From the IMG/VR virus record IMGVR_UViG_3300020202_000108, positions 1-45,516 of that record: DNA of 45,516 nt; one strand, written 5' to 3'. Position 1 is the first letter of the stretch; every line of letters begins with the position of its first letter. Under the pieces are notes generated by a model, which was given only the letters and a program-made list of their open reading frames with translations, was not told the DNA's origin and ran no database searches. Below are positions 1-45,516 of the stretch, in pieces. Made by a program: the position numbers and the translations under genes. Source of the DNA: a virus.

Positions 1-9
1 GGTGTAGGG

Positions 10-135
10 CGCCGACCGGCCGCGCTGAGCTTCGCCTCCCACTCGGCAAGCTTGCGCCATGAGCGGTACTTGGCCGAACTAATGCGCCGCCCCTCAGCCA
101 CCGTGGTGTTGTGGTTGCTGGTAGGCGGGTAGCTG
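10..135. repeat. Terminal direct repeat, left copy (contig ends overlap)
   Basis: These 126 bases are identical to the last 126 bases of the window. The first nine bases (ggtgtaggg) do not match the sequence preceding the right copy, so they look like an assembly tail or strain variant. Joining the two copies restores an uninterrupted rusA reading frame, which argues that the molecule is circular or circularly permuted with about 45,381 unique bp. Confidence 0.95.
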
Positions 136-158
136 ATGGTGAGGTGGATGGCAGTCAC
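10..158 (-). CDS. rusA: RusA-type Holliday junction resolvase, N-terminal part (continues at 45516)
   Basis: This is the start of the rusA gene whose remainder lies at 45159-45516. The GTG at 158-156 overlaps the TGA of the parB-like gene (GTGA), which fixes the start and implies translational coupling. Reading 158 down to 136 and then 45516 down to 45159 gives 127 codons, a 126-aa protein of normal RusA length. The N-terminus has the family's SYPPTSNHN stretch near residues 9-17. Bases 1-9 of the window would derail the frame and are probably not part of the gene. Function is described under the C-terminal part. Confidence 0.88.
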
Positions 159-937
159 GCCCGCCTCCGGTCGAAGACGGGCGTGTCCACCTGATCAAGA
201 AAGCGCTGGCGAGCATCCGGGCCGGCTCGGTTCCACGCGCTCATAAGCGCCGCTAGCTGCCTCTCTACGGCCTCCGCGTCATTGAGGGGGTCGGGCGCTG
301 GGGAAACAGGGCGCAGACCCCGCGATGCGATTTCGGACAGTTTGGCGCGCTGTTCGTCGCGGGGGGTGGCGGCCAGTTCGTCGAGAACGACGCCCTTATC
401 GAGCGCTGTGCCAGTGACTTCCGCTAGCAGCCCTGCATCAATGCACTTCGCGCGCCGGAGGTCCCGGCGAACCGTCCGCTCATCAACGCCAAGTTCATTC
501 GCAGCTCGACGAGCATAAGACGTCTTTTCGGACAATTTGTCCGAATTCTTCGGATGGCCTCTACCGGCCAGTACGTCACCCCGCCGGATTAGGATGGCCT
601 CCCTCCGCGCGTGATGATCGGCCCGCTGGGCATCGGTGAGTTCAGTGCGGGCAAAATTCTCATCGATCTCCCAAAGCTCGGCGAGGTCATCGTCTTCATC
701 GATCACGAAGCATTCCGCGGCATCATCCCCAAGCTGGCGCAGCGCCTCCAACCGGTGCGCGCCAGCAACAAGGATCATCCGAGTATCCGGGCCTTCCGCC
801 CGGCTCATGACCGTGATCGGCGTCTGAAGACCAATCTCGCGGATAGAAGCCTTCAGCCGTTCAACGTGCTGAGGATCGACGGGGCGGCGATGAGCCCCCA
901 CCTCTATCCCATCCAACATGAGCCGGGCGGTACGCAT
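155..937 (-). CDS. ParB-like nuclease-domain DNA-binding protein
   Basis: A 260-aa protein with a ParB/sulfiredoxin-type N-domain: the GLQTPITV strand near residues 36-43 and the box LVAGAHRLEALRQLG near 57-71 are diagnostic. A basic helix-turn-helix (ELGVDERTVRRDLRRAK) follows near 146-162. Start chosen at ATG 937, two bases after the upstream stop; an in-frame start at 991 would lie inside the neighbour. No Shine-Dalgarno is obvious, so it probably depends on coupling. In phages such proteins sit beside replication and resolvase genes and are often annotated as ParB-like regulators or nucleases. No ParA gene or parS-like palindrome was seen, so classical partition is unlikely. Confidence 0.85.
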   Translation of the reverse strand: MRTARLMLDGIEVGAHRRPVDPQHVERLKASIREIGLQTPITVMSRAEGPDTRMILVAGAHRLEALRQLGDDAAECFVIDEDDDLAELWEIDENFARTELTDAQRADHHARREAILIRRGDVLAGRGHPKNSDKLSEKTSYARRAANELGVDERTVRRDLRRAKCIDAGLLAEVTGTALDKGVVLDELAATPRDEQRAKLSEIASRGLRPVSPAPDPLNDAEAVERQLAALMSAWNRAGPDARQRFLDQVDTPVFDRRRA

Positions 938-939
938 GA

Positions 940-1866
940 CTAGGCGCCCGCGACAGGGAAGTCTTCGGCGGCCGGGCCATACCGGCGCCACACGAGCTGG
1001 CCGACGCTGCGATTTTGCAGCACCGCGTTGAACGCCTTGATATAGAGCGCGGCTTGCTCGACGGCCGGGATGTTTTCACGCTTGGCGGTGTGGTCGATCA
1101 GCCGCTTGCGCAGACGGAACACCGCCGACTTGGGATCGGAGATGTTGAGACCCGTCTTCACGGCCGCGAGGAAGTCGTCCGCGACCTGTTCGTTGATGCG
1201 CCGACAGACGTAGTGGGAACCGCCCATGTAGCCGATGCTTGCCCGGAAGTCGGAGCTGAGCAGCGACGCTTGGTGTAGAGTGTCGCGAATGTTCGGATGC
1301 TGCTCCAGCGTCTTGAGCAGTTGCTCCATTGTCGGCCGGTTCTGGAAGTGACGGTCGCCGTCGTAGGCCCACACAAACTGCAAGGCGTGGGCCAGCGTAT
1401 TGTAAGTTTTCTCGCCCATCATGGCGAGGACTTGGCCCGGCGTCCGCGCCGCACCCTGATCGACAGTGTGTCGGCTGTCCCGCTCGACGCCGAACGTCAA
1501 GTGCATGGGGATGGCCATGCCGCTTTCGATAACACCGTTCAGCCGATGCTGGCCGTCGTTCAACTGGCCGTCCGAAGAGATGATGATGGCTTCGCCGTTG
1601 AGCAGCCATTCGCCCCGAAGCATCGCTCGGGCATAGGCCTCCACCGACCGGCTATCGCCCTTCCATCTGAGCGGCCGATTGCCAGGATTCCGATCGAGCA
1701 GCCGTTGGGCGAGTTCGGGTGTGACCGTTGCGGTGACTGTGAATATTTCGTCCGCGCCGCGCTTCAGCCACGTGTCCAGGCGATTGATCGGACTGTTAGG
1801 GTGGCGCACGGGCGGCGCTCCAATAGTCGGCTCATGGTTGTCTGCAGGGGGGGATTCAGCTAACAT
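940..1866 (-). CDS. ParB-superfamily phage protein (DGQHR motif)
   Basis: A 308-aa protein with the core GEAIIISSDGQLNDGQHRLN and then VDQGAARTPGQVL, a layout common in phage proteins distantly related to the ParB nuclease fold. No second domain is recognised; the C-terminal 150 residues look helical. Start ATG 1866 is preceded by a strong AAGGAGAT. An in-frame ATG at 1998 overlaps the upstream stop (ATGA), but that extension is low-complexity Arg/Gly/Pro sequence and contains a strong hairpin, so I prefer 1866. It lies two bases upstream of the other ParB-like gene; the pair may bind DNA near the replication and resolution genes. Confidence 0.75.
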   Translation of the reverse strand: MLAESPPADNHEPTIGAPPVRHPNSPINRLDTWLKRGADEIFTVTATVTPELAQRLLDRNPGNRPLRWKGDSRSVEAYARAMLRGEWLLNGEAIIISSDGQLNDGQHRLNGVIESGMAIPMHLTFGVERDSRHTVDQGAARTPGQVLAMMGEKTYNTLAHALQFVWAYDGDRHFQNRPTMEQLLKTLEQHPNIRDTLHQASLLSSDFRASIGYMGGSHYVCRRINEQVADDFLAAVKTGLNISDPKSAVFRLRKRLIDHTAKRENIPAVEQAALYIKAFNAVLQNRSVGQLVWRRYGPAAEDFPVAGA

Positions 1867-1901
1867 GGGATCTCCTTGATTTGGGCGCGCACGCCCGCTA
1901 G

Positions 1902-1924
1902 CCCCGCCGCTCACAACGGCGGGG
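1902..1924. promoter_or_regulatory. GC-rich hairpin upstream of the ParB-like pair
   Basis: CCCCGCCG at 1902-1909 pairs perfectly with CGGCGGGG at 1917-1924 around a 7-nt loop, followed on the + strand by TTTCTC. It sits between the 47-aa gene and the strong ribosome binding site of the next leftward gene. It could attenuate or separate messages in the left operon. The T-rich side faces the + strand, where there is no gene to terminate, so its role is uncertain. Confidence 0.5.
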
Positions 1925-1994
1925 TTTCTCGTTGGCGCAGGAGCGCCGGATTTCCACGATAAGCGCCCCATTCCGCGCCAGGCTGCTGGGGCTT

Positions 1995-2138
1995 TCATCG
2001 GTTCACCCCCGCCAGCGCCCTATGGATCGCTTCCCGAAGCTCCTTGCGGGCTTTGGTTGCGACCTTGCGGACACCTGAGGCTGCTTGGGCCTTCAGGCGC
2101 TCTTGGTGCTGGAGTGCGGCGTGTTCGAAGAGGGTCAT
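1995..2138 (-). CDS. Small hypothetical protein, 47 aa
   Basis: ATG 2138 overlaps the stop of the preceding leftward gene (ATGA), and its own TGA overlaps an in-frame ATG at 1998, the tiling style of this operon. The peptide is strongly helical and basic (QERLKAQAASGVRKVATKAR, then KELREAIHRAL). I do not recognise a family. The coupled start and absence of any other gene in the gap support it as real. Confidence 0.6.
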   Translation of the reverse strand: MTLFEHAALQHQERLKAQAASGVRKVATKARKELREAIHRALAGVNR

Positions 2139-2644
2139 CGCGAGCCCTCATCGAAGCGACGGGGCTCTAGCGCAGCTCGTCCACCATGTTCAGCAGGGCG
2201 CTCGCCGCCTTGTTCGCCTGAAGGCCCAAGCCGCTCAGCAGGGCCAGGGGAAGCCACAGAAGCAACAGCAGCATGATCGCCGGCCATCTGAGCCACGCGG
2301 GCGATCTGGGCGTCGTATTCGGCGCGCTCACGGGACAGGCGCTCCCTTTCTGCACGGAGGAACGTATCAAGAGCCGTCTGGGTCATGATCTCAAGGATCG
2401 TGAGCCCGAGCCTGAAGCCGCCCCTCGGATGATGGAGTATCTTGTCTATCGTCGGCTGGCTGGCCTGGGCGTACAGGACGCCCCTCGCCTCGCCTGCCGT
2501 AAGGTCCCACTCATCCTGGATTGCGCAGAGGGTGTTCGTCCTCCAGCGGTTCCGAACGTATTTGGCCCAAGCGTTCTTCGTGCTCAGGCGCAATGAAGAA
2601 TGCCGGATATTGTTGTCTGAGACTGTCACCGCGAGCCCCGTCAT
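2135..2644 (-). CDS. Hypothetical phage protein, 169 aa
   Basis: The N-terminal half (residues 20-95) looks like a compact folded domain, with AWAKYVRNRWRTNTL and GFRLGLTILEIMTQ; residues 90-125 form a charged coiled coil (FLRAERERLSRERAEYDAQ). The last 45 residues are Gly/Glu-rich, low complexity, and overlap a membrane peptide read in another frame (2167-2274). ATG 2644 has GAGGTG seven bases upstream and overlaps the stop of the 69-aa ORF before it (ATGA). Function not recognised. It belongs to the leftward operon feeding into the ParB-like genes. Confidence 0.65.
   Translation of the reverse strand: MTGLAVTVSDNNIRHSSLRLSTKNAWAKYVRNRWRTNTLCAIQDEWDLTAGEARGVLYAQASQPTIDKILHHPRGGFRLGLTILEIMTQTALDTFLRAERERLSRERAEYDAQIARVAQMAGDHAAVASVASPGPAERLGPSGEQGGERPAEHGGRAALEPRRFDEGSR
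2167..2274 (-). CDS. Possible 35-aa membrane peptide, overlapping frame
   Basis: Starting at ATG 2274 inside the 169-aa gene, this frame reads MLLLLLWLPLALLSG and then a helical tail QANKAASALLNMVDEL. That is one membrane segment with a short amphipathic end. The host gene's own frame is low complexity here, so this may be the real coding frame at the 3' end, or the two may be overprinted. No clear ribosome binding site is visible. Confidence 0.35.
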   Translation of the reverse strand: MLLLLLWLPLALLSGLGLQANKAASALLNMVDELR

Positions 2645-2850
2645 TGTCCCACCTCGTAGGAGGGACGGACGTGACGAACGCGATGCGTACTGAGTACCTG
2701 ACGGCCGCCAGGAGATTGCGTGTCCTGGCGGTTCGTCGCCCCGATTGCGCGGGGTTCAAGAAGCTGGCGATTGCACTGGAAGAACGAGCGACAGCGGGTG
2801 TTGGAAGCGCCCGCGTCGTCCATTGATTGATGTAGAGGCCCCCCGAGCAT
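2641..2850 (-). CDS. Hypothetical protein, 69 aa (competes with + strand ORF)
   Basis: This leftward frame begins at ATG 2850, five bases after the stop of the membrane protein gene, and its TGA overlaps the ATG of the next gene (ATGA), so it fits the operon tiling. It contains RSFFQCNRQLLEPRAIGATN and no recognisable domain. A + strand ORF with a good Shine-Dalgarno covers the same DNA (2670-2826). Third-position GC is similar (about 64 percent by hand count) in both, so I cannot decide from composition. Confidence 0.4.
   Translation of the reverse strand: MLGGPLHQSMDDAGASNTRCRSFFQCNRQLLEPRAIGATNRQDTQSPGGRQVLSTHRVRHVRPSYEVGQ
2670..2826 (+). CDS. Possible small + strand protein, 51 aa
   Basis: GTG 2670 follows AGGAGGG at six bases spacing, one of the better ribosome binding sites in this region. 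The product is helical and basic (MRTEYLTAARRLRVLAVRR, then GFKKLAIALEERATAG). It is antisense to a leftward ORF that tiles into the left operon, so only one of the two is likely real, unless this is a lysogeny-expressed antisense gene. Family unknown. Confidence 0.35.
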
Positions 2851-2855
2851 GGCTG

Positions 2856-3044
2856 TCAGGGCTTCCACGGCCGCATGGAGGGGAAGATCCACAGGAAGGC
2901 GAGGCAGTTCATCCACCCGGCCATGTGAGAGCCAAAAGTGGAGCCGGTGAGGTGGTTGATGATGCCGCCGCAGAAGGCGACGGCCAGGATCGCGGCAAAC
3001 CAGACGCCTACGCGGCCTGCGATGCGGAGCGTACGACCCCCCAT
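2856..3044 (-). CDS. Small two-segment membrane protein, 62 aa
   Basis: It carries two hydrophobic stretches, VGVWFAAILAVAFCGGIINHL near residues 12-32 and AGWMNCLAFLWIF near 42-54, with a basic N-terminus. ATG 3044 overlaps the TGA of the preceding 51-aa gene (TGATG) and has GGGAGAAAGG upstream. It should sit in the inner membrane. It is early in the left operon, where phages often place exclusion or host-takeover functions, but nothing in the sequence proves such a role. Confidence 0.65.
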   Translation of the reverse strand: MGGRTLRIAGRVGVWFAAILAVAFCGGIINHLTGSTFGSHMAGWMNCLAFLWIFPSMRPWKP

Positions 3045-3199
3045 CACCTTTCTCCCTGAGGCTCAGGTGACGCGAACGAGCGCAGGAGCTTGTCGGGACG
3101 CTTCGATCCACCACGGCCTGCTGAGGCCACGCTTCCCTTACGGCCGCCTTGCGCGACCTGATCCATCAGCTTGGGTGAGGCGAAGGGGGCCAGCTTCAT
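3044..3199 (-). CDS. Small basic hypothetical protein, 51 aa
   Basis: ATG 3199 to TGA 3044, coupled to the downstream membrane protein by a TGATG overlap. The peptide is Lys/Arg/Ser-rich (MKLAPFASPKLMDQVAQGG at the N-terminus, SKRPDKLLRSFASPEP near the end) with no domain I recognise. A 30-codon frame ending in an ATGA overlap lies immediately upstream (3196-3288) but is too short to judge. Confidence 0.5.
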   Translation of the reverse strand: MKLAPFASPKLMDQVAQGGRKGSVASAGRGGSKRPDKLLRSFASPEPQGER

Positions 3200-3367
3200 G
3201 CGGCGAGCACCCGTGATACGGACACCTGATGGGCGATAACTTCGGGCAGCTCCGAACGCCTACCCTGGCGTGTGGCTATGTGCCGCACTGCCAAGCTTCG
3301 ACGGCTTTTTGCCTTGTTTTCCTTACCCCTGGTTGCGTTGATTTTCGCGTCACAGGGGAACCGCGCG

Positions 3368-3724
3368 ATGTTGACCGACCCAAAAACCGCCTCTGCTGCG
3401 TTACCGGAACCGACGACAGAGCTCCGGGGCGTGGCCGAACTGGCCGTAGAACTGATCCGGCTCAGTGGGTACGTGGATGCGCTCTGGGCGGAGATTCCGC
3501 CCGACCGACGAAAGAAGCTCCGCAAGCGCCTCGTCGATGGCCAGATCGCCGCCGTGGAGCGCATCGCAAGGCGCACCGATCGCCAATACGAGCTGCGGCG
3601 CCACATCGTGCTCCCCACCAGGGTCCCGACCCAGCAGCCCGCCGTGGAAGCCGCCAGACACCGCTTCAGGGCGTGGTGGGACTGGATCGCCCCCTTCCTG
3701 CAACGAGACGCCGAGCGGGAGTGA
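3368..3724 (+). CDS. Hypothetical protein, 118 aa (+ strand)
   Basis: A helical protein with VAELAVELIRLSGYVDALWAE, a basic patch (PPDRRKKLRKRLVDG) and an aromatic C-terminus (FRAWWDWIAPFLQRDAERE). ATG 3368 has AGGGG upstream; an in-frame ATG at 3272 would add a hydrophobic leader-like stretch, but I see no ribosome binding site for it. It runs rightward, opposite to the left operon and convergent with the cro-like gene, so it needs its own promoter in 3200-3367, where I see only weak candidates. It could be expressed in the lysogen. Family unknown. Confidence 0.6.
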   Translation: MLTDPKTASAALPEPTTELRGVAELAVELIRLSGYVDALWAEIPPDRRKKLRKRLVDGQIAAVERIARRTDRQYELRRHIVLPTRVPTQQPAVEAARHRFRAWWDWIAPFLQRDAERE

Positions 3725-3727
3725 GCC

Positions 3728-4006
3728 GTGGGCCGGCGGAAGGAGTGTCGCCGCGACGTGAAGGAGCGGTTGGCGCTGATCGCAGGCGACATGGAGAGCG
3801 CGCTCGACGCGCCCATGCCGATCCGAGCGCTAGCCGTAGCGGTCCTGGTGCAGTCGAAGAACGCCGTCTTCGTCCGATGTATCAACTGCGGCGGCTGCCG
3901 AATGATGAGAGAGGCGGTCAATCTCTATCGCCCCTGGCTAGGATTACCTCAGCCCCCGCCTCCAGCCTCTCAAGGGTCTGGACAATCTTCGGGCGCCAGT
4001 CCTTAG
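3728..4006 (+). CDS. Hypothetical protein with Cys cluster, 92 aa
   Basis: GTG 3728 lies three bases after the previous stop, so the two are probably co-expressed. The body reads VKERLALIAGDMESALDAP and then LVQSKNAVFVRCINCGGCR, a CxxCxxC cluster that could bind metal. The last 30 residues overlap the 3' end of the convergent cro-like gene and are Pro/Ser/Gly-rich. Function unknown. Confidence 0.5.
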   Translation: MGRRKECRRDVKERLALIAGDMESALDAPMPIRALAVAVLVQSKNAVFVRCINCGGCRMMREAVNLYRPWLGLPQPPPPASQGSGQSSGASP

Positions 4007-4124
4007 CCCGCCATTCGATGAGCGTGGTGTATGGCACGCCCGACACGCGGGAGAACTCTGGGAGCGCCCCGTCCGCGGAGCCGACCTTTTGGATACGTTC
4101 GATGGCGCGTGCGACCTGAGACAT
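3918..4124 (-). CDS. Cro-like helix-turn-helix regulator
   Basis: A 68-aa protein with a short HTH domain: ALPEFSRVSGVPYTTLIEWRA near residues 19-39 reads as helix-turn-recognition helix. It is transcribed away from the tandem-HTH repressor, the classical cro/cI geometry. A promoter TTGCAA-16 bp-TAGAAT places the predicted +1 on the A of ATG 4124, suggesting a leaderless message; an alternative ATG at 4133 lies inside the -10 region and is unlikely. An 18-bp palindromic operator occupies the promoter spacer. It presumably competes with the repressor and opens the left lytic operon. Confidence 0.75.
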   Translation of the reverse strand: MSQVARAIERIQKVGSADGALPEFSRVSGVPYTTLIEWRAKDWRPKIVQTLERLEAGAEVILARGDRD

Positions 4125-4130
4125 GCCCGC

Positions 4131-4159
4131 CATTCTACGAACGTTCGTAGATTTTGCAA
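4131..4159 (-). promoter_or_regulatory. Leftward promoter of the cro-like gene
   Basis: Read on the - strand: -35 TTGCAA at 4159-4154, a 16-base spacer, then -10 TAGAAT at 4137-4132. Seven bases later comes ATG 4124. The spacer is filled by the operator palindrome, so repressor bound there would block RNA polymerase. Inferred from consensus, not tested. Confidence 0.65.
4134..4151. promoter_or_regulatory. Operator O1, perfect 18-bp palindrome
   Basis: TCTACGAACGTTCGTAGA is a perfect inverted repeat between the divergent cro-like and repressor genes. Two near-copies occur at 5223-5240 and 5253-5270, and I saw no other copy in the window. Its position inside the cro promoter spacer and recurrence at the right promoter mark it as the repressor/Cro binding site. 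Confidence 0.85.
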
Positions 4160-4215
4160 GTCTCCTTCCGCAACCTCGGAGTTACGGAGGATCGGAGATT
4201 GCGCCATCAAGAGGC

Positions 4216-4737
4216 ATGGGCTCGGAAGTGTCACAGCGACGGAAAGCCGCCTTCATCGACTGGATGGAGGCGAACGATCTGAATGTGAACCGGGTCGCCA
4301 AAGCTACCGGCATTTCGGTCAACACTCTCTACAGCTACGTCAACGGTCCGACGCAGTTCCTGACCGTCGACAAAGAAGCGAAAATCGCCCGCACGTACGA
4401 TCTGCCCGTTGAGGCGATCTTTGGGCCGGTCGAGATTACGCCGGACATCGAACCCAACTTCGTGCAGGCGTGGAGGGAGCATTATCACCTCACGCGTAAA
4501 GAGCTGGCGAAGCGGATTGGGTCGACCGAGGAGAACATTCGTCTCCTCGAAGAGGGGCAAAGTACTTTCTCTGCTAAGTGGCAGCGCCGGATCGCGGACG
4601 CGCTCAAGGTGGGGGCCGGCTACCTGCATCACCACCCCGACACGCTTACGAAAGACGTTCTCACCCTGATCGGCATTCCTGAAGAGCGCCAGGAGTTGGC
4701 CAGCCAGGTGATGGAAACGTTTCGGGTGGCGGGCTAA
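4216..4737 (+). CDS. Tandem-HTH phage repressor (immunity repressor)
   Basis: A 173-aa protein with two DNA-binding domains. Residues 8-70 resemble the N-domain of S24-type repressors (FIDWMEANDLNVNRVAKATG, then ISVNTLYSYVNG); residues 78-135 are a Cro/CI-type HTH (HLTRKELAKRIGSTEENIRL). There is no S24/LexA-type peptidase domain or Ala-Gly cleavage site, so self-cleavage in the SOS response is not expected. Start ATG 4216 has AGAGG only one base before it; GTG 4228 is an alternative. It diverges from the cro-like gene across O1 and likely represses both that promoter and the right promoter through the three operators. Confidence 0.8.
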   Translation: MGSEVSQRRKAAFIDWMEANDLNVNRVAKATGISVNTLYSYVNGPTQFLTVDKEAKIARTYDLPVEAIFGPVEITPDIEPNFVQAWREHYHLTRKELAKRIGSTEENIRLLEEGQSTFSAKWQRRIADALKVGAGYLHHHPDTLTKDVLTLIGIPEERQELASQVMETFRVAG

Positions 4738-4790
4738 GGCACCACTCCTTGCGGCGCTTGGCCCCTAAAGCTTAGCCGTGCAAACCTCAG

Positions 4791-4805
4791 CCCCCACGAT
4801 GGGGG
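4791..4805 (+). promoter_or_regulatory. Hairpin sequestering the ribosome binding site of the 4812 gene
   Basis: CCCCCA (4791-4796) pairs with TGGGGG (4800-4805) around a 3-nt loop. The 3' arm contains most of the Shine-Dalgarno GGGGGAAG that serves ATG 4812. Folding would hide the site, so translation may be kept low or regulated. Confidence 0.45.
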
Positions 4806-4811
4806 AAGCTC

Positions 4812-5141
4812 ATGAACAGGGTCGTAGTTGCTCTAGGCGGAATCGCAGCAGCGGCGGTCGTGGTGTTGGCTGTAGCCGGCAGTCGCGCGCCCTCGCAGGC
4901 CGCCGCTCCGGTGTCGCCGCCATCGCCGCAGGGCCGATACCAGATCGTATACAGCCCTCACGCCGCCCGAGACACGTTCTTGCTCGATACACAGACAGGC
5001 CGGGTGTGGGAGGTGGCGCGGTTCACATATCTGAACGGCGATCCCGCGATCTGGGACCTGATGGATCGCATCGATTCCGAAAGTGATCGGGCTGCGGTCA
5101 ACGCGAAGTACGGCCCCAAGCCACCGGCCACCAAGCAATAG
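4812..5141 (+). CDS. Exported or membrane-anchored small protein downstream of the repressor
   Basis: A 109-aa protein with a clear N-terminal hydrophobic segment (residues 4-24, VVVALGGIAAAAVVVLAVAG), an Ala/Pro linker, and a beta-rich body containing DTFLLDTQTGRVWEVARF. No lipobox Cys is present, so it is a membrane anchor or cleaved signal peptide. It lies 74 bp downstream of the repressor on the same strand and upstream of the right promoter, so it is probably expressed in the lysogen. Such positions often hold superinfection-exclusion or conversion genes; this is inference. A hairpin masks its ribosome binding site. Confidence 0.65.
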   Translation: MNRVVVALGGIAAAAVVVLAVAGSRAPSQAAAPVSPPSPQGRYQIVYSPHAARDTFLLDTQTGRVWEVARFTYLNGDPAIWDLMDRIDSESDRAAVNAKYGPKPPATKQ

Positions 5142-5222
5142 CCTTCAGCCATATTCGGTACGCCTGCGGCCGGCTTAGCTGACGCCCAAGGCCGCCTGGG
5201 CACGTCACTACCACGCATATTT

Positions 5223-5240
5223 TCTACGATAGTTCGTAGA
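5223..5240. promoter_or_regulatory. Operator O2
   Basis: TCTACGATAGTTCGTAGA matches O1 at 16 of 18 positions. It lies upstream of the predicted -35 of the right promoter. Its start is exactly 30 bp from the start of O3, close to three helical turns, so dimers on O2 and O3 could contact each other. Confidence 0.8.
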
Positions 5241-5246
5241 TTTCTG

Positions 5247-5274
5247 TTGTGATCTACGAAGGTTCGTATATGCT
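5247..5274 (+). promoter_or_regulatory. Right promoter (start of the 5.3-19.2 kb operon)
   Basis: TTGTGA at 5247-5252, a 16-base spacer, then TATGCT at 5269-5274. As at the cro promoter, the operator (O3) fills the -35/-10 spacer. The first gene starts 39 bp downstream with a strong GGAGG. Predicted from consensus and from the parallel geometry of the two promoters. Confidence 0.6.
5253..5270. promoter_or_regulatory. Operator O3
   Basis: TCTACGAAGGTTCGTATA is a third copy of the operator, with an intact left half-site and a slightly degenerate right one. It lies within the spacer of the right promoter, so occupancy would directly exclude RNA polymerase. Confidence 0.8.
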
Positions 5275-5312
5275 TCTCCCCATCACCGCCCACCCCGGCG
5301 ATGGAGGAGAGA

Positions 5313-5654
5313 ATGGGTCCCTGTACTTCCGAACGTGCGGCAGCCCTCCAAGCGGCCTGCCCCGCCGACGTCGAGCCATCTGCGGCTCACGAGCCCCAAG
5401 ACAGCCTCGGCCTGAAGTGGGGGTCGCTGAAGTATTGGGACATCAAGACGCCCGCCGCCGTCGCCGCGCTGGAAGCTTACTTCAAGGCGGGAAAGCGGTC
5501 GCTCAGCGCCATGGCCCAGCGGGACAATGACGCTCAGAAGAAAGCCCTCTGCGACCTGATCGACGCCGTCGATTGCCCGATCTTCAACGACTGGTCGGGC
5601 GAGGAGATGAGCAAGGAAGCGGCGAAGGCGTACGTCCTGGAGTACCGCCGGTGA
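5313..5654 (+). CDS. Hypothetical protein, 113 aa, first gene of the right operon
   Basis: The central part reads LGLKWGSLKYWDIKTPAAVA and is followed by charged helices and GEEMSKEAAKAYVLEY. Start ATG 5313 is preceded by GGAGG at ideal spacing; an in-frame ATG at 5301 lies upstream of that site and is less likely. It is the first product of the repressor-controlled operon. Its stop overlaps the next start (GTGA). Family not recognised. Confidence 0.75.
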   Translation: MGPCTSERAAALQAACPADVEPSAAHEPQDSLGLKWGSLKYWDIKTPAAVAALEAYFKAGKRSLSAMAQRDNDAQKKALCDLIDAVDCPIFNDWSGEEMSKEAAKAYVLEYRR

Positions 5655-6025
5655 ACGCCCTCCTCCCCCACCCTAGGGTTTCCGAGCCCAGCCCCCGCCA
5701 CAGGCTTGCCGAGGCGTACAACGACGCCAAGGCCGACTTCTATGCCGCCACCTACGAGCGTCATGGGCCGTCGGAAGCGGTTGAAGCCGAAGCCTACAAC
5801 GCCATCGAGGAGCTTGGGCAGACGGCGGATCGGATCGTCGAGCTGACCCGCGGCTTCTGGCGCAAGACGCGCAGGACGCCTGCCCACGTCCCGAACGGCC
5901 CGGAATGGTCGGTTTCCGAGGCTTCCGAGCGCATCGCCGAGGTTATCGCGGAAACCCTCACCGAGGAAGCCGCTGCGGTCCTGATGGCTGCTGTTCGTCG
6001 CGCCAGCCTGCATGGGGAGGCATGA
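5651..6025 (+). CDS. Hypothetical helical protein, 124 aa
   Basis: GTG 5651 overlaps the previous stop. The protein is acidic and helical (AYNDAKADFYAATYERHG, then ASERIAEVIAETLTEEAA) with no recognised domain. It ends immediately before a GGGGAGGC ribosome binding site serving the next gene. Confidence 0.7.
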   Translation: MNALLPHPRVSEPSPRHRLAEAYNDAKADFYAATYERHGPSEAVEAEAYNAIEELGQTADRIVELTRGFWRKTRRTPAHVPNGPEWSVSEASERIAEVIAETLTEEAAAVLMAAVRRASLHGEA

Positions 6026-6027
6026 GG

Positions 6028-6525
6028 ATGGCCAAGAAAGCCGCCACCAAAGAACGTTTCGCCAGTCCGGCTGAAGCCCTGTTCGAAACCTGCGTCCGCG
6101 TCGAGCACATGATCTACGTCCCTTCGCTCACGGTGGACGAGGAGTCCTATTGCGACACCTTCTGCGAAGAGTTCGTTGAGGGCCTGCCCGAGCGCAAGGA
6201 CGCGCCGATCTACCGGCAACTGCCGAAGCTGAAGCGCTTTGCGGAAGCCGACGAGGGGCCGGAACCCTGGATGGTCGCCGATGTTCTACGCGGCCTCCCA
6301 GGCTTCATCGTGCAGGCGGCGGCGCCATGCCGCTCCTACCTCAAAGACGGTAGTAACGGCTGGACGTGGAGTTGGGGCAACTACTGGACGGAATGGCTCT
6401 ACGCTCCGACTGAGGCGGACATCGCGACCCGCTGCGTCGAATGGGCGGAATGGCGCGCTGAGCAAGATCGCGCCGCCTCCCTGAAGGCCGAAAAGTCCTC
6501 CCCCCCTCTCCATGGGGAGGGGTGA
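6028..6525 (+). CDS. Hypothetical protein, 165 aa
   Basis: Start ATG 6028 is seven bases after GAGG; ATG 6022, overlapping the previous stop, is the alternative. The N-terminal third has scattered Cys (FETCVRVEHMIY, then CDTFCEEFVEG), and the C-terminal part is Trp/Tyr-rich (WTWSWGNYWTEWLYAPTEAD). Function not recognised. Confidence 0.7.
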   Translation: MAKKAATKERFASPAEALFETCVRVEHMIYVPSLTVDEESYCDTFCEEFVEGLPERKDAPIYRQLPKLKRFAEADEGPEPWMVADVLRGLPGFIVQAAAPCRSYLKDGSNGWTWSWGNYWTEWLYAPTEADIATRCVEWAEWRAEQDRAASLKAEKSSPPLHGEG

Positions 6526-6887
6526 TCGTGGGGGGAGAACGCAAACTGTCGCCATGGCCGGAAGCCGCTGAGGACGAGGTTCACCGCCTCACTGTGGCCC
6601 TGGCGGACGCGAACCGCGAGATCAAGCGGCTCAGCGCGCATGACGACTGGCGCCGGATCGCTCAGGGCTTCACGCCCGGCGGCTCCGAATATCAGACGCC
6701 GGCCGAGGTCGAGCGGTTCATGCGCCATTTCCGTGAGAGCGCGCATCGGGCGAAAGTCGACCGGGAGCTGGCCCGCCGGGCGATCCGAGACTGGATCGAA
6801 TATCTGGACGTCGATAGCCCCGGAGACGTGGCTGACGAGGAGCGAATCCTTGCCGCCATGCGCGCCGCCCTCAAGCAGGAGGGCTAG
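6522..6887 (+). CDS. Hypothetical protein, 121 aa
   Basis: GTG 6522 overlaps the preceding TGA; GTG 6528 is an alternative. It has a short coiled coil (EDEVHRLTVALADANREIKR) and a helical C-terminal domain (ELARRAIRDWIEYLDVDSPG). Not recognised. It is four bases from the next gene and clearly in the same transcript. Confidence 0.7.
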   Translation: MIVGGERKLSPWPEAAEDEVHRLTVALADANREIKRLSAHDDWRRIAQGFTPGGSEYQTPAEVERFMRHFRESAHRAKVDRELARRAIRDWIEYLDVDSPGDVADEERILAAMRAALKQEG

Positions 6888-6890
6888 GGA

Positions 6891-7160
6891 ATGGCTGGGA
6901 AGCATACGCTCCGCCTTACGGACGACGAGCTGGCGACTGTCAAGGGCGGGGTCGGCGAGTTGCGCCGACAGGTCTTCGAAGGCTGGAAGGCCGCGCCGCT
7001 CGAAAGCGATGAGCGCCAGTTCTACCGCCGTCGGATGGATGAGTTCGACGCCCTCCTTGAGAAGATCGAGGGCGCTTTCATCGCTGACACGTCCCAAGAC
7101 GCCGAACCCGACGAAGAGGACGAAGCCGACCCCCGCCCCTCTACGGATGGGGGGGAGTGA
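6891..7160 (+). CDS. Hypothetical protein, 89 aa
   Basis: It starts at ATG 6891 and has a compact helical body (LRLTDDELATVKGGVGELRR, then RRRMDEFDALLEKIEGAF) followed by a strongly acidic tail with DEEDEADPRP. Acidic tails of this kind occur in DNA-mimic and host-inhibitor proteins, but composition alone is no evidence of that. The TGA overlaps the next ATG (TGATG). Confidence 0.7.
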   Translation: MAGKHTLRLTDDELATVKGGVGELRRQVFEGWKAAPLESDERQFYRRRMDEFDALLEKIEGAFIADTSQDAEPDEEDEADPRPSTDGGE

Positions 7161-7402
7161 TGGGGAAGGTCCTTCCGCTCCGCCCGAAGGCTGAGCCCGA
7201 GCGCGCACCGCCTGAAGCTCCCCTCGCCTACGTCTCTCCCCCGGCGAACGCAAAGGCCGCGTGGGACAGCCTCAAGACGAGCCTGGCGCAGGTGAACGGC
7301 GCCCTGTCGGGAAGCTTCACCACAGCCGGACGGCTTCATGAAGCCCAGGCCCACCTCGCCCGCATCGAGACCGAGGCCGCCAAGATCAGGGGGATGCTGT
7401 GA
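7160..7402 (+). CDS. Hypothetical protein, 80 aa
   Basis: ATG 7160 overlaps the previous stop; GTG 7157 is also in frame. A Pro-rich N-terminus is followed by helices (AWDSLKTSLAQVNGALSG, then LHEAQAHLARIETEAAKIRG). Not recognised. The TGA overlaps the GTG of the next gene. Confidence 0.65.
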   Translation: MGKVLPLRPKAEPERAPPEAPLAYVSPPANAKAAWDSLKTSLAQVNGALSGSFTTAGRLHEAQAHLARIETEAAKIRGML

Positions 7403-7635
7403 CCGAGGAAGAAGCGAAGTCTGTCCGCACGGGCGACGTTGTCCAAGCTGAGCCTGGGGGCAACTGGAACGCCTGCCTAGTGATCGTCACTGAGGTGAGG
7501 TCATGGGGCGTTCAAGGCTTCACGCCGATCCCACCGGATGGGGGCCAAGCGTACATCCGACTGACATGGGACCAGATCGAGGCGACGGGCGGGAGGGCCG
7601 TCTTCATGCCTGCGCATGAGGGCCAAGATCAATGA
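7399..7635 (+). CDS. Hypothetical beta-rich protein, 78 aa
   Basis: GTG 7399 overlaps the preceding stop. The sequence looks like a small beta barrel (VRTGDVVQAEPGGNWNACLV, then GGQAYIRLTWDQIEATGG). No catalytic residues are apparent. The family is not identified. Confidence 0.65.
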   Translation: MTEEEAKSVRTGDVVQAEPGGNWNACLVIVTEVRSWGVQGFTPIPPDGGQAYIRLTWDQIEATGGRAVFMPAHEGQDQ

Positions 7636-7738
7636 TCCGCCATTCACCAACTGGATCGCCTCCCTTCCTGCCTCTCCTTGGATTTGCATGGGGATGATGG
7701 GGCTTTGCTTCGCCTGTTACCTGGGGAGCTTCCTCTAA
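7616..7738 (+). CDS. Tiny membrane protein, 40 aa
   Basis: ATG 7616 lies inside the end of the previous gene, and its TAA overlaps the next ATG (TAATG), a coupling signature. The C-terminal half is hydrophobic (WICMGMMGLCFACYLGSFL), predicting one membrane segment, after a short polar N-terminus (MRAKINDPPFTNW). It fills an otherwise empty 100-bp gap in a gap-free operon. No Shine-Dalgarno was seen. Confidence 0.5.
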   Translation: MRAKINDPPFTNWIASLPASPWICMGMMGLCFACYLGSFL

Positions 7739-7953
7739 TGGCTGACGATCATTCCTTCGAGATCGAGCCCCGGACGTTCATCGAGGTTGGCGATCCTCCG
7801 ATCTTCACCGCGTCGAACGGCAAACTCTGGCGCCGCGGCGTCTACCTCGACCGGGAAATGGCCGAACGCCTGATCCCGCTGTTCGAAGAGCGCGCCGACA
7901 TGCGCGACCTGGCTGAACAGCTCCGATCCGCAATCCGTGAGCTGGCCCGATGA
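7738..7953 (+). CDS. Hypothetical protein, 71 aa
   Basis: ATG 7738 is coupled to the preceding TAA. A beta-like N-terminus (FEIEPRTFIEVGDPPIFTAS) leads to helices (DREMAERLIPLFEERADMRD). Not recognised. The stop overlaps the start of the HNH endonuclease gene (ATGA). Confidence 0.65.
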   Translation: MADDHSFEIEPRTFIEVGDPPIFTASNGKLWRRGVYLDREMAERLIPLFEERADMRDLAEQLRSAIRELAR

Positions 7954-8423
7954 ACGACATGTTCGAACGCCTCGCCATGTTCGAAGCGAAGGTTGAGCCC
8001 GACCTGAACTCCGGCTGCCACCTGTGGTCGGGCTCTCAGAACAGGCAGGGCTACGGCAACTTCTGGCACGACGGCAAGTGCTGGAAAGCCCACCGCTTCG
8101 CGCACGTCGTCTGGAACGGGCCAATCCCCGACGGCTACGACGTCATGCACCTGTGCGACACACCCTCCTGTGTGAATCCGGCTCACCTTCGCGCCGCCAC
8201 GACTGCCGAGAACATCCGCGACATGTGGGCGAAGGGCCGCGGTCCAAACCGCACGGGACAGGGAAACGGGCGGGCCAAGCTTACGCCCTTCGGGGTCGCC
8301 TACATCCGAGAAATGGCCGCGCTCGATTTCTCGACCGCCACGATTGCCAAGAAGTTCGAAATCAACCCCGCCACCGTTCGCCGCATCGTTCGCGGCGACT
8401 ACGGCGGATGGAGGCAAGCATGA
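7950..8423 (+). CDS. HNH homing-type endonuclease with C-terminal HTH
   Basis: A 157-aa protein of the HNH_3-like family: CHLWSGSQNRQGYGNF near residues 23-38, AHRFAHVVWNGPIPDGYDVM near 48-67, then HLCDTPSCVNPAHLRAAT near 68-85, which supplies the conserved His/Asn/His zinc-finger nuclease residues. The C-terminal segment (ATIAKKFEINPATVRRIVRG) is a DNA-binding HTH as in many free-standing homing endonucleases. It sits just upstream of the Rad52/SSB pair and overlaps it by ATGA. It may be a mobile intruder rather than a phage core gene. Confidence 0.88.
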   Translation: MNDMFERLAMFEAKVEPDLNSGCHLWSGSQNRQGYGNFWHDGKCWKAHRFAHVVWNGPIPDGYDVMHLCDTPSCVNPAHLRAATTAENIRDMWAKGRGPNRTGQGNGRAKLTPFGVAYIREMAALDFSTATIAKKFEINPATVRRIVRGDYGGWRQA

Positions 8424-9160
8424 CCTTCAGTCCAGAGCAGACCAAGGCGCTTCAGGCGCCGCTCGACGCCAAGCGGGTCGCCACTCGCAGCCAGTCGGGC
8501 CGGGAACTGTCGTACATCGAGGGGTGGTGGGCCATTTCCGAGGCCAACCGCATCTTCGGCTTCGACGGCTGGAACCGCGAGACGATTGACCTTCGACCCG
8601 TCGCCGACCCCCGCGAAGTCGATGGCAAGTGGCGCGTCGCCTACCTCGCCAAGGTGCGGATCACCGTTCGCGAGCGTGACGGCGTGATCGTGCGGGAGGG
8701 CTGCGGCTACGGGTCCGGCATCGACCGCGACCTGGGGACCGCCCACGAGAGCGCGCTCAAGGAGGCGGAGACGGACGCGATGAAGCGCGGCCTCATGACC
8801 TTCGGCAACCCGTTCGGCTTGGCCCTCTACGACAAGACGCAGGCGAACGTCTCGACGGTTCCTGCGCCCCCGCCTCGCAACGGCAACGGCCCGGCGCCCG
8901 AAGGCCACGACTTCTGGGGCTGTGATGGCCCCGGCATGACGGCTCATGCCGCCAAGGTCGCCAAGATGGACGTGCGGCACGAGGACATGCGGGCTGAGAT
9001 CGGCCGGCTCTCCAGCGGCGCCGAGTGGCGGGCCTGGTGCAAAGCCAACGCCGAAGAGATCGCCAAGATGCCGAAGGCTTGGCGCGTGGTCCTGCGGCAG
9101 GAAGCCGAGGAGCAAGCAAGGGAACTCGGCATCGACCTCAATCAAAGAAGGGCAGCCTAA
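8420..9160 (+). CDS. Rad52-family single-strand annealing protein (phage recombinase)
   Basis: A 246-aa protein whose first 140 residues match the Rad52/22 core: SYIEGWWAISEANRIFGFDG near residues 30-49, a beta sheet (KVRITVRERDGVIVREGCGYG), then AHESALKEAETDAMKRGLMTFGNPFG in two adjoining parts near 113-138. A Pro/Gly linker and a helical C-terminus follow. Such proteins anneal complementary single strands and give phages RecA-independent recombination. SSB follows one base later, the usual pairing. No partner exonuclease of the Exo/RecE type is recognisable. Confidence 0.9.
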   Translation: MTFSPEQTKALQAPLDAKRVATRSQSGRELSYIEGWWAISEANRIFGFDGWNRETIDLRPVADPREVDGKWRVAYLAKVRITVRERDGVIVREGCGYGSGIDRDLGTAHESALKEAETDAMKRGLMTFGNPFGLALYDKTQANVSTVPAPPPRNGNGPAPEGHDFWGCDGPGMTAHAAKVAKMDVRHEDMRAEIGRLSSGAEWRAWCKANAEEIAKMPKAWRVVLRQEAEEQARELGIDLNQRRAA

Positions 9161-9607
9161 ATGGCCGGCAGCGTCAACAAAGTCATCCTCGTCGGCTCGC
9201 TCGGCCGCGACCCTGAAATCCGCACGCTCAACAGCGGCGACCGCGTCTGCAACCTGCGCCTCGCCACTTCCGAAAGCTGGAAGGACAAAGGGTCCGGCGA
9301 GCGCAAGGAAAAGACCGAATGGCATCAGGTGGTGATCTTCAACGACGGGCTCGTGAAGATCGCGGAACAATACCTGCGCAAGGGCTCCAAGGTCTATCTG
9401 GAGGGCTCCCTTCAGACCCGCAAATGGACAGACCAAGCGGGCGCGGAGAAGTACAGCACCGAGATCGTCCTACAGAAGTTCCGTGGCGAACTGACGCTCC
9501 TGGACGCCCGCGAGCGTAGCGACGCCGAAGAGCCCGCGTCCCAGCGCATGTCCCGTGAGGGCCATGGCGGCTACCGGGACGACGATCCGAACTCGATCCC
9601 CTTTTAG
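9161..9607 (+). CDS. ssb: Single-stranded DNA-binding protein
   Basis: A 148-aa SSB with a complete OB-fold: [20 protein letters not shown] at the N-terminus, [23 protein letters not shown], then [15 protein letters not shown]. It ends in the acidic tip DDDPNSIPF that recruits replication and repair proteins, so it should be able to engage host partners. Directly downstream of the Rad52-type gene, it probably supports annealing and replication. Confidence 0.95.
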
Positions 9608-9625
9608 GCAAGGAGGGCGCCCGGC

Positions 9626-9985
9626 GTGCCGAACAAGCCGCCGGGCGATTGCCACATGCTGCACATATCCGACGAGACGTGGACGAAGGCGATGGAAGTC
9701 CTGGCGAGCAAGCGCCATGCGACCGCCAAGCTGGCCTTCGAAAGCCTCACCCGCCAGCGCAAGGCGTTGATGGCCCGCCTTGAGCGGGAGTCGAACGCCA
9801 AGACCCAGCGCGAGCGGGAGACCTACGCCCTTTGCCACCCGCACATGGAGGCGTTGGACAGCCTGCTGAGCGCGGCGGAGGCCGAATACTACGAGGCCCG
9901 CGACGAACGGGACAGCGCCCAGACCATCATCAACACCTGGCAGACGCTGCGAGCCGACGCCCGAGCCGTGGAGCGGATGCGGTGA
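9626..9985 (+). CDS. Hypothetical coiled-coil protein, 119 aa
   Basis: GTG 9626 has AAGGAGGG eight bases upstream. The protein is almost entirely charged helix (SLTRQRKALMARLERESNAK, then LLSAAEAEYYEARDERDSAQ). It could be a dimerising accessory factor for the recombination genes it follows, but no family is recognised. The stop overlaps the next start (GTGA). Confidence 0.65.
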   Translation: MPNKPPGDCHMLHISDETWTKAMEVLASKRHATAKLAFESLTRQRKALMARLERESNAKTQRERETYALCHPHMEALDSLLSAAEAEYYEARDERDSAQTIINTWQTLRADARAVERMR

Positions 9986-10317
9986 GCGTGGATATCAGCA
10001 AGATAAAGCCGGGCGATGAAGTGACGGTGCTGTTCACTGCTGGCGAGCCCTACCGTCAGCCGTTCATTGATCGCCAGGACCTCACCGTGACGTTCGGCGA
10101 AGGCTTGAACAAGGTGACGTTCTGCGTCCCCGCCTCCCTTGTCGTCTCCCACACGCCCCGCGCCCTGAAGGTCGGGGACGTCGTCCGTGTTCCTGCGCAT
10201 AGCGATAGCGTGACGGGCGAAGTTCTCGCGGTGGACGGGCAAGAGTGCTGGGTCCGCTGGAGAAATGGCCGGCGCTCGACGTGGGGTGTGGACGTTGTTG
10301 AGCGGGTGCAATCTTGA
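9982..10317 (+). CDS. Hypothetical protein with two beta-barrel-like halves, 111 aa
   Basis: Each half begins with a KPGDEVTV / KVGDVVRV turn typical of SH3-like or KOW-like barrels: DISKIKPGDEVTVLFTAGEP at the N-terminus, and ALKVGDVVRVPAHSDSVTGE with WVRWRNGRRS later. That suggests nucleic-acid or protein binding, without catalytic residues. GTG 9982 overlaps the previous stop. Confidence 0.6.
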   Translation: MSVDISKIKPGDEVTVLFTAGEPYRQPFIDRQDLTVTFGEGLNKVTFCVPASLVVSHTPRALKVGDVVRVPAHSDSVTGEVLAVDGQECWVRWRNGRRSTWGVDVVERVQS

Positions 10318-10733
10318 CCCCCTCCACTATCTCCAACTCCCCCCGAGAGAAGGTTGTCCCTGAGGAGCGGAAGAAGCTTTCCAGGCGAGCCGTCCCCGAA
10401 TGGATCGGCGCCCATCCGGATGTAGCCATCCCGCGCAAGGTGAAGGCCCGCATCTGGGCTAGGTGCGATGGTCGCTGCGCCCTGTCAGGCCGGAAGATCC
10501 AGCCCGGCGACGCCTACGACTTCGACCACATCACCGCCCTGGCGAATGGGGGCGAGCATCGGGAATCCAACCTGCAGCTCGTCTGCCGGGAAGCCCACAA
10601 GGCCAAGACCCAAGCCGACCGGGCCGAACAGGCAAAGACCGAGCGTCTGCACGCCAAGCATAACGGCTACTTCCCGAAGTCGCCGACGCCGCTGCGGTCT
10701 CGCAACACCTTCAAGAAGCGGTGGCAGCCATGA
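10314..10733 (+). CDS. HNH endonuclease
   Basis: A 139-aa protein with a classical HNH module at residues 43-100: IWARCDGRCALSGRKIQPGD, then DFDHITALANGGEHRESNLQ and LVCREAHKAKT. The DH, N and H residues are all present. The start appears to be TTG 10314, overlapping the preceding TGA, which is rare but consistent with coupling. It is the second HNH gene bracketing the Rad52/SSB block. It could be a homing nuclease or a recombination/processing nuclease. Confidence 0.85.
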   Translation: MTPSTISNSPREKVVPEERKKLSRRAVPEWIGAHPDVAIPRKVKARIWARCDGRCALSGRKIQPGDAYDFDHITALANGGEHRESNLQLVCREAHKAKTQADRAEQAKTERLHAKHNGYFPKSPTPLRSRNTFKKRWQP

Positions 10734-10912
10734 CGGCCTGTCCGTCCTGCCGTGGAAGCGGCCGACAGATCACCGAGGACAACTTCAGGCCATGCCCGAC
10801 GTGTGGCGGCGAAGGCTCTTTGGAAGCGGCGATCAAGCGCCGGGCGACTGAGGCTTTCGGCATTCCGTTCGACGGCCAGGTCCGCCCTCGGCAAGCCAAG
10901 GGGAGGAAGTGA
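10730..10912 (+). CDS. Small zinc-finger protein (DnaJ-type CxxCxGxG)
   Basis: A 60-aa protein with two CxxCxGxG-like knuckles, CPSCRGSGRQ and CPTCGGEGS, as in the DnaJ cysteine-rich domain, followed by a helix. ATG 10730 overlaps the HNH stop (ATGA). It probably binds one zinc. Function unknown; similar mini-proteins are common in alphaproteobacterial phage operons. Confidence 0.75.
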   Translation: MTACPSCRGSGRQITEDNFRPCPTCGGEGSLEAAIKRRATEAFGIPFDGQVRPRQAKGRK

Positions 10913-11358
10913 TGGATAGGGCTCTATGTGGCGAGCCGTCCTCGGATGCTTCCGAGAGCGCACGTCCAGCCGTGAGCGTCGCTGATGTGCTGAATGCGGC
11001 GGCCGACCTGATCGAGCCGGAAGGGCGGTGGACGCAGGGCACCTGGGCGCGCAGCAGCGTTGGCGACACCGACCCCATCGACGATGCGATCTGCTGGTGC
11101 GCCTACGGAGCAATCTATCAGGTCTGCGGCCGGAAATGGACCCCGGAGGCCAATGCAGGGATGCGCCTGCTCTGCGGCGTCCTTCGTCTTGGCGCGACCG
11201 ACCCCATGGGCAGCATCGGCCTCTGGAACGACAAGGAGGGTCGCACCCAAGCTGAAGTCGTCGCCGCACTTCGCGAAGCCGCGCGGCCAGCGGCTGGGCA
11301 ATCCCCCTCCGGAAAGACCGAGGACGGCACGCGAACCCAAGGCGATTCCAATGCCTAA
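10912..11358 (+). CDS. DUF6197-like protein, 148 aa
   Basis: The signature ADLIEPEGRWTQGTWARSS followed by CWCAYGAIYQVCG and later MGSIGLWNDKEGRT matches what I know of the DUF6197 family, small proteins of unknown function found in phages and bacteria. ATG 10912 overlaps the preceding TGA; GTG 10909 is an alternative. The last 25 residues are low complexity and overlap the next gene by 8 bp. Confidence 0.65.
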   Translation: MDRALCGEPSSDASESARPAVSVADVLNAAADLIEPEGRWTQGTWARSSVGDTDPIDDAICWCAYGAIYQVCGRKWTPEANAGMRLLCGVLRLGATDPMGSIGLWNDKEGRTQAEVVAALREAARPAAGQSPSGKTEDGTRTQGDSNA

Positions 11359-11842
11359 CCCCGACATCAAGGCCCTTATCCAGCGGATTGAAAGGGAGGG
11401 GGCGAGCAGGGAGAATGAGTGCTCCCTGGCTGTCACCGCCGATGGCTTTTTCGTCTCTGGCGAAGATGGGTGGGGGCGGCCGAAATACGCCCGGCGCGAC
11501 CCAGAGACCGGCGGCGTGATCGAACCCGGCCAGGCGCACGACATGCTCGTGCCCCGCTACCTCCACTCGCTCGACGCCGCCCTAGCATTCGTTGAGCGGG
11601 CCGCTCCGAACCTGTCCGTTGAGAACCTCGGTGAAATGTCGCCGGACTGCGGACCGCTCGCTGGTCACTGGTTGGCCCAGCTTCGGCCGCGCGTGCCCAG
11701 GCCGCGCATGACCGGCGCCATTACCCCGGAGAACCTCCTGTCCGTGCTCGACGGGTTCGAGCCCGTCAGCGCGCCCACACCCGCCCTCGCCCTGATCCTC
11801 GCCACTCTCCACGCCCTGGCTGCGGAGGCCCACCCCTCATGA
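11351..11842 (+). CDS. Hypothetical protein, 163 aa, possible phage ABA-sandwich fold
   Basis: ATG 11351 lies 8 bp before the previous stop. The segment VPRYLHSLDAALAFVERAAP followed by a GHWLAQL-type strand resembles phage proteins with an ABA-sandwich domain, a weak resemblance only. The C-terminal 50 residues (ENLLSVLDGFEPVSAPTPAL) are helical. The function is unknown. Confidence 0.6.
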   Translation: MPNPDIKALIQRIEREGASRENECSLAVTADGFFVSGEDGWGRPKYARRDPETGGVIEPGQAHDMLVPRYLHSLDAALAFVERAAPNLSVENLGEMSPDCGPLAGHWLAQLRPRVPRPRMTGAITPENLLSVLDGFEPVSAPTPALALILATLHALAAEAHPS

Positions 11843-12489
11843 CCACTTCAACAGAAGCCATGCGCAATGCCGTGAAGGCGATGAAGGCGCTGCTCAGTAT
11901 CGCAGAATCGGATGCGGCTTTCCAAGGCGCGCACCCTGCGCGTGATGCGGCGATCTACCGTGGGCAGCAATCTGTCGAGGCCCTTACCAAGGCGCTGGAG
12001 GAGGGGGAGAAGCCGCAGCGCATCCCCGTTGTCGCGACCTATGGCGAAGTCAGCAACGCGGCCATCAAGTGGTGCGGCGAGAAGGACCGCGAGACCTTCA
12101 GCAGCGACATCCAATATTTCCACAACAACTGGCCGTCGCTGCCCGGCCTATTCGCCTACGTCCAAGCCGAGATCGAGAAGCGGCCCGAGTTTGCCCTCCC
12201 CACCTCCCCAGCCGTAGGGGCGGGGTGGAGGCCGATGGAGACGGCGCCGCGACCGAAGGAGTGGGAACCTCAAGCTCCTGTCCTGCTGGCTTGGACTAGG
12301 CGCGACGGCCCGGCTTGCGTCGGCGAGGCGTACTGGCACCCGACGGACCCGGTTGACGGTGGCTGGTGGTGGGCGAACACCGGCCCCGGCGACTATCACG
12401 CTGACTGCATCGCCAACTGCATCACCGGCCACATCGTTGGCTGGCAGCCCCTCCCCGCCCCTCCCCCCAAGACAGAGGGAGGCAGGTAA
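11839..12489 (+). CDS. DUF551-like protein with helical N-domain, 216 aa
   Basis: Residues 1-120 are helical and not recognised. Residues 130-210 carry the DUF551-type pattern: WRPMETAPR, a VLLAW strand, GEAYWHPTD, WWWANTGPGDYHAD and GWQPLPAPP. Such domains are widespread in phages with no known activity. A second gene in the same operon (17433) has the same WQPMSTAPRDG motif. Confidence 0.7.
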   Translation: MTTSTEAMRNAVKAMKALLSIAESDAAFQGAHPARDAAIYRGQQSVEALTKALEEGEKPQRIPVVATYGEVSNAAIKWCGEKDRETFSSDIQYFHNNWPSLPGLFAYVQAEIEKRPEFALPTSPAVGAGWRPMETAPRPKEWEPQAPVLLAWTRRDGPACVGEAYWHPTDPVDGGWWWANTGPGDYHADCIANCITGHIVGWQPLPAPPPKTEGGR

Positions 12490-12741
12490 ATGTCGGACCG
12501 CAAGGAAACGATGACGCTCAACCTGTCGCCCGTCGAGATGCGGGCGGTAGAGGGAATGGCGGCCGACGCCGAGCTTTCGAAAACGGCTCTCATTCGTCAG
12601 GCCCTACGCGTCTACCAGCTCGTCACCAGCCGGATCAAAGCAGGCGAGACCCTGACGTTCAGTGGCGACAAGGAACGCGTCGCCCTGTTCGTCGGTCCCG
12701 GCTTCAACGCCCTCCAACCCCCTTCAGGAAAGGCCGGCTAG
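12490..12741 (+). CDS. Ribbon-helix-helix (CopG-like) DNA-binding protein, 83 aa
   Basis: MTLNLSPVEMRAVEGMAADA followed by ELSKTALIRQALRVYQLV is a typical beta-strand plus two-helix RHH domain; the C-terminus is a short beta-rich tail. It likely binds DNA as a dimer and may regulate within the right operon. It is directly followed by a zinc-ribbon gene with no gap. Confidence 0.75.
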   Translation: MSDRKETMTLNLSPVEMRAVEGMAADAELSKTALIRQALRVYQLVTSRIKAGETLTFSGDKERVALFVGPGFNALQPPSGKAG

Positions 12742-12936
12742 ATGGCCAAGGTCGTCGGGCGCGATGAAGGCGCCGTGAAGCACATCACCTGCCGAGAGTG
12801 CGCCAGTCGCCTCGAATACACGCCCGGCGAGGTTCGCACCCTTTGGAGCGGCAAGGACTACAGCGGGGGCTCTGACGGAGCCAAGGGCTTCGACTGCCCG
12901 AACTGCGGCAAGCAAGTCATCACGGAGCGCTGGTAA
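12742..12936 (+). CDS. Zinc-ribbon protein, 64 aa
   Basis: CRECASRLEYTP near residue 17 and CPNCGKQVI near residue 53 form two CxxC pairs with a spacing suited to a zinc ribbon. It may be nucleic-acid or protein binding; no enzyme motif. It starts one base after the RHH gene stop. Confidence 0.75.
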   Translation: MAKVVGRDEGAVKHITCRECASRLEYTPGEVRTLWSGKDYSGGSDGAKGFDCPNCGKQVITERW

Positions 12937-12939
12937 GCC

Positions 12940-13902
12940 ATGACCTCCCCCTCCCTTACGCTGAGAGAGCAGATCGAGCAGGCGGTTCGAGCGGCCGTGA
13001 CACGCAGTCTGGCGGCCGAGTTAAATCCAGTGTTGGGACAAAAGCTGGAATACCGGCAGGCTGAGCGCAAGGCCGCACGGGAGGAAGCCACAGCTTCAAT
13101 CCTCGCCCTCATCTCTCCCCCTGAAGGGGTAGGGTCGCTGATCGAGAACATTCGGGCGTATGCGGCCGATGATCCTTCTCCGGCACGAGCAAGCGACCTC
13201 ACCAAAGCCGCCGACGCCCTTCAGCGCGCCTACGCAGGGGGCGGGGAGCAGGCGGCGAGGTTTGCCTCGGGCCTGGACGAGCAAGACCTCATCCACATCA
13301 GGACCGAAGCCGGACGCGAGGTCGAGGGGGCCGCCAGCCAGAAGGCTCCGGTCTACAAGGGCGCGCTCCGGCGGCTGCTGGTGGCCTACGACTACATGGC
13401 CGCAAGGTCCGTCCCCAGCGGGTCGGAGGGGGTGGAGACGCACGCCGAGCGCCAGTTGAAGGTTGGGCTGGCAGCGAGAGCAATCCACGGAGAGGCGGGG
13501 TGTCCGTCCGCGAAGGAGTGGGCGCAGGCGTCGCGGGTGGTCGAAGCCCTCTCCCGCCCCGTAGGAGGGGGGATTCAGGGTTCCTACGGAGCCAGTAAAG
13601 CGACGCAGCCCGAGAGCTGCGTCCCGCCATCCGCGGCGCCTTCTGGGCCTGACATGCGGAAGGTCGTCGAAGCGCTCGGCTTCGAACCGGACAACCACCA
13701 CAACGCCGCGAAGTGCCCGTACTGCAATCCCGAAGGCTTCGTGCTGGTTCCGAGGGAGCCGACGGAGGCTATGCTCGCAGTCGATTGCGTCGAGTACACC
13801 ACGCCGGTCGGCGACGCACTGGTTACGACAGACCCGGCCCTAAATGCCGGTATCTACCGCGCCATGATCGCCGCCGCCCCTCCTGCTGGGGAGGGGAAGT
13901 AG
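12940..13902 (+). CDS. Hypothetical protein, 320 aa, with C-terminal EPTEAM motif
   Basis: Residues 1-60 are charged helix (LREQIEQAVRAAVTRSLAAE); the middle is low complexity. The C-terminus has CPYCNPEGFVLVPREPTEAM and IYRAMIAAAP, a pattern repeatedly seen in small phage proteins and echoed in the gene at 17729. It could be a fusion of several small modules. A CxxC pair near residue 265 may bind zinc. The function is unknown. Confidence 0.65.
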   Translation: MTSPSLTLREQIEQAVRAAVTRSLAAELNPVLGQKLEYRQAERKAAREEATASILALISPPEGVGSLIENIRAYAADDPSPARASDLTKAADALQRAYAGGGEQAARFASGLDEQDLIHIRTEAGREVEGAASQKAPVYKGALRRLLVAYDYMAARSVPSGSEGVETHAERQLKVGLAARAIHGEAGCPSAKEWAQASRVVEALSRPVGGGIQGSYGASKATQPESCVPPSAAPSGPDMRKVVEALGFEPDNHHNAAKCPYCNPEGFVLVPREPTEAMLAVDCVEYTTPVGDALVTTDPALNAGIYRAMIAAAPPAGEGK

Positions 13903-14256
13903 ATGGCGCGACGCCGCGACGGTCTTTACGCGCCGTTTCCTCTGGAGCCTAGCGACAGCCAGTTCCTGAGCGCGTGGCTCTGGCGGCGGCAGAGGGACGG
14001 GGGCATCGGCTTCACGCTGTCGCCTTGGCCAGCGCACTACGCGCGCCACACCGACACGCTCGTCAGCAACAGCGTGTACGGCAGCGTCCGCGAAGCAACT
14101 GCGGCGGCCGTCGGGAAGGCCCGTGAAAGGCCCACGCCAGACGGGGGGCAAGCCGGTCAGTTGATTCCGGGAAGCTCAGCAACGGGCGATAGCCCGGCGG
14201 GCGACCAGACCCAAAATCTCGCCCCCAACCCCCAGAAGAAGGAGGGCGCGGAGTGA
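13903..14256 (+). CDS. Hypothetical protein, 117 aa
   Basis: The first 70 residues look folded (FPLEPSDSQFLSAWLWRRQR, then FTLSPWPAHYARHTDTLVSN); the rest is a Gly/Pro/Gln-rich tail. ATG 13903 immediately follows the previous stop. Not recognised. Confidence 0.6.
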   Translation: MARRRDGLYAPFPLEPSDSQFLSAWLWRRQRDGGIGFTLSPWPAHYARHTDTLVSNSVYGSVREATAAAVGKARERPTPDGGQAGQLIPGSSATGDSPAGDQTQNLAPNPQKKEGAE

Positions 14257-14633
14257 GCCTGGGAACCGAAGAACAGGCCACCGCCAGCGGTCCGTGCGTC
14301 TACTGCGGCGCGACGAACTACGCGCTCAGCTTGGGTGGCCCCGCCGTATGTCCGGCGTGCGACTGTGGCCGCCCCGATCCTGCCTTGGTCGCTATCCGCA
14401 ACGCCCAACTCACCGCTGAACGAGACGCCCTCCTTTCAGAGGTACGGGGGCTGAGGGAGGCGGGGCTAGCGCTCGTTGAAGCTTCCATGGACGTGAGCTC
14501 GGGCGGCGTGTCGAACCATCGTCGAACCGTCGCCGCCATGGACGAAAGACGGCTAGCCCTTCAGCGCATCCTCGCGCCGCCGGACGGCAACCTCAACCGC
14601 CGCGCCTCTAAGGCTCTTGGGGGTGGGGAATGA
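14253..14633 (+). CDS. Zinc-ribbon plus coiled-coil protein, 126 aa
   Basis: CVYCGATNYAL and CPACDCGRPDP give two CxxC pairs at residues 15-41, followed by a coiled coil (AQLTAERDALLSEVRGLREA). GTG 14253 overlaps the previous stop. It is one of several small zinc-binding proteins in this operon; the partner is unknown. Confidence 0.65.
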   Translation: MSLGTEEQATASGPCVYCGATNYALSLGGPAVCPACDCGRPDPALVAIRNAQLTAERDALLSEVRGLREAGLALVEASMDVSSGGVSNHRRTVAAMDERRLALQRILAPPDGNLNRRASKALGGGE

Positions 14634-14785
14634 AGCTTTGCCCCATGACGAAAGACGGCGCCCACAAAATCGCCCTATGGCAAAGCGAGTATCTCCCCAC
14701 GCGGGGCGGCAAGGTCTGCGTGAAGTGCCATCGGACGTGGACGTTCCAGGGCAAGCAACTCGTTCCGACGTGGCCCGATGCCTAG
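14630..14785 (+). CDS. Small zinc-binding protein, 51 aa
   Basis: ATG 14630 overlaps the previous TGA (ATGA), and the stop lies 8 bp inside the next gene, so the frame is tied to both neighbours. It holds CVKCHRTWTFQGKQLVPTWP near the C-terminus, a CxxCH pair typical of treble-clef or ribbon mini-proteins, plus an N-terminal Cys. Function unknown. Confidence 0.65.
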   Translation: MKLCPMTKDGAHKIALWQSEYLPTRGGKVCVKCHRTWTFQGKQLVPTWPDA

Positions 14786-15170
14786 CCCCCTTCTCCTAGC
14801 CGCCGCCCTGACGTGCTTCAGCCCGCCGGTGACCGATGGCGACACCTTCCGCTGCGACGGCCAGCGCGTGCGCCTCTACGGCGTTCAAGCAGGTGAGCTA
14901 GGCAACCGCCGCACCCCCGCCGAGCGCTACGCCTACGAGGCCAGGGACCGCCTCAGGGAGCTTACCAGGGGCAAGGTGACGTGCGTAGAGGCAGGGAACC
15001 GAAGGGACCGCTACGGCCGCTTCGTGGGCAAGTGCAGCGGCCTTGTCCCGGATATCGGGGGACGGCTCGTCGAAGAAGGGCTTGCCCGTGATTGGCCTGC
15101 CTACAGCCGGGGCGCCTATGCCGACGAAGAACTTCAGGCAAGGCGGGCGAAGAGGGGGATGTGGCGTTGA
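14778..15170 (+). CDS. Secreted staphylococcal-nuclease-like (SNase/thermonuclease) protein
   Basis: A 130-aa protein with a short N-terminal hydrophobic leader (LLLAAALTCFS) and an SNase core: VTDGDTFRCDGQRVRLYGVQ near residues 18-37, then GRFVGKC, and a GLARDWPAYSRGAYADEELQ end. The Asp pair, the Arg of the RLYG strand, the Glu of AGEL and the Arg of DRYGR line up with SNase catalytic and Ca-binding residues. It probably acts in the periplasm or outside. Placement beside xis/int is odd for a lytic function and suggests a lysogeny or DNA-entry role (inference). Confidence 0.8.
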   Translation: MPSPLLLAAALTCFSPPVTDGDTFRCDGQRVRLYGVQAGELGNRRTPAERYAYEARDRLRELTRGKVTCVEAGNRRDRYGRFVGKCSGLVPDIGGRLVEEGLARDWPAYSRGAYADEELQARRAKRGMWR

Positions 15171-15406
15171 AGTATGTCCTTATCCCCAAGTTCTGCGCCG
15201 ACTCTGGCTATACGGAGAAGGCTGTCAGGCGAAAGATCGAGGAAGGCGTCTGGATCGAAGGCCGCCAGTACCGGCGCGCGCCTGATGGTCACATCCTTAT
15301 CGACGTGGAGGCCGTAGAGCGATGGGTCGAAGGGCAACTGGAACCGTTGAACCGCTCAAGACCGCCATCCGGCTCAAGTTCACCTGGAAGGGCGCGCGCT
15401 GCGTAG
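15161..15406 (+). CDS. xis: Excisionase-like protein (Xis)
   Basis: An 81-aa protein: ALKYVLIPKFCADSGYTEKA, then VRRKIEEGVWIEGRQYRRAP and DVEAVERWVEG. This is the winged-HTH layout of small phage excisionases, in which a GYTEKAVRRKIEEG helix pair contacts DNA. GTG 15161 follows GAGGGGG; TTG 15167 is the alternative. It overlaps the integrase gene by 85 bp and presumably directs the integrase toward excision. Confidence 0.8.
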   Translation: MALKYVLIPKFCADSGYTEKAVRRKIEEGVWIEGRQYRRAPDGHILIDVEAVERWVEGQLEPLNRSRPPSGSSSPGRARAA

Positions 15407-16476
15407 AGACGCTGATGATCGCTCCGACCGGCGCCAACATGAAGTTCGCCCGCAATCTCCTATCGCGCATCCAGGGCGCCATCACCGCCGGGAACTACAG
15501 TCGCAGCGACTTCTTCGACACGGCCGGCGAGCCCGAATCTGAACGCTTCGCCGATGTCGCCGACCGCTGGCTCAAGTCCAAGACAGGGGCCAAATCCACC
15601 CTCGCCTGCTACGGCTGGAGCGTGGACTTCTGGAAAGCCGCCCTACCCGACAAGCCCATAGACAAGATCAGGCACAGCGACATCACCACAGCCATCAAGG
15701 ACAAGAGCGCGACCGTTTCCGGCAAGACGCTCAATAATCATCTGATCGTCGTCCGCGGCGTGTTCAGGTTCGCCAAAGCCGACAGGCTGATTGTACACAA
15801 TCCCACAGACGAAATCGAGCAACAAAAGCACCAGTCGCCGCCACCCGATCCCTTCTCAACCGAGGAGCGGGATAGTATACTCCTGCATATGAGCGGCAAA
15901 TATCCTGACGCCGTGTGGAACTACTTCAAGTTCGCGTTCTTCACCGGCTTGCGGCCAAGCGAGATGATTGCGCTGCGCTGGGGGGATGTGGACTGGAAGG
16001 CCCGGACCGTGCGCGTCCAGCGCGCCCGCGTCATGTGGGAGGACAAGGCGACCAAGACCAACACCGTCCGCGACGTGGACCTGTCGGACCCTGCGATGGA
16101 GGCCCTGAAGCGGCAGAAGGCGCACACCTTCATGAAAGGCGAGGATCACGCGATCTTCTGCAATCCGCTGAGCGGGCGCCCGTGGGCCGATGACCAGCGC
16201 CAGCGCCGGGCCTACTTCCAACCGACGCTGAAGCACCTCGGGATCAGACAGCGCGACGCCTACAACACCAGACACACATTCGCGACGGCTGCGCTCATGG
16301 GCGGGGTCAATCCCGCCTACATCGCCAAGCAGCTCGGGCACGCCAACACCGGCATGCTTTTCCGCCACTACAGCAAGTGGATCGAGGGCGCGGACAAGGG
16401 CGCGGAGGCCGCCAAGCTCAACGCCGTGATGAGCCAATCGTCCATATATCGTCCACGGACGGAGGGCGCGGCTTGA
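15322..16476 (+). CDS. int: Tyrosine recombinase integrase
   Basis: A 384-aa integrase with an N-terminal arm-binding domain of DUF3596 type (RLKFTWKGARCVETLMIAPT), a core-binding SAM-like domain (about 75-165) and a catalytic domain. Catalytic residues: Arg211 (TGLRPSEMIALRWGD), Arg317 in YNTRHTFAT (the usual first His of HxxR is Tyr314, as in many phage integrases), His340 (LGHANTG) and nucleophile Tyr350 (FRHYSKWI). The gene ends 16 bp before the attP core. It catalyses integration and excision at a tRNA 3' end. It is a late member of the repressor-controlled operon. Confidence 0.93.
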   Translation: MGRRATGTVEPLKTAIRLKFTWKGARCVETLMIAPTGANMKFARNLLSRIQGAITAGNYSRSDFFDTAGEPESERFADVADRWLKSKTGAKSTLACYGWSVDFWKAALPDKPIDKIRHSDITTAIKDKSATVSGKTLNNHLIVVRGVFRFAKADRLIVHNPTDEIEQQKHQSPPPDPFSTEERDSILLHMSGKYPDAVWNYFKFAFFTGLRPSEMIALRWGDVDWKARTVRVQRARVMWEDKATKTNTVRDVDLSDPAMEALKRQKAHTFMKGEDHAIFCNPLSGRPWADDQRQRRAYFQPTLKHLGIRQRDAYNTRHTFATAALMGGVNPAYIAKQLGHANTGMLFRHYSKWIEGADKGAEAAKLNAVMSQSSIYRPRTEGAA

Positions 16477-16492
16477 AAACACTGAAGAAAGT

Positions 16493-16522
16493 TGGCGGTG
16501 ACGCAGGGATTCGAACCCTTTT
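16493..16522 (-). other. attP: Candidate attP core: 3' end of a tRNA gene
   Basis: Read on the - strand, this segment is a tRNA T-arm and acceptor 3' strand: AGGGTTCGAATCCCTG, then CGTCACC, G and CCA. No tRNA body lies beyond it; the upstream sequence is unrelated. Phages that integrate in a tRNA carry exactly such a fragment, which restores the gene after recombination. The implied 5' acceptor strand GGTGACG fits a serine tRNA of alphaproteobacteria (inference). It lies 16 bp after the integrase stop. Confidence 0.85.
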
Positions 16523-16607
16523 CGGGCTTTCCCCTGCATTCCCCGCCGCGCCCATCGCCCTCGGGACGGCTCATGTAGACGCCCCTGGAAGCCCCCACAA
16601 TCCCATC

Positions 16608-16630
16608 AATTGTCCACGGAATTGTCCACG
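16608..16630 (+). repeat. Tandem 11-bp direct repeats beside attP, candidate integrase arm sites
   Basis: AATTGTCCACG occurs at 16608-16618 and again at 16620-16630, a 12-bp period. A related GTCCACGGA lies at 16451-16459, on the other side of the attP core. Short direct repeats flanking a core are the expected arrangement of arm-type integrase sites, but binding is not shown. Confidence 0.5.
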
Positions 16631-16674
16631 CGATCTGCCTGCGGCGGCTGCGCGCAACCCCTGACGGAGCGAAC

Positions 16675-17436
16675 ATGGGCTACCATCCAGAGACACTCGT
16701 TTACAGCTTTCCGCCCCACCCCCGGACGCGCGCCAAGCTGGGCGCGAAAGAGCCGTGGTCGCTCGTTGGGGCGCTCTACGCCCTGAAGCCCTGGATCGGC
16801 TTCGACATATGGCACATAGATCCGGAGCGGGTCGTCCCCGGCCGACGTCAGGACGACTCTTGCGGGTGGTTTCCGCGAGATCTGACGCCGGAGCTTGAGC
16901 GGGCGGTGAACGAGCTGTGCGGGGGCGGCTGGGCCGACCTTCGGCAGCGCATCAGCGATGCGTTCGACCTTTGGTACATCCCGAATGAGAAGTACCCGAC
17001 GCTGCGCGAAATGCCGATGCACGTCGCCTATTCCACGCACCTCATGACGCTCATGTGGATCGACCGGCTGGCGTTCAAGCGCGGGCGCCGCAATGAGCCC
17101 ACCGCCCGCTTGGTGCGGCTTGCCTCGTGGCTGGCCTTCAGCACGGTGGACAACCTCAACCTCGTCGCCGACCAAACCCCGGAGCGCTACATCCGCCAAC
17201 TAGCCGCGGCCTACCGCCGGGAAATCCGCCCTTGGTGGAAACACCCCCGCTGGCACATCCACCACTGGAAGGTGAGCTTCGACCTGGCGCGGAACCTCCG
17301 CCGCATGTTCGAACGCTGCGCCACCTGTCGCAAGCCGCTGGGCTTCGGCTACTGTCCCACGCACGACGGGCGCGGCCTGCACCACGGCCAATGCCTCGGG
17401 ATGTTCGCCGCCTCCAACCTAAAGGACCATCCATGA
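16675..17436 (+). CDS. Hypothetical protein, 253 aa, with C-terminal zinc motif
   Basis: It starts at ATG 16675, 198 bp after the integrase and beyond attP. Features: HPRTRAKLGAKEPWSLVGAL and GFDIWHIDPERVVPG near the N-terminus, a His/Trp-rich RPWWKHPRWHIHHWK stretch, and CATCRKPLGFGYCPTHDGRG at the C-terminus with two Cys pairs. No family is recognised. In the integrated state it would be the first gene at the opposite prophage end from int. No promoter is obvious between attP and the gene. Confidence 0.7.
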   Translation: MGYHPETLVYSFPPHPRTRAKLGAKEPWSLVGALYALKPWIGFDIWHIDPERVVPGRRQDDSCGWFPRDLTPELERAVNELCGGGWADLRQRISDAFDLWYIPNEKYPTLREMPMHVAYSTHLMTLMWIDRLAFKRGRRNEPTARLVRLASWLAFSTVDNLNLVADQTPERYIRQLAAAYRREIRPWWKHPRWHIHHWKVSFDLARNLRRMFERCATCRKPLGFGYCPTHDGRGLHHGQCLGMFAASNLKDHP

Positions 17437-17729
17437 CCCCTGGAGAGAGTGTGGTGGAGAGGGAATGGCAGCCGATGAGCACCGCCCCGCGCGACGGCTG
17501 GATCATGGCGCGCTCAGCTAGCGGCTCGCCCCTTCCGGTCATCTTCGACGAGGAGGGCTGGTGGGAGGACGCGACGGGCGACTACTACGTCGAGGCCTCG
17601 CATAACGACGGCAACGGCCTGACCGAATGGCGCCCGCTCGCGGCGGGTGATGAGAGGCCCGAGAACTGGATGGGCACCAATCGCGCCGACGAACCTGTCT
17701 GGCGCCCTCCTCAACAAGGAACACCGTGA
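17433..17729 (+). CDS. DUF551-like protein, 98 aa
   Basis: EWQPMSTAPRDGWIMARSAS at the N-terminus, a WWEDATGDYYVEASH turn and TEWRPLAAGD give the short DUF551 pattern (WxPMxTAPxDG). Activity is unknown. It shares its signature with the C-terminal half of the 11839 gene. ATG 17433 overlaps the previous stop. Confidence 0.7.
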   Translation: MTPGESVVEREWQPMSTAPRDGWIMARSASGSPLPVIFDEEGWWEDATGDYYVEASHNDGNGLTEWRPLAAGDERPENWMGTNRADEPVWRPPQQGTP

Positions 17730-18088
17730 TGGGTGATATGGTGGAGGCCGTAAAGCGGGCGATCTACCTCGCCATCGGCGAAACCGGCATGGACATGGAG
17801 GAACTGGCCCTCCAGAACGGCCGCATGTTCGTCAACGGCGACTTCGACGCGGATGCTGTAGCCCGTGCAGCTATCGAGGCTATGCGGGAACCGACGGAAG
17901 GAATGGTGCGCGCGGGCATCTTGGCAGCCATCAAGGCTGACGAGCCCGTCTACGAGCAGATGAGGGCGGCGGGTCAATTTTCGAGCGCCATGGCGGCCCG
18001 CATTGCCCTAGGCGACAGCCGTCCTATAGGCGCGGCGTTTACCGCGATGATCAACCAAGCGCTAGAACTTGAGGGGCCGGAGACGTGA
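17729..18088 (+). CDS. Hypothetical protein with EPTEGM motif, 119 aa
   Basis: ATG 17729 overlaps the preceding TGA; GTG 17726 is also in frame. The body is helical, and AIEAMREPTEGMVRAGILAA followed by AFTAMINQALE resembles the C-terminal motif of the 12940 gene. This is a recurrent phage mini-domain of unknown role. Confidence 0.65.
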   Translation: MGDMVEAVKRAIYLAIGETGMDMEELALQNGRMFVNGDFDADAVARAAIEAMREPTEGMVRAGILAAIKADEPVYEQMRAAGQFSSAMAARIALGDSRPIGAAFTAMINQALELEGPET

Positions 18089-18324
18089 GGGGCAGCATCA
18101 CGGCGTCTTGCGGACACACCCTCGCCGGTCCCGAGCAGACCGTATCCGTCGTGTACGGTGATGAAGACTGTGATGCGATCGATGGCTTTCACCGCGTCGT
18201 GGCTTACGCGGAGTTCTGCCCTCGCTGCGCTCGAGAGTGGGCAGAACGCGGCGACCTGTTTGAGACCGAGGCTGAAGCATGCGCATGGCTGGCTGGCGAT
18301 CCTCGACGCAGCCCTACATACTGA
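18085..18324 (+). CDS. Zinc-ribbon-like protein, 79 aa
   Basis: ASCGHTLAGPEQTVSVVYGD at the N-terminus and EFCPRCAREWAERG in the middle supply Cys/His ligands for a zinc ribbon with beta strands between. The C-terminus resembles a FETEAEACAWLAG helix. GTG 18085 overlaps the previous stop. Not assigned. Confidence 0.65.
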   Translation: MRGSITASCGHTLAGPEQTVSVVYGDEDCDAIDGFHRVVAYAEFCPRCAREWAERGDLFETEAEACAWLAGDPRRSPTY

Positions 18325-18336
18325 AGGGAGGGGGGA

Positions 18337-18618
18337 GTGAGGTTTGTCTCTCTTGAGAAACACGGCACGCGCGTTCGCTTAGATACAAAGGGGGACTGCG
18401 CCGCGCTGGACATTAGAGACACCTATCCAAGCGAAAAGCTGGGGGAGTTATTTCATGGCGGGATATACTGGCTCTCCCCAAGCGAGGCGTTAGAGATCGC
18501 GGGCGCTCTCACGGTTTGGGCTGAGCGTCAGCGGCAACTCCGGCGGGCGAAATATGTACGGGCGAAAGCCCGGAAGGAAGCGGCCTCTCGCGCGCCCGAT
18601 GCCCCTCACCCCCGCTGA
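18337..18618 (+). CDS. Hypothetical protein, 93 aa
   Basis: GTG 18337 follows a purine-rich GGGAGGGGGGA. The body (ALDIRDTYPSEKLGELFHGG, then YWLSPSEALEIAGALTVWAE) looks folded; the tail is very basic (RRAKYVRAKARKEAASR). It overlaps the next gene by 20 bp. Family unknown. Confidence 0.6.
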   Translation: MRFVSLEKHGTRVRLDTKGDCAALDIRDTYPSEKLGELFHGGIYWLSPSEALEIAGALTVWAERQRQLRRAKYVRAKARKEAASRAPDAPHPR

Positions 18619-18841
18619 ATCCCGCCTTCAAGGCCATCTCGCCATGGCCCACTGCGGCAAGTGTGGGTACGGGAGAAGCCTGGATCTTCTGGCCTTGGAA
18701 GTCGGCGGGAAAGGCTCCGTTCCCTGGGTGGAGCTGTTCAAAAGCCTCCGATGCGAGACGTGCCGTTCTCCGGCTGTCCTGCTTTCCATATCGGGGATGA
18801 AGTGGGGGCTTGTTGAGGAAGTGCTGACGGTGAAGCGGTGA
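18599..18841 (+). CDS. Zinc-ribbon protein, 80 aa
   Basis: MAHCGKCGYGRSLDLLALEV and KSLRCETCRSPAVLLSISG carry two CxxC pairs about 30 residues apart, a zinc-ribbon layout. ATG 18599 overlaps the previous gene. Not assigned further. Confidence 0.65.
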   Translation: MPLTPAESRLQGHLAMAHCGKCGYGRSLDLLALEVGGKGSVPWVELFKSLRCETCRSPAVLLSISGMKWGLVEEVLTVKR

Positions 18842-19038
18842 ACGCCTCCAAGCCCCTTGATGTGTACGCTGAAGGCCAGCGCTGGGGCGGCTGGTGGGAG
18901 GTTGTCGGCAAGGACGTGCTGGTGTCCTCAGCCTATGGTTCGGCCAGGGCCCCTATGGGCAGACGAAAGCCGGAACTTGTGGCCAAGGAGCTGTTGCTCG
19001 GGATCGTGGAGCGCAGGCACGACGTTCGGAAGGGATGA
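18838..19038 (+). CDS. Hypothetical protein, 66 aa
   Basis: GTG 18838 overlaps the previous TGA. The peptide has YAEGQRWGGWWEVVGKDVLV, then a basic helical end (ELVAKELLLGIVERRHDVRK). Not recognised. Its stop overlaps the next ATG. Confidence 0.55.
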   Translation: MNASKPLDVYAEGQRWGGWWEVVGKDVLVSSAYGSARAPMGRRKPELVAKELLLGIVERRHDVRKG

Positions 19039-19214
19039 GGAAGATCATCGGCGAGCGGATCGACAAGCCCGTGTTCGACGAGCGGGAGCATTTCCTTCAG
19101 TGCAAGGTCTGCATGGCCTGGATGGATATGCGGGACCTGGGGCAAGTCCTACAGCATCCAAAGGGTCCACACCCGCCGCCTGAAGATGCGCCTGATCCGC
19201 CAGGGACGCAGTAG
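19035..19214 (+). CDS. Small protein with CxxC, 59 aa, last gene of the right operon
   Basis: ATG 19035 overlaps the previous stop (ATGA). It contains EHFLQCKVCMAWMDMRDLGQ and a Pro-rich tail. A single CxxC plus nearby His could bind metal. It is the last + strand gene before the convergence zone, and I do not see a strong T-tailed terminator after it. Confidence 0.6.
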   Translation: MRKIIGERIDKPVFDEREHFLQCKVCMAWMDMRDLGQVLQHPKGPHPPPEDAPDPPGTQ

Positions 19215-19365
19215 GAAAGCTGACGGGAGGATCGTCCTGACCAGGGGCTTGACACCGACCCTCCCGCCGCGTCCAGAGGCCGCGGCCGCTGGAGGGGTAA
19301 GTGGGGGCCGTCCACCCATACGGCTGGCAATCCCCCCCGTTGCTCGCCTACGAGCGTAGCGGATA
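19215..19365. other. Gene-free stretch after the right operon, several hairpins
   Basis: No credible coding frame. It holds a near-perfect palindrome around GGCCGCGGCC (19278-19287) and a hairpin GCTCG/CGAGC with a 4-nt loop at 19342-19355. None is followed by a T-tract on the + strand, so the end of the right operon is undefined and may be Rho-dependent. Confidence 0.5.
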
Positions 19366-19593
19366 TGGTGGGCGGTGGGGACTTGCACCCCACCACGCCG
19401 ATTTCTCGGCGCCGCTATGGGCCCCGTATCTCACCGGGTCATGACTCCCGATGGCCTGGCGAACCAGGGCTTGAGTGCTGCGCCTCACCCACAAGGTCCG
19501 TTTACCTTGCACCGGACAGGGAAGAACAGGCTTTCCTCCCTGGGCTGCTCGAAGCAGTTAATAATGCCCCATTTCTGCTTATGAATCAAGGGA
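19366..19593 (-). ncRNA. Candidate structured RNA on the - strand, tRNA-like outer stem
   Basis: About 230 nt with nested perfect stems and no ORF on the - strand: CTGCT/AGCAG (19545-19557), CAGGGA/TCCCTG (19517-19542), GTCCG/CGGAC (19496-19517), CCTGG-TTCG-CCAGG (19455-19468), CGCCGA-GAAA-TCGGCG (19396-19411), and a 7-bp stem with 7-nt loop resembling a T-arm (19374-19394). GTGGGTG (19492-19486) can close the set with CGCCCAC (19374-19368). UUCG and GAAA loops arise only on the - strand, which fixes orientation. A TATACT lies at 19605-19600. GAGGAAAG and GGTGCnAGGTAA recall RNase P RNA, but the rest does not. Family unknown. Confidence 0.55.
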
Positions 19594-19599
19594 AAGCGT

Positions 19600-19605
19600 A
19601 GTATA
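19600..19605 (-). promoter_or_regulatory. Possible -10 element for the structured RNA
   Basis: TATACT on the - strand, just downstream of the late terminator and about seven bases before the first structured segment. No convincing TTGACA-like -35 at the right distance, so the RNA may instead be processed from read-through of the late transcript. Confidence 0.35.
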
Positions 19606-19615
19606 GAGACGGCGC

Positions 19616-19664
19616 CTGTAAACGCAGAAGACCCCCGCCAGCCCCACGAAGGGACCAGCGGGGG
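19616..19664 (-). terminator. Intrinsic terminator of the late left operon
   Basis: On the - strand CCCCCGC (19664-19658) pairs with GCGGGGG (19638-19632) through a compact inner stem capped by TTCG, followed by TCTTCTGCGTTT (19631 down to about 19616). It lies just after the last lysis gene in the direction of late transcription. Confidence 0.7.
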
Positions 19665-19717
19665 CCGGTAGCCTCAAGCCGTCGGGAGGCGAGGCGGGGG
19701 GCTCCGGAGGTTACGGT

Positions 19718-19804
19718 CTAGGGATTCCCGAAGCGCAATCGGCGCAAGCCACCCCAGCCCTCGATGACCTGAGTCCCGCCGTCGCCGATCTTGGTCTCGT
19801 TCAT
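19718..19804 (-). CDS. Tiny ORF after Rz1, 28 aa
   Basis: ATG 19804 overlaps the Rz1 stop (ATGA), and the Rz1 3' end carries GGAGAGAAGCC as a plausible ribosome binding site. It starts MNETKIGDGGTQVIEGWGG and ends in an Arg-rich stretch. It is the last frame before the terminator. Coupling argues for translation; the function is unknown and a chance ORF is possible. Confidence 0.4.
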   Translation of the reverse strand: MNETKIGDGGTQVIEGWGGLRRLRFGNP

Positions 19805-20124
19805 GGCTTCTCTCCTCTGGTTGACGGGGGCGCTCCGTTCGGACTTCGACACCCGCGCACGATGGGCTCCAGCGTCTTGAGCCTGGCGTCCCGAAGCGGG
19901 CGACCGGCGGCGACGAGCTGATACCGCTCGTCGGCCCCCCCAGCGGCCTTCAGCTTTTCGTCTGTGTCCGGGTAGGTGGGAGCCTCGGCTAGGCCGTCAG
20001 GGACACAGGAGACGGGCGTCGGCACGAGGACTTCCACCGTGCGGATGATCGGCTCCGGCCGATCCGCTCCGCCGCAGCCCGCGAGGGTAATGAACGCCAA
20101 TGGAAGGTAATGAAGCGCTCTCAT
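19801..20124 (-). CDS. Rz1-like outer-membrane spanin lipoprotein
   Basis: A 107-aa protein with a lipoprotein signal: MRALHYLPLAFITLAGC, lipobox LAGC with Cys17, then Pro-rich PEPIIRTVEVLVPTPVSC. It starts at ATG 20124, overlapping the Rz stop (ATGA). Rz1 proteins are lipid-anchored in the outer membrane and join Rz across the periplasm to fuse membranes at the end of lysis. It is longer than the shortest Rz1 proteins but of normal architecture for this phage type. Confidence 0.8.
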   Translation of the reverse strand: MRALHYLPLAFITLAGCGGADRPEPIIRTVEVLVPTPVSCVPDGLAEAPTYPDTDEKLKAAGGADERYQLVAAGRPLRDARLKTLEPIVRGCRSPNGAPPSTRGEKP

Positions 20125-20549
20125 GGCAGGGACTCCAGCAGCTTGCGATCCACGTCGTTCACCCGCTCGCACACGTCGGCGCCGACAGGCGGGCGGGCCA
20201 GGATGCGGGCGGAAGCGGCTTCGGCGCGGGCGGTCTCAGATTTCGCCCGCTGAAGGGCCTTCTCCGCTGCGGCTACCCTACTAGCGCCCTCAGCCGCCAA
20301 GGCCCTCACAGCCTCGTCCTGGCGGGAAAGGGCGGCCTGCAAGGTGGCGGTGTTCCCCTGACAGGTCGCCAGGTCGCTGCGAGTGGCGTCCAGCGTTGCG
20401 CTGGCGTCCGCGAGGGCCTTCCGGAGCACGCCGACCCGCACCGTGGCGGTGGCGAGCGTGCTCAGCAGCCACAGCGCGAGGAGAGCTGCCAGGCCGAAGC
20501 CGATGGGGCCGGCAATGCGGGATGTCAGGAAGCGGACGATCAGGCCCAT
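20121..20549 (-). CDS. Rz-like inner-membrane spanin
   Basis: A 142-aa protein: an N-terminal membrane segment (IAGPIGFGLAALLALWLLST, residues about 12-31), then a long charged coiled coil (LRKALADASATLDATRSDLA, KALQRAKSETARAEAA) and a C-terminal region ending VNDVDRKLLESLP. This is the i-spanin layout. The start ATG 20549 has AAGGAGAAG upstream. It is paired with the Rz1-like lipoprotein that follows. Confidence 0.8.
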   Translation of the reverse strand: MGLIVRFLTSRIAGPIGFGLAALLALWLLSTLATATVRVGVLRKALADASATLDATRSDLATCQGNTATLQAALSRQDEAVRALAAEGASRVAAAEKALQRAKSETARAEAASARILARPPVGADVCERVNDVDRKLLESLP

Positions 20550-20559
20550 GGCTTCTCCT

Positions 20560-20646
20560 TCAGATCCGATGGATGAGGACGAGGGCGCCGACGAGCCCGC
20601 CCAAGATGACAATGGCCAGGATGAGCGCCCACTCCAGTGGGGTCAT
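20560..20646 (-). CDS. 28-aa single-pass membrane peptide in the lysis cassette
   Basis: ATG 20646 overlaps the endolysin stop (ATGA). The peptide is MTPLEWALILAIVILGG followed by LVGALVLIHRI, one membrane segment with a very short tail. It lies between endolysin and Rz. It could be a pinholin-like or accessory lysis peptide, especially given the SAR-type endolysin, but its size is below normal holins. Confidence 0.55.
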   Translation of the reverse strand: MTPLEWALILAIVILGGLVGALVLIHRI

Positions 20647-21137
20647 GTCAGGCCGCGCTCGCACAGGCGGCGCTCGTCGGCCCTGCGCCGCACAAGGCCC
20701 GGAAGCTCTCGCCCTCCCGCCTTCGTCCAGCGAGACAACTCGGCGCAAGCCCCGCGAAGGTCCCCCGCGTTCAGCTTCCTGAGGGCAGTGGACTTGCAGA
20801 AAGCTCCCGAGCCGACGTTGAAGGCGAAGGACGTGAAGGCCGCCCGGCTCTCCAGGGGAATAGGCCGCTTAATGCAGCGGTCGATCTCCAGCCCATGCTT
20901 CACCGCATCGGCCGCCAACTGGTCCATGCACTGCTGAAGGGTGAAGCGCTGGCCCAGGGAGACCTCAGGCCCCGTGTGGCCAGCGCAGGACGTTGGGATG
21001 CCGACGGGGTCCCGATAGGCGGTGTCGATCACGCCTTCATGGGGCGCAATGGTGCTTACCGCCAGGGCCGCTGCCCCGAGGACCGCCGCGAGCCCGGCCA
21101 CCGCGCCCTTGACCTGGCTCGATGAGAACGCGGGCAT
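20643..21137 (-). CDS. SAR endolysin, phage lysozyme (GH24)
   Basis: A 164-aa muramidase. The catalytic triad has T4/P22 spacing: Glu34 (PHEG), Asp43 (YRDPVG) and Thr49 (IPTSCAGHT). The N-terminus is weakly hydrophobic and Ala/Gly-rich (VKGAVAGLAAVLGAAALAVS), a signal-arrest-release anchor that keeps the enzyme inactive at the inner membrane until depolarisation. It cleaves peptidoglycan glycan strands. It follows the holin candidate and precedes the 28-aa peptide and spanins. Confidence 0.92.
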   Translation of the reverse strand: MPAFSSSQVKGAVAGLAAVLGAAALAVSTIAPHEGVIDTAYRDPVGIPTSCAGHTGPEVSLGQRFTLQQCMDQLAADAVKHGLEIDRCIKRPIPLESRAAFTSFAFNVGSGAFCKSTALRKLNAGDLRGACAELSRWTKAGGRELPGLVRRRADERRLCERGLT

Positions 21138-21520
21138 CAGCCCACCCCCATCAGGGCGTGATGGATTTGGACCAGGAAGGCCCAGATCGCGGGGATGAGT
21201 ATCTTGTAGACCAGGGCGATGCCCGACGACGCGCCGAGGATCGACAGGGCGAACTTCCAGTCCAGCTTCAGAAGCTTCGACCTCACCCTCTGCGAGCCGT
21301 CTGGGTGCTCCTTGATGTGAACGCCCATGGCGGTCATCATCACCCGGCCTTGGTCCACGAGGGCTTCAACCTGGCCCTCGATACCCTGAAGTCGGCTATC
21401 CATCTCGTTGAGGCGTCCCTCGAAGACGGTGAGCTGTGGCGTCTGGCCGTTCTGTAGCCTTCGCGTCCGCGCCATATCCTCAGCCGCTTTCTTGCCTCGT
21501 CCGTACTCGTTAGGGTCCAC
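21137..21520 (-). CDS. Holin candidate: coiled coil with C-terminal membrane segment
   Basis: A 127-aa protein with an N-terminal coiled coil (LNEMDSRLQGIEGQVEALVD) and a hydrophobic C-terminus (FALSILGASSGIALVYKILI and PAIWAFLVQIHHALM). This resembles XhlA-type or single-pass phage holin-like proteins. GTG 21520 is preceded by GGGGGAGGGG. Position directly before the SAR endolysin supports a lysis role; a host-membrane sensor is an alternative. Confidence 0.65.
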   Translation of the reverse strand: MDPNEYGRGKKAAEDMARTRRLQNGQTPQLTVFEGRLNEMDSRLQGIEGQVEALVDQGRVMMTAMGVHIKEHPDGSQRVRSKLLKLDWKFALSILGASSGIALVYKILIPAIWAFLVQIHHALMGVG

Positions 21521-21681
21521 AGGCCCCTCCCCCGATTGACTCGACTACTGTCCTGTGAAGCTTAGCGGTTGCGGGACCCGCCGAAGCTCCACAGGGTTGA
21601 GGCGGTAGGGGCGTTTCGGCGTCCCCGGCCGGGAGGGCTGGACCCCTTCCGGCTGCCTCGTTTGCGCGCTATGCTCGGTGC
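21521..21681. other. Intergenic stretch between lysis genes and tail fibre
   Basis: No gene recognised apart from the start of the small + ORF at 21682. It holds GC-rich inverted repeats, including GGGGCG/CGTCCCC around 21609-21627. These could slow or partly terminate late transcription entering the lysis cassette, but no T-tract follows. Confidence 0.4.
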
Positions 21682-21879
21682 GTGGAAAAGATCATCTACG
21701 CTCCGAACTGGCGCCCCATAGACGCGGCCGACTTCGGCCTTGATGAGACTGCGCCCGTCACTCTCGATCCGTCTGACGTCCTACCTCCCGTACAAGGTGA
21801 TCGTGCCGGCATCGAAGGCGGCGCCGGACTCCCAACTGAAGCGGACGGCGTCGATGCTCCCGCTCGCGGCCCAGGCTAG
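21682..21879 (+). CDS. Possible small + strand protein, 65 aa
   Basis: GTG 21682 begins MEKIIYAPNWRPIDAADFGL and DETAPVTLDPSDVLPPVQGD, which reads like real protein for the first 35 residues, a stretch not covered by any - strand gene. The rest is antisense to the 3' end of the tail fibre gene and is low complexity. The ribosome binding site is weak. Confidence 0.3.
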   Translation: MEKIIYAPNWRPIDAADFGLDETAPVTLDPSDVLPPVQGDRAGIEGGAGLPTEADGVDAPARGPG

Positions 21880-23421
21880 AACCGCCGTCGCCGCCGAAGT
21901 GGCGCCGCCCAGGAACCTTGTCGAGGTCCATGAAGTGCTCAGCCCTGACGTCATCAGGCCCGCGTTGAACAGGTAGCCAGGAACCAGTATGGCGCCGCCC
22001 ACTGTTTCGGACGGTCCCGCTCCTCCAGAGATCGAGACTGCGGTCGAGTAGTTGGTCCCGTTATTATTGGATACGGCGGCTTGGACCGCTTCGGCGCCCG
22101 CGGTGTTTGAGCTGACGCCCTCGAACACGAACAGCAGGTCCGAATAGCTCTGCGAGATCGACGTGAACGATATCGTGGTCCCGCTCGTGGTGGCTTTCGT
22201 GTCGAGTTGCGTCCACGTCTGCGAGGGGATCGCTTGAAAGGTCGGATCGCCGGAGCCGTTGGACGTGAGGACATGGCCCTTAGTCCCAACCGCAGTCACC
22301 TGAACGGCGCCCGTACCGTTGCCGATCAGAACGCCGCCATCGGTGAAAGTGGAGACGCCAGTTCCCCCGTCCGCCACGGCCAAGTCGGTTATGCCGGTGA
22401 TTGAGCCTCCGGTGATCGCCACGGCGTTGGCGTTCTGCGTCGCCATGGTGCCGAGCTTGCCGCCGGACTCGATGGTCGCCGGACTGTCGTCGGACCAAAC
22501 CGCAACGGTTCCAACGGTGATGATGCCGGAGGAGCTGACGTCCCCCGTACCCGGATTACCCCTGGGGATGGTGAAGTCGAAGACAGCCGCCGAGGAGGTG
22601 CCGACGTTCTTCACCTCCGCATTCGAGCCCGGAGCGCCCGTGGTGGTGTTCCCCACCGTGACGGTAGCCGCGCTGCCGTCCTTGCCATCCGAGCCTGCCG
22701 CGCCCTGTGGCCCCGCCGCAGCGAACGTGAGCGAGACGTTGGTTGCGTCAGCAGGGCGTGTAGTCCCGCTCTTCCACGTCACCGGGACCTTGCGGTAGCC
22801 CGTGCCGTCAATGACCGCCCCAGAGACATAGCCGACGAGGAACGCCGCCGAATCCACCAGGCTGCGGACGATGACCGTGCCGCGGTTGCTGCCCGAGTTG
22901 GCGTCGTCGAAGCTGTCCAGGAAGGTGGTCGCCGACACCCCGTTCAGGTCGGTGTTGTCGATGTAAAGGAAGGTGACGCTGCCGACCGTGGCGTTGTTGA
23001 ACCGGAGCTTCCCGGCCCCTGGATCGCTGTCCGTCGTGGTCGTGCTGAACTCGTAGAGGACCGTTCCGGCATAGCCCGCAACAAGCCCCTCAATGGCCTC
23101 AAGCGCGTCCTCAGTTTGGTCGAGGATCGCAGCATCGGCGGCGAGCGAGGCGGTGACGTTATCCAGGGTAAGGGTCTGGCCGTCGGCGGTGGACCAATTG
23201 ACCGTGTAAGCTTCGGCGGTGTCGGCCCAGATGGCGACGAAGGCCCCGGCGTCATTTGAGACAACCGGAAAGGAGAGCGGGACCGTCAGCGCCGAGTTGG
23301 CGTAAACGGTCTTCGGCGTCGTCGTCTCGTTGTCGTAGAAGCGCAGCTCAGCGATGACCGCGCCGCCGTTACGGCTACGGCTCGGCTGAGCGCCGGGAAA
23401 GATCATCAAGCCTGCAGCCAT
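21781..23421 (-). CDS. Tail fibre / receptor-binding protein with collagen-like segment
   Basis: A 546-aa beta-rich protein. The N-terminus (FPGAQPSRSRNGGAVIAELR) resembles virion-attachment domains; residues 235-255 contain Gly-X-Y triplets (AGPQGAAGSDGKDGSAATV), a collagen-like trimer element. Repetitive VADGGTGVSTFTDGGVLIGN and TKGHVLTSNGSGDPTFQAIP are typical of fibre shafts; the C-terminal 140 residues look like a receptor-binding head. It is transcribed from its own late promoter (23479-23506). As the last structural gene before lysis, it likely sets host range. Confidence 0.8.
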   Translation of the reverse strand: MAAGLMIFPGAQPSRSRNGGAVIAELRFYDNETTTPKTVYANSALTVPLSFPVVSNDAGAFVAIWADTAEAYTVNWSTADGQTLTLDNVTASLAADAAILDQTEDALEAIEGLVAGYAGTVLYEFSTTTTDSDPGAGKLRFNNATVGSVTFLYIDNTDLNGVSATTFLDSFDDANSGSNRGTVIVRSLVDSAAFLVGYVSGAVIDGTGYRKVPVTWKSGTTRPADATNVSLTFAAAGPQGAAGSDGKDGSAATVTVGNTTTGAPGSNAEVKNVGTSSAAVFDFTIPRGNPGTGDVSSSGIITVGTVAVWSDDSPATIESGGKLGTMATQNANAVAITGGSITGITDLAVADGGTGVSTFTDGGVLIGNGTGAVQVTAVGTKGHVLTSNGSGDPTFQAIPSQTWTQLDTKATTSGTTISFTSISQSYSDLLFVFEGVSSNTAGAEAVQAAVSNNNGTNYSTAVSISGGAGPSETVGGAILVPGYLFNAGLMTSGLSTSWTSTRFLGGATSAATAVLAWAASGSIDAVRFSWESGAAFDAGTITLYGR

Positions 23422-23446
23422 GGCGCGCCCGGCGGGAAGGTCGTTC

Positions 23447-23472
23447 GGGCGCTTTCCGCACCGGGGGCTCTA
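23447..23472 (-). repeat. 26-bp late-promoter downstream element, copy 2
   Basis: Identical over 26 bp to 28448-28473. On the - strand it begins TAGAGCCCCC and ends AAAGCGCCC, with GGTGC-GGAAA-GCGCC able to form a hairpin in the 5' leader. It starts six bases after the -10 of the tail-fibre promoter. Confidence 0.85.
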
Positions 23473-23478
23473 TCTCGA

Positions 23479-23506
23479 ATAGTACCCTATCGGCAGGGTG
23501 GCTCAA
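23479..23506 (-). promoter_or_regulatory. Late promoter for the tail fibre gene
   Basis: On the - strand TTGAGC (23506-23501), 16-base spacer, TACTAT (23484-23479), then the shared 26-bp element. The same layout and spacing occurs upstream of the ejection-protein gene at 28479-28506, which makes chance unlikely. Confidence 0.7.
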
Positions 23507-23525
23507 GACGTGCTAGGCTGTGGAA

Positions 23526-23798
23526 ATGAGATCCATTCCGGTTCTCCCGCTCGCCATGGTCGGCGCGGTTCTAACCGCGATGTTCGGCCAATACTTCTAC
23601 GCCCTCATGGCGATGTGGGTTGTGGTTGGCCTTGTAGCGCATTTTGCCGACGCTCGGATGAAGGAAGCCGAACGCCTAATTGCTCTGCTGCCTGCCGATA
23701 AAGCGGAGCAAGCGCCGGATCGCGCGCCGCCAAGGCCGCGAGCTTCGAAAGCGCCTCCCGCTTCTGCCCTGGAGTCGAGGCCCGATAGATTACATTGA
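23526..23798 (+). CDS. Small + strand membrane protein inside the late region, 90 aa
   Basis: ATG 23526 begins MRSIPVLPLAMVGAVLTAMF, followed by GQYFYALMAMWVVVGLVAHF, two membrane segments, and an amphipathic helix; after residue 60 it is Pro/Ala-rich. The 3' 194 bp are antisense to the end of the 656-aa ejection protein, while the 5' part lies in a gap. It is divergent from the tail fibre and opposite to all late genes. It may be a lysogeny-expressed membrane protein; the function is unknown. Confidence 0.5.
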   Translation: MRSIPVLPLAMVGAVLTAMFGQYFYALMAMWVVVGLVAHFADARMKEAERLIALLPADKAEQAPDRAPPRPRASKAPPASALESRPDRLH

Positions 23799-25575
23799 GG
23801 AGCCGAATGACAGGCCGGCTGTAGACCGCGGATGCAAGCGCGTTGGCTCCTAGTATACCCCCTGCAACTGGCGCGGCGGTAGCGCCCGCCCCGGCGACCC
23901 CTGCGCCCGCAACCCCGCCACCAGCAGCCCCGATCATGCCAAGCCACGACCGTAGCGGCGTGCCGCTGTCGGGCACGGATGAGGGAAGAACACGAGCGGC
24001 AGGGTCGGAAATATCCTGCATCAACGCCTCACCGCGGGCGTAGGCTCTTCCGCTCCCCTTCCGGGCGACCGAGAGGTTGAGCTGCGTCGGGGTAAACAGG
24101 CCGTCGGTCTTGGCGGTCGCGGTGCTTTGCGCCGCACCGTTGATCCGGACCATGTTGGCGAAAGCCTCATTTGCCCTGGCGACTTCTGCAGCAGCTTCGG
24201 GGGCCGCTCGCTCAAGGGTTCGCCGATATGCCTGCTGAACCTGCGTGAGGGCGCGGGCGACAGGGCGCTGCGCGGCGGCCCCGGGCTGTCCGCTGGCCGC
24301 CGCGCGCTCAGCCGAGCGGATGGCCTCGCCCAACTCCTCGTCGATTACCTTCCATTGACGCCCGGAGATTGTTCCCCGGAATTGGCGCGTCACGATATCG
24401 TCTACCACGTCGGAAACTTCCTGCTGGGCCCGCTGAGGAAGCGCGCCCACAATGGCGGCCACGTCGCCGCCGAAGACATTGTCAGGGGCGATGCTCACTG
24501 GATCGAGCGCCCTATTGTACGCTCCGGAAATAGCGTCCTGCGCAGCGGCGATGGCTTCCCGGCCCGTCACCCCCGGCGCGAGCTGTTCGCCTATGGGATC
24601 GAGCGCGCGGTTGACGACCGCCCTGTTGAACGACCTCAGGCTGTCGGTTTGGCGCCCGCGGATCGCATCGCCCACTCCGGGAATGCTGGTGGAAGCATCC
24701 TCTATCCGCTTGCCCATGCCGCCGAGCATCTGGCCTGGCGTAAGATCAACCCCTTCGTCGGACAGAACACGAGCGTCGGTGGGCGCTCGGGCGCGCGCTG
24801 CTGCGGCGCGGTTCCCTAGGGCGTTCGATCCGGCTTGTAGGGCCGATCCCATGCCGAAGGTCACAGCGGTTTCCAGGGCGGCGCCCGGCGCGCGCTCCTT
24901 CAGGGTTCCATCCTGCCGTGCGACGGCGAAGGGTGCATTCGTGGCGGCCACGGTGGCCCCGGCGCGTAGGGGCGTCATCGTCGCCTGAAAACCGCGAGCC
25001 GGCGCGCCTCCAACCGCAATACCACCCAACGTGGCTAGGGCGTTCCCGACGGGATGCTCCTTGGCGTACTCGGATTGACGCTCCCGCTCAAAGTCCCTGG
25101 CCGCCTGGCCAGCCGCCCCCGGCGAGATTTCTACGGGCTTGCCGAGCAGTCGGCGCACGGCGTTTTCCGCGACCTGGGCGCCGTAGGACACCCCCCCGCT
25201 TATATCATCGCGGACACCGAGGTTGCGGCCCAACTGGTCGTTCCACTCGCCCAAGGCGCCCATGACTTTGCCACCGGCGTACTTCGTCTTGGCCTCTTTA
25301 TCGATCTGCGCGCCAAGCTTCTGCCGCTCCCTCGCCTTCGCATAGCCAGGGTCCGTCAGGGACCGCATGTCGGCTATGGTCGGCTTCCGGCCAATTGCCT
25401 TGTCCGCCACTGACCCGCGGAGGTAGTCCACCACTTCGGTTGCGCTATAGCCCGAGCCCCGCGCCTGCTGAATCTTGGGCGCGAGGCCGGCGTCCTTGCT
25501 AAGGAACGCAGCGATCTGGTCATCCGAATAGCCGGAAGCCCTGGCCGTGGCGATCTGGTCGGAGAGGTTCGCCAT
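23605..25575 (-). CDS. Large DNA-ejection (internal virion) protein candidate, 656 aa
   Basis: Third of three consecutive internal-protein-type genes between the stabiliser/needle genes and the fibre, the place of P22 gp16. It is helical and Ala-rich, with ISGGVSYGAQVAENAVRRLL and QGAARD-type segments, and Gly/Ala membrane-active stretches (LGMIGAAGGGVAGAGVAGAG, residues about 568-587) that could insert in a membrane during DNA delivery. The N-terminus has two SGYSDDQIAAFL / GSGYSATEVVDYL repeats. Assignment rests on order and composition, not on a recognised motif. Confidence 0.6.
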   Translation of the reverse strand: MANLSDQIATARASGYSDDQIAAFLSKDAGLAPKIQQARGSGYSATEVVDYLRGSVADKAIGRKPTIADMRSLTDPGYAKARERQKLGAQIDKEAKTKYAGGKVMGALGEWNDQLGRNLGVRDDISGGVSYGAQVAENAVRRLLGKPVEISPGAAGQAARDFERERQSEYAKEHPVGNALATLGGIAVGGAPARGFQATMTPLRAGATVAATNAPFAVARQDGTLKERAPGAALETAVTFGMGSALQAGSNALGNRAAAARARAPTDARVLSDEGVDLTPGQMLGGMGKRIEDASTSIPGVGDAIRGRQTDSLRSFNRAVVNRALDPIGEQLAPGVTGREAIAAAQDAISGAYNRALDPVSIAPDNVFGGDVAAIVGALPQRAQQEVSDVVDDIVTRQFRGTISGRQWKVIDEELGEAIRSAERAAASGQPGAAAQRPVARALTQVQQAYRRTLERAAPEAAAEVARANEAFANMVRINGAAQSTATAKTDGLFTPTQLNLSVARKGSGRAYARGEALMQDISDPAARVLPSSVPDSGTPLRSWLGMIGAAGGGVAGAGVAGAGATAAPVAGGILGANALASAVYSRPVIRLLNVIYRASTPGQKREALSKLAALAARDPALAPLYRQAAEQLGVRLPSSERRQNALQGQPQPTSP

Positions 25576-26847
25576 TTACTTGAAGATCTGATCGAGGGAC
25601 GGGCGCTGCGAGGCGGTGGGGCCCCGAGCGCCGCCCGGCGCCGGTCGCGGCTGGATCACGTCCGCTCCAGGAAGCCCCACCGAGTCCGCATAGCCCTGGT
25701 ACTGCTGGGCAAGCTGATCGTAACGCCCGCGGCGAGCCTGATAGACGTTGGCTGCCCCCTGCGTGAACTCGCCCCTCTGCTTGGGATTGAGCATCTGGCC
25801 GCTCACCGCCTTGTTATAGGCGTTGCGGATGCGGTCAGGAATGCCGGCAGCGTTCTGCGCGTTGGCGAATTCACCTTCACGGACAACGGAGCCGGGGTCG
25901 AGCATCTTCATGTAGCTGAAGATGAGGGATAGATCGTTTGCCGCGCTGGGCTTCGCCTTCGCCAGCGTGGAGATCACGTCGTAGCTCGTCGCCACGTCGT
26001 TGAAGTTCTTCACGTCAGGCTGGCTGTTGAACTCCTTGCGGAGCGCCATGGATTGTTGACGAGCCTGCTGCGGAGTCATGCCGCCGTCGGCGCCTTGGCG
26101 AGCCTCGGCCGCGCGCGCGATCTGCACCCGCTGACCCTCAAGCCCGACCCGCTGGCGCTCCAAGCCGACGCGCTGGCCTTCCAGCCCGAGGCGCTGATCG
26201 TCTCGCTTGTTGTCCGCCTCCGTGTCGGTCCTGCGCAGTTCGAAGTCGCGCTCCTTCTCCTCGCGCTCAGCCTTGAACGTCCGATCCTTGTTGGCCTGGT
26301 CGATCAACTTGTCCATGTCCTGCGCAGAAAAGATCTGCTCATCAATGGCGGCGTCAGAGGGCTCCATGATGAGGCGCCCAACGTCCTCCCTTGGCATACC
26401 AAGCCCGATCAAGGATGGAGCGAGCCGCTGAAGTTCCGCGCCGCGCTCCTGAAGGGGCATGGTCCGCAAGCGGAAGAAGGTTTTCCCAATAGCCTCTGTC
26501 TTCTCCTTAGCAGCGGCCCGATCCGCCTCCCCCATCGCCATGACGGCTGTAATAATCTCTTCGTCGCCCGTTTCGCGTGCGGCGTTCATCCGCTTGGCGG
26601 GATCGGCCTCCCTGAACACCGCCCTCTTCTGCTCTGTGAGCTGCCGCGCGGCCTGGTCGTCCCGCAGCTTCATGGCGGTCACGGGATCGTATGGCGCAAG
26701 AGCATTGATGCCGCCTTCGTGGTCGCCGCTGGCGTACATGGCGAGGGCGTTCGTCACGTCCCGCTCCTTGCGGGCCGCCCTGCCTGTTTCGAAGGCGGCG
26801 AGGACGCTCTGGAACTGAGGGCCCTGGCCGAGAAGGGAGAAGTCCAT
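25576..26847 (-). CDS. DNA-ejection protein candidate with heptad repeats, 423 aa
   Basis: A helical protein with TPR-like N-terminus (DVTNALAMYASGDHEGGINA) and a striking register of GLEGQRVGLERQRVGLEGQR near residues 220-240, an almost perfect 7-residue repeat predicting a rigid coiled coil. The Q/N-rich C-terminus ends PSLDQIFK. It sits between two other ejection candidates, as P22 gp20 does. It abuts the 656-aa gene with no gap and overlaps the upstream 525-aa gene by one base. Confidence 0.6.
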   Translation of the reverse strand: MDFSLLGQGPQFQSVLAAFETGRAARKERDVTNALAMYASGDHEGGINALAPYDPVTAMKLRDDQAARQLTEQKRAVFREADPAKRMNAARETGDEEIITAVMAMGEADRAAAKEKTEAIGKTFFRLRTMPLQERGAELQRLAPSLIGLGMPREDVGRLIMEPSDAAIDEQIFSAQDMDKLIDQANKDRTFKAEREEKERDFELRRTDTEADNKRDDQRLGLEGQRVGLERQRVGLEGQRVQIARAAEARQGADGGMTPQQARQQSMALRKEFNSQPDVKNFNDVATSYDVISTLAKAKPSAANDLSLIFSYMKMLDPGSVVREGEFANAQNAAGIPDRIRNAYNKAVSGQMLNPKQRGEFTQGAANVYQARRGRYDQLAQQYQGYADSVGLPGADVIQPRPAPGGARGPTASQRPSLDQIFK

Positions 26848-28424
26848 CAGTAAGGCGCCCCGTTGTAGGTCAAGGCCGCGGCGTTTGCGCCAGGGGCCCC
26901 GCCGCCCTGGTTCCCATAGTAGTAGGCCAGGGCGTTCGTGGCGTTGCCCAGCGTGTTGTTGAACTGCCCGGCCGCCGCCAGGGCAGAATTGCCCTGCACG
27001 TTGGCGTTCGACAGGAAGGCGTTCGACAAGGCGTTGGCGTTGTTGCCGATGGCGTTGTTGTACTGCCCGACTGCGCCTTGGCCTATCCCGGCGAGGTTCA
27101 GGAGGTTGTTCGTCTGCTGGTCATAGCGGCTCGTGGAATAGTCACGGTCGGAGTTGTAGGTGTTCTGATCCAGGGCCGTGCGGAACTGGTAGGTGGTGTT
27201 CGCCGTGTTGAACGAGTTCAGGGCGTTGTCGGCATTGAAGGCGTTGGAGAACTTCCACTTGTCGGCCAGGGCGTTGTAGCCGAACTGCGCGTTCGCCAGC
27301 TTGGTCGAATTGTAGGCGTCGTCCCGGTTCGCCGTGAAAGCCCGGTCCTGGTTGTACTGGCCTGCCGTGAAGTCGCGCCACTGGCCATAATCCCCCATGG
27401 CGAGATCCTGGCCGTACTTCTGCAGGGCCTTCAAGGCCGCGCCGGATTCCAGCGCCCCCGTGGCCGATGCATTGGCGAGGATGTTGCGGTTGCCCTCGGA
27501 AAGCTGGAACTCGTAGTCGGGGCTTTGCTGATAACTCCCCAGCGACACGTCGAGGGGCGCGACCTGCGTCTCCCGGTACTCCGGAGCTGCGTAGGAGGGA
27601 GCCTCGGTCAGGGTCGGGGCGGCATAGGTGGGCGACGGGCCCGGAAGCGGGCGCTGGCCCGTATAGACCCCATCAGCGTTCATCGCAGCGGGCGGAGGGG
27701 CCAGGGCATAGGCCGACAGGTCACGCGGGCTGCCGGCCTTCTCCGTGTCGGCGTAATGGGCTGCGCCGAAGTCCTGGATGGTCAGGTTCGGGTTGTCGCG
27801 CTGCACCTGCTGCCAATAGGCCAGCACGTCGGGCTGGGAGGTGACGTACTTGGCCCAATCGACACTGTCGCCCTGAGGCCGGGCGGACGCCTGCGGGGAC
27901 GGCGTCCCGCTGCGGGTGAAGGCGGTAAGGTCGCGGGGCGTGCCTTCAGCGGCCTTGGCCTGATCATACCACCACTGACCGAACCGGCCGATGTCGTTGC
28001 CGTGCGCGGCCCGATCCGCTTCCGAGGCGCCTTCCCATGCCGCCAGCAGGGCCGGATCACTACGGACGAAACCGGCCCAATCAACGTCGGGCTGGGCCGG
28101 GGCCGCCGGGGCTCCGGACGATTGGCCTCCCGGCAGGTTCAGGCCGGTGCGGGACGCAAGCTGGGTGAGCGCGGCGTCGCCCACGCCGCGGGCCACAGCG
28201 GTGTTGGACTGCTGAAGATCGAGGGCGCGGTTGTTGACGGCGGCCGTGGCGTCGGTAGCCCGCTGGGAAGCATCGGCCGCCTTGTCAGCCGCCTTTCCGC
28301 CCGCGATGCTGCTGATGATGCCGCTGCCCACTACAGCCGCAGCGATCCAGGGAATAATGCAGCAGATGCCCGAATGGTCTGGCTCGGCGCTGAAAGCCGC
28401 TCGGCTGAAATCTCGGTAGGCCAT
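26847..28424 (-). CDS. DNA-ejection/transfer protein candidate, 525 aa
   Basis: The N-terminus has a hydrophobic glycine-zipper (IIPWIAAAVVGSGIISSIAGG minus its last residue) followed by AADKAADASQRA, a start typical of podoviral transfer proteins. The middle is Pro-rich; the last 200 residues are strongly Asn/Tyr/Gln-rich with FNADNALNSFNTANTTYQFR-like repeats. It is first behind the late promoter at 28479-28506, so the three ejection genes can be expressed together. P22 gp14/gp7-like by position only. Confidence 0.6.
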   Translation of the reverse strand: MAYRDFSRAAFSAEPDHSGICCIIPWIAAAVVGSGIISSIAGGKAADKAADASQRATDATAAVNNRALDLQQSNTAVARGVGDAALTQLASRTGLNLPGGQSSGAPAAPAQPDVDWAGFVRSDPALLAAWEGASEADRAAHGNDIGRFGQWWYDQAKAAEGTPRDLTAFTRSGTPSPQASARPQGDSVDWAKYVTSQPDVLAYWQQVQRDNPNLTIQDFGAAHYADTEKAGSPRDLSAYALAPPPAAMNADGVYTGQRPLPGPSPTYAAPTLTEAPSYAAPEYRETQVAPLDVSLGSYQQSPDYEFQLSEGNRNILANASATGALESGAALKALQKYGQDLAMGDYGQWRDFTAGQYNQDRAFTANRDDAYNSTKLANAQFGYNALADKWKFSNAFNADNALNSFNTANTTYQFRTALDQNTYNSDRDYSTSRYDQQTNNLLNLAGIGQGAVGQYNNAIGNNANALSNAFLSNANVQGNSALAAAGQFNNTLGNATNALAYYYGNQGGGAPGANAAALTYNGAPY

Positions 28425-28447
28425 GAACCCAGGCGCGCTAAGGATCA

Positions 28448-28473
28448 GGGCGCTTTCCGCACCGGGGGCTCTA
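28448..28473 (-). repeat. 26-bp late-promoter downstream element, copy 1
   Basis: Identical to 23447-23472. It lies in the leader of the 525-aa gene, five bases after the -10, and can form the same GGTGC-GGAAA-GCGCC hairpin. Because it is transcribed, it could act as DNA site, RNA stabiliser or antitermination signal. Confidence 0.85.
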
Positions 28474-28478
28474 CAGGG

Positions 28479-28506
28479 ATTGTACCGCCGTCGGAGGCTC
28501 GATCAA
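28479..28506 (-). promoter_or_regulatory. Late promoter for the ejection-protein genes
   Basis: On the - strand TTGATC (28506-28501), 16-base spacer, TACAAT (28484-28479), followed by the shared 26-bp element. It lies directly after the needle candidate gene. Geometry identical to the tail-fibre promoter. Confidence 0.72.
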
Positions 28507-28508
28507 CC

Positions 28509-29090
28509 TCAGACCGGCGAGGCGGGATAGATCGTCACGCGATAGGCGATGGGCCAGGTTCCGGAGGTGATTGGCGCGCCGGCCGCATCGAACAGGCGCA
28601 CGTTGAGATTGCTCGAATCGACCGAAAGCATCTGGACGTGGAAAAACGTCGTTCCGGTCGGGAAGACCGCACAGGCGCCCAAGGTGCCGGGGTTGAAGGC
28701 GATGTTGTGAAAGATCGATGCGTCACCGGAGCCGTTGGGTAAAACCAAAGCCACGCCCGCTTGGCCGTTCAGCTTGAACACCGCCTGCCCAATGGCGACG
28801 GTGAGGTCCGCCAGATCGTCAACAACCGCTTCCAGGATGAGGACGACATCCGCCAGCTCACTGACAACCTCCTCAAGCTCCTCCTGCTGATCCTCCAAGA
28901 TCGCGACGACGATCTCAAGCTCGGCGATGACCTCCGCCAGCCCGTTGATCGATGCCTGAACCCGCTTGTTGTTGTCCTGAAGGTAGCGCTGGAAGTAGCT
29001 CGTAGCCCTCCCCTCACCTACGGTTCCGGACGGAAGGGTCAGCGTGGTCTTGGAGGCGATATCGGCCAGCTTGAGGGGCGTCAGGGCCAT
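28509..29090 (-). CDS. Coiled-coil tail needle candidate (gp26-like by position)
   Basis: A 193-aa protein with a long uninterrupted heptad region (INGLAEVIAELEIVVAILED, then EELEEVVSELADVVLILEAV) spanning residues about 45-105, followed by a beta-rich C-terminal domain of 85 residues. A trimeric coiled coil with a globular tip directly after the gp10-like gene is the order of the P22 tail needle that plugs the portal. Alternatively it is a short tail fibre. ATG 29090 overlaps the previous stop (TGATG). Confidence 0.55.
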   Translation of the reverse strand: MALTPLKLADIASKTTLTLPSGTVGEGRATSYFQRYLQDNNKRVQASINGLAEVIAELEIVVAILEDQQEELEEVVSELADVVLILEAVVDDLADLTVAIGQAVFKLNGQAGVALVLPNGSGDASIFHNIAFNPGTLGACAVFPTGTTFFHVQMLSVDSSNLNVRLFDAAGAPITSGTWPIAYRVTIYPASPV

Positions 29091-30484
29091 CAGCGCGGGC
29101 TCTCGTTGATCCGGGCCTTGCGGACGGTGAACCGGCTTGGCGGCTGGGTCCGGAAGTTGAACACTGCGCCCGGCCTGCGGATCAGCCCCCCGGTGATCGC
29201 CGAGCCCATCCAGGCGACCGTCTTTCCATAGACGCCCTGCCTTCCGAGATAGGTCGTACGCCAGGTCTGCCAGGTCTTGCCTCGGTCGTTGGACCTCTGC
29301 ATCTGGATCGTCGGATTGTCGGTCGGATAGGTGGGCGTCCCGAGGCCGGTCGAGCAATCCAGCACCAGGCTATCGCAGCGCAGGGGCGCGCCATAAACCT
29401 CGATCAGCGCGGGGAACACGCAGATGAACCCCTCGTCGCCGTCGTAGGTGGAGGACGGGTCAAGGGTCCATATCTTGCCGGTCTGCAGGTCGCCGACGAT
29501 GGCCTTCCCGTTCGTCAGCCGGGCCGACGACCACACGGGAAACCAGTCCTCCCCGAAGCCCCTGAACTCGCTCCACTTGCCGCCGGAGAAGGCGAAGGTG
29601 CAGACCGTCCCGACGTTCAGCACCCAAGTGAGGTGGCCCTCGACGGTGTAGCCCCAGGCGGTAAGATCGGCCGTCGGGTTCTCGGCAAGCCTCTGCTCGA
29701 TGGTCTCCGTGCTGATCCGCACCGGAACCGAGGCGTTGTGATAGACGATACGGTCCTGGCCGACCCAGGCGAACCCGTCGTCCAGCTTTCCGACCGCGTC
29801 CCTTGAGGCAAGCCCCATCTGGAACATGCGCCCGTTGACCCGGATGAACGGCGCGTCCGCATCCCCCGAGGGGACATAGACCTCGACGCTGGACTGCCCG
29901 AGGCCCCACAGCTCGTCCCCGTCGACCGCGATGTTGAGCGTGTAGTCCGGCTGCGTCTCGAAGGAGAAGTAGTCGAGGGCGTCGAAGGTGATGCCCCCAA
30001 CCGCCGAGAAGTACACCCTCTGGCTGTCGCCTCTGAGGGCCAGGAAGTAGTTGTTCAGGACCGCGACCGACATGACGGCGGCCGAGTCCGGAAAGCTCAC
30101 CGAAGAGACCGTGCTTCCGTCCGTCGAATAGAAATTGGTCGTTCCCGTGGCGATCAGGATATTCGAGCCGTTGCCGGCCATCACCACGCGATCAGATCCA
30201 GCTATGGTCCCGACTTCCGTGACCGTGATGCCGTCCTGTGTCGCCTTGTAGAGCTTGGTTCCGGTGACGAAGAAGATCAGGCCGCCGAGAACCCCATCCT
30301 GCCTCAGCACGCCTCGGATCGGGCTGGAGCCCTGGCTTATGAGTTGGTCCAGCCCCGGCCGCGAGAACAGGCTGACCATGTCCGCCGTGTTGGTGGGATC
30401 GGCCTCGAAAAGCATGTTGACGAGTTCCAGCCGGACGTTGTCCAGCCGGTCGTAGACGCCCTGGCCGATCGGTAGGGCGCTCAC
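29090..30484 (-). CDS. Packaged-DNA stabilisation protein, P22 gp10-like
   Basis: A 464-aa beta-propeller-type protein. SRPGLDQLISQGSSPIRGVL, FFVTGTKLYK, then DELWGLGQSSVEVYVPSGDA and GRMFQMGLASRDAV match the stabiliser family that forms part of the podoviral tail machine. It closes the head after packaging together with the gp4-like adaptor and needle. It follows the lectin-like and 98-aa genes and precedes the needle candidate. Confidence 0.8.
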   Translation of the reverse strand: MSALPIGQGVYDRLDNVRLELVNMLFEADPTNTADMVSLFSRPGLDQLISQGSSPIRGVLRQDGVLGGLIFFVTGTKLYKATQDGITVTEVGTIAGSDRVVMAGNGSNILIATGTTNFYSTDGSTVSSVSFPDSAAVMSVAVLNNYFLALRGDSQRVYFSAVGGITFDALDYFSFETQPDYTLNIAVDGDELWGLGQSSVEVYVPSGDADAPFIRVNGRMFQMGLASRDAVGKLDDGFAWVGQDRIVYHNASVPVRISTETIEQRLAENPTADLTAWGYTVEGHLTWVLNVGTVCTFAFSGGKWSEFRGFGEDWFPVWSSARLTNGKAIVGDLQTGKIWTLDPSSTYDGDEGFICVFPALIEVYGAPLRCDSLVLDCSTGLGTPTYPTDNPTIQMQRSNDRGKTWQTWRTTYLGRQGVYGKTVAWMGSAITGGLIRRPGAVFNFRTQPPSRFTVRKARINESPR

Positions 30485-30487
30485 CGA

Positions 30488-30784
30488 CTACTCCGGCCAA
30501 TCCGGCGTATCGACGATCTCCAGGGCGACCGACCGCAGCGCCTCAAGAGCCGGCGTCTCCACCAGCGGATTGCCGGCGTAGGCCGCCGGGGCTCCGAAAT
30601 AGGGCACCACCCAATTGTCGTTCCGGTCCTGGGGCAGGAAGGTGACGGGCAGCCCTTCGGTGTTCAGGCCCCAATACTGCGGCCCGTCGTTGACGATGGC
30701 TTCGAACTCCACAGAGCAGGCAGCGGCGTAGGCATAGGCCGCGGTTTCATCCGAGGGATCGAACAACACGAACTTGGTGATCAT
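30488..30784 (-). CDS. Hypothetical protein, 98 aa
   Basis: MITKFVLFDPSDETAAYAYA and CSVEFEAIVNDGPQYWGLNT suggest a small alpha/beta domain. It starts at ATG 30784, two bases after the lectin-like gene stop, and lies between two virion genes, so a minor structural or assembly role is plausible. Not recognised. Confidence 0.65.
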   Translation of the reverse strand: MITKFVLFDPSDETAAYAYAAACSVEFEAIVNDGPQYWGLNTEGLPVTFLPQDRNDNWVVPYFGAPAAYAGNPLVETPALEALRSVALEIVDTPDWPE

Positions 30785-30786
30785 GG

Positions 30787-31575
30787 TCAGGGCCTCCGGT
30801 AGCGATAGGGATTGTCCGCGGGCAGTAGCGCCTGCTTTCCGCAGAGCCAGAGCGCCCAAGCCTCTAGGCGTTGGACGTCGGTTGGGGAGAGGACGCCTGT
30901 ACCGACCATCCCGTGGCCGATAACGCCCTGCCAGAATGCGCCGGCCGTCGTGTTGGGAGCGGCGCCGATGCGAAGGCGGGTCGTCGCCGTCGCTGGAATG
31001 ACCGCAGCCCCAGGGCCGAACGCCACGCCATCGATGCGACCGCCGATCTGCGCCGCCTCGAATTGGCCGAACAGGGTTCCGACCCCGTTGAAAGCTATCG
31101 TGGTGTCGAACCGCTGCGCTACCGCTGCGCCCGTCCCCGCCCGCACAGCCGCGCGGTTGGTTCCGGAGTCGTCGATCTTGGAGACCATGCGGCCGGCGTT
31201 GGTGGCGCCGTAGCCGATGATATCCCGGGAGTTGGCGTCAGGAGCGGCGGCTTGCTGATCGGCGAGCCCGAATATCCAGCCCGCCTCAGCGCCGTCTGGA
31301 AAGATCGCCGGAACACCGACCATGGCCAGCAAGTCGTCGGAGCCGTCAAAGGTGAGGCCGGGCGTGCCGTTCAGGCTGGTCGCAGACCACGCGGGCTTGG
31401 CCGTGCCCGTCGCCTGCGCGGCCGTGTAGCCGCCGATCCGGTCGGCCCATGCGGAGACCAGCCCACCGCTTTCGGCAACCCCGTAAGACGCATCCCACCA
31501 GCCGACGAGCTGCGTCCCCAGCTGATAGGGAGTCCAGCCGCCGGATAGCAGGACTGTGCGCAGGGCTGGGGTCAC
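30787..31575 (-). CDS. Lectin-like (concanavalin-type) virion protein, 262 aa
   Basis: LVGWWDASYGVAESGGLVSA followed by WADRIGGYTAAQATG and GTPGLTFDGSDDLLAM is the pattern of LamG/concanavalin A-like domains in phage surface proteins; the C-terminus reads LSPTDVQRLEAWALWLCGKQ, a motif common at the end of such domains. GTG 31575 overlaps the previous stop (GTGA). It may decorate the head or tail and bind cell-surface sugar. Confidence 0.7.
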   Translation of the reverse strand: MTPALRTVLLSGGWTPYQLGTQLVGWWDASYGVAESGGLVSAWADRIGGYTAAQATGTAKPAWSATSLNGTPGLTFDGSDDLLAMVGVPAIFPDGAEAGWIFGLADQQAAAPDANSRDIIGYGATNAGRMVSKIDDSGTNRAAVRAGTGAAVAQRFDTTIAFNGVGTLFGQFEAAQIGGRIDGVAFGPGAAVIPATATTRLRIGAAPNTTAGAFWQGVIGHGMVGTGVLSPTDVQRLEAWALWLCGKQALLPADNPYRYRRP

Positions 31576-32240
31576 AGCGCCGCCGTCAGCAGGGTGATCT
31601 TGTAGACCGCCTGGGCCGTGGCGGTGTAGCTGCCGTTGGTCACGAGGTAGCCGAACAGGTTGGCCGAAGAGAGCGCGATCTGCTTGTTGATGCTGTTCTG
31701 CTCGACATAGAGGGTGGAGCCGAGGTCCACCGGGGAGCCGAGTTGCACCAGCCCAAGGAAGCTCGCCCGGTCGCCCGAAGGCAGGTCCCATGTCGCCGCG
31801 TCCGCCAGGGCGCTGGGGGGCGTGACGTTGTAGAGCGCCAGGAAGAAGCTCGTCATGCCCGATGGCACGGCGTTGATGTCGATCTCCAGGCTGGCGCTGA
31901 TGATGACCACCTTGCCGCCCGAAGGCCCGGCGCCCGTGAACGTCAGGGCCGCCGCCGCAGCGCCCACAACGTCGTTGACCCCATAGGTCGGGGTGTCGTT
32001 CGGCCGCGTGAAAGTGGCTGAGGTGGCGTAGCCCGAGCCTTGGACGACGAAAGTGGAGCCCGTCCCCGGAGTCATGGGGACCGGGTTCGCGGCTCCGGCC
32101 AGCGTCAGCCCGTCGGCCCCCAGCAATCCGACAAGCGCGGCATAGCCGTCCGTGCCGGTGTTGTTGACGTTGGACTTGGCGGCGGTCGTGACCTTGACCC
32201 CCGCCGTCTGGAAATTGCCGTAGATGCGGTCAACAGCCAT
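31572..32240 (-). CDS. Virion protein of unknown role, 222 aa
   Basis: Ser/Thr/Gly/Ala-rich beta protein (SGYATSATFTRPNDTPTYGV, then SLEIDINAVPSGMTSFFLAL) characteristic of phage structural proteins, such as minor head or head-fibre proteins. It lies between the gp4-like adaptor and the lectin-like gene. Not further assigned. ATG 32240 has AGGAGC upstream. Confidence 0.7.
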   Translation of the reverse strand: MAVDRIYGNFQTAGVKVTTAAKSNVNNTGTDGYAALVGLLGADGLTLAGAANPVPMTPGTGSTFVVQGSGYATSATFTRPNDTPTYGVNDVVGAAAAALTFTGAGPSGGKVVIISASLEIDINAVPSGMTSFFLALYNVTPPSALADAATWDLPSGDRASFLGLVQLGSPVDLGSTLYVEQNSINKQIALSSANLFGYLVTNGSYTATAQAVYKITLLTAAL

Positions 32241-32249
32241 TGCGGGCTC

Positions 32250-32945
32250 CTAGGTATAGTAGTTCGGAAGCGCCCAAGGCTTCATGAAGCTAGAAGCCGG
32301 GCGGTCGAAGTCGAGCATTTGTGAATAGAGCGCCTGCGCCCGTGCGGTTACTCTCTGAGCAACGGCCGGGGCGAGGCTATCGATGTTATAGATGGGGATG
32401 ATGCGCTCGGCGAGGCAGGTGAATACCGCCTCGATCCACTCCTGCGGCGCATCAACCTCGTCATCGAGGTCGTTCACGTCGTCGATCACCCTGGCGCCCG
32501 AGAACAGGATTTCCTGCTCTTCTGTGTTCACCGGCCAGAAGGTCATGTAGATGGCGGTGCGCTGCTTGTTCAGCGTGAAACAGGTGGGGGTTCCGGCCGA
32601 TAGCTTGTTGGGCAGCGCCCGGTAGTCGCCCCACTCCCACCTGGCCAAGGTCCGCTGATAGGTGACGCCGCCGACGTAGCGGGCTTCCATCACGTCCAGC
32701 ACGCGGGGATCGAGTTCGACCGTAGGAGTATCGGCCGGGACGGTCAGGCTTTCGTCGGACAGCCGCCACAGGTTGCAGCCTTGGGACTGCCAGGTCTTCA
32801 TCATGTAGTTGAGCTGCGTCATGCAGATCAGGCCGTCTTCGGCCGTCGGCTCGCCGTTCTCCAGTGGGCCGCCGATCAGGATCAACGCCTGGCGCACGAT
32901 GTCCCGCGCCGTCATCGTCCCGGAGATGTCGCCGGAGGTCGCCAT
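32250..32945 (-). CDS. P22 gp4-like tail accessory / head-completion protein
   Basis: A 231-aa protein with MTARDIVRQALILIGGPLEN, then LNYMMKTWQSQGCNLWRLSD and a C-terminal helical domain with APQEWIEAVFTCLAERIIPI. This matches the head-tail adaptor family that binds under the portal ring. It starts with the last base of the preceding stop region (ATG 32945) and is followed by virion proteins. Confidence 0.82.
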   Translation of the reverse strand: MATSGDISGTMTARDIVRQALILIGGPLENGEPTAEDGLICMTQLNYMMKTWQSQGCNLWRLSDESLTVPADTPTVELDPRVLDVMEARYVGGVTYQRTLARWEWGDYRALPNKLSAGTPTCFTLNKQRTAIYMTFWPVNTEEQEILFSGARVIDDVNDLDDEVDAPQEWIEAVFTCLAERIIPIYNIDSLAPAVAQRVTARAQALYSQMLDFDRPASSFMKPWALPNYYT

Positions 32946-33235
32946 CAGTCGCTATAGGGGGCTGGAACTTCCACGAAGGTGTCGGGGGGTTCGGGAAGCG
33001 GGTTGGGAACGGGCAGGCCCTCTGGCCAGACTTGCGGTGGCGTCATGTCCGGCGGCCTGGGGTCCCAGCAGGTCGCCTTGCAGACGATGAGGCCGGTCCA
33101 TTCGCGCTGCATGGCCGACTTGCGGCGCTTCTGCTCGCAACGCTGGCACACCGCCCACCAGTCGCCGGGCCGGTAGTTCGGAGCCCCGGCGGTATCCGGG
33201 CCGTAGACGCCGAGCGGGGTGTTCGTCAGGGGCAT
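32945..33235 (-). CDS. Conserved small phage protein with Cys motif, 96 aa
   Basis: YRPGDWWAVCQRCEQKRRKS, then REWTGLIVCKATCWDPRPPD gives two Cys pairs (CQRC and CKATC) on a zinc-ribbon-like scaffold, with a Pro-rich tail. Proteins of this pattern often lie just after the coat gene in phages. No enzymatic role is suggested. ATG 33235 follows the coat-gene hairpin. Confidence 0.7.
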   Translation of the reverse strand: MPLTNTPLGVYGPDTAGAPNYRPGDWWAVCQRCEQKRRKSAMQREWTGLIVCKATCWDPRPPDMTPPQVWPEGLPVPNPLPEPPDTFVEVPAPYSD

Positions 33236-33252
33236 GGGACACCGGAAAGGAT

Positions 33253-33278
33253 GGGGGCCGAGCGTGAGCCCAGCCCCC
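33253..33278 (-). terminator. Hairpin after the major coat gene (partial terminator)
   Basis: On the - strand GGGGGCTGGGC (33278-33268) pairs with GCTCGGCCCCC (33263-33253) with G-T pairs and a small loop, followed by ATCCTTTCC. The weak T-tract suggests partial termination or 3' protection, which would raise coat over downstream mRNA. Confidence 0.5.
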
Positions 33279-33292
33279 TAGGCGTGGAGGAC

Positions 33293-34216
33293 CTAGCCGG
33301 CGCCCGCCGATCCGTAGACCCCGCGGAAGTCGCCCCACCCAGCAATGAACCGGACGGTGGACTTGGCCTTGGCGTTCTCGGTGTCGAACTCGTTGTCCTT
33401 CTCCAGCGTGCCGGGACGGCGCCGCCAGAGGGAAACGAGGCCGTCCGGGACGTTGGTCTTCAGGAACCAGGCGTCGAGATCGGTCAGATAGGGGCTCATC
33501 ACCACCCCGCCCGGCAGCATGCCCATCGCCCGCGTGGCGTTGATGTCGTTGTTCGCGGTCGAGGTGCGGAGCTGCGACTCCAGAACCCGCGTGGCGTTGA
33601 AGATGTCGCTCGTCGAGACGATCAGCTTCTCAGCCGTGGGGTTGATGTTCAGCCCCCGCGCGTTCTTGGCCTGGAAGATCTGCTTCAGGCCGTCTTCCAG
33701 GGCGGTTTCGGAGAAGTCGGCCGCCGTGAGCAGGTTCGACTGCGAGCCCGAAGCCGTCGGGTGCGAGGCGGAGAACAGCGGGACGCCGTCGCCGCCGAGA
33801 TAGGGCGCCGAGGCGGTGAAGCCGAAGTTCAGGACGTTCGCATGGACCTGCTCGATGGTGGTCTTGATCGAGAAGGACAGCGACTTGCCGCGGGTCTTGG
33901 AGACCTCGGCGTAGAGGTCGTCCTCGATCTCCTCGCGGCTCACGATGTAGCCCAGCGCCCACACGACGTGGGTCAGGATGTTCACCGTGCCTTCGAAGTC
34001 GGAGTCGTACTGGATCGACTGGCCTTCGGGCTTCTGTTGAGCGAGGCCGAAGCCAGTCGCTTCAATCAGCTTCTCGTAAGCCTTGTCGGAGTCCATATCC
34101 GAGAAGATTTGCGACCAGATCGGAGACCAGGTCTTGTATTCCTTCCCGAACCACGCCTTGACCCCAGGCCAAAGTGCGTCGGGATGGTTTGAACGGGTGA
34201 TAACGCCGCCGGGCAT
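33293..34216 (-). CDS. Major capsid (coat) protein, Mu gpT-like fold
   Basis: A 307-aa protein. ALWPGVKAWFGKEYKTWSPI, then DFEGTVNILTHVVWALGYIV and SKTRGKSLSFSIKTTIEQVH match the major head subunit group that includes Mu gpT-like proteins; PLFSASHPTASG and RTSTANNDINATRAMGM are typical surface loops. It follows scaffold and decoration genes, as expected for the shell protein, and is followed by a hairpin. Confidence 0.85.
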   Translation of the reverse strand: MPGGVITRSNHPDALWPGVKAWFGKEYKTWSPIWSQIFSDMDSDKAYEKLIEATGFGLAQQKPEGQSIQYDSDFEGTVNILTHVVWALGYIVSREEIEDDLYAEVSKTRGKSLSFSIKTTIEQVHANVLNFGFTASAPYLGGDGVPLFSASHPTASGSQSNLLTAADFSETALEDGLKQIFQAKNARGLNINPTAEKLIVSTSDIFNATRVLESQLRTSTANNDINATRAMGMLPGGVVMSPYLTDLDAWFLKTNVPDGLVSLWRRRPGTLEKDNEFDTENAKAKSTVRFIAGWGDFRGVYGSAGAG

Positions 34217-34234
34217 GGTTTAACCTCCCCAGGC

Positions 34235-34816
34235 TCAGACGCCGACGCCGCTGGCGATGCCAGCTTCGGTCGGGAGGTTGTTCCGAACGAGAATCTTGCA
34301 GTACTGCCCCGGCGCATTGTCCGGAGACTGCACGACGCCCACGATGCGGACCTGATAGGTCGCGCTGGTGCCCTTGGTGCCGGTATCCACATACCAGCCG
34401 GAGCCGGTGATGCGGGAGCCGGTGCCCGAGGCGAGGATGGAGTTGGCCTCCAAGTCCGCGGCGGCAACGGTGCTGGCCTGCACCGCGAAGATGACGTTGG
34501 GATCGTCCTCGACGATCACATAACCGGCCGTGGAAGCGGGCAGGTACGGGCCGCCGTTGATGGTCGGGACCGTCTGGCCCTGCACCTGGAAGCCGACGAT
34601 GGCGCCGGTCCAGCGATTGGTGGCCCCAGCCGTGGCGATGTCCACCGCCGGGATGCCGGCAGCGTCGGCCTCGCCCGTGATGATGACCGGGTCGCCGACA
34701 TAGAGGGCCGTGGCGTGGGCCGCGTCGACGTAGTAGGTGTTGCCGCCGCCGGTCCAGGGACGGTTTGAACCATCCCGAACGGGTCGCAGCCCGAAAGGTG
34801 CATTGGCGTTAGCCAT
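34235..34816 (-). CDS. Capsid decoration protein candidate, 193 aa
   Basis: MANANAPFGLRPVRDGSNRP and ALYVGDPVIITGEADAAGIP, followed by TGAIVGFQVQGQTVPTINGG, form the beta-rich pattern of head decoration or stabilisation proteins encoded next to coat genes. ATG 34816 is preceded by the CCTAGGGACCTTTC junction also used by the 42607-43011 gene. Confidence 0.72.
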   Translation of the reverse strand: MANANAPFGLRPVRDGSNRPWTGGGNTYYVDAAHATALYVGDPVIITGEADAAGIPAVDIATAGATNRWTGAIVGFQVQGQTVPTINGGPYLPASTAGYVIVEDDPNVIFAVQASTVAAADLEANSILASGTGSRITGSGWYVDTGTKGTSATYQVRIVGVVQSPDNAPGQYCKILVRNNLPTEAGIASGVGV

Positions 34817-34818
34817 GG

Positions 34819-34832
34819 TGAAAGGTCCCTAG
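34819..34832 (-). repeat. CCTAGGGACCTTTC junction repeat, copy 1
   Basis: Same 14 nt as before the gene at 43011, here between the stop of the 152-aa gene and ATG 34816 of the decoration candidate. It contains the only purine-rich sequence available as ribosome binding site. Confidence 0.6.
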
Positions 34833-35287
34833 GGGGCGTAGGCCCCGCGACGGATGGAGGAGCCGCCAGGGACGTACATCGTCTGAGCGGCCTGCGGATT
34901 GTCGGTGGGGGGGCTCTTCAGGAGCGCCTGCTCTGCCTTCGAAAGGCGTTCAGCCTTGGCTCGCTTGTCCGCGTCGTACCAGTCCTTGGGCTTGCGCACG
35001 AGGTAGGCGTAGACGGGATGGCCGTTCTTGGTGGTGTCCACCTGACGACGGTACTTGTTGTCGTCGGTAGCCTCCGGATCGCTCCGGGTGCAGAGGTCCC
35101 AATCGTCTTCCTGGGTCAGGGAATAGACCCGATCGTTCACGTCGTTGATCCAGCGGTACTCGTAATCCTTGTCGTCCCTGAACTCCGCCGGGATGGCGAG
35201 CTTCAGGTCATGGACGCGGTCGAGCGTGTCCGGTCGGCGGCGCCGACGTTCTTGCTGGATGGCTTCAGCGCGCGGTTGACGCGGCAT
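34829..35287 (-). CDS. Conserved phage protein, 152 aa, between scaffold and decoration genes
   Basis: A charged protein with LKLAIPAEFRDDKDYEYRWI, then NDVNDRVYSLTQEDDWDLCT and KPKDWYDADKRAKAERLSK. It ends SSIRRGAYAP. Such proteins are found next to phage scaffold and coat genes; the role in the capsid is unknown. ATG 35287 overlaps the scaffold stop (TGATG). Confidence 0.65.
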   Translation of the reverse strand: MPRQPRAEAIQQERRRRRPDTLDRVHDLKLAIPAEFRDDKDYEYRWINDVNDRVYSLTQEDDWDLCTRSDPEATDDNKYRRQVDTTKNGHPVYAYLVRKPKDWYDADKRAKAERLSKAEQALLKSPPTDNPQAAQTMYVPGGSSIRRGAYAP

Positions 35288-36057
35288 CAGGCGTTCTCCG
35301 ACCAGTAGGTTTCGGCGTAGTCCTGCTCGGTCAGCAGACCCTTGCGGATGAACGCGCGCGTGGCGGCGTCTCGTGCGGCTTGGGGAATGTCTGACCAGCC
35401 CCGCTTTCGGGGCGCTGAGGAGGCGGTTCTCTGACCGCCCTGGACCGCGGGGGGCTGCCTGCCCTGTCCGTTGGTCCGCTCGCTCGGCGCATCTTCGCCG
35501 AAGTGTTCGGGAAATCTCTTCCGGACTTCCGCCTCAGCAGCCGCCAATTGCTCAGCGGTGCTGCCACCATTCTCAAACACTTCCTGCGCAGCTTCAAGAG
35601 CTACCTGACGAGCTTTTCTGTCGGTCGTCATCCAGGCGTGCTTGCGGCCGAACTCTTCGACGAGCGGGTCGGGCGCCCTGGAGGCTTCCCGAAGGTCCTG
35701 AGCAGCCCGAGCGGCCGCTTCCTCGTCGCCGGACTTGGCTGCCGCGGCGATCCTGGCCTCGGCGTCGGCGATAGCCTCGCGCCGGTTCTTCTCGATGAGC
35801 TGGGCCGCGGCGCGGTTGTTGCGCTCCATGGCCTCGCGCTGGCTTTTCAGCACGGCGGGCGTGGCCTTCAGGAAAGCGCGGGCGTCGCGCCACTTGTCAG
35901 GGTCGCCCTTCCACTTGTCCTTGGGCGTCCAGCCCATTTCCCCGGCGACTTCCTCCAGCATCACATGCGGGTCGGACGCCTCCGCTTCTGGCGTGACGAC
36001 AGGATCGCCGACGTGAAGGGCCACATCCTCGCTGACAGGAACGTCGATATCTGTCAT
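35287..36057 (-). CDS. Scaffolding protein candidate, 256 aa
   Basis: An acidic N-terminus (VPVSEDVALHVGDPVVTPEA), a long Ala/Glu/Arg helical middle (EKNRREAIADAEARIAAAAK, VEEFGRKHAWM) and a short C-terminal helix-turn typical of coat-binding tails (TRAFIRKGLLTEQDYAETYW). Located between the co-chaperonin and coat-side genes, it fits an internal scaffold. No protease motif. ATG 36057 overlaps the previous stop. Confidence 0.7.
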   Translation of the reverse strand: MTDIDVPVSEDVALHVGDPVVTPEAEASDPHVMLEEVAGEMGWTPKDKWKGDPDKWRDARAFLKATPAVLKSQREAMERNNRAAAQLIEKNRREAIADAEARIAAAAKSGDEEAAARAAQDLREASRAPDPLVEEFGRKHAWMTTDRKARQVALEAAQEVFENGGSTAEQLAAAEAEVRKRFPEHFGEDAPSERTNGQGRQPPAVQGGQRTASSAPRKRGWSDIPQAARDAATRAFIRKGLLTEQDYAETYWSENA

Positions 36058-36410
36058 TGCTCGGCTCCCTCGAAGATCGCCATGATGTCGCGGTCCTTGA
36101 TCACCCTGTACTGGCGGCCGTCGGGGCTGGCCTCTTGGGGCACGACCCCCGCGTACTTGGCGAAAAGGACGTGATCGCCCGGCTGCGGCTTGCGCGCGCC
36201 CTCGGGCCACTGGGCATAGTCGAAGGCCAGAGGCGACACGGCCACGAGGAGACCGCGCATCTGCGCCATGGCCTCCTTTTCGCCGACGTTTTCAGGGATG
36301 ATGAGTAGTCCGGAAGGCGACGTGAGCGCCTTCTCCGCGGTCGTGATCACCACGTTGTATTCGGTGGGGCGGAAGCCCGGCTTGCATTCTTCAAGGCTCG
36401 GCAGATTCAT
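36054..36410 (-). CDS. Phage co-chaperonin, GroES-like (Cpn10)
   Basis: A 118-aa protein with Cpn10 organisation: FRPTEYNVVITTAEKALTSP, a mobile-loop-like stretch SPSGLLIIPENVGEKEA, GLLVAVSPLAFDY and QPGDHVLFAKYAG, ending KDRDIMAIFEG. It would cap host GroEL, presumably to fold the coat protein, as T4 gp31 does. It sits between portal and scaffold genes. No matching GroEL is encoded, so it must use the host ring. Confidence 0.8.
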   Translation of the reverse strand: MNLPSLEECKPGFRPTEYNVVITTAEKALTSPSGLLIIPENVGEKEAMAQMRGLLVAVSPLAFDYAQWPEGARKPQPGDHVLFAKYAGVVPQEASPDGRQYRVIKDRDIMAIFEGAEQ

Positions 36411-36682
36411 TGCTCTTCACCCGCTTCCGGGTCCTGTTCATTAAGGGCGCAGAACGCCTCGTAGTTGGTCTCTTCGGCGGCGCGGTAGGCGTCAGCCCGC
36501 GAGCGGAGCTCCACCAGCAGGAGGGGGTTGGCCTCCCCCTGGTCCCAACTGGCCGCCGTCCATCCCTGGCGCTGGACCTCCGCCACCGCTTGAAGGGCCC
36601 GAAACACCCATTGGCTGACCGGGTTCTCCCGCCAAGCTAGGAACTCCTCCCTCGACGGCTGTCCCAAGGGCGAACGCGGCAT
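36407..36682 (-). CDS. Conserved small protein overlapping the portal C-terminus, 91 aa
   Basis: Residues include SREEFLAWRENPVSQWVFRA, then WDQGEANPLLLVELRSRADA and NYEAFCALNEQDPE; it reads as a folded helical protein. It begins inside the portal gene and shares 191 bp with it in another frame. The stop overlaps the co-chaperonin ATG (ATGA). It may be an assembly factor of the head; not recognised. Confidence 0.7.
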   Translation of the reverse strand: MPRSPLGQPSREEFLAWRENPVSQWVFRALQAVAEVQRQGWTAASWDQGEANPLLLVELRSRADAYRAAEETNYEAFCALNEQDPEAGEEQ

Positions 36683-38609
36683 TCACGGCTCCTTCCATCT
36701 GCGCCTCTCCGGTCTTCACGGCGGCGTCTGCTTGGTAGTTTTCGGCTTGCGCGAGGTTCCTGGCCGTCTCGCTCTCGGTCTTCTTCAGTTCAGCGACCAT
36801 CTGCGGAGGGGGCGGCCCCGGCTGGGGCAACAGCTCCTCCGGATTGTCGATCTGCGCGGCTTCCAGGATGCGTTTCACCGCGGCCTGGGGGTTCAGGACG
36901 TTCGGGAAAGCCTGCGCTGTCTGCTGGATCACCTGCGCCTTGGCCAAAGCCTGCGCACGGGTGACGACGGATGGATCTGATACGGGGACGATGTCGTCGC
37001 CCTGAGGGCTGAAATCCGCCTGCAGGTCAGCCTGCGGGTCGTCGAGGAGCTGCTGATACTCCTCGGGGCTTCCCCATCTCGCCTGGCACTCGTAGATGGC
37101 CTTGAACTCGGCCTTCATCGAGCGATAGACGCGCTTGTAGATGGCCGTGAACGCCTGCAAGCCCTGCTCGATCAGGGCCAGGGTCGTCCCCACGGGCGCC
37201 GTGGCGGGCGAATCCCCGCTCAGTACGTCCTTGATGCTCGCCACTTCCTTGGCGGCGCCCAGCATCAGCTCAAGAAGCTGGAACGTGACCGGCGACGGGT
37301 TCGGAATGGTCCGCTCCCACACCGCGTTTTTGATGTCCTGGCCCGAGCCCGTGACGTACTTGTATTCGCCGGGCTGGAACCGCAGGGTGGTGGTCTGGCC
37401 GGCCCCCTGGAGCCTCAGGCCCGAGCCGATGAACCCTCCGCCCGCCGCCGCCGCCGTGGCCGCGTCGTTCAACTGGTTGATGCTGGTGTTGATCGCCTCG
37501 GAAATCTGGTCGAGCAGCTGGCCGAAGCCGATGGCGTAGAACTTCCCCTCCGGGCTCGGCATGAACGGAAAGGGGATGAAGTAGGTCCGGCGCCGGAAAC
37601 CGATGACCTTGTCGTTCTGCTTGGAGCGCTTGATATCCCGCTCGTCGAAGTCGGGCTCGATCCGGAGGACGGCGTTGCTCTGCTCGTCCACGGTGATGAT
37701 GTAGGGCTCGGCGATCCCGTCCCCGTCCAGGTCCTCAAGCCGGTACTGCTCAAGCTGCACCCTGACGGCCTGGTCGTCGTCGCCGTCCTGGGTCAGCTCG
37801 GTTTCCCGGTAGGTCCCGGCCGCCTGCTTCTCCCTGATCTCGTAGGGATAGGCGTCGTAGTCGTGGGTGATGCGGGGGGTCCGGCGCAGGGACGTGGTGT
37901 CCGACGCGACCGTGAGACGTAGCGGGTTGACGTAGTCGGAACAGACGCCGCGGTGAGGGTCGAAATAGACCTTCTTGAACGCCATGCCGGCGATGGGAAG
38001 CTGATTGAGGAGCGCATCCACGCCCTCTTCCCAATCCCCGTCCGTGCCGTAGAAGAGGTGGGAGTTCATCCACGTCTTGACGCGCTCCGCCCTGCCCTTC
38101 TTGGCCTGCCATGCGGCTTGCTGCTGCTGGAAGCCCTGCATGACCGCCTGAAACTCGGGCGGCGGGGGCTGATCGGGGGGAAGCTGCGGAAGCTGGGGTG
38201 GGACAGGGGGCTGACCCAACACCTTAACGCCCACGGCCTCGTCGCCTTTGACGATGGCGGGATAGGCCCTGGCCGCGAACTGCTGCGCCGCCACGGTCAG
38301 GATGGGGAAGTTGACCTGGCTGGCGTTCATCCAGGGGAAGGTCTTGGCGTCGCCCTCGTCCTGGGCCGCCCGCTTGATGGCCTTCTCGGTCTGGTCCCGC
38401 CAAGTCTGGTTGCTGGCCTTGTCCCGCTGCCAGTCCTCGACGACCTTCATCCCCAAGCTGGCAAGTTCGGATTCGGTGAGGAGATGGGAGATGTCGCCTT
38501 GGGCTTGGGCGAACTGCATCAGCCGGTCGGCTTCGGCCGGGGCGGCTTCCTCCTCCATCAGCTCGTCTTCGGCGAACTCGGGAGCGTCGGCGTAGAGGAG
38601 ATCGGTCAT
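36492..38609 (-). CDS. Portal protein (P22-type)
   Basis: A 705-aa protein: DEGDAKTFPWMNASQVNFPI, QQFAARAYPAIVKGDEAVGV and WMNSHLFYGTDGDWEEGVDA are portal signatures of short-tailed phages, followed by the clip and wing region (DLDGDGIAEPYIITVDEQSN), stem-like helices and a very Gly/Pro-rich tail. It forms the 12-mer vertex for packaging and ejection. Start ATG 38609 overlaps the previous stop (ATGA). Its last 63 codons overlap the next gene in another frame. Confidence 0.85.
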   Translation of the reverse strand: MTDLLYADAPEFAEDELMEEEAAPAEADRLMQFAQAQGDISHLLTESELASLGMKVVEDWQRDKASNQTWRDQTEKAIKRAAQDEGDAKTFPWMNASQVNFPILTVAAQQFAARAYPAIVKGDEAVGVKVLGQPPVPPQLPQLPPDQPPPPEFQAVMQGFQQQQAAWQAKKGRAERVKTWMNSHLFYGTDGDWEEGVDALLNQLPIAGMAFKKVYFDPHRGVCSDYVNPLRLTVASDTTSLRRTPRITHDYDAYPYEIREKQAAGTYRETELTQDGDDDQAVRVQLEQYRLEDLDGDGIAEPYIITVDEQSNAVLRIEPDFDERDIKRSKQNDKVIGFRRRTYFIPFPFMPSPEGKFYAIGFGQLLDQISEAINTSINQLNDAATAAAAGGGFIGSGLRLQGAGQTTTLRFQPGEYKYVTGSGQDIKNAVWERTIPNPSPVTFQLLELMLGAAKEVASIKDVLSGDSPATAPVGTTLALIEQGLQAFTAIYKRVYRSMKAEFKAIYECQARWGSPEEYQQLLDDPQADLQADFSPQGDDIVPVSDPSVVTRAQALAKAQVIQQTAQAFPNVLNPQAAVKRILEAAQIDNPEELLPQPGPPPPQMVAELKKTESETARNLAQAENYQADAAVKTGEAQMEGAVNAAFALGTAVEGGVPSLAGEPGQPMGVSGPSSGGGGPAPGMDGGQLGPGGGQPPPAGGAPLAG

Positions 38610-39016
38610 TCGGGCGCGATCCGCGCAGACGCCTCGGCAAGCTTTCGCCGAACCCACGCCTTGCGCTCGTCTCCCTCAATGTCCGGCGCCCACGTCGAGA
38701 GAGCGCCGTCATCATAGGCGACTACAGCGGCGGCAACTCCACGCTCTGCCGCGAGCTTGATCTGCCGACGCAGGAACACGTCTGCCGTGGCGATGCTCGT
38801 GACCTTGAAGTTGCTGGCGTCGAGGTCGGCGGGATCGGACGGAGGGTCGGGAATCCTCAGGCGCCATTCGCCGCTGTTACCGTTCGCAGGCGTATCGCAG
38901 GAGCCACAGGCCACGCCGCCGTCTGCATAGTGATAGTGGGTGGTGCAGCCGCAGCTACACGTCCAAATCAGGCGCTTTTCTTCGCGCGCTTTGCTGAGAT
39001 CGATTACGTCGGTCAC
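38606..39016 (-). CDS. Zinc-ribbon hypothetical protein, 136 aa
   Basis: LIWTCSCGCTTHYHYADGG and VACGSCDTPANG supply four or more Cys in a zinc-ribbon arrangement; the C-terminal half (FLRRQIKLAAERGVAAAVVA) is helical with an Asp/Glu-rich tail. Start GTG 39016 is preferred over TTG 39022. It lies between terminase and portal. A perfect hairpin (39030-39047) sits just upstream. Confidence 0.65.
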   Translation of the reverse strand: MTDVIDLSKAREEKRLIWTCSCGCTTHYHYADGGVACGSCDTPANGNSGEWRLRIPDPPSDPADLDASNFKVTSIATADVFLRRQIKLAAERGVAAAVVAYDDGALSTWAPDIEGDERKAWVRRKLAEASARIAPE

Positions 39017-39029
39017 GCGCAAGCCCGCT

Positions 39030-39047
39030 GCGGTATGCCCATACCGC
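39030..39047 (-). promoter_or_regulatory. Perfect hairpin upstream of the zinc-ribbon gene
   Basis: GCGGTAT pairs with ATACCGC around a 4-nt loop. It lies 14 bases before the GTG start in the gap between the 55-aa ORF and this gene. There is no T-tract, so an RNA-stability or translational element is more likely than a terminator. Confidence 0.4.
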
Positions 39048-39091
39048 TAGGCTCCCACAGCTTGGGCTTCGATCAACTAGGGGCGCAAGAT

Positions 39092-39259
39092 TTAGTGGAT
39101 TGCAGCGAGGAGCGGCGTAGCCCTACGCATCATCGCTAGCTTTCGCCTCGCGTCGCGCCTGTTGAAAGCCCTTGCGCCTAACTCCACAACACCGTCGCTA
39201 AAGCGCACCTCGAAAGCGCCGATGTCCGCTGTCGGTCGTTGCAGCCACCAGCGGGTCAT
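39092..39259 (-). CDS. Small hypothetical protein, 55 aa
   Basis: ATG 39259 overlaps the large-terminase stop (TGATG). The peptide (MTRWWLQRPTADIGAFEVRF, then ELGARAFNRRDARRKLAMMR) is basic and compact. It fills the gap between terL and the zinc-ribbon gene. Not recognised. Confidence 0.6.
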   Translation of the reverse strand: MTRWWLQRPTADIGAFEVRFSDGVVELGARAFNRRDARRKLAMMRRATPLLAAIH

Positions 39260-40866
39260 CAATACCCCGTCGTCCCGCTACGCCCGCGCGCCGTCTCTTC
39301 CGGCTCCTCGGGCGGTGCTTCATGGATCGGCACGGCGAACGTCAGGGCCGCCGCATCGCCAAGGTCTGGCGAGAACCCTAGCCGCTCCCTGATCTTGTCC
39401 TTGGGCTCCAGCGTCAGTTCATTGTTGGAGCTCAGCCGCGTCTGACCAGGTCCCCACACCGGCGCCGTCTCGTCGGCGTGGAACGTGTCATCGTCCGGAA
39501 CCTGAACGCCCCCCACGCTGTCGTACCAGTCGCGCTTGAGGTCCCACATCTCCGCTCGCCGGTTGGCGTATAGCTCGTCGCCGGTAGGGCCGATGCCGAG
39601 CGGGCTGGAGCCGAAGTTCACCGGGTTGACCCTGTGATTGTAGCCAAGCTCCACCAGCCGGTCATAGATCGGCGCGCCCAAGCCTCCCACGTCGATGTTC
39701 ACGGTCGCGTCGGGGAACTTCCTGAGCAGGGCGACCACCTTGCCCGTGCAGATCATGGTGTCCTTCTCGGTCCACCGCTCGCAGACGTTCTGGCCCATCC
39801 TGCGGCCCCGCCGATCCAGGGCGCCCCAGGTGTCCTTGCCCCCGCCGGCCGGGTCTATGCCGATGATCAGCGGGCCAATGCCGAGGACGCTGGCTTTCCG
39901 GGCTTTGGCGACCTTGGCCGAGGGGATGAAGCTGTTGCCCGAGGTGACGAAAGCCTCTTGCGCGTTGGCTGGGTACTCTTGGCGGAACTTCCAGCAGGGC
40001 GTGTCGTCCGGCTCGCTGATGGCCGTCGCCATGTCCCGGTTCTTGACGTAGGCCCAATAGAGCTGTTCCCAGGTCAGACCATAGGTGCGGGCATACTCGT
40101 CCCAGCTTTCGGTGTCCTTGTCGCGCTTGGGCGGCGGCTCCCATCCTTCGGGACATTCGCGCTCGTAGTCTTCACCCCAGAACCAGGGGATGAAGATGGC
40201 CTCTTCGTCGCTGTCGCCTCGCTCGGCGGCCTTGTAGCGGCGCTGATAGACGTTGCCGATCCCGTTGGCGGTGGACTCTAGAAGCCGCTCGGTCCCCGCA
40301 ACATCGGCGATGGCCTGGAACGCCCCGTCTATGTGCGTGTCAGCGTGAGGCCAGAAGCCCACTTCGGATCCATGGAAAAGCTGAAGGGTCGCTGAGCGCC
40401 CCACGCCCTTGGAGCCCGCGGTCGCCACCGCATAGCTGCAGTCGTTGTCCGCAAACGCCAGTTCCTTTGCCGAAGCCGCCTTGGTCGCGGGCTTTACGAA
40501 CGGTGGAAGCTCGTTGTGGAACCGCTGGGCCATGCCGAACAGATTGTCGGTCGCGTCCTGCTCATGGGTGAGGATGAACGCCTTGAGCCCCTTCCCGCCC
40601 CACAGGCGCCAGTAGAAGCGGCCCTGGATATAGGTCGAGGCCCCAAGCTGCCTGCCCTTGAGGATGATCGCCCGAACCTTGCCGTTGGTCTTGCGCTGGC
40701 GCTCCAGCCGCTCGTGCAGATACTTCTGCGCCCGGTTCAGCTTGAAGGGGACCACGGCCCCCGTCTTGGTGCGGATGAACAGGCAGTTGCGGGCGAAGAA
40801 CTCGAAGTCGTCCCGCAGGCGCAGGGCCTTGGCTTGAAGTTCGGGAGGGAGGGAGCCGTCAGGCAT
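39259..40866 (-). CDS. terL: Terminase large subunit
   Basis: A 535-aa packaging motor. The ATPase Walker A-type loop is GRQLGAST (residues 71-78); the Walker B-like strand is LQLFHGSEVGFW near 155-166. The nuclease half has IIGIDPAGGGKDTWGALDRR, VNIDVGGLGAPIYDRL and SPDLGDAAALTFAV, giving the three acidic residues of the RNase H-type nuclease. It pumps DNA into the head and cuts it. ATG 40866 overlaps the stop of the RHH gene (TGATG). With a P22-type virion, headful packaging is likely. Confidence 0.92.
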   Translation of the reverse strand: MPDGSLPPELQAKALRLRDDFEFFARNCLFIRTKTGAVVPFKLNRAQKYLHERLERQRKTNGKVRAIILKGRQLGASTYIQGRFYWRLWGGKGLKAFILTHEQDATDNLFGMAQRFHNELPPFVKPATKAASAKELAFADNDCSYAVATAGSKGVGRSATLQLFHGSEVGFWPHADTHIDGAFQAIADVAGTERLLESTANGIGNVYQRRYKAAERGDSDEEAIFIPWFWGEDYERECPEGWEPPPKRDKDTESWDEYARTYGLTWEQLYWAYVKNRDMATAISEPDDTPCWKFRQEYPANAQEAFVTSGNSFIPSAKVAKARKASVLGIGPLIIGIDPAGGGKDTWGALDRRGRRMGQNVCERWTEKDTMICTGKVVALLRKFPDATVNIDVGGLGAPIYDRLVELGYNHRVNPVNFGSSPLGIGPTGDELYANRRAEMWDLKRDWYDSVGGVQVPDDDTFHADETAPVWGPGQTRLSSNNELTLEPKDKIRERLGFSPDLGDAAALTFAVPIHEAPPEEPEETARGRSGTTGY

Positions 40867-41180
40867 CACTTCCCCTTCTTCAACCGAGAGCCGGGTGGCG
40901 CTCGTTGGAAACCCAACGGGACGTCGTCCTTAACAGTCGTAACGGTCAGTTTCTCGCCCGGCTTCGGCCGTGGATGAAGAGGCGGCGGCGATGGCAGTCG
41001 GGGAGAACTATCGGTCAGGACCGCGTTCAGCGCGGCGTCTCGTGAACCGTGCTTCACCTTCAGCTTCTCAAGAGCCTTCAGGGCCTCAGGCGACAACCAG
41101 ACAGTGACCTTGGCCCAGCCTTCGGCCTTACGCTTAGCGGCGTAGACGTCGGCGGCTTTGCGGCGGGATTCGGTGTTCAC
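40866..41180 (-). CDS. Ribbon-helix-helix protein between the terminase genes, 104 aa
   Basis: WAKVTVWLSPEALKALEKLK followed by VKHGSRDAALNAVLTDSS is an RHH (CopG-like) domain at residues 22-58; the C-terminal half is Pro/Lys-rich. It is one base from the upstream 101-aa gene and shares its promoter, which carries GCACATA half-sites. It is therefore a candidate autoregulator. RHH domains often bind such short palindromes, but a terminase-associated role cannot be excluded. Confidence 0.75.
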   Translation of the reverse strand: MNTESRRKAADVYAAKRKAEGWAKVTVWLSPEALKALEKLKVKHGSRDAALNAVLTDSSPRLPSPPPLHPRPKPGEKLTVTTVKDDVPLGFQRAPPGSRLKKGK

Positions 41181-41181
41181 G

Positions 41182-41487
41182 TTACGCCGCCAGCTCGTGG
41201 CTGAGGGCGTTCAGGCCCGCCATGCTGTTCAGGAAGCGGCCGAAATCTTCGGCGGTAGGGGCTTCATAGTCCGCAGCATCGTCGCGAGCCCAACGGGGCA
41301 GGCGAGACTCCAGCAGAGCGGCGGTGATTTCAACGTTGTGACCTTGCGCCAGAAGGATGGCGGCGCACTTGGCCCACTCGACTTCGCCGTATGCAGGGCG
41401 GGAGTAGGCGTCGCGGGTTTCGCGCATCACGTCGGCGACCTGGAGCTGAACGCGGGCTTCGGCGAAGTTGATGATGGTGGCGGTCAT
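41182..41487 (-). CDS. Hypothetical protein in the terS-terL gap, 101 aa
   Basis: A helical protein (MTATIINFAEARVQLQVADV, then EWAKCAAILLAQGHNVEITA and TAEDFGRFLNSMAGLNALSH). Start ATG 41487 has GGAGACG upstream and lies about 18 bp after the predicted start of its own promoter. It precedes the RHH gene in a two-gene unit reminiscent of toxin-antitoxin order, but no toxin family is recognisable. Confidence 0.6.
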   Translation of the reverse strand: MTATIINFAEARVQLQVADVMRETRDAYSRPAYGEVEWAKCAAILLAQGHNVEITAALLESRLPRWARDDAADYEAPTAEDFGRFLNSMAGLNALSHELAA

Positions 41488-41511
41488 GGCGTCGTCTCCG
41501 TCTATGACCAC

Positions 41512-41540
41512 AATATGCCAGCACATAGCCATACATGCAA
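41512..41540 (-). promoter_or_regulatory. Internal promoter of the RHH two-gene unit
   Basis: On the - strand TTGCAT (41540-41535), a 17-base spacer, then CATATT (41517-41512), in a visibly AT-rich island between the terminase genes. GCACATA half-sites at 41521-41527 and 41541-41547, 20 bp apart, overlap it. Confidence 0.65.
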
Positions 41541-41555
41541 GCACATATTATGTGC
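41541..41555. promoter_or_regulatory. 15-bp palindromic operator at the RHH-unit promoter
   Basis: GCACATATTATGTGC is a perfect inverted repeat centred on one base, immediately upstream of the -35. A further half-site lies exactly two helical turns away (41521-41527). Likely bound by the RHH product. Confidence 0.7.
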
Positions 41556-41562
41556 CATCACA

Positions 41563-42006
41563 TCAATCGGCGCTCGTCAGCCATTCGCGGATGCCGACCT
41601 GGCCTGAGTGCTCCAGTTCAACCTTGTCGCCGTACTTCTTGGGGGCCAGCTTGGCGGCCATCCATTTGCGGGCGTCGATCCTCAGGCGTGAGCGCTGGAT
41701 GTGCTCGCCGTTCGCAACCCAGCCCGCGTCTTCCTCACCACGACGTTCCATCCAATCGTTGCGAGCGTCGTCGGCGATCTCAAGGATTTCGTCGAAAATG
41801 GTTTCCGCCTGGGCCTCGCGCGCGTGCGCGTACTGCTGCCGGAAGGCGTCGTACCGCTCATCCTTGCTGGCGAGCCAACGGTGGACGGTTCTCGCGTCCG
41901 GATATCCATCATCCCCGCAGATGGTCCGCAGGCTTTCACCCGCAATCAGACGGGCGCAGATGTTGTCTGCTATCTCCTGCGTGAAGCTTGAAGGGCGACC
42001 AGTCAT
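41563..42006 (-). CDS. terS: Terminase small subunit
   Basis: A 147-aa protein: FTQEIADNICARLIAGESLR, then GYPDARTVHRWLASKDERYD form an N-terminal HTH; a helical oligomerisation region with AETIFDEILEIADDARNDWM follows, and a C-terminal RLRIDARKWMAAKLAPKKYG. This is the layout of Sf6/P22-type small terminases that pick the pac site. In such phages pac is often inside this gene. It is separated from terL by the RHH unit. Confidence 0.88.
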   Translation of the reverse strand: MTGRPSSFTQEIADNICARLIAGESLRTICGDDGYPDARTVHRWLASKDERYDAFRQQYAHAREAQAETIFDEILEIADDARNDWMERRGEEDAGWVANGEHIQRSRLRIDARKWMAAKLAPKKYGDKVELEHSGQVGIREWLTSAD

Positions 42007-42020
42007 CGCTCTCTCGTTCC

Positions 42021-42107
42021 TTAACTCAGCTTGCGAGGATTGACCGGGTTAGAATGACCCTTGGCGCGCCCGGTTGTGAATCCCTCATCCTCGCCGTTGA
42101 TATCCAT
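42021..42107 (-). CDS. Possible 28-aa ORF before terS
   Basis: ATG 42107 (GTG 42110 alternative), after GCAGG, reads MDINGEDEGFTTGRAKGHSN and ends NPRKLS, finishing 14 bp before terS. It fills the only sizeable gap in this area. Too short to be sure. Confidence 0.3.
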   Translation of the reverse strand: MDINGEDEGFTTGRAKGHSNPVNPRKLS

Positions 42108-42154
42108 CACCTGCTGGTATGGGCCTGACGGAGGAGAACCCGCGCCGTGTTGGA

Positions 42155-42286
42155 TTACTTGCCGCGCATCCCCACCATGCTGATGGCTTTGCGCTGGCCG
42201 ACGTTGTTCATGAGCTTGACCACGCTCGCCGGCAGGGCGCTCTTGCGGGCCGGGCCGACGCAGCCGTTGTTGGGCTTGCAGTTCAT
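42155..42286 (-). CDS. Small hypothetical protein, 43 aa
   Basis: ATG 42286 overlaps the previous stop (ATGA). MNCKPNNGCVGPARKSALPA is followed by VVKLMNNVGQRKAISMVGMR, a basic peptide with a helix and two N-terminal Cys. Found just upstream of the small terminase gene. Not recognised. Confidence 0.6.
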   Translation of the reverse strand: MNCKPNNGCVGPARKSALPASVVKLMNNVGQRKAISMVGMRGK

Positions 42287-42402
42287 TCGGTCTTCTCCTC
42301 TTGGGGCTTCAGACGTTCGCGCATGGCTTCGGTCTTGGCCTTCAGGTCGATGAGCTTCGCCTTGATGTCAGCGAGCCTCGGGTTGGGCTTGCGCTCAGGC
42401 AT
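42283..42402 (-). CDS. Small helical protein, 39 aa
   Basis: ATG 42402 lies 8 bp inside the previous gene. ADIKAKLIDLKAKTEAMRER is one charged helix, likely a short coiled coil. No family. It is coupled on both sides, which supports translation. Confidence 0.55.
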   Translation of the reverse strand: MPERKPNPRLADIKAKLIDLKAKTEAMRERLKPQEEKTE

Positions 42403-42604
42403 CGGGTTCGGGCTGCAGTTCGACGGGGTGGTTGAGGTAGTCCCGCAGCGCGCGAAGGGCGACCACGCGAAGATCGTCCTTAGCCACCGGAACATGCTTC
42501 TCCCCCTTGTTGTCCGTGAGGTGTTGCGCGGCCTCGTAGACCGCGGCGCCCAGCGGCGAGAGGAACCTTTGCTCGATGTAGAAGGCTTCCTTCTTGCTGC
42601 TCAC
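42395..42604 (-). CDS. Hypothetical protein, 69 aa
   Basis: SSKKEAFYIEQRFLSPLGAA, then NKGEKHVPVAKDDLRVVALR and a helix; ends EPDA. Compact and charged. Located between the beta-rich 134-aa virion-type gene and terS. Not recognised. Confidence 0.6.
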   Translation of the reverse strand: MSSKKEAFYIEQRFLSPLGAAVYEAAQHLTDNKGEKHVPVAKDDLRVVALRALRDYLNHPVELQPEPDA

Positions 42605-42606
42605 GG

Positions 42607-43011
42607 CTAGCTCCGGATCGCGACCACGGCGTAGGTCTGGGCCGCCGTCGGAGTGATGGGAGAGCCCGTGACGTTGGCGAAGGTGATCGCCAGGGTGTTG
42701 GCGGCGCTGACGCGCTGGCCGACGATCCCGAGGCCCGCCTGGGCGGTCGGCTTGTTCACGAACACCTTGTCCGCCGTCGTCAGGCCGGTGACGGTGAAGG
42801 TCTGCTCCGCCGTGGTGTTGGCCGCGACTTCGGCCGGCGTCAGGCTGGGCGCATAGACGCGGATCTGAGTGATGGCGGTCCCTGACGCCCCGACCGCGAG
42901 GGACGTGGACGCGCTTACCGTGGTGGCGGTTACGGCGCCGGTGACGTCACCCGTCAGGTTGCCGGTGAAGCCGTCGGTGACGGTGACGGCGTCGAAGTTG
43001 GTCGTGCCCAT
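42607..43011 (-). CDS. Virion-type beta protein, head-fibre or decoration candidate, 134 aa
   Basis: TDGFTGNLTGDVTGAVTATT near the N-terminus is the Gly-Asn-Leu-Thr-Gly-Asp-Val repeat seen in phage fibres and head fibres; the remainder (ITQIRVYAPSLTPAEVAANT, then TFTVTGLTTADKVFVNKPTA) is a beta domain. It is unusually placed upstream of the terminase genes. The start junction repeats that of the decoration gene at 34816. Confidence 0.65.
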   Translation of the reverse strand: MGTTNFDAVTVTDGFTGNLTGDVTGAVTATTVSASTSLAVGASGTAITQIRVYAPSLTPAEVAANTTAEQTFTVTGLTTADKVFVNKPTAQAGLGIVGQRVSAANTLAITFANVTGSPITPTAAQTYAVVAIRS

Positions 43012-43027
43012 GTGGAAAGGTCCCTAG
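43012..43027 (-). repeat. CCTAGGGACCTTTC junction repeat, copy 2
   Basis: On the - strand the 14-nt CCTAGGGACCTTTC precedes ATG 43011. The same 14 nt precede ATG 34816. In both, the TAG is the stop of the upstream gene. Probably a duplicated stop/ribosome-binding/start linker shared by two virion-surface genes. Confidence 0.6.
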
Positions 43028-43272
43028 GTGGTTTCATCCGGGGGACTTTCCGTCCCTTCGCGCTCCTGGATCGCTTGATCCAGTTCGGCGATGGCTTGGT
43101 CGATATCGGCCACGTTCTGCCCGTAGCCGGGTTGGGTGGCGCGGGCCTCACGCTTCCGGCTCAGGTCGTCCCTTCTGATCTTCAGCGCGTCGAGAACGTG
43201 ATCGGTCATGGTGAGGCCCTCATCCGATTGTCCGTCAGGTCCGGCTTCGATCAAGGGGCGCTCGCTCATCAT
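43024..43272 (-). CDS. Hypothetical coiled-coil protein, 82 aa
   Basis: ATG 43272 (or 43269) starts MMSERPLIEAGPDGQSDEGL, followed by a long helix (DALKIRRDDLSRKREARATQ, IDQAIAELDQAIQEREG). It overlaps the previous gene by 38 bp. Not recognised; similar short helical proteins often lie between replication and packaging genes. Confidence 0.6.
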   Translation of the reverse strand: MMSERPLIEAGPDGQSDEGLTMTDHVLDALKIRRDDLSRKREARATQPGYGQNVADIDQAIAELDQAIQEREGTESPPDETT

Positions 43273-43414
43273 TTGCAGGGCGCATCACCCGGAAAGGGGC
43301 CTTCCCTTCCCTCTCAGGCGGGGGCAACAGCTCTCGCAGCCTCGCGGACCTCTGGAACCGATCCGGGGCGGGATCGCCCATCACAAGGGCCGTGACGTTG
43401 CGTCGAGCCTGCAT
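43235..43414 (-). CDS. Small basic hypothetical protein, 59 aa
   Basis: ATG 43414 overlaps the preceding stop (TGATG). MQARRNVTALVMGDPAPDRF and QRSARLRELLPPPEREGKAP form a basic N-terminus and a Pro-rich hinge. Not recognised. Confidence 0.55.
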   Translation of the reverse strand: MQARRNVTALVMGDPAPDRFQRSARLRELLPPPEREGKAPFRVMRPANDERAPLDRSRT

Positions 43415-43599
43415 CAATCTGCCCTCCCACCCCGTAGGATGTCTGTGGAGCCTGCCCTTCCTGTCGCCGGCCTTTGCTCCGGAATCGGCCTGCCGATCTC
43501 TTCCGCCCACGCCCGGCGCTTGGCCTGGTAAGCCGCCTGAAGGCTGGCGAGGCTCGGAAGAACAACCGGCTCCTGTTCCGGTCCCCATTCCCAGGTCAT
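43414..43599 (-). CDS. Small hypothetical protein, 61 aa
   Basis: ATG 43599 overlaps the previous stop (ATGA). MTWEWGPEQEPVVLPSLASL, then QAAYQAKRRAWAEEIGRPIP, with an Arg/Gly-rich tail. Unknown role. Confidence 0.6.
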   Translation of the reverse strand: MTWEWGPEQEPVVLPSLASLQAAYQAKRRAWAEEIGRPIPEQRPATGRAGSTDILRGGRAD

Positions 43600-43793
43600 C
43601 GAACCGGCCTCAGCGGTATGACCTCGGCCGCGAACGCCTGCATCAGCCGCTTGTGGGCGATCACATGGGATATCGCGATCACGTTGTCCGTGGCGTTGCA
43701 CAGGATCGGAGCCTGTCCCTCACGCATCTGCTGTCTTGAGCATCCGCATTGGGTGCAGAAGGAGGAGAGCTGGTCGAAGGTGTGGTAGGTCAT
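43596..43793 (-). CDS. Small Cys-containing protein, 65 aa
   Basis: MTYHTFDQLSSFCTQCGCSR has a CxxCxC cluster near the N-terminus and a further Cys at ILCNATDNVIAIS, enough to bind zinc. ATG 43793 overlaps the stop of the 154-aa gene (ATGA). Unknown. Confidence 0.6.
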   Translation of the reverse strand: MTYHTFDQLSSFCTQCGCSRQQMREGQAPILCNATDNVIAISHVIAHKRLMQAFAAEVIPLRPVR

Positions 43794-44254
43794 GCCGCAG
43801 CCCTCCGACTACGTCCCAGCGCCGTCCGCATCGGGATAGCATGGCGTTCGCACATGGCCTTCAGCGGGCCGGGCTTCGGGAAGAACTCGCTATCCGCCGC
43901 GGCGACGTAGTCCTCCACGCCGCGCTTCAGAGCCTCCAGGGGAAGGTCCCCAAGCGCCCTGGTGTAGAACCCCCAGAACGTCCGCCACTCAGCCTCCGAG
44001 CGGTCCTGCACGCCGTAGAGCGTGACCATCGGGGTGAGGACGCCGATCACCGCCTTGGGCCCGCAAGGCTCGCAGTGGCGCTCAAGGGCCGGCAAGGTTT
44101 GGCGGATCTCCGCAAGCGCCCCTTCGTCCTGGCGCAACTCATCGACGGCGAGCTGGAACGGCATGTGCCTATCCGTCAGCCGCTGCCACAGCCCCGGCGA
44201 GCATTCGGCCGATGCGGTCATCGCGAGGGGTTTGGATTCGATCAGGGCGGTCAT
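43790..44254 (-). CDS. Replication-associated protein candidate, 154 aa
   Basis: PALERHCEPCGPKAVIGVLT, then MVTLYGVQDRSEAEWRTFWG and LPLEALKRGVEDYVAAADSE, ending in PLKAMCERHA. The pattern of a helical domain with FWGFYTRAL and FFPKPG recurs in phage replication regions next to DnaT/O-like genes. It could be a helicase-loading accessory (inference). The start at ATG 44254 overlaps the preceding gene by 86 bp; ATG 44221 is an alternative. Confidence 0.55.
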   Translation of the reverse strand: MTALIESKPLAMTASAECSPGLWQRLTDRHMPFQLAVDELRQDEGALAEIRQTLPALERHCEPCGPKAVIGVLTPMVTLYGVQDRSEAEWRTFWGFYTRALGDLPLEALKRGVEDYVAAADSEFFPKPGPLKAMCERHAIPMRTALGRSRRAAA

Positions 44255-44813
44255 GGGCTTTGCGGGGGGGCTTGGCGTTGCGTAGCCAGTTGCGGAAGGT
44301 GGCGGACCAGTCGGACTTGGGGGTCCCGAACGTGTGGTCCCGGAACTTCGCCAACTCGCGCTCGATCTCGCCGGGGGAGAACCCTTCCGCGGCCCCAACG
44401 GCCAGGTCGTCCGACGTTGGGCGCCAATCCGCCGGACAGCGACGGGAGGCCCTTACGCGTGCGGGTAGTTTTCCCGAAGAACCGTTAGGTTCTGAGGGTT
44501 TGGAAGGGGGTGTGGGGGGAACCTTTGTCTCAAGGGGGTCGTCCGACTCGGACGATGTCGGCCGACGTCGGACGATTTCGAGCGATTCACGACGCTTGGC
44601 CTGATAGGCGCGGTCCCGCTCCTTTCTCGCCTCCACCTTCGCTTCCAGGTGGGCGAGGTCTTCCCGTGCCGTCGCGATGACCACGGCCTGGTCAAGATCG
44701 AACCGGCTTTCGTAGGCAGCGGTTTCGATGCGCTCTAGCGCAGCGCGCAAGGCTTCGCCAGTGACGCCAAGCTCCATCAGCGCGAACACCGCATCGGTCA
44801 CGGGCGTCTTCAC
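44169..44813 (-). CDS. Phage replication protein candidate (O/DnaT-like C-domain)
   Basis: A 214-aa protein. The N-terminal 70 residues form a short HTH-like domain plus coiled coil (DLAHLEAKVEARKERDRAYQ), then a Pro/Ser linker. Residues 130-185 (CPADWRPTSDDLAVGAAEGF, then FGTPKSDWSATFRNWLR) match the C-terminal domain shared by DnaT-like and O-type replication proteins, which contacts single-stranded DNA or the helicase. GTG 44813 overlaps the previous stop (GTGA). It probably recruits the host helicase, since no helicase, primase or polymerase gene is present. Confidence 0.7.
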   Translation of the reverse strand: MKTPVTDAVFALMELGVTGEALRAALERIETAAYESRFDLDQAVVIATAREDLAHLEAKVEARKERDRAYQAKRRESLEIVRRRPTSSESDDPLETKVPPTPPSKPSEPNGSSGKLPARVRASRRCPADWRPTSDDLAVGAAEGFSPGEIERELAKFRDHTFGTPKSDWSATFRNWLRNAKPPRKAHDRPDRIQTPRDDRIGRMLAGAVAAADG

Positions 44814-45028
44814 GCGACCTCCTTCACCCAATTGGGCTGGGCCTCGTAGGTCTGAAGCACGAAGATTGCGCGGACGACCTGGCGCAGCTCGTCGAGGGCT
44901 TGGGCGGCCATCTCGGCGCGCTTGGCTGGATCACCGTTCAGTTCTGGGTCGGCCAGAATTTGCCGGTGAACGTCGTGGAGGATGCGACGCTCTTCCTTCA
45001 GCCGACTGATGGCGTGGCGTATGCTCAC
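44810..45028 (-). CDS. Hypothetical helical protein, 72 aa
   Basis: SIRHAISRLKEERRILHDVH, then LADPELNGDPAKRAEMAAQA and LDELRQVVRAIFVLQTYEA. A helical hairpin; no family. GTG 45028 has GGGAGGAGG upstream and overlaps the TGA of the 45-aa gene. It lies between RusA and the replication protein. Confidence 0.65.
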   Translation of the reverse strand: MSIRHAISRLKEERRILHDVHRQILADPELNGDPAKRAEMAAQALDELRQVVRAIFVLQTYEAQPNWVKEVA

Positions 45029-45162
45029 GGCCTCCTCCCGCGCCAATTCTGTTCGCGCCACGCCTCTTGCAGGGTCTTGCGGATACGCAGCCAGTTGCGC
45101 TCGATTTCCCCTGCAAGCTTCGAATCCGTTGGGGGCTTGAGGTTGACGGGGGATGGTTTCAT
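45025..45162 (-). CDS. Small basic protein after rusA, 45 aa
   Basis: ATG 45162 overlaps the rusA stop (ATGA) and its TGA overlaps the next GTG (GTGA), so it is coupled on both sides. KLAGEIERNWLRIRKTLQEA is followed by a Trp/Arg-rich end. Unknown function, but the double coupling makes it credible. Confidence 0.65.
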   Translation of the reverse strand: MKPSPVNLKPPTDSKLAGEIERNWLRIRKTLQEAWREQNWRGRRP

Positions 45163-45516
45163 GCGGCCACCGCGCCAACACTGATGGGCTCAATGAGCAC
45201 GAAAACCTTGGGGTCCTTTGTCGGACCAGCGGCCGACCATTCGACAGTGCTTCGCTCGCAGTCCGCGTCGTCGCGGATTACGCCAGCCGCTTGGATGGCG
45301 TCGGATAAGCTCTTGGGCAGGTTCTCTACATCCCTCCGACGCCTGTCTGGGCGCTGGGCGACATACGTAATGTGATATGGCCCCTCGATACGCCGACCGG
45401 CCGCGCTGAGCTTCGCCTCCCACTCGGCAAGCTTGCGCCATGAGCGGTACTTGGCCGAACTAATGCGCCGCCCCTCAGCCACCGTGGTGTTGTGGTTGCT
45501 GGTAGGCGGGTAGCTG
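45159..45516 (-). CDS. rusA: RusA-type Holliday junction resolvase, main part
   Basis: Continuation of the gene starting at 158. In the joined 126-aa protein, Asp70, Glu72, Lys76 and Asp91 fall in RRRRDVENLPKSLSDAIQ and GVIRDD. These match the positions of the E. coli RusA active-site residues, except that Asp72 is conservatively Glu here. RusA is a small dimeric nuclease that resolves four-way junctions, needed for branch-free concatemers before packaging. It follows the ParB-like pair and precedes the replication genes. Confidence 0.9.
   Translation of the reverse strand, partial: SYPPTSNHNTTVAEGRRISSAKYRSWRKLAEWEAKLSAAGRRIEGPYHITYVAQRPDRRRRDVENLPKSLSDAIQAAGVIRDDADCERSTVEWSAAGPTKDPKVFVLIEPISVGAVAA
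45391..45516. repeat. Terminal direct repeat, right copy
   Basis: Identical to 10-135. Because the shared 126 bp lie inside rusA and merging them yields one intact gene, this is most simply the overlap of a circular assembly, not a biological terminal repeat. A circularly permuted, headful-packaged genome would assemble this way. Confidence 0.95.

Follow-up and report, generated by a model that had tools for sequence, protein, structure and literature searches.

A 26-bp repeat at two predicted transcription starts suggests a possible shared leader for the ejection and tail-fiber genes of a temperate podovirus

Inside the structural operon of a viral genome, two sigma-70-type promoter sequences, P1 before a three-gene ejection block and P2 before the tail-fiber gene, are each followed by the same 26-bp element, TAGAGCCCCCGGTGCGGAAAGCGCCC, which is identical at 28448-28473 and 23447-23472 of the - strand. 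The sequence strongly implies the exact repeat, the geometry of the promoters and where both are placed, and the arrangement, which is unusual, looks like a private control tag shared by the two sets of genes. We give an even chance to the explanation that these are two internal promoters providing the ejection and tail-fiber genes with a common 5′ leader that acts at the level of the transcript. Host RNA polymerase would recognize P1 and P2, and the extra messages would start with the same ~25 nt, AGAGCCCCCGGUGCGGAAAGCGCCC, with the start codon reached after 48 nt in the P1 message and 50 nt in the P2 message. The leader would be read by a putative trans factor or would fold onto the bases before the AUG, and the ejection proteins and tail fiber would be tuned together, separately from the head genes. 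Action on the transcript appears most likely, given that what the two sites share extends from the predicted start in the downstream direction only.

The window, by which we mean the whole stretch of DNA analyzed, is a viral record of 45,516 bp with 65% GC. With an exact 126-bp direct end repeat (10-135 = 45391-45516), it is probably a genome that was assembled as a circle and is complete. Judged by its family matches, the genes are those of a temperate podovirus, with features like those of P22: these matches comprise the large terminase, the portal (the longest ORF, 721 aa), a GroES-like protein, the major head protein, the head-closure/stabilization protein Hc3, a DNA-ejection protein, lysozyme, an Sf6-like small terminase and an integrase, together with a Rad52/22 annealase and SSB. 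No T7-type polymerase was recognized in the ORFs that were compared with pfam or phrogs. Prophages of Sphingomonas, Gluconacetobacter, Zavarzinia, Leisingera and Paracoccus are among the relatives found via the capsid protein, so that the host is likely alphaproteobacterial.

Several other features of the genome deserve mention. The GroES-like co-chaperonin gene (36054-36410) adjoins the portal gene, a placement also found in the relatives L004, L005 and L006. A ParB-like protein (phrog_3264, 155-991) and a phrog_5931 protein without assigned function (940-1998) are neighbors on the - strand, and no ParA was found among the ORFs scanned. A palindromic repeat of the TTCTACGAACGTTCGTAGATTT type is present three times (4133-4154, 5222-5243 and 5252-5273), beside a Cro-like ORF, the gene for an HTH repressor and the rightward early genes, and its copies are likely immunity operators. 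Directly downstream of the major capsid gene, the gap at 33236-33292 contains a strong GC-rich stem, GGGGGCTGGGCTCACGCTCGGCCCCC then ATCCTTTCC, that is a possible terminator or processing site.

The features on which the argument depends, in the order in which they would be transcribed, are as follows.

28501-28506, - strand: P1 -35 hexamer TTGATC, by direct reading; first of the window's only two TTGA..TA...T matches
28479-28484, - strand: P1 -10 hexamer TACAAT, 16-bp spacer; 9/12 consensus matches
28448-28473, - strand: 26-bp element, copy 1; exact repeat, far beyond Markov expectation
28425-28472, - strand: predicted 48-nt 5′ leader of the ejection message; weak Shine-Dalgarno sequence; GCGCGCC at 28432-28438
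28449-28463, - strand: putative hairpin GGTGC-GGAAA-GCGCC, copy 1; also an imperfect DNA palindrome
26847-28424, - strand: first ejection-block gene, 525 aa; phrog_598 DNA ejection, 5.6e-21
25576-26847, - strand: second ejection-block gene, 423 aa; phrog_13634 (no assigned function); matched in the relative L033 at the same place in the gene order
23605-25575, - strand: third ejection-block gene, 656 aa; without a family match
23501-23506, - strand: P2 -35 hexamer TTGAGC, by direct reading; the second TTGA..TA...T match in the window
23479-23484, - strand: P2 -10 hexamer TACTAT, 16-bp spacer; below the reach of the stricter consensus scan
23447-23472, - strand: 26-bp element, copy 2; exact repeat
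23422-23471, - strand: predicted 50-nt 5′ leader of the tail-fiber message; weak Shine-Dalgarno sequence; GCGCGCC at 23422-23428
23448-23462, - strand: putative hairpin GGTGC-GGAAA-GCGCC, copy 2; same sequence as copy 1
21781-23421, - strand: tail fiber/spike gene, 546 aa; N-terminal match to the Pan3 tail spike

Direct reading of the - strand confirmed every letter and coordinate that an earlier note on this DNA had given for the two sites. Both copies of the element are intergenic, one ahead of the ejection block and one ahead of the tail-fiber gene. Apart from the 126-bp end repeat, the element is the longest direct repeat of the genome, with a runner-up of 18 bp. As the longest repeats in Markov genomes of orders 1, 3 and 5 (60 genomes per order) were at most 19, 20 and 21 bp, respectively, chance does not explain a repeat of 26 bp. 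The window holds no third or partial copy, the next best match (17/26) being at the level of simulated genomes. The contention that the flanking bases differ holds for the spacer and flanks, which have diverged, but not entirely for the upstream 34 bp, which share 18 identities (p ~0.009), most of them belonging to the hexamers and to GGTAC and CCT. The sequence GCGCGCC is common to the remainders of both leaders (p ~0.03). The shared leader is either under selection or homogenized. Separately, a 12-bp sequence, CCGGGCGCGCCA, occurs on the - strand both in the tail-fiber leader (23421-23432) and in the gap that precedes the gene for the small terminase (42062-42073); in a genome so rich in GC, the match may be due to chance.

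What precedes the two copies is consistent with promoters. At P1 the order is TTGATC-16-TACAAT-CCCTG-element (28506 to 28448), with 5 bp between the -10 hexamer and the element, and at P2 it is TTGAGC-16-TACTAT-TCGAGA-element (23506 to 23447), with 6 bp. The -35 and -10 hexamers match the consensus at 4/6 and 5/6 positions in P1 and at 4/6 and 4/6 in P2. By sequence, both sites have the hexamers, the 15–18 bp spacing and the purine start 6–9 nt downstream that are typical of sigma-70, with predicted starts at A28472 (7 nt past the P1 -10) and A23471 (8 nt past the P2 -10). Because a general consensus scan of the region is close to the shuffle level (2 sites found, 1.6 expected), the hexamers alone prove nothing. 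However, when both strands of the window were searched, the pattern TTGA-N2-N15..18-TA-N3-T had exactly two matches, and these were P1 and P2; ~3.4 matches would be expected anywhere, and the probability that both repeats would have one immediately upstream by chance is ~3e-8. P1 and P2 are therefore very likely a real promoter pair, as far as sequence can indicate, and the earlier proposal of twin promoters with a shared transcribed element is well supported by the repeat and the hexamer geometry. Since the predicted starts A28472 and A23471 fall at the beginning of the repeat, the conserved part would be the initial transcribed sequence. The 1-bp shift of the element relative to the -10 is absorbed by the choice of start site, and the lengths of the two leaders agree within 2 nt. 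A sigma-54 reading of GG-N10-GC in the element was set aside as a poor match by eye.

That these promoters are "late" would follow from the genes that they precede and from nothing else. The ejection block was named correctly, as its first gene matches the phrog_598 family, annotated as DNA ejection. The third gene of the block matches a Sphingomonas prophage (L136), downstream of that prophage's own ejection homolog. The tail-fiber assignment is borne out by the N-terminal match, which covers the Pan3 tail spike from its residue 1 onward; the protein also matches the HTVC010P tail fiber. The element itself does not behave as coding sequence: relative to the AUG, the two copies are in different frames (48 versus 50 nt), and a mini-ORF, GTG CGG AAA GCG CCC TGA, is closed by the stop in copy 1 only.

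If the promoters are used and the element acts as RNA, as we infer, how might the leader work? The weakest step of the explanation is leader folding. The hairpin that had been proposed for the 5′ end of the message can form, but in isolation (-8.3 kcal/mol; z -1.1) it is no better than shuffles, 28 of 200 of which are equally stable, and it is outcompeted within the complete 48- and 50-nt leaders, where its local probability is essentially zero. As the isolated hairpin would leave nine 5′ bases unpaired, it would be a weak design for the RNA-stability tag that was also suggested. In the full leaders (z -1.66 and -1.74), the 5′ half of the element is instead predicted to pair with unique bases directly before the AUG (p 0.05 and 0.037 for the duplexes, relative to random genome segments). 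These pairings differ between the two leaders, giving two different long-range structures, and the folds shift and lose significance once coding sequence is included. Shine-Dalgarno pairing at the two start codons, at -2.0 and -2.5 kcal/mol, is among the weakest of ~60 genes, most of which have values of ~-4 to -11 kcal/mol. The weak Shine-Dalgarno sequences and the predicted pairing of the element with the bases before the AUG point to leader-level control. The fuller proposal, that the element is a phage-private 25-nt RNA tag through which a putative factor or pre-AUG folding co-regulates the ejection proteins and tail fiber separately from the head genes, is unlikely on present evidence. 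Among the P22-like phages that have been described, none is known to us to use a shared leader of this kind.

A second explanation, possible though we doubt it, is that the element is a DNA operator. A protein-binding site at +1 to +26, with half-sites GGTGC/GCGCC 10 bp apart, could allow a phage or host repressor to stop transcription at initiation or elongation, so that both promoters would stay silent while the phage is a prophage. A temperate phage with an integrase and an HTH repressor needs plain sigma-70 promoters to be silenced, the 15-bp core is an imperfect palindrome with half-sites spaced by one turn, and the genome encodes candidate binding proteins, namely a ribbon-helix-helix candidate (12490-12741) and the ParB-like protein (155-991). 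A further candidate DNA-binding protein is encoded at 4216-4737. However, the pattern GGYGC-N5-GCRCC is found only twice elsewhere, which is near chance, and the repressor-type repeats of this phage (TTCTACGAACGTTCGTAGATTT) are unrelated in sequence to the element. We prefer a transcript role because the conservation is asymmetric: a dimer operator would center on its core, whereas the conserved block is lopsided about the palindrome, extending 10 nt on the 5′ side and only 1 nt on the 3′ side.

Could the element instead be a remnant of recombination? A piece containing promoter and leader may have been copied when the ejection module was inserted, with the Rad52-type annealase either keeping the copies identical or using them for module exchange. 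We regard this as improbable. The repeats bracket precisely the three-gene block, the phage carries both the Rad52/22 annealase and SSB, and ejection modules vary greatly among relatives. Moreover, in relatives with a recognizable ejection homolog the gene usually abuts the preceding gene, leaving no room for a promoter, which indicates that the gap, promoter and element were derived in this lineage. Nonetheless, crossover between direct repeats would cost the phage genes that are expected to be essential, the GC content of the block is unremarkable, and a recent copy should share spacer and flanks, yet these have diverged while the hexamers and the 26 bp stayed the same.

Returning to the shared leader, the feature looks lineage-specific in the sequences searched. 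The search of related phages set out in advance in the earlier note failed to bear out conservation, as no copy was present in any relative searched. The element was absent, with up to 3 mismatches allowed, from 25 relative records, and in 113 fetched relative loci nothing rose above the level of shuffled controls. Among 108 loci obtained via the major capsid protein and 31 further stretches, none contained a repeat comparable to the 26-bp one before the ejection and tail genes. A 23-mer of the element had no match in IMG/VR and none in GTDB contigs, nor did loop-free and promoter-plus-5′-half patterns match in IMG/VR. In 385 genomes of the class to which the Sphingomonas genome belongs, 4 matches were found with ≤3 mismatches, compared with 3 for the reversed control, and the contexts of those 4 contained nothing resembling the promoter-plus-leader arrangement. 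BLAST against phages and plasmids returned only matches with E 0.3 or worse, and Rfam gave no match to the element at the gathering threshold and chance-level matches only below it. As the ejection proteins are so strongly diverged between relatives, absence of the element from them is weak evidence against function.

Comparison with known systems also bears on function. Phage T7 has class III promoters before gene 13 and before gene 17, which encodes the tail fiber. T7 is the closest functional parallel of the systems compared, since near-identical short sequences precede an internal-virion/ejection gene and the tail-fiber gene and give those genes transcription of their own. However, the T7 sites are promoters of the phage's own RNA polymerase, and most of their length is upstream of the start, whereas the element described here lies downstream of host-type hexamers. 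Cluster K mycobacteriophages contain the conserved SAS, a 13-bp sequence (GGGATAGGAGCCC-type) without known function that is present in 11–19 copies at the translation initiation sites of non-structural genes, with the ESAS adding imperfect inverted repeats (PMC3203893). Like SAS and ESAS, the element is a short, well-conserved repeat before a subset of the genes of one phage genome, but it is 26 bp long, differs in sequence and has two copies, 23 and 25 nt from the AUG. It also precedes structural genes, is tied to a predicted transcription start and occurs in one genome only.

Two further comparisons concern the earlier suggestion that the element is an antitermination site, which we consider very improbable. 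A hairpin with a 5-bp stem and a purine-rich pentaloop, like lambda boxB or HK022 put, would modify polymerase soon after initiation; the geometry is indeed boxB-like (15 nt, GNRNA-type loop), and the hairpin would lie, as putL does, at the head of the transcript (PMC9378689). The put sites are ~70 nt with two stem-loops, act on early transcription and occur in similar but not identical copies (PMC9378689). As at putL and putR, two copies of a transcribed cis-element lie near two promoters of a temperate phage, but the element has only 26 nt, at most one weak local hairpin that folds at the chance level, and no Rfam match. By reading, no boxA-like CGCTCTTA precedes the hairpin, and the element lacks a -10-like pause sequence. 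Terminator-like sites are no more common than in shuffles, and thus there is little visible to antiterminate. The RfaH ops sequence, a 12-mer (GGCGGTAGCGTG), is likewise a short transcribed element of operon leaders (PMC5995543), and the G-rich, pause-like words of our element recall it, but the best ungapped match is 6/12 and the local score (p 0.30) is at the chance level. PF02357, representing NusG/RfaH paralogs, had no match in the window, a search confined to the genome of the phage, and no antiterminator-like family appeared among the ORFs scanned. The element belongs to none of the families compared (T7, SAS/ESAS, put, ops). As for the suggestion that it is the site of an unrecognized activator, such proteins typically bind upstream of the -35, and there the two sites have nothing in common.

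If P1 and P2 are used, a temperate podovirus would split its structural operon and dose its injection proteins and tail fiber through one shared leader. Late transcription of alphaproteobacterial phages has been little studied. Genes that are not adjacent would be co-regulated through a compact and testable cis-element, which might also lead to an unrecognized late regulator in these phages. For a feature with two copies in a single genome, the weight of these considerations is modest.

Finally, we note some observations from the relatives. One relative encodes a NusG-family protein (G010 contig, 1230-1535; the record of L028), and L004 has a gene ahead of its terminase genes that is annotated as RfaH-like and is not matched by PF02357. 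In Gluconacetobacter prophages and related IMG/VR records (L047, L051, L091-L094, L097 and L103), a terminator-like sequence, AAAAGTCTTTTTGCTTCTTTTTCTTCAGAAAAAGAAGA, is repeated along with neighboring repeats, with two copies 2–3 kb apart upstream of the capsid gene.
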